From positions 739,569 through 803,568 of the forward strand of contig NZ_DS544873.1 of assembly GCF_000154725.1 (NCBI RefSeq): DNA of 64,000 nt. The letters are read 5' to 3'. Positions 1 through 64,000 of this stretch are shown piece after piece (position 1 is the stretch's first letter; each line of letters begins with the position of its first letter). Both the position numbers and the translations under genes were made by a program. Below the pieces are notes generated by a model. It ran no database searches. It was not told the origin of the DNA and worked only from the letters and a program-made list of their open reading frames with translations. This DNA is from Kordia algicida OT-1. GTDB taxonomy: Bacteria > Bacteroidota > Bacteroidia > Flavobacteriales > Flavobacteriaceae.

Positions 1-114
1 TTGTGGAGATTATTTTGGACATTTTAGACTGAGTTTGATAGCTAATTTTATGAATTCAGTTCGTGTTGAGAATTATTTATGTTTCAAAGTACTTCTCGAT
101 ACCAAATTCTTTCA

Positions 115-130
115 TTTCGACTCCGCTCAA
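115..130 (-). repeat. dispersed repeat core TTGAGCGGAGTCGAAA, copy 1
   Basis: The 16-base word TTGAGCGGAGTCGAAA is read on the minus strand here and recurs exactly at 7389-7404 beside the dnaK stop codon. Degenerate relatives (TTGAGCGAAG, TTGAGCGTAG) lie near 3468 and 31138. It looks like a member of a small dispersed intergenic repeat family. Confidence 0.6.
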
Positions 131-221
131 TGTGCAGAATTTCTAAATCGAAGTGACGTGACAATTTATAACCAAAATTGTAGATGTTGAATACTAAATT
201 TTAAATGAAAATGATTTCTTC

Positions 222-245
222 AAACAACAAACAACAAACAACAAA
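222..245. repeat. short tandem repeat, unit AAACAAC (about 3.4 copies)
   Basis: A 7-base unit AAACAAC is repeated immediately after the panB stop codon (minus strand). It is a simple-sequence repeat; no function can be read from it. Other short tandem repeats in the window lie at 31491-31581 and 42287-42310. Confidence 0.75.
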
Positions 246-247
246 AA

Positions 248-1066
248 TTAGTATTGCTCCTTCTCATTAGGAAAATCAACCGATTTTACATCTGCGGCAT
301 ATTGTTTAAAAGCATTGGTCATTTCTTCATACATATTCAAATAACGACGTAGAAATCGCGGATTGAATTCGTGTGTCATTCCCAACATATCATGTGTTAC
401 TAATACTTGTCCGTCAACACCATTTCCTGCGCCAATTCCGATAACAGGAATCGAGATACTTGCCGCAACTTCTTTGGCTAATTTTGCAGGAACTTTTTCT
501 AAAACAATCGCAAAACAACCTGCTTTTTCAAGCATTTTAGCATCTTCTTTCAATTGTATAGCTTCAGCTTCTTCTTTGGCACGAACCGTGTACGTTCCGA
601 ATTTATAAATAGATTGTGGTGTTAATCCTAAATGTCCCATTACAGGAATTCCAGCGTTTAGAATGCGTTTAATGGATTCTTTAATTTCTTTTCCACCTTC
701 AACTTTTACGGCATGTCCGCCAGATTCTTTCATAATTCGAATCGCAGAACGCAATGCTTCTTTCGGATCTGATTGATAACTTCCAAACGGAATATCAACC
801 ACGACCAACGCTCTTTTTACGGCTCTAATAACTGAAGAAGCGTGGTAAATCATTTGATCTAACGTAATGGGAAGTGTTGTTTCGTGTCCTGCCATCACAT
901 TACTTGCAGAATCTCCCACGAGAATGACATCAATTCCGGCACCATCTACAATTTTTGCCATGGTATAATCATAAGCGGTCAGCATGGAAATTTTTTCTCC
1001 ATTACTTTTCATTTCCACCAATGATTTTACGGTCACTCTTTTATATTGTTTTTTTGCTACTGACAT
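248..1066 (-). CDS. panB: 3-methyl-2-oxobutanoate hydroxymethyltransferase
   Basis: The 272-residue protein is a full-length ketopantoate hydroxymethyltransferase. It transfers a hydroxymethyl group from 5,10-methylene-tetrahydrofolate to 2-oxoisovalerate, the first committed step of pantothenate and CoA synthesis in the cytoplasm. Visible motifs are TAYDYTMAK (30-38), VGDS (50-53), VVDIPFGSY (89-97), KVEGG (121-125) and IPVIGIGAG. By homology with E. coli PanB, Asp52, Asp91 and Glu123 should bind Mg and Glu190 should be the catalytic base; all are present. It appears to be transcribed alone: a hairpin at 1153-1183 separates it from the next minus-strand gene. Nothing odd is seen. Confidence 0.97.
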
Positions 1067-1152
1067 ATATTCGGTTTTCTAAAGGTGTAAAAGTAAGAAT
1101 AAAAATTCGTGCGATAACTTCTCTGACTTAATTTTACTTTCATTCCATAAAA

Positions 1153-1183
1153 AAAGCTAACAATTAGTACAATTATTAGCTTT
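1153..1183 (-). terminator. intrinsic terminator after the 131-aa secreted protein gene
   Basis: The arms AAAGCTAA-C-AATT and AATT-A-TTAGCTTT form a stem with one internal mismatch. On the minus strand it is followed by a T tract, as expected of a terminator for the gene ending at 1202. Confidence 0.6.
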
Positions 1184-1201
1184 AAGTTCTTTTTTAGAGT
1201 T

Positions 1202-1597
1202 TTATTGATATTTCAGCATAAATTTCCTTAATTTTTTTATATCAATTTCACCATTGTCATTAAAAACCTTGTTCTTATAAAGTAATTTTATCAATTTTTT
1301 CCAGCTATATCCAGCTAAACTGTATGAATGAAACTTTATTTCACTATCTAAAAATACGAGCTTTTTAATATCATCATCAAAATAAGTGTTAGTTCCGTTG
1401 ATATCGTGTTCCATGTAGACGAGTTCATCTTCTCCATCTAATGAAAAGATGGTAAATTTTGTTCCAAATTCTTTTCTTTCGTAAGAAAAAATATTCTTCC
1501 CGTCAATCACGATTTTTCCTTTTTTAAATTTTACTTTTTGGGCATAAGATACAGTTGATACTAATGCCAGTAATACAATAATTAAAGTTTTTTTCAT
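1202..1597 (-). CDS. hypothetical secreted protein, 131 aa
   Basis: I do not recognise a family. The protein starts with a clear signal peptide (MKKTLIIVLLALVSTVSYA, cleavage before Gln20), so it is exported to the periplasm or outer membrane. The mature part is about 110 residues, rich in Lys, Asp and aromatic residues, with no cysteine and no obvious catalytic motif. It lies alone between panB and the YciI-like gene on the same strand, with a terminator of its own. Function unknown. Confidence 0.75.
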   Translation of the reverse strand: MKKTLIIVLLALVSTVSYAQKVKFKKGKIVIDGKNIFSYERKEFGTKFTIFSLDGEDELVYMEHDINGTNTYFDDDIKKLVFLDSEIKFHSYSLAGYSWKKLIKLLYKNKVFNDNGEIDIKKLRKFMLKYQ

Positions 1598-1634
1598 TAT
1601 GTTTATAAATTTATTGCAATATATTATTTTTAGT

Positions 1635-1925
1635 CTAAACTTCCTTCAAAAAAGACCATTCGACACAAGTTTTACTCGGAACAAATTCTGTAATCTCATA
1701 ATCGGCTAAATCATGAATCTTAAACGGATCTTGTTCTAAAATTGTTGCCAATTTTAGCTTATCAGTCATTTTTGATAAAATAACGCCGCCAGTTCTTGGA
1801 ACTTTTCTTCCAGAAGCGTGAAAATTGCCCAATTCGTACTGTGTATTTAAATACTGAATGTGCGCATCCAAATGCTGATCTATGGTTTCTAGCGGAACTT
1901 TGTAGGTAAGTGAGATGATGTACAT
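1635..1925 (-). CDS. YciI-like family protein
   Basis: This 96-residue protein has the ferredoxin-like fold pattern of the YciI family: MYIISLTYKVP at the N-terminus, a conserved His (DAHIQYLNTQYELG, residues about 21-34) and a central GRKVPRTGG segment, ending in a hydrophobic strand. YciI proteins are small dimeric proteins of largely unknown enzymology, some implicated in dehydration or hydrolysis reactions. It is separated by only 8 bases from the GyrI-like gene upstream on the same strand (stop of that gene at 1934), so the two are probably cotranscribed. The specific substrate cannot be inferred. Confidence 0.8.
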   Translation of the reverse strand: MYIISLTYKVPLETIDQHLDAHIQYLNTQYELGNFHASGRKVPRTGGVILSKMTDKLKLATILEQDPFKIHDLADYEITEFVPSKTCVEWSFLKEV

Positions 1926-1933
1926 ATTATAAT

Positions 1934-2422
1934 TTATTTTGTTTTAATCGGAATCCAAACTTCTTCTTCCGAATCTTCGCTTGTCGGATTGTACTTTGCT
2001 CCCAACACTTCAAAATGTGGTCTGTTATCCAAAATATACTCAGAATTTGGCAACCATTCGGTAAAAATATAATTCGCCATTTGTGGAAAATTTTGCGGCA
2101 ATCCTTTGTAGATGAACATTGCGTACAAACCAGTTTCAATCGTCAAAGTTTCCATATTGTCCGGAATGGTATCAAAACTAGAAACTTCTGCCATCGCATG
2201 CTTTGTAAATTCCGTTTGCGGATTGAAGTTTTTAAAATACGAAAGATTGTCATATTCTTGAATTGAATACAAATTTGTTCCCACGACATTTTCAATACTT
2301 TTTCGCGCTTGCATAAAACTTTTCCAAAGCATTGGTGTTGTATTTTGAACTAAGGACATTCGAGCAGATTTTCCGATGAGTTTTTTCTGCGGAAGCGTTT
2401 GTATTATAGGTGTAACTGGCAT
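1934..2422 (-). CDS. GyrI-like / AraC effector-binding domain protein
   Basis: The 162-residue protein matches the stand-alone small-molecule binding domain found at the C-terminus of AraC/Rob-type regulators (GyrI-like, SRPBCC-like SHS2 fold). Signs are the N-terminal VTPIIQTLPQKKLIGKSARM strand, the LYSIQEYD segment, the KHAMAEVSSFDTIPDNMETLTIETGLYAMFIYKG core and a final FTEWLPNSEYILDNRPHFEV segment. There is no DNA-binding domain. It sits in a tight minus-strand cluster: its start abuts the stop of the 135-aa gene (2423) and its stop is 8 bases before the YciI-like gene. Likely role: binding of a small ligand; the ligand is unknown. Confidence 0.8.
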   Translation of the reverse strand: MPVTPIIQTLPQKKLIGKSARMSLVQNTTPMLWKSFMQARKSIENVVGTNLYSIQEYDNLSYFKNFNPQTEFTKHAMAEVSSFDTIPDNMETLTIETGLYAMFIYKGLPQNFPQMANYIFTEWLPNSEYILDNRPHFEVLGAKYNPTSEDSEEEVWIPIKTK

Positions 2423-2830
2423 TCAATCAATCGTTTTTATTCGTTTATAAGTAACCGTTCTAAGCATAGTACCTTTTTTGCCTTCAATATAAAAAATAAG
2501 TTTTCGTTTCTTTATTTTTACAGTCCAAAAAAAGTCAGTTTTATAGCCATTGCGATATGCTGTTAAGATTTGAAATTTTCCTTTTGTATGAATCTTCCCT
2601 TTAGAAATTTCAGGAGTATATTGCTTGTAATTTATCCATTCTTTCTTACTTGAAAGATCATAATCTTTTCTGGTGTAAGTGGAATCTGAATGAATGATAA
2701 ATTCAGTAACTGCATACGAATATACTGATCCGTAATTATGATCGTGTCTCAAATATATATTGTCTGCGTTTTGGCTGTAACCATTGAAACAACACATCAA
2801 ACATACTAAAACAGGTAAAAACGATTTCAT
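2423..2830 (-). CDS. hypothetical secreted protein, 135 aa
   Basis: No family is recognised. An N-terminal signal peptide (MKSFLPVLVCLMCCFNGYSQ) indicates export. The mature part contains an alternating beta-strand pattern (TEFIIHSDSTYTRKDYDL, GKFQILTAYRNGYKTDFFWTVKIKKRKLIFYIEGK) resembling small lipocalin-like or copy-number-lowering beta proteins common in Flavobacteria, but this is only a shape argument. It is the first gene of the tight minus-strand cluster 2830-1635 and is divergent from the NTF2-like gene at 2903; the promoters must lie in the 72 bases between. Confidence 0.7.
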   Translation of the reverse strand: MKSFLPVLVCLMCCFNGYSQNADNIYLRHDHNYGSVYSYAVTEFIIHSDSTYTRKDYDLSSKKEWINYKQYTPEISKGKIHTKGKFQILTAYRNGYKTDFFWTVKIKKRKLIFYIEGKKGTMLRTVTYKRIKTID

Positions 2831-2902
2831 ATTTCCTAAAACTTTCGTAAAGCTAGTCAGTTTTTTATTTTTTTGATTAAATTTCTACAAAATAAATCTA
2901 TC

Positions 2903-3361
2903 ATGAAGTATTATATTTTTCTCCTCATTGTAATAGGAAGCTTTCGCTTGAATGCACAAACGGAAGACGAAATAGCTGCAAAACAAGCTGTTATCCAGTT
3001 TTTTGAAGGTTTTCACCAAAAAGATTCGGTAATGATGCAAGCAGTAGTTCATAAAGATATCATTTTGCAAACGACTTTTATGAATAAAAAAGGAGAAGCT
3101 GTATTGCGAAATCAGAAAGCGGATGGTTTCATAAAAGCAGTTGTCAGTAGGGCAGAAAGTCCCACATGGAACGAAAAGATTCTTTCCTACAACGTACAAG
3201 TTGATGGAACCATGGCAAACGTTTGGACACCTTATGAATTCTGGCTTGATGGAAAGTTTCTACATTGCGGAGTAAATTCTTTTCAACTGTTTAAAGACAA
3301 CGGAAAATGGAAAATTATCTATCTGATTGATACGAGACGTAAAAAAGGTTGTCGGGAGTAG
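2903..3361 (+). CDS. secreted NTF2/SnoaL-like protein
   Basis: The start is set at the ATG at 2903, because it gives a clean signal peptide (MKYYIFLLIVIGSFRLNA) and the only upstream in-frame start is a TTG. The 152-residue product has the NTF2-like pattern: a helix with AAKQAVIQFFEGFHQKD, then strands ending in WTPYEFWLDGKFLHCGVNSFQLFKDNGKWKI. This is the DUF4440/lumazine-binding-like family, often putative periplasmic binding proteins or weak enzymes. It is divergent from the 2423-2830 gene and has no cotranscribed neighbour. Precise activity unknown. Confidence 0.82.
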   Translation: MKYYIFLLIVIGSFRLNAQTEDEIAAKQAVIQFFEGFHQKDSVMMQAVVHKDIILQTTFMNKKGEAVLRNQKADGFIKAVVSRAESPTWNEKILSYNVQVDGTMANVWTPYEFWLDGKFLHCGVNSFQLFKDNGKWKIIYLIDTRRKKGCRE

Positions 3362-3441
3362 TTTTTTGGCTCGCTTCCTTTCGACTTAGCTCAAGGTGAA
3401 CGCTTTTTGATCGCTTCGCTTAGTTTGATTATATATCGGTC

Positions 3442-3461
3442 ATTCCTGAGAGCGCAGGAAT
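3442..3461. repeat. intergenic hairpin repeat ATTCCTG...CAGGAAT
   Basis: A 7-bp perfect inverted repeat with a 6-base spacer lies between two convergent genes, next to TTGAGCGTAG-type repeat debris (3468-3480). Similar GTCATTCCTG/CAGGAATC elements are dispersed in many Flavobacteria genomes. It may also act as a weak terminator. Confidence 0.5.
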
Positions 3462-3484
3462 CTTTAAATTGAGCGTAGCGAACC

Positions 3485-4903
3485 CTAACAATCCGCCAAA
3501 TGTACACCAACTGCCAATCCGCCTTCAGAGGTTTCTTTATACTTCGAATTCATATCTTTTGCAGTTTCCCACATGGTGTTAATTACTTTGTCAAGTGGAA
3601 CTTTTACATCTTTCGGATCGGTTTCCATTGCCAATTCGGCAGCATTAATCGCTTTAATCGCGCCCATAGAATTTCGCTCAATGCACGGAACTTGTACCAA
3701 ACCGCCAATTGGATCGCACGTTAATCCTAAATGATGTTCCATAGCGATTTCGGCAGCAATCATTACTTGTTCAGGCGAACCACCATACAATTCTGTCAAT
3801 GCGCCAGCCGCCATGGCAGACGAAACACCAATTTCAGCTTGGCAACCGCCCATAGCCGCAGAAATTGTGGCTCCTTTTTTGAAAATACTTCCAATTTCAC
3901 CTGCAACAAGCAAAAATCGTTTGATCTGATTAAAATCTGCTTTATGATTTTCAATCACCATATAATACATTAAAACGGCAGGAATCACACCAGCACTTCC
4001 GTTGGTTGGTGCCGTTACGACACGTCCTAAAGAAGCATTTACTTCATTCACAGCAAGTGCAAAACAGCTTACCCATTTAAAAATTTGGCGAAATTTTACA
4101 GTTGTCTTTCGAATAGTTTGCAACCATTCTTCGGGAGAGTTATAAGGTAAATGTCCTTTTAATTTTTGATGAATGTCATACGCTCTACGTTTCACATTCA
4201 ATCCGCCAGGCAGTGTTCCTTCAGTATGACAACCAATATACATACATTCTAACATCGTATTCCAAACGCGACGCAATTCGGCATCAATTTCTTCTGGAAA
4301 ACGGAGTAATGTTTCGTTTAGTAGCACAATTTCGGAAATTTTCTTTTGTTCCTTTTCGCAAAAATTGAGCAAATCAGTAGCTTTATTAATCGGAAATGGA
4401 AAAATACGAATCGGATGATCGGTGTCATCATGAGTTTCATCTTCTTTTACCACAAATCCGCCACCAATAGAATAAAAAGTAGCTGAATGTATTTTGTGAT
4501 TGACAATAGCATGAAACGTTATTCCGTTTGGATGAAAAGGTAAAAAGTCAGTATTAAAAATAATGTCTTTACTTGGTGTAAAAGGAATTTCTTTTTCTTG
4601 ATTAAAATAGATCGTTCCTCGGTTTTTAATCGCATTCATAATTACAGGAATGTTTTGCGTAGGAACGGTTTCTGGATCAGCACCATGCAAACCAAGAATT
4701 ACGGCTACATCAGTAGCATGCCCTTTTCCCGTTAGGGATAAAGAACCAAACAAATCTACTTTAATAGAAGTGACGTCATCAAAAAGATGGGCAGCTTTCA
4801 ATTCTTTAATCCAACTTTCAGCAGCTCTCCATGGACCTAAAGTGTGTGAACTTGAAGGACCAACGCCGATTTTAAGCATATCAAAAACACTGATATATTC
4901 CAT
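3485..4903 (-). CDS. sdaA: L-serine ammonia-lyase, iron-sulfur type, single chain
   Basis: This 472-residue protein converts L-serine to pyruvate and ammonia. The beta domain begins with [20 protein letters not shown] (5-24) and the catalytic alpha domain carries [18 protein letters not shown] (298-315). Cys354, Cys396 and Cys407 have the 42- and 11-residue spacing of the three 4Fe-4S ligands in the Legionella enzyme. The last residue is Cys472; in the Legionella structure the C-terminal cysteine reaches into the active site and occupies the fourth iron, acting as a built-in inhibitor, and the ending VHLADC suggests the same here. The gene stands alone on the minus strand, convergent with the NTF2-like gene. 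Confidence 0.96.
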
Positions 4904-5141
4904 AATAATGCGATTACTTCGTCGGTGTAAATATAATGTATTGTTTCAAATTTAGAGATTTTTTATTCTGTAGTTAAAGTTTTTGTAAAGTTGTAGGAAA
5001 TACTCAATTTTATGAGTAGCTTTAAGTCATCTAGATAGCAGATTTTGAACTTTTTTCAGTCTATTGAAATCTGTAGATGAATTCATCAATCAATTTTTTT
5101 ATGAACCGAACTCAAGTGAGTTCACATTAAAACTCATTATT

Positions 5142-5321
5142 ATGAAAAACAAAAAAGCGAACAGAAAGCTAAACTTTAAAAAAATTAAAGTTTCAGAATT
5201 AGGAACCACAACTATTAAAGGTGGCGGATCATTATTTACTTGTTACTGTTGCACATCAGATCATTGCCCGAATTCGGCAGACCAATGTGAAACATTGCGA
5301 GGAAATACGTGTTTTTGCTAA
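5142..5321 (+). CDS. GG-leader cysteine-rich peptide, putative RiPP (class I lanthipeptide-like) precursor
   Basis: The 59-residue peptide has a basic leader with the motif LNFKKIKVSEL (10-20) and a double/triple glycine cleavage site (GGG, 27-29), the layout of Bacteroidota natural-product precursors (TIGR04149-like, often annotated class I lanthipeptide). The core holds seven cysteines (CYCC, C, C, CFC) and several Ser/Thr that could be dehydrated. The ATG at 5142 is chosen because it places the leader correctly; upstream in-frame starts are only TTG. A strong terminator follows. No lanthipeptide synthetase, protease or transporter is encoded in this window, so maturation enzymes would have to act in trans. 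Core chemistry is inference. Confidence 0.8.
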   Translation: MKNKKANRKLNFKKIKVSELGTTTIKGGGSLFTCYCCTSDHCPNSADQCETLRGNTCFC

Positions 5322-5342
5322 ACTGTAGCAAAACGTTTTTAG

Positions 5343-5372
5343 AAAATGCTGACATCATGTCAGCATTTTTTT
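5343..5372 (+). terminator. intrinsic terminator of the peptide gene
   Basis: Arms AAAATGCTGAC and GTCAGCATTTT enclose a 5-base loop and are followed by a T run. This isolates the peptide gene from dnaK downstream. Confidence 0.85.
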
Positions 5373-5468
5373 GTTGGCATAATCATTGACTTATTACAGA
5401 CACATTAGAAAAGCAAAATATAAAATAAAGTATAACACAACACAATAGATAAAAGTTTAAAATAAGTT

Positions 5469-7382
5469 ATGAGTAAAATTATTGGAATCGATTTAGGAAC
5501 TACCAACTCATGTGTTTCTGTAATGGAAGGAAACGAGCCAGTAGTAATTGCAAATGCTGAGGGAAGACGTACAACTCCTTCTGTGATTGCTTTTGTTGAA
5601 GGTGGAGAAATTAAAGTTGGTGATCCTGCAAAAAGACAGGCAGTTACAAACCCTACAAAAACCGTTTATTCTATTAAACGTTTTATGGGGAATAAATTTT
5701 CAGAATCTTCAAAAGAAGCTGGACGTGTTCCTTATAAAGTAGTAAAAGGTGACAACGATACGCCAAGAGTAGATATTGATGGACGTTTGTACACGCCACA
5801 AGAATTATCTGCAATGATTCTTCAAAAAATGAAGAAAACTGCTGAAGAATTCTTAGGACAAGACGTTACAGAAGCTGTAATTACAGTACCTGCATATTTT
5901 AATGATGCACAACGTCAAGCTACAAAAGAAGCTGGAGAAATTTCTGGTTTAAAAGTTAGAAGAATTATCAACGAGCCAACTGCTGCGGCATTAGCTTACG
6001 GATTAGATAAAAAAGGTCAAGATCAAAAAATTGTTGTATTTGACTTTGGTGGTGGAACACATGATGTTTCTATACTAGAATTAGGTGACGGAGTTTTTGA
6101 AGTATTATCTACGGATGGAGATACACACTTAGGAGGTGATGATGTAGATGAGAAAATCATTAACTGGTTGGCTGAAGAATTCAACAAAGACGAAGGAATG
6201 GACTTGCGTAAAGATGCAATGGCATTACAACGTTTAAAAGAAGCTGCTGAAAAAGCAAAGATTGAATTGTCTAGTTCAACATCAACAGAAATCAATTTAC
6301 CATATATCACAGCAACTGCTAGTGGACCAAAACACTTGGTACGTTCTTTATCAAGATCTAAATTTGAGCAATTAATTGACGATTTAGTAAAAAGAACTAT
6401 TGAGCCTTGTCAAACTGCTTTGAAAAATGCAGGTTTATCAACAGGTGATATTGACGAAATTATCTTAGTTGGTGGATCAACACGTATTCCAGCAGTACAG
6501 GAAGCTGTAGAGAAATTCTTTGGTAAGAAACCAAGTAAAGGAGTAAACCCTGATGAGGTTGTTGCCATTGGTGCAGCGATTCAAGGTGGAGTATTAACAG
6601 GAGATGTAAAAGACGTATTACTGTTAGACGTAACGCCACTTTCATTAGGAATTGAGACAATGGGGAATGTAATGACGAAGCTTATTGAAGCGAACACGAC
6701 AATTCCAACGAAAAAATCGCAAGTATTCTCAACTGCGGCAGATAATCAGCCATCTGTGGAAATTCACGTATTACAAGGTGAACGACCAATGGCAGCGCAC
6801 AACAAAACAATTGGTCGTTTTCACTTAGATGGAATTCCACCAGCACAAAGAGGAGTTCCTCAAATTGAAGTGACATTTGATATTGACGCAAACGGAATTA
6901 TCAATGTTTCTGCAAAAGATAAAGGAACAAACAAAGAACAAAATATTCGTATTGAAGCTTCTTCAGGATTAACGGAAGAAGAAATCGAGAAAATGAAGCA
7001 AGAAGCGGAAGCAAATGCGGAAGCTGATAAGCAAGCAAAAGAAACGGCTGATAAGTTAAACAGCGCAGATTCTATGATTTTCCAAACAGAAAAGCAATTA
7101 AGCGAATTTGGTGATAAATTATCTGATGATAAGAAAAAGCCAATCGAAGATGCTTTGGCAGAATTAAAAACAGCATACGAAACAAAAGACATCGCTGTGA
7201 TTGATCCTGCATTAGAGAAAATCAACGAAGCTTGGAAAGTTGCTAGCGAAGAAATGTACAAAGCACAAGCTGAAGCACAACAAGGTGGCGCACAGCAACC
7301 TGGACCAGATGCCTCTGCACCAAGTGGAGATGACAAAGACGGAGAAGACGTACAAGACGTAGACTTCGAAGAAGTCAAGTAG
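5469..7382 (+). CDS. dnaK: Hsp70 chaperone DnaK
   Basis: Full-length (637 aa) Hsp70. It binds exposed hydrophobic segments of client proteins in an ATP-dependent cycle with DnaJ and GrpE. The nucleotide-binding domain shows [13 protein letters not shown] (6-18), [18 protein letters not shown] and [20 protein letters not shown]; the substrate-binding domain has [15 protein letters not shown]; the lid ends in a Gln/Gly/Pro-rich tail and the terminal acidic DVDFEEVK. The gene is not followed by dnaJ or preceded by grpE here. It is monocistronic, with a hairpin terminator at 7457-7480. The last 24 bases are duplicated just downstream (see 7359-7430), so the gene now ends at the first copy. Confidence 0.99.
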
Positions 7383-7430
7383 CCTGTCTTGAGCGGAGTC
7401 GAAATGGTAGACTTCGAAGAAGTGAAATAA
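7359..7430 (+). repeat. 48-bp-spaced duplication of the dnaK 3' end around a dispersed repeat
   Basis: Bases 7359-7382 encode the last VDFEEVK and the stop codon TAG. Bases 7407-7430 are the same 24 bases with three substitutions, ending in TAA. The first 17 bases are identical. The copies are 48 bases apart, exactly 16 codons, and between them lies TTGAGCGGAGTCGAAA (7389-7404), the same 16-mer found at 115-130. This looks like in-frame insertion of a dispersed repeat with duplication of the gene end. Confidence 0.8.
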
Positions 7431-7456
7431 TCATTTCATAAATATATAGTATCAAA

Positions 7457-7480
7457 AAAGCAGCTCAACTGAGCTGCTTT
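7457..7480 (+). terminator. intrinsic terminator of dnaK
   Basis: A perfect 10-bp stem AAAGCAGCTC / GAGCTGCTTT with an AACT loop lies 27 bases after the duplicated stop codon. Confidence 0.85.
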
Positions 7481-7752
7481 AAATAAAAAGGTAAATTTTA
7501 TATTTCTTTCTTTGAAATGTAAAGTTTACCTTTTGCTATTTAACTACTATTCTACCAGGTGGGTTTGCGGGCAGCTTTGATATGCAGATATAAATAATCA
7601 TTTCTACATGCGGTAAGTCTGTCACTAGCTCCGTGACCTCCAAAAATAATTTCTTTTCTTTATAAATATGAGATTGTTTCTTAATGTACAATGGGTTGAC
7701 ACGCTTTTGTAGTAGAGCAAAATATCACTGTAAACTGTAATGAGTCAGAGAT
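7481..7752. other. intergenic stretch with no confirmed gene
   Basis: No convincing gene is seen between the dnaK terminator and the next minus-strand terminator. On the minus strand, about 7733 to 7545, one frame stays open for about 60 codons without a start codon in a suitable place and ends in ...NPPGRIVVK and a stop; a locally higher GC content (about 7555-7625) makes it look unlike its surroundings. It may be a decayed gene remnant, but I cannot assign it. Confidence 0.4.
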
Positions 7753-7783
7753 AAAAAAAAGACACTTCATCACAAAGTGTCTT
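7753..7783 (-). terminator. intrinsic terminator of the TPR lipoprotein gene
   Basis: On the minus strand the stem GACACTT / AAGTGTC with a 7-base loop is followed by eight T. It lies 60 bases after the stop codon of the TPR gene. Confidence 0.85.
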
Positions 7784-7843
7784 CTTCAATAAAAACCAAT
7801 CGCCTAACAAAAGTTAGATTTTAATAGTTAATCAATTTATTAA

Positions 7844-9139
7844 CTATAATCGTTCTATTTTTTCTGCCATAATTGGACCTACTTCAAAACTACTTTCTAA
7901 AAGTTCTTCTTTTAAGTCATTAGCTTCGGCTGTATTTCCTGTTGCTTTCAATACTTCTGCAACATGATACATGGCAACAGGTTCAAACGTTTTATCAATT
8001 ACATGTGCTTTCATGATTTTGAGGGCTTTCGTAGAATCACCTTGTAAATGATATGTCCATGCCAACAAATCATATGATTGTGGTGTAGGACGAAGTTTGA
8101 CTTCCTGTTGCGCTATTTCTATGGCTTTGGAGGTATTTTGCAATTCTTCTGATAATACAGAAGCTTCATAAGAAGTATACATTACGCCATAGTTATTGTC
8201 TTCAATGATAGAAAGGAAGGTTTGGATATTTTTTTCTTTTTCAGCAATATCTCCCATATATTCAGCTATTTCAGCTTTTAATAAATAATAATCTGGTGCT
8301 TTGTGTTGCGACATGATTGTATCTAGAATTCGTAACGCTTCAGCTGGATTTTTTTCATAAGAAAATACAATCCAAGCGATTCCTTTTTTTGCATAGGCAT
8401 CATTAGGATCTAATTCTAAAGCTTTTAGATAATGGTTGTATGCATCTTTAATTCTTCCGGCGTGACCGTAAAAATCAGCCAAATTCGTATACGACCATTG
8501 CTTTAAGTAGTTATTGTTAGCATCTTCTGCTTTAAATTTTGCTTTTTCCATTGCTTTAATAGCTGCCATTAAGTTTCCTTCGTGGTCATACCATTTTGAC
8601 AAACGGATTAAGGCGTCAAAACTATTTTCATTTTTAAAAATATTTAAATACGTTTCTGCTTCGTCGACATTTCCGAGTTCTAGGTGTACATCAAATAACA
8701 TCTTTTGTGTTGCTTGAAGATTTTCTCCTAAAACTTCTGCTTTTTCAAGCAATACTAAAGCTTCTTGAAAACGGTGTTGAGAAATATAGTTTCTTACCAA
8801 ACTACGTATATATCCAGCATTTTGGTATTTTGTACGTTCATTCAAAAGCTCCAAGTGCGAAGCCGCTTCCACTAAATGAGAAATTTCACCAGTTGCTTTA
8901 AATAACTGTGAATGTGCGCTTGCAACTTTTGCATGATACGGATATTGGTTTGGGGATTTTTCAAGCTTACTCGTCCAGAACGTATATATTTCATTTGCTG
9001 TTTGTTCTGACTTATTTTCAGCTATCTCTAGATAAGTATTATAAGATTCGGCATTTGTAATTTTTTGTGATGGAGTAGATGTACAACTCATAAGAATGCT
9101 ACATACTCCGAGAATTTGAAAGGCGATTTTAAAATTCAT
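7844..9139 (-). CDS. TPR-repeat lipoprotein
   Basis: A 431-residue protein with a lipoprotein signal (MNFKIAFQILGVCSILMSC, lipobox Cys19) followed by a solenoid of tetratricopeptide-type helical pairs over almost the whole length. Good TPR units are visible at AYNHYLKALELDPNDAYAKK, EALVLLEKAEVLG, and DLLAWTYHLQGDSTKALKIM. It should be anchored in a membrane facing the periplasm. It follows the two DUF4331 genes on the same strand at a 169-base distance that contains a long inverted repeat (9229-9289), so it may belong to the same transcription unit or be attenuated from it. Partner and cargo unknown. Confidence 0.85.
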   Translation of the reverse strand: MNFKIAFQILGVCSILMSCTSTPSQKITNAESYNTYLEIAENKSEQTANEIYTFWTSKLEKSPNQYPYHAKVASAHSQLFKATGEISHLVEAASHLELLNERTKYQNAGYIRSLVRNYISQHRFQEALVLLEKAEVLGENLQATQKMLFDVHLELGNVDEAETYLNIFKNENSFDALIRLSKWYDHEGNLMAAIKAMEKAKFKAEDANNNYLKQWSYTNLADFYGHAGRIKDAYNHYLKALELDPNDAYAKKGIAWIVFSYEKNPAEALRILDTIMSQHKAPDYYLLKAEIAEYMGDIAEKEKNIQTFLSIIEDNNYGVMYTSYEASVLSEELQNTSKAIEIAQQEVKLRPTPQSYDLLAWTYHLQGDSTKALKIMKAHVIDKTFEPVAMYHVAEVLKATGNTAEANDLKEELLESSFEVGPIMAEKIERL

Positions 9140-9228
9140 AATATTGGTTTTAGTATTTATTGAAACTCAGTATCAAGCAAAGTGTGATGAGAACTTAATA
9201 TTGAGCGTAAATTAATTTTTAAAATGCA

Positions 9229-9289
9229 GAGAGTATTTAGCGTGATCGTTATACTAAATAAACATGAAAAAAAGATGCTAAATACTCTC
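9229..9289. promoter_or_regulatory. 13-bp perfect inverted repeat between DUF4331 gene and TPR gene
   Basis: GAGAGTATTTAGC (9229-9241) and its exact reverse complement GCTAAATACTCTC (9277-9289) are separated by 35 bases. On the minus strand the repeat lies between the DUF4331-like lipoprotein gene and the TPR gene. It could be a long-loop RNA hairpin that partly terminates transcription, or a paired operator. Confidence 0.5.
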
Positions 9290-9308
9290 CTAGCAAATAC
9301 ATTTTAGA

Positions 9309-9866
9309 TTACCATGGTGAGGCTAAGTATGGAAAAGAGGACAAAAAAGGCTTGTCGTTAGCGTCAACATTATCATCAGAAAGATTTGGGTTTTCTGTGA
9401 AGTCTTCGCCTCCAAATATTAATAGTAATTCTACGGTAATTACGTCATCTGCTAAAGCACGACCTGTTAAAACATTAGTACCATCAAAAAATGTTGTTGT
9501 TCCGTCTAAAGAAACATTTAAAACATCTGTTGCCAGTAACCCTGTAAAAGTCGCTGCATCTTGTCCTAAAGCATTCTGATCTCCTGGATTTGCGAATGCT
9601 GGACTCAATCCTGTTAAGTTTGTTTCAAACATCGCTTGAAAAGCTGCGCTTTGTTGCGATGGAATTGTAGTGTTAAAAGTATCTTTGCTGGCAGAACCTA
9701 CAAATACAGTATTTACTGCTGGTCTACCCATTTGATCTTGTTGTGCGAATGTTCCTGAAAAATCAGGTGTGTTGTCAATTACAATTGTATTATCGTCAGA
9801 AGAACAACTCGATAACGTAAATAAGCTTATGAGTGCTATTCCTAAAATTGATTTTATAGTTTTCAT
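9309..9866 (-). CDS. DUF4331-related lipoprotein (C-terminal half of the family)
   Basis: The 185-residue product begins with a lipoprotein signal (MKTIKSILGIALISLFTLSSC, Cys21) and an Asp-rich tether. The body contains DQMGRPAVNTVFVGSASKDTFN, which corresponds to the second half of full-length DUF4331 proteins (the ...GNPLVNEV... region), and ends in SSFPYLASPW. The neighbouring upstream gene (9899-10549) carries the first half of the family. The two are 32 bases apart and almost certainly cotranscribed. Together they look like a DUF4331 protein split into a secreted and a lipid-anchored part. Molecular function of DUF4331 is unknown. Confidence 0.8.
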   Translation of the reverse strand: MKTIKSILGIALISLFTLSSCSSDDNTIVIDNTPDFSGTFAQQDQMGRPAVNTVFVGSASKDTFNTTIPSQQSAAFQAMFETNLTGLSPAFANPGDQNALGQDAATFTGLLATDVLNVSLDGTTTFFDGTNVLTGRALADDVITVELLLIFGGEDFTENPNLSDDNVDANDKPFLSSFPYLASPW

Positions 9867-9898
9867 TTATTTTATTTTTATGTGTGAATGTTGATTGA

Positions 9899-10549
9899 TT
9901 ATTGTTTTCCTTTTGATTCTGCCCAAACATTGATAGTTCCTGAACCACCAATTAATGATTTTGGTACTTCAACTACAATTGATAGTACATTTGTACCAGC
10001 AAACGTATCTGATCCTGGATCGTTAAAAGAAGTTGCATTTCCTGCAATAATTTCTCCATACTGAGCAAAATCCATAAAGAAAGGATCATCTCTTGGTCCT
10101 GCAAAAAATTTCATTCCATTATTTGTTTCTGTAATGGCAGCGCTTCCGTAAGCTGTAATATCTACAGATGAAGCTGTTCCTGAAGTTTCAATAACGCTGT
10201 TCAATCCTGTTGCGCTTGGTGCAACTGGTCCGAAGAAATACATTTTATCTCCTCTTGGAATTGCTTGAATTACTAAATCTTCCACATTGTCTCCAGAGGT
10301 ATCAATATTAATTTCAATTAATGTATTTTCATTAAAAGATGCATTTCCTGTAGCTGCTGGACTTAATAATCCTTGTGTGTTTACTACAAATGCAATTGAA
10401 TTAGTGTCTTCTCCTTGAAAGGCGTAGAAATCTGTAATGTCGGAACTTGTTCCTTGTACCGCAGGCGCATCAATATGATCTGCTGCAATTAAGAAGAAAC
10501 TACCGATCAATACAATACTGATTCCTAAAATAGTTGTTACTCGTTTCAT
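9899..10549 (-). CDS. DUF4331 family secreted protein (N-terminal half of the family)
   Basis: The 216-residue protein has an N-terminal hydrophobic export signal (MKRVTTILGISIVLIGSFFLIAA) and then DHIDAPAVQGTSSDITDFYAFQ, the typical beginning of DUF4331 proteins (usually SHREAP...DNTDVYAF). Later AGPRDDPFFMDFAQ and NVLSIVVEVPKSLIGG match conserved family blocks. Family members are usually 400-500 residues; here the remainder is encoded by the next gene. It is the first gene of a minus-strand set DUF4331, DUF4331 and TPR lipoprotein. Location periplasm or cell surface; function unknown. Confidence 0.85.
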   Translation of the reverse strand: MKRVTTILGISIVLIGSFFLIAADHIDAPAVQGTSSDITDFYAFQGEDTNSIAFVVNTQGLLSPAATGNASFNENTLIEINIDTSGDNVEDLVIQAIPRGDKMYFFGPVAPSATGLNSVIETSGTASSVDITAYGSAAITETNNGMKFFAGPRDDPFFMDFAQYGEIIAGNATSFNDPGSDTFAGTNVLSIVVEVPKSLIGGSGTINVWAESKGKQ

Positions 10550-10963
10550 AATTTTTAAGTTTAATTAGATTTTTATTGTATTACGGTTTTATATACGAGA
10601 GGAATTGGAGTACGGTTTTTTGAAAATGTGTTTTTTTGAAAAAATTTTATGAATATATGTAAAATGGAGTTGTTTTTCAGGTGTAATATGTTGAATGTTA
10701 ATATTTTAAATGTGTTTGAAAAAAGTTTAATTTTCTTAATAAAAAAGTATTTTTTTTTTGATAGATGAAGCGTTTTTCAAATAGAAATCGCCTTAGAAGC
10801 ACTTTTTTTAATTTCAAAATATTGCATTAGAAGCATTTTTTTTTAGTAGAAAGTGAATCTTAAATCGTTCAATACTTCAATCATTCAATCAAAAAATTAA
10901 TATGTGCGAATGCTACGACAATTATGTATATTTGCTGTAAAGCAATTTAATTAACGAATAATT
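10550..10963. other. 414-base divergent intergenic region
   Basis: The stretch separates divergent genes (DUF4331 on the left, ettA on the right). It is very AT-rich with homopolymer T runs at about 10751-10759, 10803-10809 and 10836-10844, and holds two direct copies of TTAGAAGCA (10793-10801 and 10827-10835), each followed within one base or directly by a T run. No gene or RNA gene is recognised. Confidence 0.5.
10927..10934 (+). promoter_or_regulatory. -7 promoter element of ettA (TATATTTG)
   Basis: TATATTTG fits the Bacteroidota -7 consensus TAnnTTTG and lies 30 bases before the ettA start codon. A good TTTG -33 element is not seen; the nearest candidate is TGTG near 10904. Confidence 0.55.
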
Positions 10964-12655
10964 ATGTCAGACGATAAGAAAGTTATCTTTTCCATGAATA
11001 GGGTTTCCAAAACCTATCAAAGCACCAACAAACAAGTTTTAAAAGATATATACCTAAGTTTTTTCTACGGAGCTAAAATCGGGATTCTCGGTCTCAATGG
11101 TTCTGGTAAATCTACCTTGCTAAAAATCATCGCAGGTGTTGAGAAAAATTACCAAGGCGAAGTTACATTTTCGCCAGGTTATAAAGTAGGTTACTTAGAA
11201 CAGGAACCACAACTTGACGAAACAAAAACAGTAATGGAAGTTGTAAAAGAAGGAGTTGCAGAAACGGTTGCCATCTTAGACGAATACAACAAAATTAACG
11301 ATATGTTTGCCTTAGAAGAAGTATATTCTGATGCAGATAAGATGGAGAAGTTAATGGCGCAACAAGCCGATTTACAAGATAAAATTGATGCTTCGAATGC
11401 GTGGGAATTAGATACAAAACTAGAAATTGCCATGGACGCACTGCGTACGCCAGAACCAGACAAATTGATTGGTGTTCTTTCTGGAGGAGAACGTCGTCGT
11501 GTAGCATTGTGTCGTTTGTTATTACAAGAACCAGAAATTTTATTACTCGATGAGCCTACCAACCACTTGGATGCAGAATCGGTACATTGGTTAGAGCATC
11601 ATTTGGCACAATACAAAGGAACGGTAATCGCCGTAACACACGATAGATATTTCTTAGATAACGTTGCAGGTTGGATTTTAGAATTGGATAGAGGAGAAGG
11701 AATTCCGTGGAAAGGAAACTATTCTTCTTGGTTAGATCAAAAATCAAAACGTATGGCGCAGGAAAGCAAAACGGCTTCCAAACGTCAAAAAACATTAGAG
11801 CGAGAATTAGAATGGGTTCGTCAAGGAGCAAAAGGTCGTCAAACAAAGCAAAAAGCACGTTTGAAGAATTATGACAAATTGATGAGTCAAGATCAAAAGC
11901 AGATGGACGCGAAATTGGAAATCTACATTCCAAACGGACCACGTTTAGGAACTAATGTAATTGAAGCAACAGGCGTTTCCAAGGCTTTTGGCGATAAATT
12001 ATTATATGAAGATTTAAATTTCAACTTACCGCAAGCGGGAATTGTAGGTGTCATTGGACCAAACGGAGCAGGAAAAACGACCATTTTCAAAATGATTATG
12101 GGCGAAGAAACTCCAGACAAAGGAACTTTTACGGTAGGAGAAACAGCAAAAATTGCATATGTCGATCAGTCACACTCTAACATTGATCCAGAAAAATCTA
12201 TTTGGGCAAACTTCTCTGACGAACAAGAATTAGTGATGATGGGCGGAAAGCAAGTCAACTCTAGAGCATACTTAAGCCGATTTAATTTCGCGGGAAGCGA
12301 GCAAAACAAAAAAGTAAGTACACTTTCTGGTGGAGAACGAAATCGTCTGCATTTGGCAATGACGCTCAAAGAAGAAGGAAACGTACTATTACTGGATGAG
12401 CCAACAAACGACTTGGATGTAAATACACTTCGAGCATTGGAAGAAGGTTTGGAAAACTTTGCTGGTTGTGCCGTGGTCATTTCTCACGACAGGTGGTTTT
12501 TAGATCGTATCTGTACACATATTCTAGCTTTTGAAGGCGATTCACAAGTATATTTCTTTGAAGGAAGCTTCTCAGATTATGAAGAAAACAAAAAGAAACG
12601 TTTAGGTGGCGACTTGATGCCAAAACGTATTAAGTATAAGAAGTTGATACGATAA
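10964..12655 (+). CDS. ettA: energy-dependent translational throttle protein EttA (ABC-F ATPase)
   Basis: The 563-residue protein has two ABC ATPase domains and no membrane segment. Domain 1: Walker A GLNGSGKST (43-51), signature LSGGERRRVAL, Walker B LLLDEPTNHLD. The linker carries the P-site tRNA interaction motif region (ELEWVRQGAKGRQTKQKARL). Domain 2: Walker A GPNGAGKTT, signature LSGGERNRLHLA, Walker B LLLDEPTNDLD. This is the EttA subfamily of ABC-F proteins, which sits in the ribosomal E site and tunes entry into elongation according to the ATP/ADP ratio. It is monocistronic: promoter at 10927 and a strong bidirectional terminator at 12771-12799. Confidence 0.96.
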   Translation: MSDDKKVIFSMNRVSKTYQSTNKQVLKDIYLSFFYGAKIGILGLNGSGKSTLLKIIAGVEKNYQGEVTFSPGYKVGYLEQEPQLDETKTVMEVVKEGVAETVAILDEYNKINDMFALEEVYSDADKMEKLMAQQADLQDKIDASNAWELDTKLEIAMDALRTPEPDKLIGVLSGGERRRVALCRLLLQEPEILLLDEPTNHLDAESVHWLEHHLAQYKGTVIAVTHDRYFLDNVAGWILELDRGEGIPWKGNYSSWLDQKSKRMAQESKTASKRQKTLERELEWVRQGAKGRQTKQKARLKNYDKLMSQDQKQMDAKLEIYIPNGPRLGTNVIEATGVSKAFGDKLLYEDLNFNLPQAGIVGVIGPNGAGKTTIFKMIMGEETPDKGTFTVGETAKIAYVDQSHSNIDPEKSIWANFSDEQELVMMGGKQVNSRAYLSRFNFAGSEQNKKVSTLSGGERNRLHLAMTLKEEGNVLLLDEPTNDLDVNTLRALEEGLENFAGCAVVISHDRWFLDRICTHILAFEGDSQVYFFEGSFSDYEENKKKRLGGDLMPKRIKYKKLIR

Positions 12656-12770
12656 TAGTTGTGTATTGAAGATTGAAAACTAATTTAATAAGATTCTGAA
12701 TCAAGTTCAGAATGACGGTTTCAGAATCTTTTCAGACAATCTTAATATTTGTAAATTATCACAAAAACCA

Positions 12771-12799
12771 AAAACCTCAATCATTACGATTGAGGTTTT
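12771..12799. terminator. bidirectional terminator between ettA and the T9SS gene
   Basis: The perfect 12-bp stem AAAACCTCAATC / GATTGAGGTTTT with an ATTAC loop has A-tract and T-tract sides suitable for both strands. It lies between two convergent genes. Confidence 0.85.
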
Positions 12800-12843
12800 C
12801 TGCTTTTGTTGAAAACTATATTGTACCCCTAATTAAAATTTAG

Positions 12844-15225
12844 TTATTCAACAATCAACTTTTTTGTGATGAATGTTTCATGGTTTTTAATCCTTAAAAA
12901 GTAAATCCCTTTTGCATACTTGCTGAGGTCTAAAGTCTCTACATTTGTAGTTGCGTTTTTAGATACAATAGTTTTACCTGTAATATCTAACACTGCTAAG
13001 TTTGCTTCAGACATCGATCCTAAGTTTACATTGAACAATCCTTTAGATGGATTTGGATATACTGAAACTTCTGGTGTAGTTACGGGATCAAATTTATCTG
13101 GTTCGTCTGTCGCAACTCTATTTTGCCCGTTAATGATTTGTACAAAATCTTGGTGACTTCCACTTTGTCCGCATTGATTGCTAAAATCTATCGTATAAAA
13201 ATACGTTCCATCAGAAAGGTTCGTTGGTGTCCAAATACATACAGGATTTTCTGTGACACAACCTGATGATTCAAACATTACATTTCCCCATCTATTCACA
13301 ACAACCAAATGATAATAATCGGCTCCTTGCGGACTGAAACACAAGGTATCATTAATTCCATCACCATTAGCTGTAATTACATTTGGATAACTTGAAGGCA
13401 TGGAAAATGCTGTGTTCGATTTATTCCATGATAGTGTTGAAACTGCTTCTGTTGGATAACAATAATTCTTTGTTCTGACTTTAATTTTATAATTATGACA
13501 TTGCGAAACACAACCTGATAAGCAATTAGTGACATCAAAATGGTACGTACTTATGTTCGGATTTGCACAAGCTTCTATAGTTTGTGAACAAATCAAAGAT
13601 GTTTCTTGTTCATTCCACGTTTCAATAACAACATATTCATAACTAGAAGCAAGCGTAAGATCGAATTGGAAATCAAAATCAGTATTTATAATATTTGAAA
13701 TACTGTTAATTGGAGCAACTGGCGTTGGAGCTGTCCACGTAATAATTTCTTCTACAGTATCAAAACACGGATTTGAAGCGGTAATGGTAACTTCGACATC
13801 ATCACACATATCTAACAGACATGAGTTTAAATCTAGTAATACATCGTTTACATTTAAATCAGCACAAGCTGAATTTTGTGTATCAGTATACAATACTGTT
13901 CCGTTTGCAACACTTGTTGCCGTAACCGTATAGGAGTTTGCATTTGCAATATCTAAATCGAGATTTAAATTGTTTACTCCAGAAGAAGTACTATTTACTG
14001 TTATGGATGGTGCAGCGTCAAAATAATTCATGGTAAACGGAAATGTTTGACTTTCTCCACAAATGGTCCAAATGACCAATTCGGCATTTACACAACCAGA
14101 ACCAGCTGGTGGCGTAAAATCTGTGATTCTAGACCACGGATTTGAAAAATATTCTATTGGAGACCAACTGTAAAATACGCCTGGTTGCGCGGGTATATTT
14201 TCGCCCAAGGTTGTTGCGCTACTACAAACATCTGTTGATGATGGTGCAAAAGCTTCAATTGTTGGGCAAGGATCTTCAACACAAGTTCCAACTTGTGTTT
14301 CAAAATAGCTTCCAGGTTCTTCCACAAAAAAGCCAGGTTCTAAAAGTACTGTTGGTGCTCTGTAAATTACTTTTGCTGAACTTTTTACGACTACAGGCAA
14401 ATTGTCAATGGAAGGATCTGGACTTACATTTGCGCCTGCACTGATTTGAATATTAGCTTGTTCAATCTTATGAATATCAAAATATTGCCAATCTTGAATG
14501 TATTTGTAATCAATACATTGTTCTTCTTCAACTAAAGACACTTCATCATAATGTAAAATTAAAGAAGCCGAATCGCCATCACCATTTTCATTTTGCTCAT
14601 GATTGTACTGCAAAACAATATATTTCATGTCTTCATAGTCGTTATTATCATCCGTAGGAACTGTAAAATAAGCGTCAATATTTCTCCAATCGCACGATTG
14701 TTCCACATAAAAATCTAAAGCCACCCATTTTTTATGAGGTTGCACTCTTAAACCTTCGCTTTTGGTTGAAAATACTACTTGAAAACTTCCAGTGCCATTT
14801 GCCAAACCTCTAGCGGCTCTCACTTTTACTTTAAATTTGTACGTCCTGCCTTTTACCAATGTGTATCCGCCAACCATTTCGGTCATAATGCTTTCGTTTT
14901 TCAATGCGCTTCTCACATATTTGGAATCGTTTGCATCACAAGAACCATCACCCAAAACCATACCTGCGGGAATCCAATCGGGAGAACATCTTGAAGTCCA
15001 AACATTTGTTGGTTTGGCAACATACCAATTAAATAGGTCTCCATCAAATCTTCCTCTACCTGTAGAACAGGCAACTCCAGAGTAGTAATCTGTCGGATCT
15101 GATCCTCCATTGTAATTTCCTAATTCAAAATCACCATTTGGAATTAAGTTTTGCGCATTTGTATTCAAAGGAAAACTCAGCGTAACAAGGAGAAACAAAT
15201 ATGTAAATCTTAAATGTTTCATCAT
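12844..15225 (-). CDS. T9SS-sorted multidomain surface protein with gliding-type C-terminal domain
   Basis: The 793-residue protein has a signal peptide (ends TNAQ at about 25), then NLIPNGDFELGN, a CBM-like beta-sandwich start typical of surface proteins. A 'CHU_C'-like gliding-motility segment (YPNVITANGDGINDTLCF ... VVNRWGNVMFESSG ... DGTYFYTIDF) follows in the last third, and the C-terminus is a type A T9SS sorting domain (VSVYPNPSKGLFNVNLG ... YAKGIYFLRIKN ... TKKLIVE). Many cysteine pairs suggest an extracellular fold. Its start codon overlaps the stop codon of the upstream gene by one base (15225), so the two are translationally coupled. It is probably a secreted adhesin-like protein; the ligand is unknown. 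Confidence 0.9.
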   Translation of the reverse strand: MMKHLRFTYLFLLVTLSFPLNTNAQNLIPNGDFELGNYNGGSDPTDYYSGVACSTGRGRFDGDLFNWYVAKPTNVWTSRCSPDWIPAGMVLGDGSCDANDSKYVRSALKNESIMTEMVGGYTLVKGRTYKFKVKVRAARGLANGTGSFQVVFSTKSEGLRVQPHKKWVALDFYVEQSCDWRNIDAYFTVPTDDNNDYEDMKYIVLQYNHEQNENGDGDSASLILHYDEVSLVEEEQCIDYKYIQDWQYFDIHKIEQANIQISAGANVSPDPSIDNLPVVVKSSAKVIYRAPTVLLEPGFFVEEPGSYFETQVGTCVEDPCPTIEAFAPSSTDVCSSATTLGENIPAQPGVFYSWSPIEYFSNPWSRITDFTPPAGSGCVNAELVIWTICGESQTFPFTMNYFDAAPSITVNSTSSGVNNLNLDLDIANANSYTVTATSVANGTVLYTDTQNSACADLNVNDVLLDLNSCLLDMCDDVEVTITASNPCFDTVEEIITWTAPTPVAPINSISNIINTDFDFQFDLTLASSYEYVVIETWNEQETSLICSQTIEACANPNISTYHFDVTNCLSGCVSQCHNYKIKVRTKNYCYPTEAVSTLSWNKSNTAFSMPSSYPNVITANGDGINDTLCFSPQGADYYHLVVVNRWGNVMFESSGCVTENPVCIWTPTNLSDGTYFYTIDFSNQCGQSGSHQDFVQIINGQNRVATDEPDKFDPVTTPEVSVYPNPSKGLFNVNLGSMSEANLAVLDITGKTIVSKNATTNVETLDLSKYAKGIYFLRIKNHETFITKKLIVE

Positions 15226-16154
15226 TACTTCGTTTTCAATTGTTCTTGTAATTCTTTTATCTGCTTTTGTTGTTCAATAACATATAGTGTCAGTTCTTCA
15301 ATTTTCTCTAATAATTTAGCATCCATTTTTGCCAAATCGATTCCTTCTTTTGCAACTTCTTCTGCACTTGGTACATTGGGTAAATGACCATTTTTTGCAA
15401 TATGCGCTTCCACTTCTTCAAGTGGTAATAATTTATAATCATCTTCAAAAACATAATCTGACCAATCACTAGAACTGCGCAAGGTTACTTTTACCTTTTC
15501 GGTCATGATACCATCAGCAACGTATAGCTTAAAGTTTCCGTTGTAGGTTCCTGCCACATTTGGATCCAATCCAATACTTACTTTTCCAGTATCGGTTAAA
15601 AACATGTAATAATTTCCAAAGTTATTACTGCCAGTAGGTTTCCAAAAATTGAGTCCTTTTACAGTAGCATATTCGTTATATTCAATTCCCCATTGTCCAA
15701 AAGCTTCTCCACCTGTAGCACCAAATAAAAGTGATGCGTTTTGACCATCTATAAGCGCAAAACCTCTCACATTTAAATCTAAAGCATTCGGATTGTTATC
15801 TGTAATTACCATGCGTTTGTTATTCAAAATAGGATCGTTCCAATTGACACCAACACCCACATTTCCATTGGGTTTTACAACAAATTGACTAAAAAATTCG
15901 CCTTTGCTTCTTCCTGTTTTTCTGAGGTGAAATAAAGTTTGAATGGAGCTCGTACTCGAAAAACTAAACGGACTTGTGAGTCTAATTCCCGATTCAACAG
16001 GCAAGTTAGCAGATAATTGAGCGTCTAATTTTGCTGTAGGACTTGTAGTTCCTAATCCTGTATTTCCAGCTGATGGATATACGTTATTTTGAGCTAAGAG
16101 ACCTGTTAGTGTCAATAGTAATAATGCAGTGAGATACGTTGTTTTTTTCATCAT
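15225..16154 (-). CDS. tail-fibre-domain-like secreted protein
   Basis: A signal peptide (MMKKTTYLTALLLLTLTGLLAQ) precedes a repetitive region with NTGLGTTSPTAKLDAQ and GNVGVGVNWNDP motifs, characteristic of Bacteroidota proteins annotated 'tail fiber domain-containing'. Near the C-terminus is the conserved segment WSDYVFEDDYKLLPLEEVEA and GHLPNVPSAEEV, followed by a coiled coil (LLEKIEELTLYVIEQQKQIKELQEQL). Length 309 residues. Such proteins usually stand beside T9SS surface proteins, as here, where the downstream gene start overlaps its stop by one base. Likely an exported trimer-forming structural protein; partner inferred to be the 793-aa protein. Confidence 0.82.
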   Translation of the reverse strand: MMKKTTYLTALLLLTLTGLLAQNNVYPSAGNTGLGTTSPTAKLDAQLSANLPVESGIRLTSPFSFSSTSSIQTLFHLRKTGRSKGEFFSQFVVKPNGNVGVGVNWNDPILNNKRMVITDNNPNALDLNVRGFALIDGQNASLLFGATGGEAFGQWGIEYNEYATVKGLNFWKPTGSNNFGNYYMFLTDTGKVSIGLDPNVAGTYNGNFKLYVADGIMTEKVKVTLRSSSDWSDYVFEDDYKLLPLEEVEAHIAKNGHLPNVPSAEEVAKEGIDLAKMDAKLLEKIEELTLYVIEQQKQIKELQEQLKTK

Positions 16155-16621
16155 AATATTTTTGTTGTTACATTTTGCCTACTCATTTCGCTTTTCGGCT
16201 TACTCGTTCTGAATCAAGTTGATTTTAGAATAATCTTGTAGCAAATAACACACAGAAATGATGAAGAAAAAAGAGAAGTAACTGACGCTTTATAAAATAT
16301 CAGATATGAAAAAGTGAGGAAATTAGCCTGTTAGCGGAGTGTTTTGTGATATGACGTTTGTCAAATGCTGAGGTTTTGTTTAAAGTAAAAGCATTTGTTT
16401 TTTTGAACTTTTTTTAGCGAAATTATTAAAAAATTCTACTTTGAGAATGCACATGTTTTTGATCTAATGAAGAAACATTAGTATGTAAATATGCTATAAT
16501 TTTGGAGTACTTATCGATATACCAATTGTACTTCAAAGACAGCAAAGTACTATCAGAAGAAACCTTGAATCCTTAAATTTTTAAATCTTTGAATGAACAA
16601 AGCGAAGCGATTTAAAAAAAT
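16155..16621. other. 467-base intergenic region without a recognised gene
   Basis: The stretch precedes the tail-fibre-like gene (minus strand) and holds its promoter. It contains the phrase TTCTGAATCAAGTTGA (16208-16223), which resembles the TTCTGAATCAAGTTCAGAAT hairpin word downstream of ettA (12693-12712), so dispersed repeat debris is present. No RNA gene or coding potential is seen. Confidence 0.45.
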
Positions 16622-17464
16622 CTAATTAGTTACCGAATATGCTTTAATTTCTTGTGAGGTTCCACTATTAATAGAATTCGGGAAACCTAAATCAATATTA
16701 AGCGTTTGTAGTAAAGCTACTGTTGTTGGATTGAGTTCGAAACTAAATTCTGAATCCGCTTTAATCAATCCTACATTTGCACCGTAATATGAACGAATTT
16801 CCAATACATTCTGCGGATCAAGAATTGAAAATGTTGTTGGATTTCCTAAAACATCTACACTTGTTGAAACAGAAAATTCCAATAAAAGATCAACAACTTC
16901 AACATCCGTAAATGTTTCTCCGTTTAATGTTAATCCTTCTAATTGCGAGATGTTTTCGGTACTTAAGGTATAACTAATAGTTAGTGGAACTCCTTGAATA
17001 TCTTGTGTGTACGTATCTGAAATAGAAAAAAGCGTTTCACCATCTGCAATACTTTCATCATATAAAACAAGTCCTTCAAAATCGATTGCATTTCCAGGAA
17101 TGTCAATTGGTAAACTCAGATTACTATTTAATGTAAGCGCTGTTCCTTGTTCGGTAAGTGTTCCGTTGGCTAATAAATTACTCATAATACCAAATCCTGC
17201 ATCTGTGTCGTTGATATCAAGCATAAATGAACTACCATTTCGAGAAGCCACATACAAAGAATCTGTTTCTGTTGGAGCAGTGCCAGTTCCGCCAAAAATG
17301 CGTACATCATATACCCAATAATCATTTACAGCAGCTGGAAAATAATTGGCAGGAAGTATAGGCGTTTGTGGTTGTTCGTCTGTATTGGTACTATCATCAT
17401 CATTTCCGCAAGAAACAAATAATACGAACATAGAAATTCCAAGAATACGAATGATGTTTTTCAT
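16622..17464 (-). CDS. hypothetical lipoprotein, 280 aa
   Basis: A lipoprotein signal (MKNIIRILGISMFVLFVSC, Cys19) is followed by an Asp/Asn/Thr-rich tether and ANYFPAAVNDYWVYDV, a start pattern shared by a class of Bacteroidota outer-membrane lipoproteins of unknown function. The rest is predicted to be beta-rich with few charged residues. There is no close neighbour on the same strand. Surface or outer membrane location is inferred from the +2 Gly/Asn/Asp-rich sequence after the lipid-modified Cys. Function unknown. Confidence 0.78.
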   Translation of the reverse strand: MKNIIRILGISMFVLFVSCGNDDDSTNTDEQPQTPILPANYFPAAVNDYWVYDVRIFGGTGTAPTETDSLYVASRNGSSFMLDINDTDAGFGIMSNLLANGTLTEQGTALTLNSNLSLPIDIPGNAIDFEGLVLYDESIADGETLFSISDTYTQDIQGVPLTISYTLSTENISQLEGLTLNGETFTDVEVVDLLLEFSVSTSVDVLGNPTTFSILDPQNVLEIRSYYGANVGLIKADSEFSFELNPTTVALLQTLNIDLGFPNSINSGTSQEIKAYSVTN

Positions 17465-17643
17465 GAGTTAAATGGTTTAAAGTCTAAAATCAGCATTAAA
17501 TATAATACTAAAATGCATGAATAGATCAATTTCTCAAGAAAGCTTTTTTTAATTTGAAGAAGAAGTAAATACAAAGTAAATATGCTAATTTAATATGGTA
17601 GCAATAATCTTTTGGTAAGTATGGAAATTTGATATGAGGACAA

Positions 17644-18153
17644 CTATATGTTAGCGTCATTCAAAAGCGATTGATTCAAATCTTGTGTTTCTTGATTGTA
17701 GATAACCGAAAACTCGCCAGAATCTTCTAAAATAACAGCTTTAATATCTCTAAAATCATGTGGATTAGATCTTCCAATTTTGGCGATTAAATCTTCTTTG
17801 CTAATATTAGATGTGACCAATCTATCTTCAAGAATTTTTCCATTCCATAAAACAATTTTAGCTTTATTGATAAAAAAATGGTTGAATCGTTTACTTGCAC
17901 GAAGTAATGACACAAATAAAATTTGAAATATAGTGACAATAGCTACTATAGCGCTCCCTTCAAAAAAAGTATACTTATTACTTGATAAAACGGAAACTAA
18001 TACGGCAAGTATGGAAATGGCAGCAACAAAATAAGTTGTTGATATTTTACCAATTGAACGTACACGAACAAGTTTGGTAATAATCATTAAACTAATAAAA
18101 AGACCGAAAGCTGTGAAGGTTAATTTTAAAATTTCTAAAGTTTCCATGAGCAT
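17644..18153 (-). CDS. DUF421 (YetF-like) membrane protein
   Basis: The 169-residue protein has three hydrophobic segments in its first half (LKLTFTAFGLFISLMIITKL; STTYFVAAISILAVLVSVL; FFEGSAIVAIVTIFQILFVSLL) and a small cytosolic domain with VLWNGKILEDRLVTSNISKEDL and AVILEDSGEFSVIYN, the two conserved blocks of DUF421/YetF proteins. The family includes spore-associated YetF of Bacillus; its biochemistry is unclear. ATG at 18147 (METLEIL) is an equally possible start. It is separated by 87 bases from the phosphoesterase gene upstream on the same strand. Confidence 0.85.
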   Translation of the reverse strand: MLMETLEILKLTFTAFGLFISLMIITKLVRVRSIGKISTTYFVAAISILAVLVSVLSSNKYTFFEGSAIVAIVTIFQILFVSLLRASKRFNHFFINKAKIVLWNGKILEDRLVTSNISKEDLIAKIGRSNPHDFRDIKAVILEDSGEFSVIYNQETQDLNQSLLNDANI

Positions 18154-18240
18154 AAATATTTAAAACAAAATTATGCCTTCAAAAAAAATAGCTTAGTGCA
18201 TTAAATTTTTTTTGTAACTCAAAAAAATTAGCGATAGAAA

Positions 18241-19080
18241 TTATTTAATTTTTTCCACAATCGTAATTGCGGCTAGCAAATCCTTATAATCCATAGATTT
18301 CAATTCTTCATCCGCATAAAAAGCAGTCAGGCGATCTTCGGTATGGCGATACAATTTCCAACGATTTTTATGATACTCTAGCGCAGTTAAATTCTCAATC
18401 CAATCACCAGAATTTAAGTAAATACAAGAACCTTTTTTATTAGATTTCTTTTCCATTTGTGGCTGATGAATATGTCCGCAAATTACATACTTATAGCCAT
18501 TGTCAATTGCTAAATCGGCAGCAACATCTTCAAAATCATTAATATACTTCACCGCTTTTTTGACACTATTTTTAATCTTTTTAGACAACGAATACTTTTC
18601 ATGTCCCATTTTTATCAAAAACCAATTGATAAAACGATTTAGTCGAATTAACAAGTCATATCCGTAACTTCCAAGTTTTGCAATCCATTTTGCATTTTGA
18701 ATAGACGCATCAAATACATCGCCGTGAAAAAACCATGCTTTCCCGCCATTCAATTCCAACACTAACTTATCAACCAACGAAAAATTACCAAGTGTTGTAT
18801 CTGAAAAACGGCGCAACGATTCATCGTGATTTCCTGTAATATAAATTACTTCCACACCTTTTGCTGAAAAGTCAATTAGCTTCTTAATAATCTGTAAATG
18901 TGCTTTTGGAAAATAACGTTTGCGGAATTGCCAAATATCAATAATATCGCCGTTTAAGATAATTTTCTTCGGATCAATACTATTCAAGTAGGAAAGTAGC
19001 TCATTGGCGTGACAACCGTATGTTCCTAAATGAACATCAGAGATAACCACAAGATCTATTTTTCGTTTTTTCATAAGCAC
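18241..19080 (-). CDS. calcineurin-like metallophosphoesterase, UDP-2,3-diacylglucosamine hydrolase-like
   Basis: The 279-residue protein has all metal-binding blocks of the calcineurin-like family in order: SDVHLGTYG (14-22), NGDIIDIW, GNHDESLRR, HGDVFDA and CGHIHQP. The pattern and length resemble LpxH-type UDP-2,3-diacylglucosamine diphosphatases, which hydrolyse the pyrophosphate of the lipid A precursor at the inner membrane. A basic helical insert (WFLIKMGHEKYSLSKKIK) could act as the lipid-access cap. The start may be the third residue Met (19074). Divergent from aroC. The exact substrate is not proven by sequence. Confidence 0.85.
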   Translation of the reverse strand: MLMKKRKIDLVVISDVHLGTYGCHANELLSYLNSIDPKKIILNGDIIDIWQFRKRYFPKAHLQIIKKLIDFSAKGVEVIYITGNHDESLRRFSDTTLGNFSLVDKLVLELNGGKAWFFHGDVFDASIQNAKWIAKLGSYGYDLLIRLNRFINWFLIKMGHEKYSLSKKIKNSVKKAVKYINDFEDVAADLAIDNGYKYVICGHIHQPQMEKKSNKKGSCIYLNSGDWIENLTALEYHKNRWKLYRHTEDRLTAFYADEELKSMDYKDLLAAITIVEKIK

Positions 19081-19238
19081 ATTTTACTCACCTACAAATA
19101 AAGATCAAACATCAAAAAAGTATGAAAAACTACTGTTAAGCTTAGATCCTTGAATGTTAATAATTTATCAAGCAAAACCGCTAAATGTTAAGTTAATTTT
19201 AAGCATTTGTTGGGTTTTTAAATCTGTTAGTTTAAATT

Positions 19239-19246
19239 TACATTTG
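19239..19246 (+). promoter_or_regulatory. -7 promoter element of aroC (TACATTTG)
   Basis: TACATTTG matches the Bacteroidota -7 consensus TAnnTTTG and lies 13 bases before the start codon, which would give a very short leader. No TTTG at the normal -33 distance is seen. Confidence 0.45.
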
Positions 19247-19259
19247 TTAAAAAAATACT

Positions 19260-20324
19260 ATGGCAGGAAATACTTTTGGATCTTTATTCAAATTGACCAC
19301 TTTTGGAGAATCACATGGGGCAGCAATTGGCGGAGTTATAGATGGTTGTCCTGCGGGACTAGAACTTGATTTACATATGATTCAAAAAGAAATGAATCGT
19401 AGAAAACCAGGTCAGTCAGCGATTGTAACGCAACGTAAAGAGCCAGATTCGGTCGTATTCTATTCGGGAATCTTTGAAGGAAAAACAACGGGTGTTCCAA
19501 TCGGTTTTGCCATTCACAATACCAATCAAAAATCACACGATTATTCACACATAAAAGAAACCTATCGTCCATCACATGCCGATTACGTATACGATCAAAA
19601 ATACGGACATCGTGATTATCGCGGTGGCGGAAGAAGCTCAGCACGAGAAACTGCCTGTAGAGTAGTGGCTGGAGCAATTGCCAAGCAGTTACTTGCTGAC
19701 ATTAAAATTAATGCTTTTGTGTCTTCTGTGGGAGAAATTACACTGGATAAAAACTATCAGGAACTCGATTTTTCTCTAACAGAAAGCAATCCTGTGCGTT
19801 GTCCAGATCCGGCGAAAGCAGCAGCAATGGAAGAAAAAATACGGCAAATTCGTAAAGAAGGCGATACCATTGGCGGAACCATCATGTGTGTCATTCAAAA
19901 TGTACCTGTTGGTTTGGGCGAACCTGTATTTGACAAACTCCATGCAGAACTCGGAAAAGCCATGTTGTCCATCAATGCAGTAAAAGGTTTTGAATATGGA
20001 AGCGGTTTTGAAGGTGCAAAAATGAAAGGAAGCGAACATAATGACATCTTTAATGCTGATGGAACAACAAAAACGAATCTTTCAGGTGGAATTCAAGGTG
20101 GCATCAGTAACGGAATGGACATTTATTTCAATGTAGCGTTCAAACCTGTGGCAACCATTATGCAAAAGCAAGATACCATCAACAAAGACGGAAACATTGT
20201 AGAAATGCAAGGAAAAGGACGCCACGATCCGTGTGTAGTGCCGAGAGCTGTTCCTATTGTAGAAGCAATGGCAGCGTTGGTATTAGCAGATTATTACTTA
20301 CTCAACAGAACAATTCAAAAATAA
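19260..20324 (+). CDS. aroC: chorismate synthase
   Basis: The 354-residue enzyme converts 5-enolpyruvylshikimate 3-phosphate to chorismate, the last step of the shikimate pathway, with reduced FMN. Conserved segments are [18 protein letters not shown] (15-32), the FMN/phosphate region RPGQ-like [28 protein letters not shown] (about 118-132) and the C-terminal [18 protein letters not shown]. Length is typical for the family. It is the first gene of a plus-strand group and is followed 31 bases later by the symporter gene. Confidence 0.98.
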
Positions 20325-20355
20325 AAAATAGATAGTATCACTAAAAAAGAACTAC

Positions 20356-21804
20356 ATGAAAAAAATGGCATTACATTGGAAAATTTTGATAGGAATGGTG
20401 TTGGGAATCTTATTCTCTTTCATCCTACTATCAACTTCTTGGGGAAGTGAAACCGTCGTACTCAAAGAAATTCCTGCCTCACAAGAAATTGTTCAGGAAA
20501 TTGTAAATGGCGAAGTCGTTTCCTCAGTCAAACAAGTAGATGCCAAAATTGTAAAAACTACACGCGCAGAATATTTCATCAGTCGTTGGATAAAACCTTT
20601 CGGAACTATTTTTATCAATCTGTTAAAACTCATTGCAGTTCCGTTAATTCTAGCATCCTTAATAAAAGGTGTTTCTGACTTAAAAGACATCGCAAAAATC
20701 AAAAAAATGGGATTGCGTACTATTTCAATCTATGTAGTAACGACACTTGTCGCGATTATCATCGGATTGGGAATTGTAAACGTAATAAAACCTGGCGCTG
20801 GAATGCCACAAGAAACCATTGAAAAAATAAAAGAAAAATATGCAACTTCTGATGGTGTAAGCGATAAACTAAATAAAGCAGCTGCACAAAAAGATGCAGG
20901 ACCATTACAAGCATTGGTCGATATTTTTCCAAAAAACATCTTTCAATCATTAGGTGATGCAAAAATGCTTCAAATCATATTCTTTGCATTATTTGTCGGA
21001 ATCTGTCTATTATTAATTCCTGAAAAACAAGCAAAACCCATGATTGATATTTTCGATTCCCTAAACGAAGTCGTCATGAAAATGGTAGACCTAATCATGC
21101 TATTTGCGCCATATGCAGTATTTGCACTACTCGCGAATGTAATTGTTGCCTTTGACGATCCAGAAATCCTTATGAAGCTACTCTCTTACGGATTATGTGT
21201 CGTAGCAGGATTAATATTAATGATTGTATTCTACCTAACATTGGTGAGTGTGTACGCAAAAAAATCACCATTCTGGTTCCTAAAACAAATAAGTCCTGCA
21301 CAATTGCTAGCATTCTCTACAAGTTCAAGTGCAGCTACATTACCTGTTACAATGGAAAGAGTAGAAGAACATGTTGGTGTAGACAAAGAAGTTTCTGGTT
21401 TTGTATTGCCTGTTGGTGCTACGGTAAATATGGATGGAACCAGTCTGTATCAAGCCATTGCGGCAGTATTTATCATGCAAGTACTTACGCCAAATGCCAT
21501 CACGATTGAAGTACAATTAATCATCGTGTTCACAGCATTATTAGCTTCTATCGGAAGTGCGGCGGTGCCAAGTGCAGGAATGGTAATGTTGGTCATTGTA
21601 TTAGAATCTGTAGGATTTGATCCCGCGTTACTACCAATTGGATTGGCATTAATATTTGCAATCGACAGACCTTTGGATATGTGTAGAACAGTCGTAAATG
21701 TTACTGGAGACGCAACCGTTTCTATGTTGGTGGCAAAATCATTAGGAAAATTACACGATCCGAAACCTAAAAATTGGGACGATAATTATGAAGCTGTCAA
21801 ATAA
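20356..21804 (+). CDS. dicarboxylate/amino acid:cation symporter (DAACS family)
   Basis: The 482-residue integral membrane protein belongs to the glutamate/dicarboxylate symporter family (GltP/DctA/GltPh). Evidence: multiple hydrophobic helices, the Ser-rich hairpin AFSTSSSAATLPVT, the NMDGTSLYQ motif of TM7, a second hairpin IGSAAVPSAGMVMLVIV and the TM8 motif DRPLDMCRTVVNVTGDA, where the Asp and Arg contact the substrate carboxylates. The Arg in RPLDMCRTVVN and the final Asp point to an acidic amino acid or C4-dicarboxylate. A longer than usual extracytoplasmic insert (residues about 33-75) is present. It may be cotranscribed with aroC. Confidence 0.92.
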   Translation: MKKMALHWKILIGMVLGILFSFILLSTSWGSETVVLKEIPASQEIVQEIVNGEVVSSVKQVDAKIVKTTRAEYFISRWIKPFGTIFINLLKLIAVPLILASLIKGVSDLKDIAKIKKMGLRTISIYVVTTLVAIIIGLGIVNVIKPGAGMPQETIEKIKEKYATSDGVSDKLNKAAAQKDAGPLQALVDIFPKNIFQSLGDAKMLQIIFFALFVGICLLLIPEKQAKPMIDIFDSLNEVVMKMVDLIMLFAPYAVFALLANVIVAFDDPEILMKLLSYGLCVVAGLILMIVFYLTLVSVYAKKSPFWFLKQISPAQLLAFSTSSSAATLPVTMERVEEHVGVDKEVSGFVLPVGATVNMDGTSLYQAIAAVFIMQVLTPNAITIEVQLIIVFTALLASIGSAAVPSAGMVMLVIVLESVGFDPALLPIGLALIFAIDRPLDMCRTVVNVTGDATVSMLVAKSLGKLHDPKPKNWDDNYEAVK

Positions 21805-21869
21805 TATGGTAAAGTGTATATAATTCACTATATTTTGTGTGAAATAAAAACGAACCAAAAAAAACTCAC

Positions 21870-22901
21870 ATGAATATCTGTTTTTTAATGTATCCGTGGG
21901 AAGATATCGACCCAGAAAATGATACAAGCTTAGCTTTAATCAAAGAATGTGCTAAAAGAGGACATGGCGTTGCAATGTGCACACCTTCCAATTTAACCAT
22001 ACGCGATAGTGTTACCAATGCTTTTTGTACCGTAATTGGTAGAATGGAAAAAGTTCCTAGCTCCTTAAAATCATTTTATCTAAAAGCAACGTTGCGCGAA
22101 GAAATGCTTCCTTTGGCAGGTTTTGATGTCATATTCATGCGAGCAAATCCTCCATTAGATCCAATCATGCTAAATTTCCTCGATTCTGTAAAAGATGATG
22201 TGTTCATCGTGAATTCATTACAAGGAATGCGAGAAGCCAACAATAAATTATATACAGCCGCTTTTGGTGATGCACATAGCAATATCATTCCAAATACGCA
22301 TGTATCAAAAAATAAAGATTACTTAGTAGAACAAATCAAAGATTCGAAGTCAGACAAAATGATTCTGAAACCATTGAATGGTTTTGGTGGTTCTGGTGTG
22401 ATTTTAATTGAAAAATCAGCCATGAATAATATCAAATCGTTGTTAGACTTTTACATTACCAATAGCGATGGAACTTCCAACTATGTCATTTTACAAGATT
22501 ACATAGAAGGTGCCGATCAAGGTGATGTTCGTATTCTACTTCTCAACGGTGAGCCAATTGGCGCCATGCGTCGTGTGCCAGGTTCTGACGATCACAGATC
22601 GAACGTTAGTGCTGGCGGGAGCGTACAAAAACATTCACTGACCAAAGCAGAGAAAGCACTGTGTAAACAAATAGGTCCAAAATTAGTTAATGACGGATTA
22701 TACTTTGTGGGCATCGATGTAATTGGTGGAAAATTAGTTGAGGTAAACGTAATGTCGCCAGGTGGAATTACATACATCAATAAAGTATACAAAACCAGAC
22801 TTCAAGAAAAAGTAATCGATTTTGTAGAAAGCAAAGTCGTAGATAAATTACAAGCATTTGACAGACGCGTTCGACTACGCAAAACAGTTGATAATGCTTA
22901 A
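21870..22901 (+). CDS. gshB: glutathione synthetase-like ATP-grasp ligase
   Basis: The 343-residue protein has the ATP-grasp layout of prokaryotic glutathione synthetase: an N-terminal Rossmann-like part (MNICFLMYPWEDIDPENDTS), the MRANPP loop, the ATP-binding region KMILKPLNGFGGSGVILIE, and the metal/phosphate region GDVRILLLNGEPIGAMRR ... EVNVMSPGGI. Known function: ligation of glycine to gamma-glutamylcysteine. No gamma-glutamylcysteine ligase (gshA) lies in the window. Its stop codon overlaps the start of the sulfurtransferase gene by eight bases, pointing to a sulfur/thiol operon that continues to the amidohydrolase and QEGLA genes. Confidence 0.9.
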   Translation: MNICFLMYPWEDIDPENDTSLALIKECAKRGHGVAMCTPSNLTIRDSVTNAFCTVIGRMEKVPSSLKSFYLKATLREEMLPLAGFDVIFMRANPPLDPIMLNFLDSVKDDVFIVNSLQGMREANNKLYTAAFGDAHSNIIPNTHVSKNKDYLVEQIKDSKSDKMILKPLNGFGGSGVILIEKSAMNNIKSLLDFYITNSDGTSNYVILQDYIEGADQGDVRILLLNGEPIGAMRRVPGSDDHRSNVSAGGSVQKHSLTKAEKALCKQIGPKLVNDGLYFVGIDVIGGKLVEVNVMSPGGITYINKVYKTRLQEKVIDFVESKVVDKLQAFDRRVRLRKTVDNA

Positions 22902-24282
22902 AGAAAACGTACAATTAGTAAGTTATATCGTATCGACAAATTGGTTGCAGGAACATTTGAATGCAACCAATCTTGTCATTTTAAACGCAACCATTCCCAA
23001 AGTTGTAAATGGTGAAATTGCTGAAGAAACACAACAAGTTCCGAATGCGCGTTTTTTTGACATTAAAAAAGAATTCAGCCAGCCAGATAGTGCATATCCG
23101 AATACCATGTTGGACGAAGCTACTTTTACAGAAAAAGCGCAACAACTCGGCATTAATAAAGATAGTTTAATTGTTGTTTATGATGAATTAGGCATATATG
23201 CTTCGCCAAGAGTTTGGTACATGTTTAAAGCCATGGGATTTCACAGAATTGCGGTTCTTGATGGAGGATTTCCAGCTTGGAAAACTGCGGGATTTGCGAC
23301 AGAAACCAAAAAAAACTATAAAGGCGAACACGGAAACTTTCAAGCGGAAGCTGATTTGAAATTATTTCGAAATTATGGCGGAATGCTTCAAGAGTTGCTA
23401 GATGCCAAAAGTATTATTTTGGATGCACGCTCAGCAGCACGATTTACAGGCGAACAACCTGAACCGAGAGCAGGTTTGCGTAGCGGACAAATTCCGACGT
23501 CACAAAACCTTCCGTATACCGAAGTCTTGGAGAACAATCATTTCAAGTCAAAAGCAGCACTTAAAACCATTTTTGAATCATTCTATAAAGAAGATGCACC
23601 ATTTATATTTTCTTGCGGATCAGGAATTACCGCGTGTATTTTGGCATTAGCCGCCGAACATGCAGGTTTTGACGATTATGCAGTGTATGACGGATCGTGG
23701 ACAGAATGGGGAACTTTGTACAACCAGACTACTTTTGAAGATTTTCATCAAGCAAAAACTGAGGAAATAGAAGAAGATGATGATTTTGATGAAGAAGATG
23801 ACGAACATACTAGAAGATTTATAAAAGCATCAAAAGAATTTAGTGCTATTAATGAACGTATAGCAACTCACAAAGGGACAAATACGCAGCTATTTCTAAA
23901 ATCAATTTTCTTGGGGATTATTTCAGTTGCAATTTTTAGTATTGGAATTTACATGCAATCCGTACAATTGCTAAGTGCTTCTGTTATGACAATCATTATT
24001 ATTGGCGGAACCATTGCAGCAATATTCGCATTAAAACCGATGTTGAAATATGTTCAAGAATTAAGTAGTTTGCATAAAAGCTTGCGGAGTACGAAGCTAG
24101 AACTTAAAAATTTAGGTTGGAAACTTTCCGTACGAAAAATGTCAAAAGAAGTCGATCAGCATGGAAATATAAAATTTACAGCAACTGAAGTCGTATATTG
24201 CCCAGAAGATAGCGATGAAAAAAAGAAAATGTTAGCTCGAGAAAAGAAGAAAAAGAAGAAGAAAAAGGCTTGCGACGATTAA
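22894..24282 (+). CDS. 3-mercaptopyruvate/thiosulfate sulfurtransferase fused to a C-terminal membrane domain
   Basis: The start is placed at ATG 22894, overlapping the gshB stop; the longer reading frame begins with a TTG inside gshB. Residues 1-280 are a tandem rhodanese: inactive N-domain with VVYDELGIYASPRVWYMFKAMG and catalytic domain with the Cys241 loop CGSGITA, the form typical of mercaptopyruvate rather than thiosulfate enzymes. After it come an acidic linker (EEDDDFDEEDDE), a charged helix, two hydrophobic segments (about 336-355 and 358-380), a soluble tail and a Lys-rich end (KKKKKKKKACDD). Sulfurtransferases of this family are normally soluble and about 280 residues. The membrane extension resembles the next gene in layout. 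Confidence 0.85.
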   Translation: MLKENVQLVSYIVSTNWLQEHLNATNLVILNATIPKVVNGEIAEETQQVPNARFFDIKKEFSQPDSAYPNTMLDEATFTEKAQQLGINKDSLIVVYDELGIYASPRVWYMFKAMGFHRIAVLDGGFPAWKTAGFATETKKNYKGEHGNFQAEADLKLFRNYGGMLQELLDAKSIILDARSAARFTGEQPEPRAGLRSGQIPTSQNLPYTEVLENNHFKSKAALKTIFESFYKEDAPFIFSCGSGITACILALAAEHAGFDDYAVYDGSWTEWGTLYNQTTFEDFHQAKTEEIEEDDDFDEEDDEHTRRFIKASKEFSAINERIATHKGTNTQLFLKSIFLGIISVAIFSIGIYMQSVQLLSASVMTIIIIGGTIAAIFALKPMLKYVQELSSLHKSLRSTKLELKNLGWKLSVRKMSKEVDQHGNIKFTATEVVYCPEDSDEKKKMLAREKKKKKKKKACDD

Positions 24283-24353
24283 ATTATGAATTTGCAGCAC
24301 CATTCTTTCTTCAACAGTATTTTTTCAACCTTTCTGGAATACTTTAATTATGT

Positions 24354-24794
24354 ATGATGGAGAACAAAAATCAAATACAAGAAACAACTGAGCAACTTCT
24401 AGAAACACATGTAACTTTAGAAAAATTAAAATTACTCCGAAAAGATTTGGTAAAAGAAGCATTTACATTTGTGGGAATCGCACTTTTGGTCATTATTATT
24501 GGTTGGATTGCTCGCGCGATGCAATGGACCGAATTTCCTATTTTACCAGGAGCAATCACACTTTGCGCCATATTACTAGCTTTAGGCTTGCGGCCTTTAC
24601 AGAATTATAAGGAGAATGTTGCTTCTGCAAAAACGAAACAATTGGGACTAGAAGCTTCTCTTAAAGAAGCACACATAACTTACGAAATAGATGTACATGT
24701 TACCAAAAACTTTAAAGGAGAATTTGATGTACAAAAAAGTATCAAATTAGTAACAAGTAAAGCGCAATTGACAAAAAATAAAAACATTCTATAA
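24354..24794 (+). CDS. hypothetical small membrane protein, 146 aa
   Basis: No family is recognised. A coiled-coil-like N-terminal helix (TTEQLLETHVTLEKLKLLRKD) precedes two hydrophobic segments (EAFTFVGIALLVIIIGWIA; FPILPGAITLCAILLALGL) and a soluble C-terminal domain with YEIDVHVTKNFKGEFDVQKS. The order helix, two membrane segments, basic helix, small beta domain is the same as in the C-terminal extension of the sulfurtransferase just upstream, so the two may be distant relatives. The start is one of two adjacent ATGs (24354 or 24357). Confidence 0.75.
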   Translation: MMENKNQIQETTEQLLETHVTLEKLKLLRKDLVKEAFTFVGIALLVIIIGWIARAMQWTEFPILPGAITLCAILLALGLRPLQNYKENVASAKTKQLGLEASLKEAHITYEIDVHVTKNFKGEFDVQKSIKLVTSKAQLTKNKNIL

Positions 24795-25032
24795 CAACCA
24801 TATTATTTATTTTTCTTAAAAATTCCTTATTAAAGGAAAAATAACATGTCACAAAATCTTTCAAAATTTATAGGCCTACCACAACAAATCAATAAAAAAT
24901 ACAGAATCATCACAATTGCTGTATTGTTAAAGAGTTTATTATTAATTTTATAAGCGTTTAATTTGTATGATTTCAGATACTTTTAAAGTTTCGCAGATCA
25001 ATACAAAAAATACACTAACCAAAGTGAGATAC

Positions 25033-25860
25033 ATGGAAAAACTAACCATTGAAGAAATAGTAGATAAAATTCAGCAAGAAGAAATATTTTCGGCTGTTGC
25101 GGATGATTATTCGTTTACGATAAAAATTGACAACTACGTTCCGTATGCTTGTGGCGCTGTGCATGACGGACATCAATTTCGACGAGAACTCTGGGGAAAT
25201 TGTATGCATACAGAATACGATCGTTGGTTTGAAGAAGATCCAGCGACGAAAGAAATGGTGCAAACGCATCCTATTGTCATTGCAGGAATGGATTCGCGTT
25301 TTGAATACGATTTAAATCGAGCGCCCGAAAGTGCTATTTACGTAGATGCTTGGGGAAAACAACTTTGGCGAAATCCGCTTCCAGAAACCATGAAGGAAAC
25401 GAGTTTGAAAAAACATGCTAATTTTTATAAAGTGGTACATGCGTTGATTGCAAAACTCGAGGAAAAATTTGGCGTTTGTGTCGTATATGATATGCATTCA
25501 TATAATTGGAAACGTTGGGAACGCGAAGTGCCAACCTTCAATCTGGGAACGGGGAATGTTGATAATGAGCGTTTTGGTGAAATGATAGAATCGTGGCGAA
25601 AAATGCTATCGGAAATAAAATTGCCCAACGGAATTGCTTCTACTTCAAAAATAAACGACACTTTTCAAGGAAACGGATATTTCTTAAAATACATTACACA
25701 GCATTTTAGCAATACTTTAGTTTTGGCAACCGAAGTAAAAAAGATATATTGCGACGAAATTAATCAAATCATGTTTCCGGAAGTAGTTGCAGCTGTAGAA
25801 GAAGCCTTAAAAACGCTTGTTCCACAACACGCTGACGACTTCTGTAAAAAACATCGCTAA
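25033..25860 (+). CDS. N-formylglutamate amidohydrolase-like zinc hydrolase
   Basis: The ATG at 25033 is preferred because conserved sequence starts there; an upstream in-frame ATG exists at 24967. The roughly 275-residue protein matches the FGase family: NYVPYACGAVHDGHQFRREL, GMDSRFEYDLNRAPE, the metal-binding VVYDMHSYN and EVKKIYCDE. Family members hydrolyse N-formylglutamate or related amides with zinc. In Bacteroidota this gene is typically next to gshB and a QEGLA-motif gene, as here, so its true substrate may be a thiol or peptide conjugate; that is inference. It is 16 bases ahead of the QEGLA gene. Confidence 0.88.
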   Translation: MEKLTIEEIVDKIQQEEIFSAVADDYSFTIKIDNYVPYACGAVHDGHQFRRELWGNCMHTEYDRWFEEDPATKEMVQTHPIVIAGMDSRFEYDLNRAPESAIYVDAWGKQLWRNPLPETMKETSLKKHANFYKVVHALIAKLEEKFGVCVVYDMHSYNWKRWEREVPTFNLGTGNVDNERFGEMIESWRKMLSEIKLPNGIASTSKINDTFQGNGYFLKYITQHFSNTLVLATEVKKIYCDEINQIMFPEVVAAVEEALKTLVPQHADDFCKKHR

Positions 25861-25876
25861 GAAAAGAGTACTGAGA

Positions 25877-27034
25877 ATGAGTGAAATGAAGGTAGCAAGT
25901 AAAATGCTTTTTGAAATTGATAATAATATCAATGATATTGTTAAGAAGATTGAACTCTTAAGTTATGTCAATCCTATAAATGTTGAAGAAGAAAAAGAAA
26001 AGTTTTTCAAGTCAAAATACTTAACGGATCCACAATTTAAATATCCTGAAATTGATTTTGATCGTTTTCAATTACACAGGCAACTCATTTCACAACCTAT
26101 TGAACATATTGAAGATGAAAACATACGCGAATTGTATGAAGACATCATTTATGCATACTCAGGTTTGGTACAATGCATTCAGACTATTGGAACCAAACGT
26201 AAATTTTACTATAACAGTTTACGTTCTTTCGGAACGCCAACAGAACAAGATGTAGAAAATGCAAAATTTATTCTACACTTCGAAGAAGAAGATGCAAACG
26301 AGGAACAATTTCAACCAAAATATTCTCCCAAAGAAACAGAAGCAATTTTCAGGGAATATTCAAAACAATACGATTTTTCATATCATATCAAATTCTCAAA
26401 AGATATGAGCGCGATTGCCATGGTGTTGAATAATATAAAAACCTTAGTCATCAATGAAAAACATACATTTTCAGACAATGAACTTGCCGTATTGACCAAT
26501 CACGAAATTGGCGTACACATGGTCACAACGATGAACGGATTGTTGCAACCGCTTAAAATATTCTCCAACGGCTTTCCTAATTATGAAGAAACGCAAGAAG
26601 GTTTGGCAGTTTTCTCAGAATACATGAGTAACAATTTAACTGTAAAACGTTTAAAAGAATTGGCATATCGTGTGATTGCTGTCGACAGTTTGGCAAAAGG
26701 ATATTCGTTTTCTACAACCTTTCGAAAATTTGTAAATACATACGATTTAGATCGCGATACGGCATTTAATATTTCGGTACGCGCACATCGTGGCGGCGGA
26801 TTTACCAAAGATTACTTATACCTTTCAGGATTAAAAAAAATATACAATTACTACAAATCTGGAAAAGATATGAAGCCGCTTCTTCGCGGAAAAATTGCGT
26901 TAGATTATTTAGAAAATATCGAATCTTTAGCAGACAATAACTATGTTGTAGCGCCAAAACACTTGACAGATTCGTACGTAGAAAACAAAAATACCAACAA
27001 AACTGTTGATTTCATTCTGGAGAATTTAAAATAA
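25877..27034 (+). CDS. QEGLA-motif (DUF1704/MATCAP-like) putative metallocarboxypeptidase
   Basis: The start ATG 25877 (MSEMKVASK) is the first after the upstream stop; a longer frame would begin at a TTG inside the previous gene. The 385-residue protein contains the family's metal site NHEIGVHM (HExxxH) followed about 30 residues later by QEGLAVFSEYM, the motif that gave the name 'flavohemoglobin expression-modulating QEGLA motif protein'. Eukaryotic relatives (MATCAP) are tubulin tyrosine carboxypeptidases, so the bacterial protein is probably a metallopeptidase. An AHRGGGFTKDYLYL segment is also conserved. It closes the gshB-sulfurtransferase-amidohydrolase cluster. Confidence 0.88.
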   Translation: MSEMKVASKMLFEIDNNINDIVKKIELLSYVNPINVEEEKEKFFKSKYLTDPQFKYPEIDFDRFQLHRQLISQPIEHIEDENIRELYEDIIYAYSGLVQCIQTIGTKRKFYYNSLRSFGTPTEQDVENAKFILHFEEEDANEEQFQPKYSPKETEAIFREYSKQYDFSYHIKFSKDMSAIAMVLNNIKTLVINEKHTFSDNELAVLTNHEIGVHMVTTMNGLLQPLKIFSNGFPNYEETQEGLAVFSEYMSNNLTVKRLKELAYRVIAVDSLAKGYSFSTTFRKFVNTYDLDRDTAFNISVRAHRGGGFTKDYLYLSGLKKIYNYYKSGKDMKPLLRGKIALDYLENIESLADNNYVVAPKHLTDSYVENKNTNKTVDFILENLK

Positions 27035-27101
27035 TATTAGAAAATTTAGCTGTATCAATAGGTAAAGAATGTTTATATTGTTCTATATATAAAATGACTT
27101 T

Positions 27102-28874
27102 ATGTTGAATTTTAAGCAGTATTGCTGTTCCTCAATTTTCAAAATATATCTATTACTTATTTTCCTTTGCGGAAGTATCTTTGCGAATGCTCAACCGGAT
27201 TCTTTAGCGACAAAATCGTATGAAGAGCTCCATCAAAATTTCTTCAAAACGATCAATAAAAACCCGGAGAAATCGCTCATCTATCTAAATGTTGCATATA
27301 AAATCGCTAAAAAGGAAAACGACACCATCAAAATTATTGATGTATTGTCTAAAAAAGCCTATAGCAAATCATTAGTAACCAAAAACGAAGAAGCTTTACA
27401 AGACATTGAAGAAGCAACAGTATTGGCAAAATCTACAAAAAACTATTCGTTGCTGAGCCGACTTTATAGTCAAAAAGGAAACATAGCCACCATCATGGGC
27501 GAACACATCAAAGCGCTCGAAGCACAAATAAAATCGAAAGATTATGCGGTATTAAGTGGAAATAAAAGTAACGAACTCAAGGCGTTAATCAACATTGCTT
27601 TTATCAAACAATTGAATCAAGCTTATGATGAAGCCATTGCAATTTATAAAGAAAGTTTAAACATTTTAGATGAATTGAACATTAGTACAGCAGAGAAAAA
27701 TTATGATAAAATTTCGTTGTATAGCAAGTTGTGTGATGCATATTTAAGAAAACAAGAGCTCAATAATGAAAATGAAGATGATTTGGCATCTGCAGAATAT
27801 TACAACAATCTTGGCTTAGAAATATGTTCAAAAAAAGAAAATACAATTGATTATTACCTTCTTTTAATGAACAAAGCGATTATTTATTTTGAAAAAGAAG
27901 AACACTCAGAAAGCATACAATTAACCAACGAAATCATAGCTCACGCCGAAAAACAAAACGACGACGTTTTACTATCAACAGCATATTTCTACATGGGGAA
28001 AAATTATGATGCGCTCGAAAATCATTCGAAAGCTATAATGTACCTTGAAAAGTTTTATGAAATTCTCAAAAAATCTGAAAAAGTCTTCTCTAACGAACGA
28101 CAATTGCATGCGTTACTTGCGTTAAATTATTCTAAAATTGGTAATGGTAAAAAATCGAAATTTCATTACAAAGCGCAAGAAAGATTGTTACAAAAAGAAC
28201 GAAAAGAACATGTTGAGGTTGTCTCAACCATTCATACCAAACATGATATTGAAGAAATAAATGACAAATTGGAAGTGCTTTCGGCAGAATTTGAAGCAGA
28301 AGAAAAACGTAAAAAGCTATTATATATTATCTCTGCACTATTACTCATGTTGCTTATAGGAAGTTTTATTTTCTACAGAACAAAAGTAAAACGTATTCAA
28401 AAAAGGGCAGAAGCGGTCTTGCAAAAAGTAATACAGTTAGAAACTCAACAAGAAAAACAAAAAGAAGAAAATCAGAAAACAGGAACCAGCATTTCTGAAA
28501 AAGTTACCGACAAAAAAGCAGCGATACTCTTAGAGAAACTAGCGCAATTTGAAGCGAAAGAAGAATACTTATCAATACACTGTAGTTTAAGCTATGTTGC
28601 GGAAAAAGTAAAATCAAACACTTCCTATGTTTCCAATGTAATAAACAATTACAAAAACAAAACCTTCAAATCATACATTACCGAATTACGAATCAATGCG
28701 GCACTAATTCGTTTAAAAAATGATGAAAAATTGCGTTCATATACCATACAAGCAATCGCGGAAGAATTCGGTTTCAAACGACAAGAAACTTTTTCAAAAG
28801 CATTCAAATCTCAAACAGGAATCTATCCGTCACAATACCTAAAAAAGCTGCGAGAAGACTTAGAAATTGATTGA
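27102..28874 (+). CDS. membrane-spanning TPR regulator with cytoplasmic AraC-type HTH domain
   Basis: The 590-residue protein has a signal peptide (cleavage near ANAQ, 30), a periplasmic solenoid of TPR-like helices (about 35-395), one membrane helix (LLYIISALLLMLLIGSFIFY, about 404-425), a coiled coil (about 427-475) and a C-terminal AraC/XylS DNA-binding domain ending in AEEFGFKRQETFSKAF and GIYPSQYLKKL. It therefore senses something in the periplasm and acts directly on DNA. It is followed by a GG-leader peptide gene (28959) with a 24-bp palindrome over its own stop codon. A second protein of the same architecture lies at 59360-61048, also followed by a GG-leader peptide. Ligand and targets unknown; the adjacent peptide is the obvious candidate. 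Confidence 0.88.
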   Translation: MLNFKQYCCSSIFKIYLLLIFLCGSIFANAQPDSLATKSYEELHQNFFKTINKNPEKSLIYLNVAYKIAKKENDTIKIIDVLSKKAYSKSLVTKNEEALQDIEEATVLAKSTKNYSLLSRLYSQKGNIATIMGEHIKALEAQIKSKDYAVLSGNKSNELKALINIAFIKQLNQAYDEAIAIYKESLNILDELNISTAEKNYDKISLYSKLCDAYLRKQELNNENEDDLASAEYYNNLGLEICSKKENTIDYYLLLMNKAIIYFEKEEHSESIQLTNEIIAHAEKQNDDVLLSTAYFYMGKNYDALENHSKAIMYLEKFYEILKKSEKVFSNERQLHALLALNYSKIGNGKKSKFHYKAQERLLQKERKEHVEVVSTIHTKHDIEEINDKLEVLSAEFEAEEKRKKLLYIISALLLMLLIGSFIFYRTKVKRIQKRAEAVLQKVIQLETQQEKQKEENQKTGTSISEKVTDKKAAILLEKLAQFEAKEEYLSIHCSLSYVAEKVKSNTSYVSNVINNYKNKTFKSYITELRINAALIRLKNDEKLRSYTIQAIAEEFGFKRQETFSKAFKSQTGIYPSQYLKKLREDLEID

Positions 28875-28893
28875 TAGTTTATAAACTATCAAT
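28870..28893. promoter_or_regulatory. 24-bp perfect palindrome between regulator and peptide gene
   Basis: A perfect dyad with core GATAGTTTATAAACTATC (28873-28890), extended by three bases on each side, overlaps the regulator's stop codon and lies 66 bases before the peptide start. It could be a dimer-binding operator or a short hairpin limiting read-through. No T tract follows, so a simple terminator is less likely. Confidence 0.65.
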
Positions 28894-28958
28894 GGTAAAC
28901 TCCTGAAAACACTCGTTTTTTTAGTTTCTTTACATTCCTAACATTAAATTGTATTCTA

Positions 28959-29246
28959 ATGAAGAAAAAGAATTTAGCATCGTTAAAATTAAGAAAAAAC
29001 AAAATTTCGAATCTCAACTTATTAAGAAAACAAATAGGAGGAATCAATACAACCGATACATTTACAACCACAGAATCGGAATCCAATCCTGATTCTATAC
29101 CGCAAACTTATGCCTGTCAAGCAACAGAAACATGTCAAACCAATTATAGTTGCGAAGATTGTAATACAAACGATACTACTAGGGGAAATCAGTCGCAAAG
29201 TTTACAAGTTGCTTGTCATGCTCTTGGATCATTAATGGGTTGTTAA
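28959..29246 (+). CDS. GG-leader Cys/Thr-rich peptide, putative RiPP precursor
   Basis: The 95-residue peptide begins with a basic amphipathic leader (LASLKLRKNKISNLNLLRKQ) ending in IGG (26-28), then a core of 67 residues very rich in Thr, Ser, Asn and Gln with six cysteines (YAC, ETC, YSC, EDC, VAC, and the terminal MGC). The leader resembles TIGR04149/class I lanthipeptide leaders. There are no modification enzymes adjacent; instead a TPR-AraC regulator is upstream and two alpha/beta hydrolases are downstream. A terminator follows at 29278. Whether the Thr/Cys are cross-linked is unknown. Confidence 0.78.
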   Translation: MKKKNLASLKLRKNKISNLNLLRKQIGGINTTDTFTTTESESNPDSIPQTYACQATETCQTNYSCEDCNTNDTTRGNQSQSLQVACHALGSLMGC

Positions 29247-29277
29247 AAACCAAAAATTAGTCCAAACTAAAAAAAAT

Positions 29278-29313
29278 AAAAGCATTTGATTCTTGCAAAA
29301 TCAGGTGCTTTTT
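29278..29313 (+). terminator. intrinsic terminator after the Cys/Thr-rich peptide
   Basis: Arms AAAGCATTTGATT and AATCAGGTGCTTT pair fully if two G-U pairs are allowed, and are followed by a T run. It should separate the peptide from the hydrolase genes, at least partly. Confidence 0.7.
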
Positions 29314-29386
29314 CTGTCAATACAGATTTCTTCTCAGCAGTTTCACAAACTTTTCCTATCTTAAAGCTTCAAAACAAAAAGCATAC

Positions 29387-30247
29387 ATGTCATATTGGGC
29401 AATAGGAATTGTGAGCGTTATATTTATCTACATCATAGCAAATGTAGTGCTATACTTTTTGCAAGAACGCTTTATCTTCAAAGCTGAAAAACTACCAAGT
29501 GATTTTAAATTTGACTATGAAAACCAAATCTTTGACGAATATAACATAGAAGTTGATGAAGGTGTAAACATCAATGGAATCCATTTCAAAGTTCGCAAAC
29601 CAAAAGGAGTTGTCTTATATCTCAAGGGAAACTCTAGAAGTATAAAAGGTTGGGGGAAATTTGCGGTCGATTTCACACGTCACGGTTTTGATGTGCTCAT
29701 GGTAGACTATCGTGGTTACGGAAAAAGTACGGGAAAACGAACTGAAGCAGGAATCAAAAAAGATTTGCAATACGTATACGATCGACTCAAAGAACAAGTT
29801 GATGAAAAATTTATCACACTTTACGGAAGGTCATTAGGTTCTGGCTTTGCTACAAAACTAGCTTCTAGCAACAATCCACGATTGCTCATCTTAGATGCAC
29901 CATATTACAGTGTAAAACACATTACAAAACGATTTTTACCTATCATGCCAATGTCGCTCATTTTGCGATTTCCTGTAAAAACCTATCGTTGGATTGAATA
30001 TGTAAAATGTCCCATAAAAATCATTCATGGCACGAGCGACAAACTCATTCCATTCAAAACCAGCGTAAAACTATCCAAAATAAATCCAAAATGGACACGA
30101 CTATATCCAGTGATTGATGGCGGACACAATAACTTACACACGTACCCACAATACCATCGTTTTCTAGAAGAAATATTACATTCGGAACTGCCAAAAGAAA
30201 TAGATCCAAAAAATTCCAGCCTCAATTTCAGAAGAAAAAAAACATAA
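29387..30247 (+). CDS. alpha/beta hydrolase (ABHD13/17-like), membrane-anchored, paralog 1
   Basis: The 286-residue protein has an N-terminal membrane anchor (about 4-26) and an alpha/beta hydrolase fold with MVDYRGYGKSTGKR, nucleophile elbow GRSLGS (Ser149), acid HGTSDKLIP and His in GGHNNL. It is most like the ABHD13/ABHD17/BEM46 group of serine hydrolases. The oxyanion-loop motif is YLKGNSRS instead of the usual FHGN, an unusual replacement of His by Lys. It ends directly before the ATG of its paralog (stop 30245-30247, start 30248). Substrate unknown. Confidence 0.87.
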   Translation: MSYWAIGIVSVIFIYIIANVVLYFLQERFIFKAEKLPSDFKFDYENQIFDEYNIEVDEGVNINGIHFKVRKPKGVVLYLKGNSRSIKGWGKFAVDFTRHGFDVLMVDYRGYGKSTGKRTEAGIKKDLQYVYDRLKEQVDEKFITLYGRSLGSGFATKLASSNNPRLLILDAPYYSVKHITKRFLPIMPMSLILRFPVKTYRWIEYVKCPIKIIHGTSDKLIPFKTSVKLSKINPKWTRLYPVIDGGHNNLHTYPQYHRFLEEILHSELPKEIDPKNSSLNFRRKKT

Positions 30248-31051
30248 ATGAAGTATTTAAAAACATTTGGGTTTACTATCATTGCAATATATTTATTCAT
30301 CACAAGTATGTTAGTAGGTTTTCAGGAAAAAATCATATTTCGAAGCGAAGTATTGCCACAAGATCACGTATTTACGTCGTCACTTCCCTTTGAAGAGCTA
30401 TACCTAAAAGCTACTGATGATGCCATACTACACGGATTACACTACAAACAAGAAAACCCACAAGGAATCATACTCTATTTTCACGGAAACGCTAGAACCA
30501 TAGATTATTGGGGAAAATGGGCAGAACAACTTTCAACTCAATACAACTATGATGTCGTTATCATGGACTATCGCGGTTACGGGAAAAGCATGGGGAAACG
30601 CAGTCACAAAAAAATGCTAGATGATGCATTACTATTCTATGACTATGCGCAAACAAAATTCACTCCAGAAAAAACAATCATATTTGGTCGTTCACTTGGC
30701 GGCGCATTCGCAACACATGTGGCAAAGCAGCGAAAAGCAAAACTACTCATATTAGAATCTACCTTTACCAATGTTTTAGACATCGCACGCAAGCAATTTT
30801 GGTTCTTACCATTAAAATGGTTGCTCAAATATCCTTTCCAAAACGATAAAAACATCAAAGAAATCTCCATGCCTACGCATATCATACACGGAACAGATGA
30901 CGAAGTAGTGCCGTACAGTCATGGACAAAAGCTCTACAAAAAATCAGGAAGCAATTTCAAAAAATGCTACACAATAAAAGAAGGTTTACACAACAACCTA
31001 ATTGATTATCCAGAATACTTTCAAGCTCTAGACAGCATTCTAAAAAAATAA
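30248..31051 (+). CDS. alpha/beta hydrolase (ABHD13/17-like), membrane-anchored, paralog 2
   Basis: A 267-residue tandem paralog of the previous gene with an N-terminal membrane anchor (TFGFTIIAIYLFITSMLVGF) and the canonical elements YFHGNART, MDYRGYGKSMGKR, GRSLGG (Ser149, the same residue number as paralog 1), HGTDDEVVP and GLHNNL. Zero-base spacing to paralog 1 implies one operon. Sequence similarity between them is obvious over the entire length. A serine esterase, thioesterase or peptidase activity is possible; substrate unknown. Confidence 0.88.
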   Translation: MKYLKTFGFTIIAIYLFITSMLVGFQEKIIFRSEVLPQDHVFTSSLPFEELYLKATDDAILHGLHYKQENPQGIILYFHGNARTIDYWGKWAEQLSTQYNYDVVIMDYRGYGKSMGKRSHKKMLDDALLFYDYAQTKFTPEKTIIFGRSLGGAFATHVAKQRKAKLLILESTFTNVLDIARKQFWFLPLKWLLKYPFQNDKNIKEISMPTHIIHGTDDEVVPYSHGQKLYKKSGSNFKKCYTIKEGLHNNLIDYPEYFQALDSILKK

Positions 31052-31161
31052 TAAAAGCAATGAATTGATATGAAAACGCAAAACCAGTTCATTAAGCAAA
31101 TCTCAAAAAGATTTTAATAATACTCGAATAACGTTCATTGAGCGAAGTAGAAGTGAGATAT

Positions 31162-31411
31162 TGAGTACGTTTATCAATACGCGCTATTATATTGCTTCAA
31201 TTGATGATGAACTATTGGGTGAAAACTCATTCTTATCATAGAAGATGCTCAAGAAACAGTTGATGCTTCGAGTTTGTTGGAAACTATAAAAAGCGCTAAA
31301 GATTTTGCCAAATTCGAAATCCCAAAAGCCATTTATACAGTAAAGAACTTTACTGAAACCAACACGGAAAAAGTACAACGTTTGCAGACTTTAATTTCAC
31401 TTGGTATTTGA
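31162..31411 (+). pseudogene. decayed 3' fragment of an AMP-forming acyl-CoA ligase, probably menE
   Basis: Translation of the plus strand gives FINTRYYIASIDDELLGE, then after a one-base frameshift near 31224 continues as LILIIEDAQETVDASSLLET and FEIPKAIYTVKNFTETNTEKVQ to a stop at 31409-31411. That is the C-terminal domain pattern of AMP-binding ligases, where the family has ...DELLGEKVVL... and ...PKAIYFV..F..T.TGK..R.. ; it best resembles Bacteroidota o-succinylbenzoate-CoA ligases. The rest of the gene is missing: the sequence upstream (31130-31160) is repeat debris (TTGAGCGAAG). Confidence 0.7.
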
Positions 31412-31490
31412 AGTTTAATGGTTTAAAGGTTTATGTGTTTATAAGTTTAACAGTTTACACTTTGAAATATACTGGAAGTAAATATTTTAA

Positions 31491-31581
31491 CCCAAAACCC
31501 AAAACCCAAAACCCAAAACCCAAAACCCAAAACCCAAAACCCAAAACCCAAAACCCAAAACCCAAAACCCAAAACCCAAAA
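31491..31581. repeat. (CCCAAAA)x13 tandem repeat
   Basis: Exactly 13 perfect, adjacent copies of the 7-base unit CCCAAAA (91 bases). The minus strand reads (TTTTGGG)x13, so groups of G3 recur every seven bases and can form G-quadruplexes; the unit looks like a telomeric repeat. It lies in an intergenic region 104 bases before a gene start. A frame across it encodes PKPKTQN repeats but has no other coding signs. Confidence 0.95.
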
Positions 31582-31684
31582 TACCTTTCAGAAATATATT
31601 AAAAATAAGTCTTAAAAAAGTGTTGAAAAATGATAGAAGCATTATTTTTATTACCTTTTGTCACAATTATAACAAACTGATTGC

Positions 31685-32503
31685 ATGAAGTTTTCCCGCA
31701 TTTTACTTCACATTTTGATAGTAATTCTACTTACGATACTCACACAAGTTGGCGGAGTTGTGTATGTACTATATTTATTGTTGAAGCGTTATATAAAATT
31801 GAATGGCTGGAAGAAAAAAATAACAAATATTGGATTGTTTTTGGCATTGTATAGTGTTTGGTCATTCATATTGATTCCTAGTTTGGCAAGAAATTTATAT
31901 GGTAGAAAACCACTTCCTATTACAAATACAGCTTTAAAACCTTTACGAGCCTATACTTTTTTGATGAATCGGCATTATGTAGCTGAAGATTTGTACGATG
32001 TGTTACTTGCAGAAGCAACCGCAATGCAAAACGAATTTCCAGGAACAATAACGTATTATTTGGATGGCTGTTTTCCGTTGGGTAAAAAATTTCCATTGTT
32101 GCCACATTGGAGTCATAACGACGGACGTAAAATCGATTTGGCTTTTTATTACACAGATGCAACTACAAAAAAATACAGAAACGGAAGTCCGTCATGGTTG
32201 GGTTACGGCGTTTGCGAATCGCCCACAGCAAAAGAGGAAAATATGCCTGAATTTTGTGCGGAAAAAGGATACTTTCAATATAGTTTTTTGGAAAAAATAG
32301 TCCCGCAATACAAAAAAGGAAATTATGTATTTGATAAAACGCGAACCAAAACGTTCATTCAGAAATTGACAGCTTCTTCAAAAATAAAGAAGATTTTTAT
32401 TGAACCACATTTAAAAGCGCGGATGCATTTGAGAAGTTCTAAAATACGTTTTCATGGTTGTCACGCAGTTCGTCATGACGATCATATTCATGTGCAATTG
32501 TAG
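31685..32503 (+). CDS. membrane-anchored LAS-type (MepA/DacA-like) metallopeptidase candidate
   Basis: The 272-residue protein starts with two hydrophobic segments (IVILLTILTQVGGVVYVLYLLL; IGLFLALYSVWSFILIPSL) and has a soluble domain with the metal motifs of the LAS peptidase superfamily: PHWSHNDGRKIDLAF (SxHxxGxxxD type) and, near the C-terminus, RHDDHIHVQL (HxH). LAS enzymes cleave peptidoglycan peptides or D-Ala-D-X bonds. Cysteine pairs (DGC, YGVCES, EFC, FHGCH) may form disulfides in the periplasm. The specific bond cut is unknown. It stands alone; the gene before is a pseudogene and repeat. Confidence 0.72.
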   Translation: MKFSRILLHILIVILLTILTQVGGVVYVLYLLLKRYIKLNGWKKKITNIGLFLALYSVWSFILIPSLARNLYGRKPLPITNTALKPLRAYTFLMNRHYVAEDLYDVLLAEATAMQNEFPGTITYYLDGCFPLGKKFPLLPHWSHNDGRKIDLAFYYTDATTKKYRNGSPSWLGYGVCESPTAKEENMPEFCAEKGYFQYSFLEKIVPQYKKGNYVFDKTRTKTFIQKLTASSKIKKIFIEPHLKARMHLRSSKIRFHGCHAVRHDDHIHVQL

Positions 32504-32506
32504 TAA

Positions 32507-32713
32507 TTATTTTGATTTTTTTGGACTGATTTTACTTTCAAGATCAATCAACTTTTCTAGTAATTTATCATCTTCAACATAAAACATTTCAGGACAAGGA
32601 TTTTCTGGTCGTACAGCAACCATAAGTAATTGTCCTAATCTAAAATCAGGATTTGCTTCCCAAACTTCTTCAAGTTTTTCTAAAATTTTCGGAATACGAT
32701 TTTTATCTCTCAT
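32507..32713 (-). CDS. small conserved hypothetical protein, 68 aa
   Basis: The start at ATG 32713 (MRDKNRIPKILEKLEEVW) fits; a longer frame reaches into the upstream gene but is not needed. The product contains IPKILEKLEEVWEANPDFRLGQLLM and AVRPENPCPEMFYVEDDKLLEKL, a compact alpha-beta pattern seen in small conserved proteins of Bacteroidota and phages. Function unknown. It overlaps the 3' end of the 108-aa gene by 11 bases, so both are cotranscribed. Confidence 0.7.
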   Translation of the reverse strand: MRDKNRIPKILEKLEEVWEANPDFRLGQLLMVAVRPENPCPEMFYVEDDKLLEKLIDLESKISPKKSK

Positions 32714-33029
32714 GTTGCGGACGATTGTTAGCGTAATATTCCTTCTTTGCCTTTTTATTCTTATAATAACCAACAACGACTAATGAAAGCGGAAAGAAAA
32801 GGATAATGCCAATCCATTTTAAAACAGTCAAAAAGATATTTCCATTTTCATCATCAGCAGATTTTACGCCTGTCAACTCTTGATATTCTGAAAACGTTGC
32901 GGTTTTCTTTCGTAACAATTCGTGTGCGGCATCAACTTCGTAACTGTTATATTGACTTGGATTTTTGATAATTTCCAACAATTCTTCTTGTGATTTATCT
33001 TTAAATTCTTTTACGTATTTGTCTTTCAT
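32703..33029 (-). CDS. hypothetical protein with one membrane helix, 108 aa
   Basis: The N-terminal half is a charged helical domain (DKSQEELLEIIKNPSQYNSYEVDAAHELLRKK), the kind of small helical repeat that recurs in Bacteroidota membrane proteins, followed by a single membrane segment (VLKWIGIILFFPLSLVVVGYY) and a basic tail. Its end overlaps the start of the 68-aa gene by 11 bases. No homolog with a known function is recognised. Confidence 0.7.
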   Translation of the reverse strand: MKDKYVKEFKDKSQEELLEIIKNPSQYNSYEVDAAHELLRKKTATFSEYQELTGVKSADDENGNIFLTVLKWIGIILFFPLSLVVVGYYKNKKAKKEYYANNRPQHER

Positions 33030-33109
33030 AGATGCTCTTATTCAGTATGTGGGAACTTTAAAAATATTATTTTTGTCACAATTTAGATATTTTGCATACT
33101 AATAATGAT

Positions 33110-33259
33110 ATGAAAACTATTTTTATTATCGCTATTATTATTATTATTATTGGTTGTGTGTTTTTTGCTTTTTTATTTCCAAAAGGATCTAAAATCCTAG
33201 GAATGCCTGCGGAAATGTTCTTTAAAAAAGACGATTCTGATGAAAAAGATATTGACTAA
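33110..33259 (+). CDS. small single-pass membrane protein, 49 aa
   Basis: ATG at 33110 opens a 49-codon frame: MKTIFIIA, a run of six Ile (ATT repeats), GCVFFAFLFP, then a hydrophilic GSKILGMPAEMFFKKDD and acidic end. The stop is just ahead of the converging CHAP gene. It has the composition of a genuine membrane microprotein, but the ATT repeat could also be low-complexity noise, hence moderate confidence. Confidence 0.5.
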   Translation: MKTIFIIAIIIIIIGCVFFAFLFPKGSKILGMPAEMFFKKDDSDEKDID

Positions 33260-33260
33260 A

Positions 33261-33848
33261 TTATTCTTTTCGCAACCAACCTACAATTTTTTTATCTAGA
33301 ATTTTCCAACGATTATTTTCTTGAATTAAGTCATACGAAACGCGTGTATCGCCAAATGGTCCTGCGTTTTGTTGTATGATGCTTACTGTGTTTTCGGAAA
33401 CTTCTGTGACAATCGCGACATGTCCAAAACGATTGTACCAAGAAGCTTCAAACACTACAATATCGTTTGTTTTTGGTTTCGAAATACTTTTGTTGGTATA
33501 CTGAATCAGGTTTCGTTGCACATTGCGTTTTCCGTCTTTAACCTTCGGATTAAAAAAATCTTTGGCATGTCCGTAACTATCAGGCATTTTGTGATTTAAA
33601 TGCTCGTAATAATAGCGTTTTACAAATTCTACACATTGAAATTCCAATCCGAGATTATATCCATCTTTCGTTACATTTCGTTTCTCTACATGATTTACAG
33701 CGCCATTATAAAAAACTGTTACATTATTGAAAGCATCTATGGATTCGCCAACGCTTCGAAAAGGATTCAGATTGACATGTTGTGAAAGTTTCAACAAACC
33801 TACACCACAAAGAAGAATTATAAAAAGGAACAGAAATTTTCGTTTCAT
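33261..33848 (-). CDS. CHAP-domain amidase (NlpC/P60-like), secreted or membrane-anchored
   Basis: An N-terminal hydrophobic segment (FLFLFIILLCGVGLLKL) precedes a CHAP domain: the catalytic Cys in LEFQCVEFVKRYYYEH (about 68-83), the catalytic His in FGHVAIVTEV and the polar residue in IIQQNAGPFGDTRV. CHAP enzymes cut peptidoglycan cross-bridges or, in the glutathionylspermidine branch, amide bonds of polyamine conjugates; the QCVEF...YNRFGHVAIV pattern resembles both. Length 195 residues. It converges with the 49-aa membrane protein gene. Periplasmic location is inferred. Confidence 0.85.
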   Translation of the reverse strand: MKRKFLFLFIILLCGVGLLKLSQHVNLNPFRSVGESIDAFNNVTVFYNGAVNHVEKRNVTKDGYNLGLEFQCVEFVKRYYYEHLNHKMPDSYGHAKDFFNPKVKDGKRNVQRNLIQYTNKSISKPKTNDIVVFEASWYNRFGHVAIVTEVSENTVSIIQQNAGPFGDTRVSYDLIQENNRWKILDKKIVGWLRKE

Positions 33849-33935
33849 GCTGAAAAATAGTGAATTCTTAATTTATAGAAAGCAACACTAAAAGGAAAAT
33901 ATTTTTGCTGCAAATCTCTACAGAAATGCTTTAAT

Positions 33936-33967
33936 ATTGAGTTATAACGCTAATAAGCGTATATTTG
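33936..33967 (+). promoter_or_regulatory. promoter of the YgiQ-type gene
   Basis: ATTG (33936-33939) and TATATTTG (33960-33967) approximate the Bacteroidota -33 TTTG and -7 TAnnTTTG elements with 20 bases between. Transcription would begin near 33974, just at the start codon, so the message may be nearly leaderless. Confidence 0.5.
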
Positions 33968-33974
33968 CAGTCTT

Positions 33975-35927
33975 ATGCAAGCAAATAAACTTTCAGATTG
34001 GTTACCAACAACGAAACGCGAAGTTAAAATTCGTGGTTGGGAAGAATTAGATGTCATTCTATTTAGCGGAGACGCGTATGTAGATCATCCTTCATTTGGA
34101 CCAGCTGTTATTGGTCGTATTTTGGAAAGTTATGGACTTAAAGTTGCCATTGTTCCGCAACCAAGCGTACACGATGATTTACAAGATTTTACAAAACTAG
34201 GAACACCAAAATTATTTTTTGGAGTCACGGGCGGTTGCATGGATCCGATGGTGAGCAATTATACAGCGAGTAAAAAACGTAGAGATAAAGATGCGTATAC
34301 ACCAAATGGAGACAAAGGATTTCGACCAGATTATGCGACTTCTGTATATTCAAATATTTTAAAAGAAAAATTTCCAGATGTTCCTGTATTAATTGGAGGA
34401 ATTGAAGCTTCCTTACGTCGTGTAACGCACTACGATTATTGGAGCGATAAACTAATGCCAACTATTTTAGAAACGTCTAAAGCAGATATGTTGGTGTATG
34501 GAATGGGAGAACAACCGTTACGAGAAGTGGTAAAACTATTGCAAAAAGGAGTGCCTTTTTCCAGTCTGAGAACAATCAAGCAAACGGCTTTTTTGGTACA
34601 CAAGAATGAAAGTATTCCTAAAAATAAAAATTGGGATGATGTCGAAATTGAATCGCATGAAGTATGTTTAAAGAATAAGAAAAAATTTGCTTCTAACTTT
34701 AAAATTATAGAGCAAGAATCTAACAAACTCAAAGCAAGACGAATTTTTCAAGGAGTCAACGGGAAAACATTGGTGATAAATCCGCCATATCCTACCATGA
34801 CCGAAAAGGAGATTGATGCTTCTTTCGATTTACCGTACACACGTTTGCCACATCCAAAATACAATAAACGTGGACCGATTCCTGCATTTGAAATGATTAA
34901 AACTTCGATAAATATTCATCGTGGTTGTTTTGGTGGTTGTAGTTTCTGTACGATTTCGGCACATCAAGGAAAATTTATTGCAAGTCGTAGTAAAGAATCT
35001 ATCCTAAAAGAAGTTGATAAAGTTGCGAGTATGCCTGATTTTAAAGGCTATTTGTCAGATATTGGCGGACCATCGGCAAATATGTATCAAATGAAAGGTA
35101 AGGTTCAATCTATCTGTGATAAATGTGTTGCGCCTTCGTGTATTTCGCCTGTAATTTGCAGTAATTTAGATACATCTCACAAACCATTAACCGAATTATA
35201 TCAAGCGGTAGACAGTCATCCAAAAGTAAAAAAATCATTTATTGGAAGTGGAATTCGTCACGATATGTTAGTGCCAGAATTTAATAAAAATGCAGATCCG
35301 AAGGAATTGGATGATTACACAGAAGAAGTGATGACCAAACATGTTTCTGGACGTTTAAAAGTTGCACCAGAACATACTTCTGATCCTGTGTTAAAGTTGA
35401 TGCGTAAACCGTCGTTTCAATATTTCCATAAATTTAAAGAGCGTTTTGATAGAATCAACATCAAAAAGAAATTAAAGCTTCAGTTGATTCCTTATTTTAT
35501 CTCAAATCATCCAGCTTGTGAAGTAGAAGATATGGCAAATTTGGCTGCGGAAACCAAAAATATGGGCTTTCAGTTAGAGCAAGTACAAGGTTTTACACCA
35601 ACTCCGATGACAGTTGCCACAGTTATTTATTACAGTGGATATCATCCGTATACATTAAAACCGACGAAAACGCCAAAATCTAGGAAAGAAAAGGAAGAAC
35701 AACATCGTTTTTTCTTTTGGTATAAAAAGGAAAATAGAGGTTGGATTCGAAAAACCTTGAGCAAACTAGGTCGAAAAGATTTGGTAGAAGCATTGGTTCC
35801 TGAAGAAGAAAACAATACTTGGAAAAGCATCAAACCGAAAAAAGTAAATAATACGTTTGACAATGCGATTCCTGCGCACCATTCTCGTTCAAAGAAGAAA
35901 CGCAAGCCTAGAAAAAAACGACGTTAA
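33975..35927 (+). CDS. YgiQ-family radical SAM protein
   Basis: The 650-residue protein matches the YgiQ (UPF0313) family throughout: ADWLPTT-like N-terminus (SDWLPTTKREVKIRGW), FSGDAYVDHPSFGPAVIGR, GIEASLRRVTHYDYWSDKL, the cluster motif RGCFGGCSFC (CxxxCxxC), YLSDIGGPSANMY, and a Lys/Arg-rich C-terminus. A second Cys group CDKCVAPSC may bind another cluster or zinc. The reaction of YgiQ proteins has not been established; they are B12-independent radical SAM proteins with a B12-binding-like N-terminal domain. It is followed 63 bases later by a pseudouridine synthase gene. Confidence 0.93.
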   Translation: MQANKLSDWLPTTKREVKIRGWEELDVILFSGDAYVDHPSFGPAVIGRILESYGLKVAIVPQPSVHDDLQDFTKLGTPKLFFGVTGGCMDPMVSNYTASKKRRDKDAYTPNGDKGFRPDYATSVYSNILKEKFPDVPVLIGGIEASLRRVTHYDYWSDKLMPTILETSKADMLVYGMGEQPLREVVKLLQKGVPFSSLRTIKQTAFLVHKNESIPKNKNWDDVEIESHEVCLKNKKKFASNFKIIEQESNKLKARRIFQGVNGKTLVINPPYPTMTEKEIDASFDLPYTRLPHPKYNKRGPIPAFEMIKTSINIHRGCFGGCSFCTISAHQGKFIASRSKESILKEVDKVASMPDFKGYLSDIGGPSANMYQMKGKVQSICDKCVAPSCISPVICSNLDTSHKPLTELYQAVDSHPKVKKSFIGSGIRHDMLVPEFNKNADPKELDDYTEEVMTKHVSGRLKVAPEHTSDPVLKLMRKPSFQYFHKFKERFDRINIKKKLKLQLIPYFISNHPACEVEDMANLAAETKNMGFQLEQVQGFTPTPMTVATVIYYSGYHPYTLKPTKTPKSRKEKEEQHRFFFWYKKENRGWIRKTLSKLGRKDLVEALVPEEENNTWKSIKPKKVNNTFDNAIPAHHSRSKKKRKPRKKRR

Positions 35928-35990
35928 ATCACACGCGAGTTTCACTTTATTACATAAAAATTCTTTTGAAATTTGAAAACGGAATCACAA

Positions 35991-36665
35991 ATGTCGAAGC
36001 TTGAAATTATACACGAAAACAAGGATTATATTGTTGTAAATAAAGCTTCAGGATTGATAAGTGAAAAAAGTCCGTATGAAGCTGTTACGGTTGAAGATCA
36101 GGTATTTCAACATATTCTAAAAAGCAAGCGAAAACCGTATGTTGGTATCATTCATCGACTAGATCGTGTCACAAGTGGCGTGTTAATTCTTGCTAAGAAA
36201 AAAAGCATTCTGGTTGCTTTTAATAAATTATTTAGCAGTCGAAAAGTTCAAAAAACGTACTTGGCAATTGTTAAAAATAAACCTACCAAGAGCAAAGGAA
36301 ATTTAGTCAATTTTCTCATAAAAAATAACAAAGAAAAGAAAGCAGAAATTGTTACAACCAAATCAAAAGAGGCACAAAGTTGTATGCTTTCGTATGAAGT
36401 AATTGGTAAAAATAATATTGGTTATCTCTTAGCTGTAAAGCCAAAAACAGGCAGATTTCATCAAATACGCGCGCAATTGGCAAACATCGGGCTTCCTATT
36501 GTGGGAGATTCTAAATACGGTTCTGATGTATCGTACAAATCACTTTCTATTTGTCTCCATGCTTGGAAATTGACTTTTGAAGATGTTGAAACTAAAGAGC
36601 AAAAAACCTTTGAAGCATCGCTGCCCAATCATGATTTTTGGAAATTTGATACCGAAGTGATTTAG
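35991..36665 (+). CDS. RluA-family pseudouridine synthase
   Basis: The start is the ATG at 35991 (upstream only TTG). The 224-residue protein has the RluA motif HRLDRVTSGVLILAKK with the catalytic Asp in HRLDR, a preceding NKASGLISEKSP segment, and KPKTGRFHQIRAQLANIGLPIVGDSKYG near the end. The N-terminal S4-like domain is absent, so it is a short (RluA/TruC-like) form. The RNA target (tRNA or rRNA) cannot be read from the sequence. Convergent with the 161-aa gene. Confidence 0.92.
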   Translation: MSKLEIIHENKDYIVVNKASGLISEKSPYEAVTVEDQVFQHILKSKRKPYVGIIHRLDRVTSGVLILAKKKSILVAFNKLFSSRKVQKTYLAIVKNKPTKSKGNLVNFLIKNNKEKKAEIVTTKSKEAQSCMLSYEVIGKNNIGYLLAVKPKTGRFHQIRAQLANIGLPIVGDSKYGSDVSYKSLSICLHAWKLTFEDVETKEQKTFEASLPNHDFWKFDTEVI

Positions 36666-36675
36666 AAAGTTTCAA

Positions 36676-37161
36676 TTATTCTTTATCGGGTTCTAATTCA
36701 AAACTTTTCAAATCCCAACGTTTTATTGATGAGTTTCTACAAGTTTGTGCGAGTTGATATGAGTGATTTTCTAAATTTCTTAAAGATGTTTTAGAAACAT
36801 TTGATTCATAATTAAGAAGACTTTCAGAGAAATTTTCCATTGCTTTTTTTACGTTACTATCTTCTACAATAGACATTGGTCCCCAGAAATAAGTATAAAA
36901 ATTTTTGCGACTGTTTTTATAAGATTCTGAATTTAGTTCAAACTGCGTAAGTTCAGCTGCAGCTGTTGTCACTTTTACATATAGATCAAGTTGCTTTTGC
37001 CAAAAAGAATTTTGAAATGAATGCAGATGTTGTACTTTATTTTCGTCTGACTGCGTTTGAATTTGTCTTTCAAGTGCTTTTAATTGATTTCGTTGTCCAA
37101 TGTAAAAAATAAATATAGTGACAATAAAACCTACAACAGTAATATAGTGTTCAGTGTCCAT
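36676..37161 (-). CDS. hypothetical membrane-anchored coiled-coil protein, 161 aa
   Basis: One N-terminal hydrophobic segment (ITVVGFIVTIFIFYIGQ) is followed by a long helical region with a coiled-coil character (RNQLKALERQIQTQSDENKVQHLHSFQNSFWQKQLDLYVKVTTAAAELTQFE). Similar proteins occur widely in Flavobacteria without a function. The C-terminal YQLAQTCRNSSIKRWDLKSF is conserved-looking. Divergent from the glutathione peroxidase gene. Confidence 0.75.
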   Translation of the reverse strand: MDTEHYITVVGFIVTIFIFYIGQRNQLKALERQIQTQSDENKVQHLHSFQNSFWQKQLDLYVKVTTAAAELTQFELNSESYKNSRKNFYTYFWGPMSIVEDSNVKKAMENFSESLLNYESNVSKTSLRNLENHSYQLAQTCRNSSIKRWDLKSFELEPDKE

Positions 37162-37224
37162 AAAGATGATTTATCTATAAAATTAACTAAATACTTTCGT
37201 ATTTTTACAAAAAACAAAAATAGA

Positions 37225-37836
37225 ATGAGAATATTTACGCTTGTACTTGTTTTATGTATTGTAAGTTGTACATCAAAACCAAAGGAAAAAGTAAAAGAAA
37301 CAGCTTCAAACCAAGTAACTACCACAAAAACAACACCCGAAAAAACTATGGAAAAAGGATCAATTCATCAATTTACAGTAAAAGATATCGCTGGAAACGA
37401 CTTTAAATTAGCTGATTTAAAAGGAAAAAAAGTACTCATTGTCAACACAGCTTCCGAATGTGGATTAACGCCACAATACGAGCAATTGCAAGATGTGTAC
37501 GAAACATTTAAAGATAAAAATTTCACAATTGTTGGTTTTCCTGCAAACAACTTTGGTGCCCAAGAACCAGGAAGCGATCAGCAGATTGCTAAATTTTGTA
37601 AAGCCAATTATGGTGTCACTTTCCCGATGATGAGCAAAATCTCCGTAAAAGGTTCAGACATGCACGAAGTATATCAATTCCTAACACAAAAATCACAAAA
37701 CGGATTGCAAAACTCGGAAGTTGCATGGAACTTTCAAAAGTACTTAATCAACGAAAATGGTGAATTAGAAAAAGTAATCGCGCCACAAACACTACCAAAC
37801 GACGAAAGTATTATTTCTTGGATTGAAGGGAAATAA
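37225..37836 (+). CDS. glutathione peroxidase-type lipoprotein
   Basis: The start ATG 37225 gives a lipoprotein signal (MRIFTLVLVLCIVSC, Cys15); an upstream reading frame begins with TTG inside the promoter. The 203-residue protein has the GPx fold: VLIVNTASECGLTPQYEQLQ with the peroxidatic Cys in ECGLTPQY, FPANNFGAQEPG (contains the conserved Gln-like and Asn), and the Trp in VAWNFQKYL. The active site is a Cys (not selenocysteine) and a resolving Cys is likely in FCKANYG. It would reduce peroxides at the periplasmic side. Electron donor may be thioredoxin rather than glutathione, as for many bacterial GPx. Confidence 0.93.
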   Translation: MRIFTLVLVLCIVSCTSKPKEKVKETASNQVTTTKTTPEKTMEKGSIHQFTVKDIAGNDFKLADLKGKKVLIVNTASECGLTPQYEQLQDVYETFKDKNFTIVGFPANNFGAQEPGSDQQIAKFCKANYGVTFPMMSKISVKGSDMHEVYQFLTQKSQNGLQNSEVAWNFQKYLINENGELEKVIAPQTLPNDESIISWIEGK

Positions 37837-37899
37837 CATCAAGATAATCCAATAAAAATCACTTCTTAAACAACACAATTATTACTAAATTTTATACGT

Positions 37900-39057
37900 G
37901 TGAAAAATAAAAAATTAGGACTCAATACCGTTTGTACACATACGGGAGAAGTACAAGACAAACAATTTAAAGGAGCGGTATCGCCACTATATATGAGCAG
38001 TTCGTATGCATTTGAAGATATTGATGAAAAACGGTATCCACGTTACTTTAATACACCAAATCAGCAAGCATTATCAAAAAAAGTTGCAGCGTTAGAACAT
38101 ACGGAAGCTGCCATGATTTTTGGTAGTGGAATGGCTGCGATAAGTACAAGTTTGCTCGCGTTTTTACACAAAGGAGATCATATTGTATTGCAAAATGCAT
38201 TGTATGGCGGCACGATGAATTTGGTATTGGAAGAATTTGACAAATACGGAATTGAATATACATTTACGAAAAGTTTAGATATAAAAGATTTCAAAAAGGC
38301 AATTCAGAAAAACACAAAAGTCATTTATATTGAAACGCCTTCTAATCCGTTGCTGAAGATTACAGACATTCGAAAAATTGCCAAATTAGCTAAAAAACAC
38401 AATTTGGTTTCCATGATCGATAATACCTTTGCAAGTCCTGTAAATCAGTTGCCAGCTACGATGGGAATTGACATTATTATTCACAGCGCGACGAAGTATT
38501 TTGGCGGACACAGTGATATTTTGGCTGGAGCTGTTGCTGCTTCCGAAGCACATATGAATCGTATTTTTCAACTAGGAAAAAACCTTGGTGGAAGTTTAAG
38601 CGACTTTACAGTTTGGATGTTAGAAAGAAGCATGAAAACCTTGGGAATTCGTGTGAAAGAGCAAAACAAAAATGCTCTGAAATTGGCGAGTTATTTAGAC
38701 AAACATCCTGCGGTAGCGAAAGTATATTATCCTGGATTGCGATCACATGAAGACTACGAATTGGCGAAATCGCAAATGTCAGGTTTTGGTGGAATGATGT
38801 CATTTGAATTAAACCCTGAATACGATGTTGCCACTTTTTTCAAATCATTAAAACTGATAAAACCTTCCATGAGTTTGGCTGGAGTAGAAAGTACTATGTT
38901 GAGTCCGACGCAAACCTCACACGCGCTTTTAACTCCAGAAGAACGCAAAAAACAAGGAATTGCCGATGGTTTAATTCGTTTCTCTGTAGGAATTGAAGAA
39001 CGAAAAGACATCATTGCAGATATTAAACAAGCGATAAAAAAGTCGAAGAAGAAGTAG
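37900..39057 (+). CDS. trans-sulfuration (Cys/Met metabolism) PLP-dependent enzyme
   Basis: The gene starts with GTG (37900). The 385-residue protein has the family motifs YSRYFNTPNQ-like TPNQQALSKK, GSGMAAIST (residues about 73-81), VIYIETPSNPLLKITDI, the PLP lysine in HSATKYFGGHSD (about 198-209) and LRFSVGIE near the end. This group includes cystathionine gamma-synthase, cystathionine lyases, methionine gamma-lyase and O-acetylhomoserine sulfhydrylase, and the sequence does not settle which. The next gene downstream is unrelated. A hairpin terminator lies at 39081-39105. Confidence 0.92.
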   Translation: MKNKKLGLNTVCTHTGEVQDKQFKGAVSPLYMSSSYAFEDIDEKRYPRYFNTPNQQALSKKVAALEHTEAAMIFGSGMAAISTSLLAFLHKGDHIVLQNALYGGTMNLVLEEFDKYGIEYTFTKSLDIKDFKKAIQKNTKVIYIETPSNPLLKITDIRKIAKLAKKHNLVSMIDNTFASPVNQLPATMGIDIIIHSATKYFGGHSDILAGAVAASEAHMNRIFQLGKNLGGSLSDFTVWMLERSMKTLGIRVKEQNKNALKLASYLDKHPAVAKVYYPGLRSHEDYELAKSQMSGFGGMMSFELNPEYDVATFFKSLKLIKPSMSLAGVESTMLSPTQTSHALLTPEERKKQGIADGLIRFSVGIEERKDIIADIKQAIKKSKKK

Positions 39058-39080
39058 GAATGTTTTAGTATAATCTAAAA

Positions 39081-39105
39081 AATCTCAATCATAATGGTTG
39101 AGGTT
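39081..39105 (+). terminator. intrinsic terminator after the PLP enzyme gene
   Basis: AATCTCAATC pairs with GGTTGAGGTT allowing two G-U pairs, with an ATAAT loop and a following T run. Lies 24 bases after the stop codon. Confidence 0.65.
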
Positions 39106-39161
39106 TTTATCATAAATATGCTAACAGAAATTGTTTATTTTCTCTTAATTATTTGAAAACA

Positions 39162-39773
39162 ATGAAATACATTCTAATTGTCATTTTTGGTACACTTTTT
39201 ACTTCTGACGAAAGTGCAAAAAGCTATTATTTTCCGCTAGAAAATTTAAAAGAAAGTAAAATTTATGTGTACTCAGCTAAGGAAAATCCATTAGATACAG
39301 AATATTGGAAACTCACTTACAATGTACAAGACAGTACTTTGGTTACAGAAGCATTTCATTCAAATTTTGAGAAGTATGAATATTTTAGGGAAAAAATAAC
39401 CGATAAAGGCACACAACTAGAAAAATTTATTTCGTTTGTAGCGAAAAATAGGAGAGGAAAATCTGCAAAATACAATCGCAAGCCTATAAAAAAAGATGTG
39501 TATTTATGGAGTACAAAAAAACCATACACCTATTCAGCCTATTTTATGGATGAAGATTATGGGAAAATTATTCTTATAAAAACACGCGAATTTATAAAAG
39601 AGGAAACACTCACGATCAATACTAAAACACACAACGTTTTAAAATTTAAAGAAACGTATACGTATAAAATAGCTTCTACGAGTGAGAAATACACTCATGA
39701 CCAAATTACGTATTATGCAAAAGGCATTGGTTTGGTGCGTATGGAAAAAAATATCCTGATAAAGAAAATGTAA
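39162..39773 (+). CDS. hypothetical secreted protein, 3' end frameshifted
   Basis: The start ATG 39162 gives a signal-peptide-like beginning (MKYILIVIFGTLFTS). The product, about 203 residues, is beta-rich and contains LWSTKKPYTYSAYFMDEDYG and TITNTKTHNVLKF-like segments; no family is recognised. It ends at TAA 39773 in the frame MEKNILIKKM, but if one A is added to the A7 run at 39735-39741, translation continues as YPDKENVILELSDILSDEAW and KQLKK to a stop at 39827-39829, which looks like a natural end. So the annotated end is probably due to a one-base deletion, either real or a sequencing artefact. Confidence 0.7.
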   Translation: MKYILIVIFGTLFTSDESAKSYYFPLENLKESKIYVYSAKENPLDTEYWKLTYNVQDSTLVTEAFHSNFEKYEYFREKITDKGTQLEKFISFVAKNRRGKSAKYNRKPIKKDVYLWSTKKPYTYSAYFMDEDYGKIILIKTREFIKEETLTINTKTHNVLKFKETYTYKIASTSEKYTHDQITYYAKGIGLVRMEKNILIKKM

Positions 39774-40034
39774 TTTTAGAACTCTCAGACATACTTTCAG
39801 ACGAAGCATGGAAGCAATTAAAAAAATAAACTAAACAGGTCTAGTAAAATGTTTAAAGCTATGTTAATTTCAAAACAGTTTTTACATTTTTAAGTATATT
39901 CGTTTTCCCTCACAAAAATTATCAAATATAAAAACGAAGCCTCTTTTTTATATTCAGCTATTATTTGAAAATAAAAGAGATTAGCGCATCAAAAAACCAA
40001 TCATACAAAACGAAAAAAACTTTAACCATTGATT

Positions 40035-42251
40035 ATGAAAACTAAATTCCTAGTATTTCTATTACTCTTTCTTTGCGGAAACGAATTTGCAACTGCACAA
40101 AAAACGGCCAATACACTAAATCTTAATCTGGATTTTGAACAAAATGAAAAAAAAGAAAAATTGCCAGACAATTGGTTCGCTTGGGGAACACTACCTGTCA
40201 CAAAAAGTGATCTTGCACATTCCGGTGATATTGCAGGGAAAGTAACTTCTAAAGATGGAAAAGGTAATTTTGGTTGTGTTGCGTACAAAATTCCAGCGAA
40301 TTACGAAGGAAGCTATATCAGGCTTACGGGATACATGAAAATTGAAAACGTAAGAGGCTTTGCAGGTTTGATGTTGCGGATTGATGGAAACGGCAATACA
40401 TTAGTCTTTGATAACATGCAAAACAAAAAAATAGAAGGAACGCTTGGTTGGAAAAAGTATACCATTACTTTACCGTATCCTGATGACGCAGAAAATATTT
40501 ATATAGCAGGAATTTTATCAGGAAAAGGAACAGCTTGGTTTGATGATTTTGTCTTAAAAATTGATGGAAAAGATATCCAAAAGATTAAAAAAAAGGAAAA
40601 GAAAGTATATAAAGCTAGCTTAGATACTGCTTTTGATGAAGGTTCTAAAGTAACATTTTCTGAGTTGACAAAAACTAAAATTGCCGATTTGGAAGTGTTG
40701 GGAAAAGTATGGGGATTTTTAAAATATCATCATCCTGCAATTGGAAAAGGTGAATATAATTGGGATTACGAATTATTTAGAATATTGCCAACTTTTTTAA
40801 ATGCAGAAGTCAAAGGTGAAAGAGATAAAATTTTACTCAGTTGGATTGCAAGACTTGGAGCTGTAGAAAAATGTTCAGATTGTGCTAAAACTGATGAAAA
40901 AGCCATTCTAAAACCAGATATGGCTTGGATGGATGAACTGAATATTGGTTCAAGCTTAAAAGCAAAACTTCGCTATATTTATAACAATCGATATCAGGGA
41001 GATCACTATTATATAAAATCTGTTCGGCAAGTAAATAATCCGAACTTCATCAATGAAAAACCCTATGCAAAGATGAATTACCCAGATGCAGGTTTCCGTT
41101 TATTAACGCTGTATCGTTATTGGAATATGATTCACTATTATTTTCCTTACAAATATTTAACAGATAAAGATTGGAGTACCGTTTTAAAAGAATACATTCC
41201 AACATTTATCAACGCATCAACCGAATTGGAATATGAAATTGCGGCACTTCGTCTTATTGGCGACATACAAGATACGCATGCAGGTTTGTGGGGTGGAAAT
41301 GATAAATTTCAAGCAATATTAGGAAGTAATACGGCACCATTTAAAGTTGCATTTGTTGAAAATAAATTGGTGGTTACAAAATATTACAATCCAGAGTATA
41401 AAGAAGTTTCTAAAGTAAAAATTGGCGATGTCATTACACATATTAATGGCAAAACAGTTGAAGAAATTAAAAAAGAACGTCACGACTATCATCCAGCTTC
41501 CAACGAACCTACAAAAGATAGGAATATGGCAAAAAGTATGTTGCGTTCGCCAAACAAAGAAATAGCAATTACGTATGTTTCAGACGGGAAAACACAACAA
41601 CATACGCTTCCGTTGTATGGCTTTAGAGACTTAAATATATATGCAAAAAGTAATAAAGCATCGTACAAATTATTAGACAACAATATTGGGTATGTAACGT
41701 TGGAAACCATTTCAGTTGACGATATTTCTAAAATCAAAAAGCAATTCAAAAAAACAAAAGGAATCATCATTGACATTCGCAATTATCCAGCGGAATCTAT
41801 TTTATACTACTTAGGTTCTTACTTTGTTTCAGAACCTACAGAATTTGTGAAGTTTAGTAGAATGAATGAAAAAAATCCAGGTGAATTTGTAATGACAGAA
41901 GCATATGAAATTTCAAAATCCAGATCAATGTACAAAGGGAAATTGGTTGTTTTGGTGAATGAAGCTTCTCAAAGTCATGCAGAATTTACGGCGATGGCAT
42001 TTCGCGCAGGAGAAAACACGACTATCGTAGGAAGTACAACTGCGGGTGCAGACGGAAACGTATCAACCATAATGTTGCCAGGCGGTTTAAGAACATCAAT
42101 ATCAGGAATTGGCGTGTATTATCCAGATGGTGGAGAAACGCAACGAATTGGTATTGTGCCAGATGTTGAGGTAAAACCAACCATCAAAGGAATTAAGGAA
42201 GGAAAAGATGAGGTTTTAGAAAAAGCGATTGAAATTATTTTGAAAGAGTAA
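40035..42251 (+). CDS. S41-family peptidase with N-terminal beta domain
   Basis: The start is ATG 40035 (the reading frame before it begins with TTG). The 738-residue secreted protein has a signal peptide (MKTKFLVFLLLFLCGNEFATAQ), an N-terminal beta-sandwich with NLDFEQNEKKEKLPDNWFAWG, a helical region, then a PDZ-like domain (VKIGDVITHINGKTVEEIK) and the S41 catalytic domain with GIIIDIRNYP, EASQSHAEFTAMAF (nucleophile Ser in SQSHAEF) and GSTTAGADGNVSTIMLPGG. The family includes C-terminal processing and tricorn-core-type peptidases. Located in the periplasm or outer surface. Target unknown. Confidence 0.9.
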   Translation: MKTKFLVFLLLFLCGNEFATAQKTANTLNLNLDFEQNEKKEKLPDNWFAWGTLPVTKSDLAHSGDIAGKVTSKDGKGNFGCVAYKIPANYEGSYIRLTGYMKIENVRGFAGLMLRIDGNGNTLVFDNMQNKKIEGTLGWKKYTITLPYPDDAENIYIAGILSGKGTAWFDDFVLKIDGKDIQKIKKKEKKVYKASLDTAFDEGSKVTFSELTKTKIADLEVLGKVWGFLKYHHPAIGKGEYNWDYELFRILPTFLNAEVKGERDKILLSWIARLGAVEKCSDCAKTDEKAILKPDMAWMDELNIGSSLKAKLRYIYNNRYQGDHYYIKSVRQVNNPNFINEKPYAKMNYPDAGFRLLTLYRYWNMIHYYFPYKYLTDKDWSTVLKEYIPTFINASTELEYEIAALRLIGDIQDTHAGLWGGNDKFQAILGSNTAPFKVAFVENKLVVTKYYNPEYKEVSKVKIGDVITHINGKTVEEIKKERHDYHPASNEPTKDRNMAKSMLRSPNKEIAITYVSDGKTQQHTLPLYGFRDLNIYAKSNKASYKLLDNNIGYVTLETISVDDISKIKKQFKKTKGIIIDIRNYPAESILYYLGSYFVSEPTEFVKFSRMNEKNPGEFVMTEAYEISKSRSMYKGKLVVLVNEASQSHAEFTAMAFRAGENTTIVGSTTAGADGNVSTIMLPGGLRTSISGIGVYYPDGGETQRIGIVPDVEVKPTIKGIKEGKDEVLEKAIEIILKE

Positions 42252-42286
42252 CAAAAATAGTATGCGACACACATATATTGTAAATT

Positions 42287-42310
42287 TCTAACAATCTAAC
42301 AATCTAACAA
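42287..42310. repeat. short tandem repeat CTAACAAT x3
   Basis: Three adjacent copies of CTAACAAT lie 9 bases ahead of the ATG at 42319, in the position of the translation start region. Copy-number change there could alter translation initiation spacing. Confidence 0.7.
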
Positions 42311-42318
42311 TTGATTCA

Positions 42319-42966
42319 ATGATACAAAAATTCCTAAAAGCAAAACATTGGCAATTATTTATACTCATGTTTGCCATTCCGTTTCTACTTCAAATGATTT
42401 TGATGATGCGGATGATGTCAACAATGATGTCAGGCATCGAAAACGAGTATATGAAGCCAGATAGCTTTTTTCAGATATTTGAGAGTTTTGGCTACATGTT
42501 GCCAATCATCATGATTTTTAATATGATTTTCTATTTTGGCTGGTTTTGGTCAATTGGTGTCGGACTGCAAAAATATGTTCCATCTGATGTAAATTTAAAA
42601 GTAAACAGATTTAAATTCACACTTATCTTTCCATTAATTTATATCACGTTTATAGCGATTGGAATAAGTTGGATGTTTAGTGGAATAGCTGCAGATCCTA
42701 ATAGTTTTCCGCAATCCATAAGTCCTTTAGTATTTCTAATCATACCATTGCATTTTTTTTCAATGGCTTGCATGTTTTATAACCTATATTATGTGTCTAA
42801 AACACTAAAAACGGTTGAGTTGCAACGTGAAGCTAAAATTGGTGAATGCTTAAAAGAAGTCATCTTATTTTGGTTTTATATTGTTGGAGTTTGGATACTT
42901 CAACCGCAAATCAACAGGATTGTTTCTGATGAAAATCAATCAAATAAAAACTTAATGAATTCCTAA
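42319..42966 (+). CDS. hypothetical four-helix membrane protein, 215 aa
   Basis: The protein has about four or five long hydrophobic segments (LFILMFAIPFLLQMILMM; MLPIIMIFNMIFYFGWFWSIG; FTLIFPLIYITFIAIGISW; LVFLIIPLHFFSMACMFYNLYY; VILFWFYIVGVWIL) and no recognisable domain. It is methionine-rich at the start. Its stop codon is directly before the TTG start of the HAD gene, suggesting cotranscription. Confidence 0.8.
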   Translation: MIQKFLKAKHWQLFILMFAIPFLLQMILMMRMMSTMMSGIENEYMKPDSFFQIFESFGYMLPIIMIFNMIFYFGWFWSIGVGLQKYVPSDVNLKVNRFKFTLIFPLIYITFIAIGISWMFSGIAADPNSFPQSISPLVFLIIPLHFFSMACMFYNLYYVSKTLKTVELQREAKIGECLKEVILFWFYIVGVWILQPQINRIVSDENQSNKNLMNS

Positions 42967-43518
42967 TTGAAACCAGCAGAGAACATACTTCTTGTGTTAG
43001 ATTTAGATGAAACGCTATTGCATTCTTCTGAAAAAAAACTAGCACTTTCTGAAGACTTTCAGTACGCTGAATATTATGTATATTTCCGACCGCATTTACA
43101 ATGGTTTTTAGAGGAAATGAACCTCCATTTTAGTTTGGCAATTTGGTCTTCTGCTGATGATACCTACGTAAACGATTTGGTAGCTAAAATTACACCTAAA
43201 ACAGTAAATTTTGAATTTATTTGGGGAAAATCGCGCTGTACACCAAGGAGAAACTACGAATTCGGAAATTATGTTTTCGCCAAACATTTGAAGAAACTGA
43301 AAAAGAAAGGGTTTTCTCTGGAAAAAATTCTCATCATTGACGATTCTCCAGAAAAAACAAAAGACAATTACGGAAATGCGGTTTACATCACTCCATTTGA
43401 AGGAAATAGAGAAGATGTAACTTTGAAAAAACTAGCTAACTATCTGATTTCTATAAAAGATGCCGAAAATGTGCGCACTATTGAAAAAAGAGGTTGGTTA
43501 CATAAAAATACACTTTAA
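42967..43518 (+). CDS. FCP1/CTD-phosphatase-like HAD protein (NIF domain)
   Basis: The gene must start at TTG 42967: any later ATG would remove the catalytic motif. The 183-residue protein has LVLDLDETLLHSS (DxDxT/V signature of FCP1/SCP-type phosphatases), FRPHLQWFLEEM, SLAIWSSADDTYVN (motif II), the Lys region, and LIIDDSPEKTKDNYGNAV (motif IV Asp). Eukaryotic relatives dephosphorylate RNA polymerase II; in bacteria the function is unknown. It lies directly after the 215-aa membrane gene and overlaps the beginning of a longer frame of the bshB1 gene. Confidence 0.85.
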   Translation: MKPAENILLVLDLDETLLHSSEKKLALSEDFQYAEYYVYFRPHLQWFLEEMNLHFSLAIWSSADDTYVNDLVAKITPKTVNFEFIWGKSRCTPRRNYEFGNYVFAKHLKKLKKKGFSLEKILIIDDSPEKTKDNYGNAVYITPFEGNREDVTLKKLANYLISIKDAENVRTIEKRGWLHKNTL

Positions 43519-43561
43519 TAAAAAACGTAACTTTGCTGAAACAGAAAACAGCATAAAACAG

Positions 43562-44278
43562 ATGAAACTAGACATATTAGCCATTGGCGCGCATCCTGAC
43601 GATGTAGAATTAGGTTGTGGCGCTACGATTGCTAAAGAAATTTCTAAAGGAAAAAAAGTAGGGATTCTCGATTTGACACGTGGCGAACTCGGAACACGCG
43701 GTTCTGCCAATTTACGAGATATTGAAGCAGCAAATGCAGCTAAAATATTAGGCGTGGAAGTTCGTGAAAATCTAGCTTTCGCAGATGGTTTCTTTGTGAA
43801 TGATAAAGAACATCAGTTAGAAATCATAAAAATACTTCGCAAATATCAGCCAGAAATTGTATTATGTAATGCTATTGACGATCGCCATATAGATCATGGA
43901 AAAGGTAGTAAACTTGCGAGTGATGCTTGTTTTTTAAGCGGATTACTGAAGATTGAAACTACTTTAGACGGAAAATCGCAAGAAAAATGGCGACCAAAGC
44001 ACGTGTATCATTACATTCAGTGGAAAAACATTGAACCAGATTTCGTCGTAGATGTTTCAGGTTTTATAGAAACAAAGCATGAAGCAGTGATGGCGTACAG
44101 TTCACAATTCTATGACCCGAAAAGTAATGAAGCTGAAACGCCAATTACAAGTAAAAATTTTATAGATAGTATTCATTATCGAGCAAGAGATTTAGGACGT
44201 TTAATTGGTGTAGAATTTGCGGAAGGTTTTACTGTTGAGCGTTATGCTGCTGTAGACTCATTACACGATTTAATTTAG
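43562..44278 (+). CDS. bshB1: bacillithiol biosynthesis deacetylase BshB1
   Basis: The start is ATG 43562 (MKLDILAIGAHPDD); earlier in-frame starts would overlap the previous gene. The 238-residue protein has the zinc motif GAHPDDVELGCG (9-20; His11, Asp13, Asp14), LTRGELGTRGS, DGFFVN, and DDRHIDH, with SGFIETKHEAVMAYSSQ later. BshB1 deacetylates GlcNAc-malate to GlcN-malate in bacillithiol synthesis. Together with gshB and the GPx gene it shows thiol chemistry is represented in several ways here. Two small paralogous genes follow at once. Confidence 0.94.
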   Translation: MKLDILAIGAHPDDVELGCGATIAKEISKGKKVGILDLTRGELGTRGSANLRDIEAANAAKILGVEVRENLAFADGFFVNDKEHQLEIIKILRKYQPEIVLCNAIDDRHIDHGKGSKLASDACFLSGLLKIETTLDGKSQEKWRPKHVYHYIQWKNIEPDFVVDVSGFIETKHEAVMAYSSQFYDPKSNEAETPITSKNFIDSIHYRARDLGRLIGVEFAEGFTVERYAAVDSLHDLI

Positions 44279-44279
44279 C

Positions 44280-44549
44280 ATGGAAAAAGAAAATACATAC
44301 GATCCGTTTCAATTTCAAAACGTGCCAACAGCACAACAATTCTCATTACCTGAAAAACTCATGGCAATTGTATTGGTTTTCAGTTTTATGACCATTCCGT
44401 TATACGAGATCAGTTCGGATGCTTTTAAAGCGAATTATGTGTATAAACCTGAACCTAGTTATAGCTGTGCGACTTCTTATTTTGAAGCGCATCCAAACAT
44501 AAGTTTTACAACTGAATTTCGTCAAGGAAAAGAGAAAAATAAACAATAA
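44280..44549 (+). CDS. small membrane protein of a tandem paralog pair, 89 aa
   Basis: The start ATG lies one base after the bshB1 stop. The product begins MEKENTYDPFQFQ and has one membrane segment with the signature KLMAIVLVFSFMTIPLYEISSD, then a soluble tail with SYSCATSYFEAHP. The following gene has the same layout and shares DPxxFQ and the F/MTPLYEIS signature, so the two are paralogs. Function unknown. Confidence 0.72.
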   Translation: MEKENTYDPFQFQNVPTAQQFSLPEKLMAIVLVFSFMTIPLYEISSDAFKANYVYKPEPSYSCATSYFEAHPNISFTTEFRQGKEKNKQ

Positions 44550-44561
44550 CGAATTATGCTT

Positions 44562-44768
44562 ATGGAACAAGAACATTTACATGATCCGTTACGATTTCAA
44601 TATGAATCGAACACACGTACATTTTCACTACAAACAAGAATAGTAGCAGTACTTTTGGTATTGATCTTTGTTTTTACTCCTTTATATGAGATAAGTCCAG
44701 AGACTTTTCGATTTAATGCAATTGAAATTGCTTATGGAGGTTGTTTCCCTTTTGGTAGCATTTTTTAA
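44562..44768 (+). CDS. small membrane protein of a tandem paralog pair, 68 aa
   Basis: The start is ATG 44562 (MEQEHLHDPLRFQ), two codons after an alternative ATG at 44556. One membrane segment (IVAVLLVLIFVFTPLYEISP) matches the preceding gene, and a short tail AIEIAYGGCFPFGSIF follows. Thus the pair differs only in the tail. Probably in the same operon as bshB1. Confidence 0.7.
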   Translation: MEQEHLHDPLRFQYESNTRTFSLQTRIVAVLLVLIFVFTPLYEISPETFRFNAIEIAYGGCFPFGSIF

Positions 44769-44849
44769 ATTTATATATGATTTTTTGAAGTGCTAATCTT
44801 TTAAAAATCATATAGATAAAAAATGTTATTAAATAAACTAAAAAAATAC

Positions 44850-44880
44850 TTTGTATGGAAAATGAAATAGCTTATATTTG
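44850..44880 (+). promoter_or_regulatory. promoter of tRNA-His (TTTG / TATATTTG)
   Basis: TTTG (44850-44853) and TATATTTG (44873-44880) match both Bacteroidota promoter elements with a 19-base spacer. The tRNA starts 17 bases after the -7 element. Confidence 0.85.
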
Positions 44881-44896
44881 CATCCGCAAAACAAAT

Positions 44897-44971
44897 GGTG
44901 ATTGTAGCTCAGTTGGTTAGAGCGCTGGATTGTGGTTCCAGAGGTCGTGGGTTCGAACCCCATCTTTCACC
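44897..44971 (+). tRNA. tRNA-His (anticodon GTG)
   Basis: The sequence folds as a cloverleaf: G-1, acceptor GTGATTG, D arm GCTC/GAGC with AGTTGGTTA, anticodon arm CTGGA-TTGTGGT-TCCAG with anticodon GTG, T arm GTGGG-TTCGAAC-CCCAT, and acceptor 3' strand CTTTCAC then C73. The acceptor stem has two U-U mismatches (positions 5-68 and 6-67); CAATCAC would be fully complementary. G-1/C73 are both present, as required by histidyl-tRNA synthetase. CCA is only partly encoded. This gene is the apparent insertion site of the element that starts to its right. Confidence 0.95.
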
Positions 44972-44975
44972 CATA

Positions 44976-45006
44976 ACATAACCCCTTCATAAAGAAGGGG
45001 TTATGT
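44976..45006 (+). terminator. intrinsic terminator after tRNA-His
   Basis: Perfect 13-bp stem ACATAACCCCTTC / GAAGGGGTTATGT with an ATAAA loop and a T tract after it. Confidence 0.9.
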
Positions 45007-45051
45007 CGTTTTTGTAACTTTTTTAATAGTATGATTTGTTTCTTTTTTAGC

Positions 45052-45076
45052 TAGGAGCACCGTATAGGAGCACCGT
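45052..45076. repeat. direct repeat TAGGAGCACCGT x2 near the element's left end
   Basis: TAGGAGCACCGT occurs at 45052-45063 and 45065-45076, separated by one base. It lies 13 bases from the integrase stop codon and about 80 bases from the tRNA end. Such direct repeats at integron-like and ICE ends commonly bind the arm-type domain of the integrase or the excisionase. Confidence 0.75.
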
Positions 45077-45089
45077 TTCGATGCATTTT

Positions 45090-46433
45090 TTAGCCAAAAA
45101 TGTCCAATTTTTTTACAGCTTTGTCAACTACTTTCTTATCAATATAATGCTTTTGAAGTACTTCGTCAGTAGAGTGTGAAGATAAAGATTTTGCTTCTCC
45201 ACCAAGAGCCGAAACAAGATAAGTTAAGTACGTTTTACGTAGGTTTTTAAATTGTAACTTTCTCTCAGTTCCTAAAAGATCATAATAGTGCGAAAATCCT
45301 TTAGAAATAGCATCCATCATTGATTGAGTTTTTGCTTTTCTATTCGGTGCTAGAATATATTCGTGACTACCTATATTTTCATTGTATCCTAGCCGTAAGA
45401 GCAGTTTCATAAGGCTCTGAGTAATTGGAATTATTTTAGGTTTTACATTATCTGCAAAAGCTTTACCCTTTTGTCTTTCTACCTTTAAATTCGAAACAAC
45501 TATATATGAAGGTTCATTATTGGTTTCTTTAATCATATTCCATTTTAGTTCTACAACTTCTTCACGTCTTCCTCCTGTATGTAATCCTAGCTCAAAAGCA
45601 TCTTTGAGATAATCTCTATACCTATTTTTTTTACTTTTGCCTTCCATAACGTACCCGTTTAAGGGAGAGATAATTTCTAAAAGCTTTTTGAATTCATCAG
45701 CAGTTATGGTTTCATTATCACTTGTTTCAGGTCTTTTTTGAAATCCTTTAAATGGATTTGTCATTTTTAATTCAAACTTTTCTATCGACCATATAAAGAA
45801 TGATTTGATTATTCCCATTTTTTTATTGTAAGTCCGATTCGCATGATGCAAATCTTCAAGCAAATACTTATGAAAATACCCTACATGCTTGTCATTGATT
45901 TTGGAAATTATAATGATTTTTGGATTTACTTTATTTTTTTTCAAAGCATTATTGAAAAACTCAATTGTTTTTTCAATCTCATCAATATGTTTTTTTGATC
46001 GATCTTTTTTCTTATGTTCAGGGACGCCAATATTTTCAAGAAAATCCATATATAATACTTGTGCATCGATAAGGTAATGACGTCTAGGAGAAACTTCAGG
46101 ATTAAAGTCGATCTCTCTTATCCCTTTGAATTCATTTTCAAATTCAATTGCTTGTGAAACAGCCTGATCATAGGTTTCGGCATCATGGGTTTTTACTGCT
46201 TTCTTATCTCTTGTGCCTGGTATATGGATTCTTGATTTATACTTATGAATTTCATGTTCTTTACATTTAGAAAAGTTCTTTTTTGTTAGTCCACAGGTGT
46301 TTTCTTCCTTTGTATGAATACCATTTTCTTGTTTAATATATCTTTTAGTCCACGAAAAGTTCTTTTTACACTTGTAACAATATATTAAAAGTCCTTTGTG
46401 CTTATTTGAGGGTAGATGTTTTCTTTTTGCCAT
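45090..46433 (-). CDS. tyrosine recombinase (integrase)
   Basis: The 447-residue protein inserts the element at tRNA-His. The C-terminal catalytic domain holds LHTGGRREEVVELKW (Arg289), the second arginine in FKNLRKTYLTYL (Arg399), SSHSTDEVLQKHYID (His420) and nucleophile Tyr430. The usual His of the HxxR box is replaced by Lys396 (KNLR). The N-terminus has a zinc-ribbon-like group of cysteines (C19, C22, C47, C57) instead of the common arm-binding domain. The gene directly follows, with 3 bases between, the small probable excisionase gene. The tRNA end and direct repeats are immediately downstream of its stop. Confidence 0.94.
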   Translation of the reverse strand: MAKRKHLPSNKHKGLLIYCYKCKKNFSWTKRYIKQENGIHTKEENTCGLTKKNFSKCKEHEIHKYKSRIHIPGTRDKKAVKTHDAETYDQAVSQAIEFENEFKGIREIDFNPEVSPRRHYLIDAQVLYMDFLENIGVPEHKKKDRSKKHIDEIEKTIEFFNNALKKNKVNPKIIIISKINDKHVGYFHKYLLEDLHHANRTYNKKMGIIKSFFIWSIEKFELKMTNPFKGFQKRPETSDNETITADEFKKLLEIISPLNGYVMEGKSKKNRYRDYLKDAFELGLHTGGRREEVVELKWNMIKETNNEPSYIVVSNLKVERQKGKAFADNVKPKIIPITQSLMKLLLRLGYNENIGSHEYILAPNRKAKTQSMMDAISKGFSHYYDLLGTERKLQFKNLRKTYLTYLVSALGGEAKSLSSHSTDEVLQKHYIDKKVVDKAVKKLDIFG

Positions 46434-46436
46434 AGA

Positions 46437-46796
46437 CTAAGAGTTTGCTAGCCTTTTGGCTCTTTCAGAAATTGGCGTAACTCTATGAGATATTTGTGTA
46501 GAGTCTATATCTCCATCCTCAAGCAAAGAAAGATACCCTATATGATCTTTGTCTTTGTAACACTTATATAATTCTATCCATTTTGTAGGATATCTTTTTT
46601 TAAGGTTTTTTACTAAGTGCCTATCTAGTTCAATATCAACCAAGAATTTAGAAACAACCATTTTGTTCCCAACTTCTATGATTTTGATGTTTGCTTGTTC
46701 ACACCATTTTTTGGCACTTGCTATACCCTTGACTAATAATAATTCACATAATTTTTTTAAATCAATTAATTTTTCATCTGTTTTTTCAATTTGCAT
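46437..46796 (-). CDS. small DNA-binding protein, probable excisionase-like, 119 aa
   Basis: The N-terminal part (LKKLCELLLVKGIASAKKWCEQANIKIIEVGNKMVV) has the spacing of a winged-helix/excisionase-type fold that binds DNA; the rest is a helical tail with LIDIELDRHLVKNLKKRYPTKW. It is encoded in the order and orientation usual for xis genes, three bases upstream of the integrase start codon, so the two are a unit. The assignment to excisionase is from context. Confidence 0.65.
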   Translation of the reverse strand: MQIEKTDEKLIDLKKLCELLLVKGIASAKKWCEQANIKIIEVGNKMVVSKFLVDIELDRHLVKNLKKRYPTKWIELYKCYKDKDHIGYLSLLEDGDIDSTQISHRVTPISERAKRLANS

Positions 46797-46883
46797 TTTA
46801 ATTAAATTAATACGCTTCCGTTTCTGCGGTCAGCATATTAGTTTGGATTCTATGGGAGTTTTTCTCCTTTTTAAATATAATTC

Positions 46884-47648
46884 TTATGGGCGCTCTTTAA
46901 TTGTTCGTTTAATTTGAACAATTTTACCACGAGCCTGTTTTATTTCAATATGTTGGTAATCGTGACCTTTTAGGATATTTAAGATCCTTTCTCCATTAGA
47001 AACGATCTCGGTACTTTCGATAGTGTCAATTTCTCCTCCTTTTTTTGTGATCTTTACTGATTCAAAATTTTCTGAACGTAGGATCAACAGCACTTGAATT
47101 TCATCTTTACTTAATCCTTTAAAAATATCTAATGATGGTTCTTGGTAAAGTAGTTCAATATTGAGCTTTATAAGTTGATTAAGATTCAATATCACATGAT
47201 TGGTCAATTCATTATTTTGCATCTTATCAATAATAGCATAGGCATTTAGAATATTTATTTTTCCATTTTCATCCACTAATATATAAAGAGGATTTGCGCT
47301 CATGAAAATTTCAATAATAGCTAAATTTAAGATCTCAATTTCTTCCCCTTGATCATTTTCATTTTCGATGATCTCTTCGATTTGTAATAGTTGATTTTTG
47401 ATACTTAAAATTATTTCATTTGTAAATCCAAACTTTTTAAGTTCTTCAATTATTCCAATCCATAAAATATCTACCAAACTAAATTTTAGCCATCCTTTTT
47501 CATTTGACTGATGAAGCGGAATTAGTGATTCCTTTTTCCAAATGTTTAATAGTTGTTTTGAAATCCCAACAATGTATTTAATTGAATAAATTTGTTCATT
47601 CAATTTCTCACTTAAGCTTTTAAAATTTGATTTTTTAGTTTTTTTCAC
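46884..47648 (-). CDS. MerR-like DNA-binding protein, 254 aa
   Basis: The N-terminus (YSIKYIVGISKQLLNIWKKESLIPLHQSNEKGWLKFSLVDILWIGIIEELKKFGF) has the MerR helix-turn-helix followed by the characteristic wing and D-I-..L.. helix. The C-terminal 150 residues contain several short beta strands and 'LSKDEIQVLLILR', not a known effector domain. It is part of the regulator set of the element. Ligand unknown. Confidence 0.72.
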   Translation of the reverse strand: MKKTKKSNFKSLSEKLNEQIYSIKYIVGISKQLLNIWKKESLIPLHQSNEKGWLKFSLVDILWIGIIEELKKFGFTNEIILSIKNQLLQIEEIIENENDQGEEIEILNLAIIEIFMSANPLYILVDENGKINILNAYAIIDKMQNNELTNHVILNLNQLIKLNIELLYQEPSLDIFKGLSKDEIQVLLILRSENFESVKITKKGGEIDTIESTEIVSNGERILNILKGHDYQHIEIKQARGKIVQIKRTIKERP

Positions 47649-47784
47649 GATAAATTAATTGTTTTTCAAATATAAATAAAAAAGTAAAACTATTTTTACT
47701 TTAAGTGTTAAAAGTCAAATATATTTTACTTTTAAAACATTAACAGATTGTATATCAGTTAATTAATAGTAGTTTTTTTCAATT

Positions 47785-48456
47785 TCATTTTTCGTTAATT
47801 AGTTTTTTTAATAAATTATTCTCGTTTTCCTGTACTATTTGAATTTTTTCATACGTTTTTTTCAATTTTTCATCTAAAGAACCAATTTTATCCTTTAGCT
47901 CGATCAATTTGGTTTCGTAATCAAATTGAATGATATGTAAAATATTATAAAAGAATTGTGAAGCATCTTTAGGAAGTAGGTTTGCAAAAATTCTAATTTG
48001 GGTATCAAGTTTGAATTTTTTGGCAAGCTCTTCATGTTCAAAACTAATCTCTTTTTCAATATCAACTTCGCTGAAATCAATATCTTCCAGCTTGATTTTT
48101 TCAGGAGTAGCTTCAGTCTTTTTTACCTGTTTATGAGCAGGTAAAAAATTATTTAGGTCATACTCAAAATCAACATCATCATGGTAAAAATAATTCATGT
48201 TCACATTGTAGTGTTTGGCAAAATTGATCAGTGCAGTATGTGTGATATGGCTTTTACCTTTGTTAACTCTTGAGATCAATCCTTGACTAGCTGGGTAGAT
48301 CACTAAATTGATTCCACGATAACTATCGGGTTTTATTCCCGCTTTTTTTGAGTCCATAATTATTTGATCTACTGCTTTGACAAAGAGCCTATCGATCTTA
48401 TTTATTTCATTTTTTTTAGCGTGGGTACTTTTCATCTTTAAGGTATTTATTTTCAA
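47785..48456 (-). CDS. Xre-family (Cro/CI-like) repressor candidate, 223 aa
   Basis: A helix-turn-helix (ASQGLISRVNKGKSHITHTALINFAKHYNVNMNYFY, about residues 57-92) of the Cro/CI type is followed by an acidic linker (IKLEDIDFSEVDIEKEISFEHEE), a helical domain and a C-terminal coiled coil. The alternative start M8 (48435) is possible. It is transcribed away from the operon starting at 48724, and palindromic AAAGTTT motifs lie in the divergent region (48618-48660), so it is the likely repressor of that operon and of itself. No protease-like C-terminal domain is seen. Confidence 0.75.
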   Translation of the reverse strand: MKINTLKMKSTHAKKNEINKIDRLFVKAVDQIIMDSKKAGIKPDSYRGINLVIYPASQGLISRVNKGKSHITHTALINFAKHYNVNMNYFYHDDVDFEYDLNNFLPAHKQVKKTEATPEKIKLEDIDFSEVDIEKEISFEHEELAKKFKLDTQIRIFANLLPKDASQFFYNILHIIQFDYETKLIELKDKIGSLDEKLKKTYEKIQIVQENENNLLKKLINEK

Positions 48457-48617
48457 TTATTTACTGAAAAAATTAGGGTTTAGGGTAGTTTTATTTAACT
48501 CTTTTTTATATGAATTGTAATAAATTTTATTTTGTTTTTGTTTATATTTGGTCGCAAATGAGGTCAAATATATTAAAATTTATGATAAAATTTGGTGTAA
48601 TTTTAGTCTTTTTTATA

Positions 48618-48660
48618 CAAAAGTTTGTTAAAGTTTTATATAAAGTTTAGTAAACTTTTG
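48618..48660. promoter_or_regulatory. operator-like cluster of AAAGTTT / AAACTTT repeats
   Basis: CAAAAGTTT (48618-48626) is the exact reverse complement of AAACTTTTG (48652-48660). Within it are two more AAAGTTT units at 48630-48636 and the palindrome AAAGTTTAGTAAACTTT (48642-48658). The cluster lies in the divergent region between the Xre-like repressor and the first gene on the plus strand. Confidence 0.7.
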
Positions 48661-48723
48661 GTGAAGTTTTCTAATACATTTGACTTTCAATCATTGAAAA
48701 TTGACATTAAAACCACTATATAT

Positions 48724-48996
48724 ATGTATCATTCAGAAGACTATAAGTCGTTAAAAAAACGGATGTTAGAACTATTCGACAATCCTACAACAGTAGTTGC
48801 AGATCGCTCAGGTCGTTCTCAACCAACTGTTACCAAATTCTTTAAGCAAGTTTCCATTAGGCATTCCTCATGGTTGTCTATATATGAAGCTTGTATTGAA
48901 CTTGTAGAAGAACAAGAAACTAGACTAAAGCAGCTTTATGAAAAATCAAGTAAACTGATCAAGAAGGAGGATTCAGTTCACAGTAAAGAACAATAG
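48724..48996 (+). CDS. small HTH regulator, 90 aa
   Basis: The start at ATG 48724 (MYHSEDYKSL) is preferred; a frame open from 48625 would cross the operator region. The sequence VVADRSGRSQPTVTKFFKQVSIRHSSWLSIYEACIEL has the shape of a Cro/antirepressor-type helix-turn-helix. It is the first gene of the plus-strand operon of the element. Confidence 0.65.
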   Translation: MYHSEDYKSLKKRMLELFDNPTTVVADRSGRSQPTVTKFFKQVSIRHSSWLSIYEACIELVEEQETRLKQLYEKSSKLIKKEDSVHSKEQ

Positions 48997-49000
48997 CTGT

Positions 49001-49180
49001 ATGAAAAGATCCATTGTTCAAAAAGATATGGAGTTTTTAAAAACTCATATCGCTAGTATCAAGTATGAAGTTGAGATGTTAAAAAAACACGCTATTCCAA
49101 ACCTACGACGCAGACAGGAGAAACTGATGTGTCGAAATTGTTCTAAGGATGAACATCATTCATTTTTCAACGGTTTTTAG
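49001..49180 (+). CDS. hypothetical protein with CxxC, 59 aa
   Basis: The frame opens with ATG 49001, four bases after the previous stop, and ends at TAG 49178-49180. It is a basic helical peptide (MEFLKTHIASIKYEVEMLKKHAIPNLRRRQ) ending with LMCRNCSKDEHHSFF, a CxxC zinc-knuckle-like tail. It overlaps the first 32 bases of the next gene in a different frame. Real but unassigned; coding is supported by operon-like spacing. Confidence 0.5.
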   Translation: MKRSIVQKDMEFLKTHIASIKYEVEMLKKHAIPNLRRRQEKLMCRNCSKDEHHSFFNGF

Positions 49181-50474
49181 GCGATTAGATCATTTTGTAA
49201 AGCTTCATAACTCCAATAGTCCTATTCTTTCTACACATTTGCGACAACCTATTGTCGCTACTGCGAAAGAAATTATAAAAATTTATTCTTTATCGCTTCT
49301 AAAGGCGCATAAGATCTCTCCTTTGGATTTGGATAACATTCCACCTTTGGAAACCAATAGTGTTCAGTTGGCTACTATGACCAATGTGAGTCCAAGAACC
49401 ATTAGAAGACATATCAGACGTCTTTTAGATGCTAATGTACTTACAGAAAAAGTGTTCAAAGGAAGAAAAGCCAACTACGAGCTTCGATTCAACTTAGATA
49501 TCCTGTTGATAAACGGTGTAAAAGCTGTTAAAAGGGGAAAAAAGTTCAACGAAGATCAAAAAAGTAAAAAGACTGATTATCAGTTTTTTAAAAATTCTAT
49601 GCGGACAAGATGTCCACAACCTAACCCTAGTAACAATAGTTACATACATAATATACTAATAGTAGTTGATAAAAAATTAAATAGGAGTTCGCTCTCGCTC
49701 ACGCCACAAAATTTAACAAGCAACGCTTCTAGTAACAATTTTTCAAGATACGCAGAGGAGGAAGGCGCAAAAAAAAGTAATGAGCTACCCACGCAAGGCA
49801 AACTAGGCGCGAAATTTTTAGGTCAAAAAAAAGCACCCAACGATAACTTTTGTGATGATGCAGAGGAGGAAGAAAATAGCGGTGAAGTTAAAAAACAAGC
49901 TAAAGACACAGCTTCAAGGCTTGAAACTTCCCGCTTAGCTTCCTTCAATCCTTACGTAGATTCTTTGTGGGAACTCTCAAAAGACACCATTTATAAAGAT
50001 ACCTTTCTAACTAAAGATCAGCAAGTAAGGGCAAAAGAATTGTTGCGGGATTGGTATGCACCTGTGGCAGAACCGAATTTGGCAAAAGTTCACCATGTGT
50101 ATACACAACGTATTGCATTGGTACAAAGATATATAGCCAAAGACCCCGAAAATAGGTATGTACAATTACCGCACAGGTATTTTGATGTGAATAACAAACA
50201 TGGGTTTGCAGGAACAAAAGTTTGGTATGAAAAACAAATTAGAAGCAAACGAAAAACACGCTTAAAATTAATTCTTCACGCACAAATTCGTCGATTTCTC
50301 AATAATGAAAAGAAAGACACCTCTAAGCAAGTATCACGTTTGCAATTATTTAGGCAATGCGAAGCTCGTATAGGTGAATTAAAAGACCAGGAACTGCTAG
50401 ATCAGTTCTATGCTTGCATTTTAGATAAGACCACCTTTAATTTTTTACAATCTAATACACACTTACGATGTTAA
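49149..50474 (+). CDS. winged-helix protein of the element, putative replication/initiation or regulatory function
   Basis: The 441-residue protein contains a clear winged-helix unit (SVQLATMTNVSPRTIRRHIRRLLDANVLTEKVFKGRKANYELRF, about residues 74-117), a low-complexity Ser/Asn region (SLTPQNLTSNASSNNFS) and a C-terminal helical domain (KELLRDWYAPVAEPNLAKVHHVYTQRIALVQRYIA). The HTH of RHIRRLL type is like that of replication initiators and plasmid regulators, but no catalytic site is seen. It begins the run of three further genes (50468-52379) with stop/start overlaps. Confidence 0.7.
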   Translation: MNIIHFSTVFRRLDHFVKLHNSNSPILSTHLRQPIVATAKEIIKIYSLSLLKAHKISPLDLDNIPPLETNSVQLATMTNVSPRTIRRHIRRLLDANVLTEKVFKGRKANYELRFNLDILLINGVKAVKRGKKFNEDQKSKKTDYQFFKNSMRTRCPQPNPSNNSYIHNILIVVDKKLNRSSLSLTPQNLTSNASSNNFSRYAEEEGAKKSNELPTQGKLGAKFLGQKKAPNDNFCDDAEEEENSGEVKKQAKDTASRLETSRLASFNPYVDSLWELSKDTIYKDTFLTKDQQVRAKELLRDWYAPVAEPNLAKVHHVYTQRIALVQRYIAKDPENRYVQLPHRYFDVNNKHGFAGTKVWYEKQIRSKRKTRLKLILHAQIRRFLNNEKKDTSKQVSRLQLFRQCEARIGELKDQELLDQFYACILDKTTFNFLQSNTHLRC

Positions 50475-50944
50475 AAAAATCAAATTCATTAAGAAAAAAA
50501 TTAAAAGATGCCGTGACCGATCTATCGGTTGACATTTTTGGGTATCAAAAGTTAGTGACAACAAATATCATTCAAAACACTAGGTTGATCTCAGATCAAC
50601 TCAGGATTCCAAAAGAGGGTCTTTTTTTAAAGATCTATCAAAAGGATCATACGATCAAAGCTTTTCTATTCCACCGATCAAAGGCGATCCAAGAGATTCC
50701 TACCAAAGAGCTTGCCTATTTTTTTATCGATCGACAAACCGCAGAGCTGTCAAGGATTCAAAATAAAATTGCATTCAGCATAAAAAAATACCTGAGTGAT
50801 CTTGCAAGGATAAACGCATTAGACATTGAAAAACTTGCCATATGGATTCATGTAAAGAATGAAAAGGTGATCATTAATGCTTTCCATAACGATCAATTTG
50901 TAAAAGAGATAACAATGGGGTCATTAATAAAATTCTTCAGATAA
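50468..50944 (+). CDS. hypothetical protein, 158 aa, first of a GATC-rich three-gene block
   Basis: The start codon overlaps the last seven bases of the previous gene, so translation is coupled. The protein is predicted alpha/beta (VDIFGYQKLVTTNIIQNTRLISDQLRIPKEGLFLKIYQKDH ... AFLFHRSKAIQEIPTKELAYFFIDR) and has no recognisable domain. It ends in a single base overlap with the next gene. This and the next two genes are very rich in GATC. Confidence 0.65.
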   Translation: MLKKSNSLRKKLKDAVTDLSVDIFGYQKLVTTNIIQNTRLISDQLRIPKEGLFLKIYQKDHTIKAFLFHRSKAIQEIPTKELAYFFIDRQTAELSRIQNKIAFSIKKYLSDLARINALDIEKLAIWIHVKNEKVIINAFHNDQFVKEITMGSLIKFFR

Positions 50945-51222
50945 TGGGCGCATCACAAGGTTGGAAATTAAAGCATGATTCAGAAACTAAATTGATCGTT
51001 TGGTTTGCTGATGGGAACATTCGAACGCTGTATTCTATTGATTGGAATTACAAGTTTTCAAAGACAAAGAAACGAGAGATCGGACTGGCACGATTTTACA
51101 AGAAGATCGAAGATTATGGTGAAAAGGCAATAACGGCAGAGATCTATGATATGAGTTCAGGAATGCGGATCGCAAAATTTCGCAGGGGAGAGGAAGTAGC
51201 AATCAATCAAAACGAATATTAA
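50944..51222 (+). CDS. hypothetical protein, 92 aa
   Basis: The ATG overlaps the TAA of the preceding gene (TAATG), which implies coupled translation. The product has alternating hydrophobic/polar strands (TKLIVWFADGNIRTLYSIDWNYKF; ITAEIYDMSSGMRIAKFRRGEEVAI), suggesting a small beta-sheet protein. No family known. The following gene starts in the same TAATG manner at 51222. Confidence 0.68.
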   Translation: MGASQGWKLKHDSETKLIVWFADGNIRTLYSIDWNYKFSKTKKREIGLARFYKKIEDYGEKAITAEIYDMSSGMRIAKFRRGEEVAINQNEY

Positions 51223-52379
51223 TGAAAAAAATCATTCAATTAAAACAAAAATTAGCATCAAGTTCAAGATTTCATAGTAAGTACGATCTAAGTGAAGATG
51301 ACAAAATTCATTTATTGTATGTTTCTCCAAAATTAAATGCTACGGGATATTATCGTTTGATCTCCCAAGCACTTGAATTGAACAGCACCAAAACCCATAA
51401 AAGTATCATTACAAATATAGATAGTAATGACTTTAATAATTCATTAAATGATCTTACCACGGTTTTGGATGAGCGTCTAATCGTATGGGCGGACTATATT
51501 ATATTTCCGCCGATCTTTAGTGATATCACATATCTTTTAAAGGCGATCCAATCATTTAATCCAATGATTCAAATAACATTCAACATAGATCAAAATTATT
51601 TTGGATTAAGTGATATGAGTATTGGGAAAAGAAAAATTTCAAAAATGGATCTATTAAACTTGGAACACAACTTAGCGTGTGCAGATCTTTTGTTAGTTGC
51701 GAATTTAAAATTCAAAAACTTTTTGCATCGATTTATAAATATGCGTCACCCAAATGCAGATGTGGTCACTCAATATATACCCAACTTGATCTCAAAGATC
51801 GGGTATGAATCTATGCCAAAGATCAGTAAAAATGAATCAGAGCTGTTTCGTGTTGGACTTGTTAAACCAACTTTGGAAGATTTGGATTTCATTACAGAAT
51901 TATTCAAAATAATGCCCCCTTCATTGAAAGATAAAATTCAGCTAGTCATTATGGGGAGTTCCGCTACGTATCAGACCATCGAAGAGTTTGATCTACAAAG
52001 TGATGTTGAATTTCACAAAACGGTTAATTTTAAAAGCTTCTTTTCAAAGTTAAATGATCTAAAACTTGATTCGGTTTTGCTTTTAGCAAAAGACTCTACG
52101 TATCATAAACATCATAGCAGTTATTTATTTTTGGAACTATCAGCTTTTGGAATTCCAACGATCACATCGATCTATCATTCAGCAAGTAGGAGTATAACTG
52201 ATGGAGTCGATGGACTGATCGCATCAATAGAACCTGAGTGGATCAAGGCACTTGACTTGCTTGTAAATGTAGAAGGAATAAAAGAAGAAATAGGAAGCAT
52301 GGTGATAAAGAATGTATGGAAGAATCACAGTTTTTCAACAAAGCAAATTAAAACGATTACTGAAGAAATATTCTTCTAA
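51222..52379 (+). CDS. GT-B-like glycosyltransferase
   Basis: The 385-residue protein resembles family-4-type glycosyltransferases: the N-terminal half is Rossmann-like (LLYVSPKLNATGYYRLISQALEL), the middle has FRVGLVKPTLEDLDFITELFKIMPPSLKDKIQLVIMGSS, and the C-terminal sugar-nucleotide region has KHHSSYLFLELSAFGIPTITS, the usual position of the E(x7)E motif. A shortened or divergent member is possible. Its start overlaps the previous stop (TAATG). Donor and acceptor are unknown. It ends 68 bases before a bidirectional hairpin. Confidence 0.68.
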   Translation: MKKIIQLKQKLASSSRFHSKYDLSEDDKIHLLYVSPKLNATGYYRLISQALELNSTKTHKSIITNIDSNDFNNSLNDLTTVLDERLIVWADYIIFPPIFSDITYLLKAIQSFNPMIQITFNIDQNYFGLSDMSIGKRKISKMDLLNLEHNLACADLLLVANLKFKNFLHRFINMRHPNADVVTQYIPNLISKIGYESMPKISKNESELFRVGLVKPTLEDLDFITELFKIMPPSLKDKIQLVIMGSSATYQTIEEFDLQSDVEFHKTVNFKSFFSKLNDLKLDSVLLLAKDSTYHKHHSSYLFLELSAFGIPTITSIYHSASRSITDGVDGLIASIEPEWIKALDLLVNVEGIKEEIGSMVIKNVWKNHSFSTKQIKTITEEIFF

Positions 52380-52447
52380 AAGCGAAAAGGTACTGTTATA
52401 AAATCCAAACAAATTAAGTAAAAAAACATTTGTTTTTTATTAAAAGA

Positions 52448-52481
52448 AAAAGAGAGGAAACCTACTTATAACCTCTCTTTT
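52448..52481. terminator. bidirectional terminator
   Basis: AAAAGAGAGG pairs with CCTCTCTTTT with a 14-base loop between convergent genes (GT-B gene and T9SS gene). Confidence 0.75.
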
Positions 52482-52558
52482 AAAGAAAAGTCATTGCCTT
52501 AAATGACTTACTTATATTTAATGAATTTATGTTCTTTATCCCTTTGTTAGTTTTAATC

Positions 52559-55468
52559 TTAAAAATAAACTCCGTTTTGAAATTCTCCAATATCAATCTG
52601 TAGAGAATTATTTTTCTTGTTTTTATCTAAAATAAGTTGCCCAATAGTATTGTAGATTGATAGTTGTTTTATTTCATTTTTTTGAAGGTTTTTGATAGTT
52701 AGTAAATTCAAAACTTCATCATATACTAAAAAAACATCACCTAAAAATTCTTCATCTACTGCTAACGTACTTGACTCTTGAAAAACTATACTAAATCTCA
52801 TGTGGTCTACTCCTGTATCTAACCAAATAGTAGCATCTGAAGTTGATAGATTGTAATATGTATCGTTGCGAATATCTTTTAGATAAACAGTTGCATCACT
52901 TGGAACATTTTCCATCTCGTCTATACTAAAATTATATAGTCCTGCATCTGCTATTTTTATACCTAACGGAAGTTCTTGTGTAGTATCAAATTGTGGCAAA
53001 GCTAAAATAGATAGCTCTTCATCGTTTAATATCCAGTACAATTCATTTCTTTGATCATCATACGTCTTGGCGTCATATCCTTTGTCATAATCTAGTGTAG
53101 CATTTGTATCGTATCCCAACCCTATTACTCTTACATGGTCTGCAGGTTCTTTAAATGAAAACCAAATTTTGGTACGATCATCAATTGCTGTTGCTGTATT
53201 TTCAGGCTGACCATTCCTATAGTATACTGTTTCATTTAAGGATTCTTTTGCAAAAGTTCGTTGTCCGTTATTAAATACTAACGATCCTGCGGTATCTATG
53301 GTTACAAAAAAACCTTGCCCTACTGCTATATTTCCTGTCGGAGTTCCTTTTGAAGATGTTCCACTTCCACTCGTCAGTCCTGAGTCATCTGCAATAGCAG
53401 GAAGTCCCATCATTAAGTTATAGGTAGCATATCCGCCTTGGTAGTCAGCTAAGTTATGACTATTGTTAGAAGAGAAGTGTTCCCAAAAGTGTAATGTTCC
53501 ATCTATAATTGACAGATTATCATTGATGAATTGATCTGCATCTAAAGCAGATGGGTACGGGTTTCCAATTAAGAAATCATTGTTAGCAACAACTGTATAG
53601 GAATAGTTTCCATCATTAGGAATTCCTTTAAAGATATATTCTTGTTCGGTTGCTGTTACTCCTGAACCTTTCATGGTGTACCCTCTTCCTGGTGTTATGT
53701 TATCTGTTGTTGATAAAGAGTTCCAACCTGCGTATTCTCCTGAAACAGCATTAAAATCATATAGCCAATGATTACTTAGTGTAATTGGAGAGGTTGCTGG
53801 ATTGGCATCAAATGCTGTTGTGTAATTTATAACTCCATTAGCATCTTCTAAATATCCTATTTGCCAGCTGCCACTTCTATTTACAGGAGCACTCCAATAG
53901 TTATAATTATGTAGGTTTACCGTTCCTTGCTGACGTATCCTGAGTTCTCCCATTCCAGAATTAGATGTGGCACTTGTATGATTTTGAATTAATTGTGCTT
54001 CTCCTAATAAATCAACAACTCCATTTATATTTACTTGGTCTTCCACTTCTAATAGTATTCCATCAGAAACGGTGATAGTTCCGCCGCTTTCAACTTCTAT
54101 TTCTCTTACGTGCGCATCGAATGTTAGTGTTCCTGTGGCTCCTGATTTTACTGTAAATTTCAAACATTCATCTGTATCATCAGGTGCATTTGCTGTTCCT
54201 GAACCATGAAAAAAAGAGGTTCCATTCCATACGATCTGATCTAAATAGCGAAGGGTAAAGTAATCTCCGTCTGTAAACGAAACTCCTGTTGCTGTTGCAG
54301 TTGTTCCTACGACAGTCAAGTCATATACAGTAGGAGAACTAAAGTCACTATGATTATCAACAACTAATTGTAAAGGCTGACAACTTTGTTTTCCTGATAG
54401 ATCCATTCCCGTTATATCAAAAGCAACTGTAACTGTTCCTAAGTCATTTACCTTACTCACACGCCATTTTGAGCTTAGTTGCTCTGTGTAATTTACAGGG
54501 TCATTTGAAAAAACATAGGTAGGATCTTTGGTTTCTTCTCCCCAAAATAGAAAATCACCATTAGAAAGAGCTGAAGGTGTATTAATTCGTACAATTCCCG
54601 TTCCTCTTGAATCAGTATGATTGGTACCATCAGTTGCCTGACCTATACCAGCTACATCATGATCAAAATTCCCATTTCCTGAATTATCTTGGGAATAAAG
54701 GTCATTTAAAATATTTATACTTCCATACTTAGCAGACAAATAATTTTCTACAATTATTCTTTGTGCTGTATTCAATCTAGAATTATATACTATTACCTCA
54801 TACATATCATAATTAGCTTCATCTACTCCATTTCTTCCTAATGTTCCAATGAATAATGGACTTCCTGAAATATTTAAACTAGTCGAAGTATTATTTCTTC
54901 CGATAGTAATATTATTAGAACCAGTTTGTTTATCATAAGAGAGAATCCCATCTGAATTAAATATAGAACTTAGAGAAGATGTATGATCCTGTATCCCGTA
55001 ACGTGTATATCCTATTCTTCCAGTATTAAAATATTGTTCTAAACGTAGTGATCGAGAAGAATCATTGAATAAGGTGTTGGAAAACTTTCCTCCATCACTT
55101 CCATTAAGAGTAAAAAATATGGTACCTCCAGCAAATGTTTGAAAAGAATTTGGAGTCATTACATTATTGCTAGTCGCTAGAAAATCTACTGAATTAAAAG
55201 TTCCTGTATTGTATGTAGGAGGATTTGAACCTGTAGATATAAAGTTGTTTCCGTTTCCGCTGAAGTCATTCCATGTACTTACTGAAGCTCCATTTGAAGG
55301 ATTATCATTTGTTAATTCATCAGCATCTAAATCGTCTGCTCTAAGCCATAGTTGCAATGGAGAACTCCCATCATTTGTTCCCACCCCTCCTGGTCCAGTT
55401 TGAGCATGACTATTAAAAGAATAAAAGCTAATGATAAAAAAGAAAAATGGTAGTATATTTTTCATCAT
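52559..55468 (-). CDS. large T9SS surface protein with LamG/concanavalin-like head, C-terminal end damaged
   Basis: The 969-residue protein has a signal peptide (MKNILPFFFFIISFYSFNSHA), then TGPGGVGTNDGSSPLQLWLRADD (the usual start of a concanavalin-like cell-surface domain), WNDFSGNGNNF, a region with DTDECLKFTVKSGATGTLTFDAHV, and a T9SS sorting-domain-like end (LTIKNLQKNEIKQLSIYNTIGQLILD) that stops abruptly after FQNGVYF. One inserted base in the T5 run just after (52561-52565 on the plus strand A5) would restore LRLKLTKG, and the other frame nearby reads KEHKFIKYK, the usual T9SS tail. So the gene probably suffered at least one frameshift. Confidence 0.8.
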   Translation of the reverse strand: MMKNILPFFFFIISFYSFNSHAQTGPGGVGTNDGSSPLQLWLRADDLDADELTNDNPSNGASVSTWNDFSGNGNNFISTGSNPPTYNTGTFNSVDFLATSNNVMTPNSFQTFAGGTIFFTLNGSDGGKFSNTLFNDSSRSLRLEQYFNTGRIGYTRYGIQDHTSSLSSIFNSDGILSYDKQTGSNNITIGRNNTSTSLNISGSPLFIGTLGRNGVDEANYDMYEVIVYNSRLNTAQRIIVENYLSAKYGSINILNDLYSQDNSGNGNFDHDVAGIGQATDGTNHTDSRGTGIVRINTPSALSNGDFLFWGEETKDPTYVFSNDPVNYTEQLSSKWRVSKVNDLGTVTVAFDITGMDLSGKQSCQPLQLVVDNHSDFSSPTVYDLTVVGTTATATGVSFTDGDYFTLRYLDQIVWNGTSFFHGSGTANAPDDTDECLKFTVKSGATGTLTFDAHVREIEVESGGTITVSDGILLEVEDQVNINGVVDLLGEAQLIQNHTSATSNSGMGELRIRQQGTVNLHNYNYWSAPVNRSGSWQIGYLEDANGVINYTTAFDANPATSPITLSNHWLYDFNAVSGEYAGWNSLSTTDNITPGRGYTMKGSGVTATEQEYIFKGIPNDGNYSYTVVANNDFLIGNPYPSALDADQFINDNLSIIDGTLHFWEHFSSNNSHNLADYQGGYATYNLMMGLPAIADDSGLTSGSGTSSKGTPTGNIAVGQGFFVTIDTAGSLVFNNGQRTFAKESLNETVYYRNGQPENTATAIDDRTKIWFSFKEPADHVRVIGLGYDTNATLDYDKGYDAKTYDDQRNELYWILNDEELSILALPQFDTTQELPLGIKIADAGLYNFSIDEMENVPSDATVYLKDIRNDTYYNLSTSDATIWLDTGVDHMRFSIVFQESSTLAVDEEFLGDVFLVYDEVLNLLTIKNLQKNEIKQLSIYNTIGQLILDKNKKNNSLQIDIGEFQNGVYF

Positions 55469-55835
55469 GGATAAGTTTTACTATAAAATAATATCAAAAT
55501 TTATTTTTATTATGTTAAATAAATTAATATGTAAGCAAAACTCGATGTATTACATTTATTTCCGATGAAATACTAAATTCCAAATAATAATATCTTTATT
55601 ATTTAATTGGTCGTAATTGCCATTTTACTATTACTTTTTATTGTATAATCTTCAATATATTTAGTATTGTTTTTTCAGAGTACATAATTAGTATGAGCAA
55701 CTTTCTCTGAATAGTTACTTGCCCAATCACTTTTAGAGGACTTTTTTGAATGATTCCTATATATTTTTCCCTTAAACAACCTCTTAATTGTTTTTATAAC
55801 AAAGAAATCAAACTATTTGTTACTCTTTAAAATAA

Positions 55836-55857
55836 AAGCCTTGTTAGGGCAAGGCTT
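55836..55857 (-). terminator. minus-strand terminator
   Basis: Stem AAGCCTTG / CAAGGCTT with loop TTAGGG; on the minus strand it is followed by TTTATTTTA. It would terminate the 36-aa gene region. Confidence 0.75.
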
Positions 55858-55933
55858 CTCTGTTCAGCGTAATTTTAGTTTTACGATACTTTAGTGGTAA
55901 ATACTGAAAAAAGAACTAAAAACTGAACTTAAA

Positions 55934-55973
55934 ATGTAAGGGTTCTCAATGATCCATTGAGAATTCCTTACAT
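55934..55973. other. imperfect 17-bp inverted repeat
   Basis: ATGTAAGGGTTCTCAAT (55934-55950) pairs with ATTGAGAATTCCTTACAT (55956-55973) except for a small bulge; the loop is GATCC. No T run follows on either strand, so it may be a processing or recombination structure. Confidence 0.55.
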
Positions 55974-55995
55974 ATAATGGGGGAATTAGAGTTAT

Positions 55996-56106
55996 TTAGG
56001 TTATTATAATAATTCCTGTAAAAATTATTAGCGCAAGGATCAAAGCTGATGCCATGAACCCATGTACAAATCCTTTTTTGTATTCTTCACTCTTGTTTAT
56101 ATTCAT
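55996..56106 (-). CDS. small single-pass membrane protein, 36 aa
   Basis: ATG at 56106 opens a 36-codon frame: MNINKSEEYKKGFVHGFMAS followed by ALILALIIFTGIIIIT. A charged start, one hydrophobic span and no tail is the classic membrane microprotein layout. It lies between two hairpins in a cluster of small membrane genes on the minus strand. Confidence 0.55.
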   Translation of the reverse strand: MNINKSEEYKKGFVHGFMASALILALIIFTGIIIIT

Positions 56107-56138
56107 TTTAACTGCAAATATTTAATGTATTGCAAAAG

Positions 56139-56195
56139 GTTTAGTTGGCAAGGCGATGATAGCATTGCGTTTGTAACGATCGCCTTGCACTAAAC
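56139..56195. repeat. 17-bp imperfect inverted repeat with long loop
   Basis: See the surrounding intergenic entry. The outer bases GTTTAGT/ACTAAAC recall integron attC core sites but do not match GTTRRRY, so it is not assigned as attC. Confidence 0.55.
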
Positions 56196-56352
56196 AGCAT
56201 GTTTCCTTTTTTTTAGGAAACTTCTTCTGCGCCATAGGACACACTTTTATGAAGAAAAAGAGTGCTTGTAAAAAGGAAGTATTTAGTGAAAAAAATGATA
56301 CAACCTTTGGCGCATTACTATGATCTCTTTTGATGACTAAGTTTATTTAAAA

Positions 56353-56381
56353 TAAAGCGACAGCAACCAACTGCCGCTTTA
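56353..56381 (-). terminator. minus-strand terminator
   Basis: TAAAGCG-A-CAG pairs with CTG-C-CGCTTTA across CAACCAA; on the minus strand the flank is TTTATTTTAAATAAAC-like, suitable for release. It follows the gene ending at 56460. Confidence 0.6.
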
Positions 56382-56459
56382 CAAACCAACCTAAACTAAA
56401 TACTTAGGAAACTTAACCACAAACTATTAACTTTTTATAATCTCAACCTGTGCGTATAT

Positions 56460-56636
56460 TTATTGCTTTGACTTGTTTTGTAATTCCTTTTCAAGTTCAT
56501 CATCTACTTCATTTGTTGGCTTTGCGCTTTTTTGGTACTTGTTGGGTGTATTTCTTAGATATAAAATGATGATGATACTGATGATCAAAACTTCTATACC
56601 ACAAATACCTAATAGAAATTTTGTGTTATGATCCAT
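56460..56636 (-). CDS. small single-pass membrane protein, 58 aa
   Basis: The start at ATG 56636 (MDHNTKFLLGICGIEVLIIS) is preferred over a longer frame that starts in the hairpin-rich spacer. One membrane span (KFLLGICGIEVLIISIIIILYL) precedes a charged cytosolic tail (NTPNKYQKSAKPTNEVDDELEKELQNKSK). Unknown function; part of the small-membrane-gene group of the element. Confidence 0.6.
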   Translation of the reverse strand: MDHNTKFLLGICGIEVLIISIIIILYLRNTPNKYQKSAKPTNEVDDELEKELQNKSKQ

Positions 56637-56817
56637 ACGATTCTTTTTATTAGTATTAATGGCTATTAACACAATAAAATAGGTGTTTGGACTAGGTAAC
56701 AACCTGTTAAAAAAAACCATGCGAATCTCAGGCTATGCTAATCAAAGCATGGCTTTTAAGGGTACTCATGAAAAAAAGTGTGAAATTATTTTTTCTTACG
56801 GGTCATACCTAGCAAGG

Positions 56818-57015
56818 TCATCTTTTATCAAAGTTTTCTATTTGCAACGCTTTTAGCCGTTCTTTGTTGAGTGCGGTTTGTGCGTCTATCAACTTTATAA
56901 GTTTTAGAACCAACTTAATGCCTAGTATCACTAGGGTAATACCAATTAATACCATAATGATTACATACAATAGCATGAAAATATTCATTGCTTCAAAACT
57001 TGTGCTAGTGTTCAT
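56818..57015 (-). CDS. small membrane protein, 65 aa
   Basis: One hydrophobic span (IFMLLYVIIMVLIGITLVILGIKLVLKLIKLI) followed by a helical tail (DAQTALNKERLKALQIENFDKR). It is 3 bases downstream of the lipoprotein gene at 57019, so cotranscribed. Function unknown. Confidence 0.68.
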   Translation of the reverse strand: MNTSTSFEAMNIFMLLYVIIMVLIGITLVILGIKLVLKLIKLIDAQTALNKERLKALQIENFDKR

Positions 57016-57018
57016 CCG

Positions 57019-57516
57019 TTATTGTTTCTTTTGTTGTTTTGTCGAATCCTTTTTGATAGAATCAGCTTTTCTATTAAATGACTTAGCAATTAGTGAGTCA
57101 GTCATTTTTAAATAATTATCTATACCTTCCATTGAATTAAAACGAGGAAGTTTAACAGAATCTTTATTTTTGAGAAGACTAAGAGATTTATTTTTGAAAC
57201 GTGTTTGTAATTTTAGTAATACACAGGTTTGTTTTGTATTATATGTTCCAGCTATAAATGGATCTAAATGCTTTCTTATCTTTTTAGAAGAAAGAGAATC
57301 TTTAAGTGATAGTAACACTTGGTTTGTAACAGAGTCATTTTTTACCACTTTTTCAAGTTCTTTGTCCGTTAGACCTAGCTTAGATTTTAGTAGATCTGAT
57401 TTACTTGCAACAACAGGCAAAGCTATTTCTTGCTTAGTTTCTTTGGTAACACTACAATTGTAGGTAAAAACAATTGCTATTACTAACATCATTAGCTTAA
57501 AGATTCTCTTTTTCAT
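57019..57516 (-). CDS. hypothetical lipoprotein, 165 aa, Lys/Ser-rich
   Basis: A lipoprotein signal (MKKRIFKLMMLVIAIVFTYNC, Cys21) is followed by a helical Lys/Ser/Asp-rich sequence ending in ADSIKKDSTKQQKKQ. It has no recognised domain. It is 17 bases downstream of the mosaic lipoprotein gene, in the same operon, a position where immunity proteins are found in polymorphic toxin loci, but no similarity supports that. Confidence 0.68.
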   Translation of the reverse strand: MKKRIFKLMMLVIAIVFTYNCSVTKETKQEIALPVVASKSDLLKSKLGLTDKELEKVVKNDSVTNQVLLSLKDSLSSKKIRKHLDPFIAGTYNTKQTCVLLKLQTRFKNKSLSLLKNKDSVKLPRFNSMEGIDNYLKMTDSLIAKSFNRKADSIKKDSTKQQKKQ

Positions 57517-57533
57517 GTAATTATTTTTCTAGT

Positions 57534-58937
57534 TTAATTATTAATATAAAATATTTTTGAATAACCGTCAGCCCCATCATATTTATTAATCTCCATAGTT
57601 ATAAGACATTGTGTATCAACAGATATATCTATTCCTTCATAAAATATACCTCTTTTTATAGTGCCTGTCATATTAATACGCTTAAAATCACTACTTATTG
57701 GACTTTCAACAACAGCAAAATTTGAATTTGCTTCCCACGCCATCATTAAAGAAAAACCTGCCAATTGTGAATTAATCCCAACCACTTCAAAATCTTGTTC
57801 GGTTACGGGGTTTTCTAAATTAGAAACAACTTCTACCTTTATATCTGCTGTATTCAAAAATTCAGCAGTTGGAAAAGAAAACCTAGTCATCATATTACCA
57901 CTCTGCAATTCCTCTGAAGAAGTTTCTGTTGCATTTGCACTTGTTGGTAATGAATCAATATAATCTTGTAAATCTTCTTGATTATCAAAGCTTGGCGCAT
58001 CCTCATGATTTGCATTATTTCCAAACTCCCAATTCCCTTCTCCTAGCACTTCATTAAGTTCTTCTGTAATTCTTTGACGATCTTCTTTTGAAATTGGCGA
58101 AGTCACTACATTAGGGGTTTCATCATTAGGTTCATCAGGTGTCGTATTTCCATCATTGGTTGTACCACTACCTCCCGAAGTTGAACCTGATGTTGGACTA
58201 CTTGGGTTTTGTGGATCGTCTGTGGTACTTCCACTACTCCCTCCATCTGGACAGTTCACCTCAATTACCGTATAGGTATCACACGGGTCGTCATCTTGTT
58301 CATGCTCGCACGTGTTTTGCACAGCTCCATCAATGGAGTATAAAAATGTATCACCCGTATCTGGCGTAATGTGATATACCGTATAGGTCGTTGTACACGG
58401 GGTTATTGTATTACTTTCTCCCAATACATCTGCTATATTCATAGCAATAGTTTCTGAGCTGATCTCATACGGAGTCCCTACATGTTGTGTGGTAAAGAAT
58501 TCTTGTTGTTGCAAAGCATTGAAATGATAGGTTACCAACGTAGCGGTGTAATCCTCTGTACTAGCATTATAGGAAAACACCATGTTCTCCAATGCAGTAC
58601 CTGAGTTATTGGTACGGCTTACAGGAAAGGTATAGGAGTGCGTGTTGTTTTCGGTACTTTCTATATAGTGTACACGCTCCGTATGTACGGTAAAATCATA
58701 CATGTTATTTTCGGTGAATTGCTGTTGCATGGTGGCTAAACCTCTTAGCTGATTACTGAGCTTGGTGTTGGCTGCTACCTCTTGTTGGGTCAATACACTT
58801 TTGGTATACGGAAACGCTTTTTGCATGGCTTGTTCTTCTGCAAGTACCGTATCGGTATCGGTTTGACAATTGGTAAAGGCTAGCATTGCTACCAAGATAC
58901 ATAAAATTTGACATAGATTTCTTACTGTTTTCATCAT
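57534..58937 (-). CDS. mosaic lipoprotein, 467 aa, with distinct N- and C-terminal parts
   Basis: The start carries a lipoprotein signal (MMKTVRNLCQILCILVAMLAFTNC, Cys24). Residues up to about 280 contain beta-strand repeats (MVFSYNASTEDYTATLVTYHFN; CTTTYTVYHITPDTGDTFLYS) and a Gly/Ser/Thr/Pro-rich linker (GGSSGSTTDDPQNPSSP). The C-terminal part (about 290-467) begins ISKEDRQRITEELNEVLGEG and is of different base composition: bases 57534-58100 are about 30% G+C by eye, 58150-58930 about 45%. The protein looks like a conserved head with an exchanged tail. Function unknown; upstream of small lipoprotein and membrane genes. Confidence 0.75.
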   Translation of the reverse strand: MMKTVRNLCQILCILVAMLAFTNCQTDTDTVLAEEQAMQKAFPYTKSVLTQQEVAANTKLSNQLRGLATMQQQFTENNMYDFTVHTERVHYIESTENNTHSYTFPVSRTNNSGTALENMVFSYNASTEDYTATLVTYHFNALQQQEFFTTQHVGTPYEISSETIAMNIADVLGESNTITPCTTTYTVYHITPDTGDTFLYSIDGAVQNTCEHEQDDDPCDTYTVIEVNCPDGGSSGSTTDDPQNPSSPTSGSTSGGSGTTNDGNTTPDEPNDETPNVVTSPISKEDRQRITEELNEVLGEGNWEFGNNANHEDAPSFDNQEDLQDYIDSLPTSANATETSSEELQSGNMMTRFSFPTAEFLNTADIKVEVVSNLENPVTEQDFEVVGINSQLAGFSLMMAWEANSNFAVVESPISSDFKRINMTGTIKRGIFYEGIDISVDTQCLITMEINKYDGADGYSKIFYINN

Positions 58938-59023
58938 TGGTTATAATTTTAAATACACCTACTCGTACGTTTTTCGGTTTCCACGGCTTTTGTTTAAGTG
59001 AATAGCTACACTTTGAATAAACA

Positions 59024-59057
59024 TTTGCCGTGGGTATTAAAAAAATACCTATATTTG
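59024..59057 (+). promoter_or_regulatory. promoter with TTTG and TATATTTG
   Basis: TTTG (59024-59027) and TATATTTG (59050-59057) are separated by 22 bases, near the consensus 19-21. Transcription would begin near 59064. Confidence 0.6.
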
Positions 59058-59063
59058 ATTTTC

Positions 59064-59126
59064 GATGTCAAGTAGGCAAAATGCTTATTTGTTTTTAAAA
59101 GCTTTCATTCATGTGAAAGCTTTTTT
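59064..59126 (+). ncRNA. candidate small RNA of about 60 nt
   Basis: Between the promoter at 59024 and the terminator stem AAAAGCTTTCA / TGAAAGCTTTT (59097-59107 and 59114-59124), which is followed by TTATTAC, there is room only for a short untranslated transcript. A 42-codon frame from 59065 exists but reads through the terminator. It could also be a leader of the following regulator gene if the terminator leaks. Confidence 0.4.
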
Positions 59127-59359
59127 ATTACAACTTTTCTTTCTTTTAAAAATAATCTTATACTTTAGCTGTCAGATTTTTTTGATGATGTAAATGTAAT
59201 GTAAGATATAGCTTAAGTACAAAAAATGTAAACCATTATTTACAAATTAACAGGTGTTATTTATAAATTCTTCAGTAATTTTATTATTAAAACACCTTAA
59301 ACTAGATTGGAAGTCAATAAAATAAAATCATATAAGTATTTATGTTGGTAAGTTTTGAA

Positions 59360-61048
59360 ATGAAAAAGTATCTTGTTTCTATATTGATCTTTACAAGTAT
59401 AATTTCAATGAATGCACAGATTAATAAAATCGATTCGTTGAATGAATATACTTATAGAGAATTAGTTAAGAAATTTTCTTCATCTAAAGATTCAAAGGAA
59501 TTATATGCAAAATACTATTTATCAAAAGCTAAAAATTCAAGAGATACTTTACGTATTGCAAAAGGATATAAATTGATTACGTTTATAGTTACATCTGATA
59601 TAGCAATAAAATACTCTGACTCTATTATTAAAATATCAAAAGGAAAACCATATAAAAGTTATCCAGCAGAAGGTTACTTATTAAAAGCATATTATTTATA
59701 TCAAAAAGGTAGTTATAAAGATGCGTTAGATAATTACATAAAAGCACTGCCTTTAGCTAAAGAGAGAAAGAATACCAAACAGTTATTTAGAATTAGACAA
59801 GGTATAGGTACACTAAAAAGTAGGTTTGGAAACTACAATGAAGCTTTAAGAATATACAAAGAAGATCTGAACTTCATACAAACATTAACAAACTATAAGG
59901 TAAAGTATAAGAAAGATTATTTAAGTGCAATATTTAACATTAGCAATATATTTCTAAAAACTAAAAATCTTGATTCAGCTAAAATGTATCTTGAAAAAGG
60001 TATATCAGAGAGTCTTACACTTAAAGATACTGTAATGTATTACGATTTTGTTACTGCTTCTGGGTATGAAAAATATTATAGTAATGATTTTACCGAAGCT
60101 TTGAGAATTCTAAATCTTACTGCGCCACATTTGAAAGGATATAGCCTAGGAGTCAGTTATTATTATAAAGGTAAATGTTATCAAAAATTAGGCAGTAAAG
60201 AAAAAATGCTTCATCAATTTAAAAAAGCAGATAGTATTTATCAATTGAATAAAGACTTATTTCCTGAGTTAAGAAATATTTATGAGTTTTTTATTGATCA
60301 CTACAAAGAAAAGAAAAAAACTAAACAGCAATTGTATTACTTAGAAAAACTTATTTCAATAGATAGTATCCTTGATAAGCAGTACAACTATTTAAGTTCA
60401 GAAATTGTAAAAAAATATGACACTCCATTATTATTGAATGAGCAGGAAAGATTAAAGAATGAAGTTGAGTCTTTAAACAAACAAAATATGCGTTCAAATT
60501 TTGGATTAGGTATTTCCTTAGTTTTTATTTCAATCATTGCCATTTTTCTTATTTATTATTATGAGCAACAGAAAAAATATAAGCGTAAATTCATTGAAAC
60601 GATTAATAAATCAAAAAAGGAGAACGAAGAAAAGGAAAGGAAAGAAAAGTCCGAAGTTGATAAGAAAGATTTAGGTATAAGCAAAGAAATTATTAATGAA
60701 ATTTTACAAAAATTAAATGAATTTGAAGCTAATAATATTTTTTTAAAATCAGACATCACAGTTGCAAGTTTAGCAAAAGATTTTAACACAAATACGACAT
60801 ATTTATCTAAAATAATCAATGTGAATAGGGGAAAAAATTTTAGTTCATACTTGAAAGAATTAAGAGTTAATTATGCTATTGAACAATTACAAAATAATTC
60901 TCAATTTCGGAAATATTCAGTCAAGGCTATTGCTTACGAAATAGGTTTTAACAACGTAGATTATTTTTCTAAGGCTTTTTACAAAATAACAGGAATACAA
61001 CCTTCATATTTTATAAAGCAGTTGGAAAAGCAAGAAAATAAGGAATAA
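59360..61048 (+). CDS. membrane-spanning TPR regulator with cytoplasmic AraC-type HTH domain, second copy
   Basis: The start at ATG 59360 (MKKYLVSILIFTSIISMNAQ) is preferred to the earlier ATG at 59342 because it gives a clean signal peptide. The 562-residue protein has the same order of parts as the regulator at 27102: periplasmic TPR solenoid (SLKDTVMYYDFV, ALRILNLTAPHLKG), a membrane span (NFGLGISLVFISIIAIFLIYYY, about 380-402), a coiled coil rich in Glu and Lys, and an AraC DNA-binding domain (DITVASLAKDFNTNTTYLSKIINV ... AYEIGFNNVDYFSKAFYKITGIQPSYF). It is followed by an acidic GG-leader peptide at 61154 and a prolyl oligopeptidase. Confidence 0.87.
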   Translation: MKKYLVSILIFTSIISMNAQINKIDSLNEYTYRELVKKFSSSKDSKELYAKYYLSKAKNSRDTLRIAKGYKLITFIVTSDIAIKYSDSIIKISKGKPYKSYPAEGYLLKAYYLYQKGSYKDALDNYIKALPLAKERKNTKQLFRIRQGIGTLKSRFGNYNEALRIYKEDLNFIQTLTNYKVKYKKDYLSAIFNISNIFLKTKNLDSAKMYLEKGISESLTLKDTVMYYDFVTASGYEKYYSNDFTEALRILNLTAPHLKGYSLGVSYYYKGKCYQKLGSKEKMLHQFKKADSIYQLNKDLFPELRNIYEFFIDHYKEKKKTKQQLYYLEKLISIDSILDKQYNYLSSEIVKKYDTPLLLNEQERLKNEVESLNKQNMRSNFGLGISLVFISIIAIFLIYYYEQQKKYKRKFIETINKSKKENEEKERKEKSEVDKKDLGISKEIINEILQKLNEFEANNIFLKSDITVASLAKDFNTNTTYLSKIINVNRGKNFSSYLKELRVNYAIEQLQNNSQFRKYSVKAIAYEIGFNNVDYFSKAFYKITGIQPSYFIKQLEKQENKE

Positions 61049-61117
61049 TATCACCTATAATTTGTAAATAATGGGCTGTAACTTCCCACTTATATTAGTA
61101 TTTACTTGATTTTTATA

Positions 61118-61125
61118 TAGATTTG
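61118..61125 (+). promoter_or_regulatory. -7 promoter element of the acidic peptide gene
   Basis: TAGATTTG matches the TAnnTTTG -7 element, 28 bases before the peptide start codon. No TTTG at the right -33 distance is visible. Confidence 0.5.
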
Positions 61126-61153
61126 AAATGTTTATAATTAAAAACTAATAAAG

Positions 61154-61306
61154 ATGAAGAAAAAAAAATTAACAATGTTAATCGGAAAATCGATAACCAA
61201 TAAAAAATTATTATTTTCAATTGTAGGGGGTGATGACGATGACGATCCTGTTGATAAAGACAAAACTAGACCTCCAACGGTTGACGACGATATTACAAAT
61301 GATTGA
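61154..61306 (+). CDS. GG-leader peptide with acidic core, 50 aa
   Basis: The peptide has a basic, hydrophobic leader (MKKKKLTMLIGKSITNKKLL, FSIV) that ends in GG (25-26), then a strikingly acidic core of 24 residues beginning with five Asp (DDDDDPVDKDKTRPPTVDDD) and ending ITND. It has no cysteine and few Ser/Thr, so lanthionine formation is unlikely. It is too short to be seen in ordinary gene calling, but the leader, the terminator directly after it and the regulator before it support a real gene. The leader resembles those of the peptides at 5142 and 28959. Confidence 0.72.
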   Translation: MKKKKLTMLIGKSITNKKLLFSIVGGDDDDDPVDKDKTRPPTVDDDITND

Positions 61307-61311
61307 TAATA

Positions 61312-61353
61312 AAAACAACAAAAAGCATTATTAAAAATACTTTTTGTTGTTTT
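61312..61353 (+). terminator. intrinsic terminator of the acidic peptide gene
   Basis: The 14-bp stem AAAACAACAAAAAG / CTTTTTGTTGTTTT encloses a 14-base loop, is followed by CATTTTTTATC-like T-rich sequence, and lies six bases after the stop codon. Confidence 0.85.
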
Positions 61354-61396
61354 TCATTTTTTATCTTAACCTACATTTATTTAGAAATCTCTCAAT

Positions 61397-63598
61397 ATGA
61401 AAATATACATAAAAATTTTTATCATTTGCATTTGGCTATTCTCATGCGATTCTAAAACTAACAAAATAAATTTACCTCCTTATCCAACTATAAACAAAAA
61501 ATTAGTAACAGAAAATATTTGTGATACTACTGTTAATGATTATTATAGAAATTTAGAAAACGCCGAGGATAGTTTAGTAAATAATTGGTATAAACAACAG
61601 GGAGATTACGCAAGTAATATTTTATCAAAAATTAGCGGCAAAGATGGTCTAGCTAAATCTATGCAAGACCTTAGTAATAGAAAAAGTTATAGAGTAAGAA
61701 GAACAAATATAGTAGCTGACGATCAGTATTTTTTCTTAAAAAAGATGCCTAATGAGAAAAAATTCAAACTTTTTTATAAAAGTGGGTATGATGGAAAAGA
61801 CGAATTTTTATATGACCCTAATACATTTAAGCCTGAAACAAAACATGATTACGTTATAAATTATATTCGTCCAAGTTGGAATGGACAATACGTGGTTGTG
61901 GCACTCACATATGAAGGAAGAGAGGTTGCTGAAATGATTATCATTGACATGAAAACTAAAAAACCTCTAGCTGAAATAATCGGTTCTTCGTGGGCAGCTT
62001 CATTTTACGGTGTAGACTGGCTTCCTGATAATAGTGGTTTTACTTATTTACACTTTCCTAACTTGAGCAAGAATAATAAAAGGGCAAAGACTAATACACA
62101 AGCTGTATTATACAAAATTGGGCAAAACCCAAAAAATATAACACCAATATTTAGTCCTCAAAATAACCCTGAATTAAATCTTGATATAACAAGCTACCCG
62201 ATAGTTGAAATTGATAACCCTAACCAAAAATATGCAATAGGTTACATGGTTAATGTTAGTAATTATTTTGATGCATATTATACAGAAATCGAAAATTTAG
62301 ATAAAAAAAAGGTTAACTGGAAACCATTGTTCACAAAAAAAGATAAGGTATACAAGACAGCATGCGAAATTAAAAATGACACAATAACCTTTAAATCAGC
62401 TTATGGAGCATCAAATTACCAAATAGCTCAAACAAGGCTATCTTCTCCTGATTTCAAATCTCCAACTATAATTGTGCCTGAGAATTTAGATGAAATAATT
62501 GGTGAATTTAAAGAAATGCCCAATAGCTTATTTTTTACTACGACGAAAAACGGAGTACAGGCTAAATTTTACCAACTAGATAAAAATGAAATTAAGGAGA
62601 TTAAATTACCTAAAGAATCAGGTAGTATTTCACTAAGATCATATAATAATATTGATTTATTTGTGACAATTAGAGGTTGGTTGAACAAAAGTGAACGATA
62701 CTTATATTCTTCTAATGATAATAAATTTACTTACTTACCACTTTCGCCAATAATAAATTATCCTGAATTTAAAGATTTCATTGCAAAGGAAATTGAAGTT
62801 ATAAATCAAGATGGGGTAAATATTCCATTGTCAATTATCCATCATAAAGATACAGAGTTAAATGGTAAGAATCCCGTTTTTATTTATGGTTATGGTGCTT
62901 ACGGAGATATTGAGAAACCTGCTTTTTCTCCTATTTTTTTAACATGGGTTGCTAATGGAGGGGTATTGTGTATCGCTCATGTTAGAGGTGGTGGAGAAAA
63001 AGGAGAAGCTTGGCACTTAGGTGGAATGAAATTAAATAAGCCGAACTCATGGGGAGATTTGATAACCTGTACTGAATATCTTGTTGAAAAAAAATATTCT
63101 TCGCCAGAACACATTGCTCTATGGAGTAGTAGTGCAGGTGGTATAATGGCAGGGAGAGCAGTTACTGATCGACCAGACTTATTTAAAGCTGTAATTATAG
63201 ATGCGGGTGTTTTAAATCCTATCAGAAGGGAACAAAGTTATGGAGGAAGTAATCACAAAGAATATGGTAGTATGAAAGATTCAATCGAGTGTAAAGGAGT
63301 AATAGCAATGGACGCATATTTTCACATTAAGGAAAACGTTATGTATCCAGCTATTTTACTTAATGCTGGAATGAATGACCCTAGAGTAGCTCCTTGGCAA
63401 TCGGGTAAATTTGGAGCAAGATTACAGGAAGTCAATAAATCCGACAACCCTATTTTGTTCCATGTTGATTATGATTCAGGACATGGTAATGGGACTACTG
63501 TTGGTAAGGTTTATGATCAATGGGCAAATATATTTTCCTTTGCATTTTGGCAAACAGGACATCCTGATTATCAGCTAGACAAAAGTTCTCTAAAATAA
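61397..63598 (+). CDS. prolyl oligopeptidase (S9A), lipoprotein-like
   Basis: The 733-residue protein begins with a lipoprotein-type signal (MKIYIKIFIICIWLFSC, Cys17). Residues about 60-430 form the seven-bladed propeller (FFLKKMPNEKKFKLFYKSG, PSWNGQYVVVAL, GVDWLPDNSGFTYLHF), and the C-terminal alpha/beta hydrolase domain has GYGAYG, VRGGGEKGEAWHLGG, nucleophile Ser579 (SSSAGG), Asp661 (NAGMNDPRV) and His696 (DSGHGNG). S9A enzymes cut after proline in short peptides. It follows the peptide terminator by 44 bases, and the peptide core contains DPVDK and RPPT, i.e. proline-containing sites; this is only suggestive. Confidence 0.92.
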   Translation: MKIYIKIFIICIWLFSCDSKTNKINLPPYPTINKKLVTENICDTTVNDYYRNLENAEDSLVNNWYKQQGDYASNILSKISGKDGLAKSMQDLSNRKSYRVRRTNIVADDQYFFLKKMPNEKKFKLFYKSGYDGKDEFLYDPNTFKPETKHDYVINYIRPSWNGQYVVVALTYEGREVAEMIIIDMKTKKPLAEIIGSSWAASFYGVDWLPDNSGFTYLHFPNLSKNNKRAKTNTQAVLYKIGQNPKNITPIFSPQNNPELNLDITSYPIVEIDNPNQKYAIGYMVNVSNYFDAYYTEIENLDKKKVNWKPLFTKKDKVYKTACEIKNDTITFKSAYGASNYQIAQTRLSSPDFKSPTIIVPENLDEIIGEFKEMPNSLFFTTTKNGVQAKFYQLDKNEIKEIKLPKESGSISLRSYNNIDLFVTIRGWLNKSERYLYSSNDNKFTYLPLSPIINYPEFKDFIAKEIEVINQDGVNIPLSIIHHKDTELNGKNPVFIYGYGAYGDIEKPAFSPIFLTWVANGGVLCIAHVRGGGEKGEAWHLGGMKLNKPNSWGDLITCTEYLVEKKYSSPEHIALWSSSAGGIMAGRAVTDRPDLFKAVIIDAGVLNPIRREQSYGGSNHKEYGSMKDSIECKGVIAMDAYFHIKENVMYPAILLNAGMNDPRVAPWQSGKFGARLQEVNKSDNPILFHVDYDSGHGNGTTVGKVYDQWANIFSFAFWQTGHPDYQLDKSSLK

Positions 63599-63619
63599 AA
63601 ATAAAAAAAAACAAACTAT

Positions 63620-64000
63620 ATGTATCTTATTTGGGCACTCATCAATACGGCATTGATCATCTTATTTTGGGCATTAGTATTAACGCTATTTTCCAAAGGA
63701 AAGCAATTATTTAATAACAAATATGGCAATGCCATTATTGTAATATTCGTACTAGGCGTTATTGGAATGTTGAGCTTTAAGGAAATAGATATTAAAGACA
63801 ATAGGTACGTTTCAGATATGAAAATAGAAAACAAAGATCGTGATAAGATCGTATCAAGAGATGTTCGACTGGAAGATAATGGCATTTTCCATATATCATT
63901 ACACACACGGTATTTAGAAGAAGCTGATAAAGTAACATTACTACATGGTCATGCAACTAGAAGTGGTTTTGTGACTGGATTTCAATGGAAGTTTGGGTCT
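63620..64000 (+). CDS. hypothetical membrane protein, 3' truncated by the window
   Basis: An ATG at 63620, 22 bases after the peptidase stop, opens a frame that runs to the window end (127 codons seen). It has two hydrophobic segments (LIWALINTALIILFWALVLTLF and AIIVIFVLGVIGMLSF) then a soluble region with KDNRYVSDMKIENKDRDKIV and GFVTGFQWKFGS. No family is recognised from this part. It is likely in the same operon as the prolyl oligopeptidase. Confidence 0.6.
   Translation, partial: MYLIWALINTALIILFWALVLTLFSKGKQLFNNKYGNAIIVIFVLGVIGMLSFKEIDIKDNRYVSDMKIENKDRDKIVSRDVRLEDNGIFHISLHTRYLEEADKVTLLHGHATRSGFVTGFQWKFGS

What the first reader, a model, noticed from the sequence alone, without database searches (positions are those of the whole stretch)
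59360..63598. Module B: the same regulator architecture + acidic GG-leader peptide + prolyl oligopeptidase, inside the element
A second, independent copy of the order regulator, GG-leader peptide, alpha/beta-fold serine hydrolase occurs about 32 kb away, but the peptide core is different (24 acidic residues, no Cys) and the hydrolase belongs to another family (S9A). Two occurrences with a different cargo and the same control logic argue for a swappable cassette, and one copy lies to the right of an integrase.
Basis: partly seen in the sequence, partly recalled or inferred. Interest (0 to 1): 0.8.

Follow-up and report, generated by a model that had tools for sequence, protein, structure and literature searches.

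The report
Regulator, peptide and protease cassette
A marine bacterium carries a compact, recurring gene cassette in which a predicted membrane-spanning sensor-regulator sits beside a small GG-leader peptide and an exported protease, which looks like an undescribed, self-wired peptide signalling or peptide-weapon circuit.

Summary
The three genes are real: a TPR–membrane–AraC regulator, a 50-aa GG-leader peptide with a 24-aa Asp-rich core, and an exported prolyl oligopeptidase (S9). The order recurs in Flavobacteriaceae. Of 102 related regulators in 80 loci, 50 are followed by a GG-peptide (10 of 487 other genes) and 33 by an S9 or S8 serine peptidase (3 of 487). In 11 genomes of the genus, 19 of 22 peptidases of this S9 subfamily lie directly behind such a regulator, 0 of 23 other S9 genes. 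So the exchanged partner is an exported peptidase of two unrelated folds, not any alpha/beta hydrolase; module A's hydrolases look like bystanders. A 17-bp site occurs twice in the 5.03-Mb genome, before regulator B and, inverted, before peptide B. A promoter box precedes 30 of 57 peptides and a hairpin often separates peptide from peptidase. Best reading: a private autoregulated circuit in which a periplasmic TPR domain senses a secreted peptide that the peptidase matures or destroys. The architecture is well supported; ligand, export and cleavage are inferred. No description appeared in ten library searches.

The parts
59233..59249 (+). Candidate operator copy 1 (17 bp), upstream of the regulator
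   Evidence: Exact inverted match to 61058-61074; no other copy with up to 1 mismatch in the 5.03-Mb genome
59360..61048 (+). TPR-TM-AraC regulator (562 aa; alternative start 59342)
   Evidence: Pfam HTH_18 4.7e-15, TPR_12 3.7e-9; one central hydrophobic segment, N-terminal one below the threshold used; AlphaFold2 model mean pLDDT 90.5
61058..61074 (-). Candidate operator copy 2, inverted, 80-96 bp before the peptide start
61118..61125 (+). TAnnTTTG (-7 type) promoter box of the peptide gene
   Evidence: At -36 from the ATG; same box in 30 of 57 upstream regions (this one included), shuffles mean 5.5, max 12; the consensus is recalled, from no call
61154..61306 (+). GG-leader peptide gene, 50 aa, acidic Cys-free core
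   Evidence: related peptides show pN<pS in 36 of 36 pairs (peptide B itself is in none of these pairs)
61311..61354 (+). Hairpin with T-rich 3' side between peptide and peptidase
   Evidence: -15.1 kcal/mol, z -3.9; the separate terminator scan, which wants 3 G-C pairs, did not list it
61397..63598 (+). Exported prolyl oligopeptidase (S9), 733 aa, lipoprotein-like N-terminus (by eye)
   Evidence: Pfam; S579, D661, H696 invariant in 18 of 18; aligns with prolyl endopeptidase 2bkl
63620..64000 (+). 170-aa protein, two N-terminal helices and a beta domain (runs off the window, ends at 64132); accessory
   Evidence: Homologues follow the peptidase in L065 and L066 of the same genome (48-75% identity); model pLDDT 81; no clear fold match

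Best explanation
A self-contained, autoregulated peptide circuit. SHOWN by sequence: a regulator with TPR domain, one TM helix and an AraC-type HTH is encoded next to a short GG-leader peptide and a serine peptidase with a signal-like N-terminus; the peptide gene has a promoter box of its own; the regulator and peptide genes share a private upstream site; a hairpin lies between peptide and peptidase. INFERRED: the peptide is exported and cut at GG by one of the genome's C39-peptidase ABC transporters; the peptidase, in the periplasm or on the surface, trims the 24-aa core to the active form or destroys it; the TPR domain, outside the cytoplasm, binds the product and, across the membrane, makes the HTH activate the peptide/peptidase promoter and its own. 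The hairpin would give much peptide and little peptidase. Many parallel circuits with diverged sensors and cores coexist in one genome (16 full-length regulators by my count).
For: Linkage far above background and in the reverse direction. In the own genome 14 of 16 full-length TPR-AraC genes are followed on the same strand by a GG-peptide within about 0.6 kb (read by eye). Topology: 103 of 107 regulators have a central TM segment, the C-side is the more positive in 96 of 103. 39 of 39 S9/S8 genes have a hydrophobic N-terminus. Peptides next to a peptidase have shorter, Cys-poorer cores with a higher acidic fraction (medians 27.5 and 29 vs 45 aa; under 2 Cys in 21 of 27 vs 5 of 28), though net charge does not differ. 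Private site; promoter box; palindromes with p<=0.05 in 17 of 57 upstream regions, 16 of them centred -77 to -115; hairpin z<-2 in 16 of 23. Sensor parts diverge more than HTH parts. The model resembles peptide-binding TPR proteins, Rap and NprR among the first 50 hits. One locus reads regulator, peptide, C39 ABC transporter (L137).
Against: No binding or cleavage is shown. TPR hits are led by LGN, with Rap at rank 30 and NprR at 49, so the fold is not specific. Core similarity tracks TPR identity no better than HTH identity (partial r 0.097 vs 0.163): no receptor-ligand covariation found. Five of 16 S9-linked cores have no proline (read). The second-closest orthologue (G002) has regulator and peptidase with no peptide between. 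Five of 22 peptidases have in-frame stops. 46 of 102 regulators have no peptide even by relaxed rules, and 12 of 30 in the genus set. No C39 transporter lies in the L061 stretch around module B. Regulator B's N-terminal segment stays below the hydropathy threshold that 71 of 107 pass, and its site is not a palindrome (p 1.0). A site present only twice implies no target outside the cassette, odd for a quorum sensor. Related loci are not independent, so P values are nominal.
Confidence: 0.5

Rival explanations
1. Effector operon: the peptide is a secreted antagonistic or matrix-acting peptide, the S9/S8 enzyme is its dedicated maturation protease (like the lanthipeptide proteases LanPA/LanPB), and the regulator senses something else (stress, a competitor's peptide).
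For: The leaders resemble those of Bacteroidetes class I lanthipeptides: LxLxKx5L in 36 of 61 distinct leaders, 0.5 expected in shuffles. PMC7268733 (passages) reports this motif, the GG ending and C39 enzymes in Bacteroidetes, and names subtilisin-type LanPA and, for class III clusters of Firmicutes, POP-type LanPB. The private site makes the cassette its own output. Variable cores, many copies and an island location fit competition.
Against: Peptide B has no Cys and no family hit; the one LanB-type dehydratase (PF04738) of the genome lies elsewhere. Acidic cores are unlike typical cationic bacteriocins (recalled).
Confidence: 0.3
2. The peptidase is the output and the peptide its propeptide-like inhibitor or regulator, titrated by the regulator's signal.
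For: Peptide and peptidase go together and such cores are short and acid-rich; one orthologue keeps the peptidase without peptide.
Against: About as many distinct peptides lack a peptidase behind them (28) as have one (27); one kind of small peptide would have to serve two unrelated folds.
Confidence: 0.1
3. Chance neighbourhood in a variable island; no module.
For: Probably holds for module A's hydrolases; a clade of the genus has regulator plus alpha/beta hydrolase and no peptide.
Confidence: 0.03

Closest known systems
RRNPP quorum-sensing pairs of Firmicutes (Rap-Phr, NprR, Rgg)
   Same: Peptide gene adjacent to a TPR receptor; secreted peptide trimmed by extracellular proteases (PMC10075063 passages; PMC11343458 abstract)
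   Different: Here the receptor is 562 aa, is predicted to span the membrane with the TPR part outside the cytoplasm, carries an AraC HTH, and the peptide has a GG leader; the phylum is Bacteroidota; a peptidase is encoded in the cassette
Class I lanthipeptide clusters of Bacteroidetes; LanPA/LanPB proteases
   Same: LxLxKx5L...GG leaders in many of the related peptides, and S8 or S9 proteases as in lanthipeptide maturation (PMC7268733 passages; PMC10885120 passages)
   Different: No LanB beside the module, Cys-poor cores where a peptidase is present, a transmembrane regulator in front; LanPB was named for class III clusters of Firmicutes
Putative Bacteroidales RiPP clusters with PCAT, TPR proteins or signalling proteins beside the precursor
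   Same: GG-precursors near TPR or signalling genes, a signalling role suggested (PMC10352776 passages)
   Different: The passages describe clusters with modification enzymes; no TPR-AraC plus S8/S9 peptidase cassette was seen in them (the paper was not read in full)
Membrane-anchored TPR/AraC-type one-component regulators of Bacteroidota
   Same: Same domain order (Pfam hits)
   Different: No peptide partner known to me (recalled)

Membership tests
RRNPP quorum sensing | Propeptide gene directly adjacent to receptor gene | tested here: met
RRNPP quorum sensing | Receptor with TPRs | tested here: met
   model
RRNPP quorum sensing | Receptor 250-500 aa (detector rule, PMC10075063 passage) | tested here: not met
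   562 aa
RRNPP quorum sensing | Cytoplasmic receptor with re-imported peptide | tested here: not met
   One TM segment between TPR and HTH, positive side at the HTH; prediction, not experiment
RRNPP quorum sensing | Peptide binds the TPR domain | not testable with these tools
   -
Class I lanthipeptide (Bacteroidetes type) | L1a-type leader / LxLxKx5L | tested here: not met
   Peptide B: no NCBIfam hit, strict motif absent, relaxed hydrophobic form present; strict motif in 36 of 61 related peptides
Class I lanthipeptide (Bacteroidetes type) | Cys in the core for thioether rings | tested here: not met
   0 Cys
Class I lanthipeptide (Bacteroidetes type) | LanB dehydratase in the locus | tested here: not met
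   One PF04738 match in the genome, elsewhere
GG-leader peptides cut by C39 transporters | GG at the end of a short leader | tested here: met
   GG at 25-26
GG-leader peptides cut by C39 transporters | C39 ABC transporter linked to the peptide | tested here: inconclusive
   None seen beside module B; 6 C39 matches in the genome, one of them weak; linked in L137 and in the L071 stretch
S9 prolyl oligopeptidase | Propeller plus peptidase domain with Ser-Asp-His | tested here: met
LanPA/LanPB leader proteases | S8 or S9 protease encoded with the precursor | tested here: met
LanPA/LanPB leader proteases | Cleaves the leader of the precursor | not testable with these tools

The most novel reading that the evidence does not exclude
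Flavobacteriaceae have a Gram-negative, transmembrane counterpart of RRNPP signalling: one-component TPR-AraC receptors that read a GG-exported peptide from outside the cytoplasm, each with its own peptide, its own operator and, in many, its own trimming peptidase (S8 or S9 interchangeably), run as a dozen or more insulated channels per genome and spread by islands.
Probability: 0.38. Interest if true: 0.88.

Novelty: new variant of a known kind. Interest (0 to 1): 0.7.

Why it matters
Peptide signalling through TPR receptors is known from Firmicutes. In the listings of my searches I saw no described equivalent of this cassette for Bacteroidota; most listed papers were not opened, and subscription journals and preprints are not held. 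If the reading holds, marine Flavobacteriaceae have a large set of insulated peptide channels whose receptor, ligand, promoter and processing enzyme sit together in about 4 kb, which makes specificity directly testable. If the effector reading holds instead, it marks a large stock of secreted peptides with built-in maturation proteases.

Tried and rejected
Module A as a second example with another hydrolase: not supported. Lanthipeptide membership of peptide B: rejected. Receptor-ligand covariation by partial Mantel: not specific. Attachment-site pair by repeat of the tRNA end or direct repeats: none found. The 170-aa membrane protein as a fixed part: it lies next to the peptidase in 3 of 3 copies of this genome, with matches in L079 and L121, but the homologues of 3 other family genomes (4 of 120 searched, this one included) show no cassette within 1.5 kb; its fold search gave no clear relative. 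Generic sigma-70 scan: 34 found, 30.7 expected. Defence-library scan of the two genes L061:8888-12981 beyond the module: nothing. Literature: ten searches; papers were seen as passages (PMC8939145, PMC10734526, PMC10352776, PMC7268733, PMC10885120, PMC10075063) or abstract and outline (PMC11343458), none in full.
Full report
WHAT IS THERE. The window lies at 739569-803568 of a single 5.03-Mb contig. Module B consists of a regulator (59360-61048, alternative start 59342), a 50-aa peptide (61154-61306) and an S9 peptidase (61397-63598), all on the + strand. Beyond the window follow a 170-aa membrane protein, a 172-aa protein and a 1224-aa protein with weak N6-methylase matches. The core after GG is 24 aa, 11 Asp, no Glu, no Cys.

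IS IT MORE THAN CHANCE. A search of the own genome with regulator B returned 27 matches. By eye I count 16 full-length TPR-TM-AraC genes among them; HTH-only, partial or otherwise built matches were left out, without a domain search of each. Of the 16, 14 are followed on the same strand by a GG-leader peptide within about 0.6 kb; the two without are in L075 and the second regulator of L066. The third gene is S9 in three (B, L062, L064) and S8 subtilase in two (L065, L066). A search of named genomes with the six best own-genome regulators, chosen by score alone, gave 173 confirmed places, of which the tool kept the best 80: Kordia, Aquimarina, Leptobacterium, Tenacibaculum, Polaribacter, Sinomicrobium and others. 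In these 80 loci 102 regulators with at least 700 bp of room (103 in all) were compared with 487 other genes: strict GG-peptide downstream 50 vs 10 (odds ratio 46, P 9e-34), relaxed 56 vs 20, next same-strand gene S9/S8 33 vs 3 (19 S9, 14 S8). By the record titles the S9 cases are Kordia and Aquimarina; the S8 cases also include Leptobacterium, Tenacibaculum, Polaribacter and Sinomicrobium. Near species are not independent, so the P value is nominal. In the 30 genus loci fetched, 18 have a peptide, 12 an S9 and 2 an S8 gene behind the regulator.

THE REVERSE TEST. In 11 genomes of the genus 45 S9 matches were found with peptidase B. Comparing positions with the regulators (E up to 1e-60), 19 of the 22 strong matches (E below 1e-170) lie directly behind a regulator on the same strand, 2 begin within 1.1 kb of a contig start, and 1 (G002, 3219760) has none. 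None of the 23 weaker S9 matches lies by one of those regulators. Five of the 22 contain in-frame stops, so the peptidase is often lost.

TWO PEPTIDASE FAMILIES, ONE PLACE. S9 and S8 enzymes are unrelated in fold (established knowledge) but occupy the same position. On a quick tree of 107 regulators the S9 label needs 7 and the S8 label 8 changes (6 and 4 forced by well-supported branches); both are clustered. Some loci hold both (L079, L090). All 39 S9/S8 genes of the 80 loci have a hydrophobic N-terminus. The S9 triad is invariant in the 18 sequences aligned.

PEPTIDE AND PEPTIDASE GO TOGETHER. Among 55 distinct peptides, cores next to a peptidase (27) are shorter (medians 27.5 for S9, 29 for S8, against 45), poorer in Cys (under two in 21 of 27 against 5 of 28) and richer in Asp/Glu (0.19 against 0.13) than those without (28); net charge does not differ (P 0.36). 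Shared descent was not removed. Prolyl oligopeptidases accept peptides of up to about 30 residues (recalled), which most S9-linked cores fit; 5 of 16 have no proline. Peptides evolve as coding genes: pN below pS in 36 of 36 pairs over 55% identity, median ratio 0.42; these pairs overlap and some join different loci through the shared leader. Leaders carry LxLxKx5L in 36 of 61 distinct peptides, not in B.

CONTROL REGION. The Bacteroidetes -7 box TAnnTTTG (recalled) stands before 30 of 57 peptide genes, in 26 of the 30 at -29 to -43; single-base shuffles gave a mean of 5.5 and a maximum of 12. Palindromes with p<=0.05 occur in 17 of 57 regions (about 3 expected), 16 of them centred at -77 to -115; B's region has none. 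For module B the 17-bp CCATTATTTACAAATTA lies upstream of the regulator and, inverted, upstream of the peptide; the whole genome holds no third copy with up to one mismatch, and the reversed control none. Sharing of an upstream repeat by regulator and peptide reached p<=0.05 in 12 of 56 regions, about 3 expected, with 60 shuffles each. A hairpin between peptide and peptidase is stronger than shuffles (z<-2) in 16 of 23 regions; six regions under 40 bp were left out.

THE REGULATOR. 103 of 107 have a central TM segment and the C-side is the more positive in 96 of 103; an N-terminal segment passes the threshold in 71 of 107, not in B. So the TPR part should face the periplasm and the HTH the cytoplasm, if the N-terminus is a signal peptide or anchor. 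TPR parts average 30% identity against 54% for HTH parts. The model (pLDDT 90.5, pTM 0.67) resembles TPR superhelices: LGN first, Rap and NprR lower in the first 50; a profile search gives the same picture. This permits, but does not show, peptide binding. A partial Mantel test found no covariation special to core and TPR.

MODULE A. Regulators A and B share 26% identity. In the best locus of each of 11 genomes, 10 have a GG-peptide behind regulator A by my rule; hydrolase 1 follows only in G000 and G008, where it is 96% identical while the regulator is 66%. The loci reach 1.5 kb and L237 ends early. The hydrolases look like neighbours, not cargo.

THE ELEMENT. The PIG-L gene and tRNA-His occur in 11 of 11 genomes. 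Of the own genes to the right (to about 102.7 kb in window coordinates), the integrase and the next seven are found in the right flank of G003, the rest in no flank fetched except a 39-aa match in G001; flanks were 20 kb, G003's 9 kb. Relatives' flanks mostly differ from each other, though G002 and G004 share five genes further right. The orthologue of module B in G009 is on another contig than that tRNA; the one in G002 is followed by an integrase-like gene just under its Pfam cut-off. So module B sits in a variable island led by an integrase; its right end is not found.

VERDICT. How it works is inferred: a sensed and trimmed secreted peptide with autoregulation (0.5), or an effector peptide with its own protease (0.3). 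It works like an RRNPP pair but fails two of that family's defining features; peptide B is not a lanthipeptide.

Noticed in passing
G000 whole genome: 97 places match the lanthipeptide leader model NF038153 at E up to 10 (19 over its cut-off, two of these with neighbours; in 14 control genomes none over it), but only one PF04738 dehydratase was found, in the L071 stretch with a C39 transporter: a large orphan peptide stock.
   Followed up: partly
L077:3533-5657: A 370-aa regulator with AraC-type match but no TPR match is followed by four GG-leader peptides, so the peptide link may not be limited to TPR regulators.
   Followed up: no
L169-L173, L188: Six regulators of the genus close to B have no GG-peptide; in five of the six an alpha/beta hydrolase-like gene follows (checked by Pfam in L172 only), with a sigma-factor-like gene after it in L169 and L172.
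   Followed up: partly
L137:1261-7672: Regulator, GG-peptide, C39 ABC transporter and a 430-aa gene that may be a membrane fusion protein (untested) stand in a row, a direct link from peptide to exporter.
   Followed up: partly
window 44898-46433: tRNA-His with adjacent integrase is a variable site in the genus; one relative carries the same integrase backbone.
   Followed up: partly
L061:8888-12562: 1224-aa protein with weak Eco57I/N6-methylase matches follows module B; no PADLOC hit.
   Followed up: partly
G005, G006, G007, G008: Five of 22 cassette peptidases carry in-frame stops; four of the five still lie behind a regulator, the fifth begins near a contig start.
   Followed up: no
L096, L104, L117, L136, L143, L144, L149, L154, L157: Two related regulators stand near each other in tandem, in some loci each with its own peptide.
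   Followed up: no
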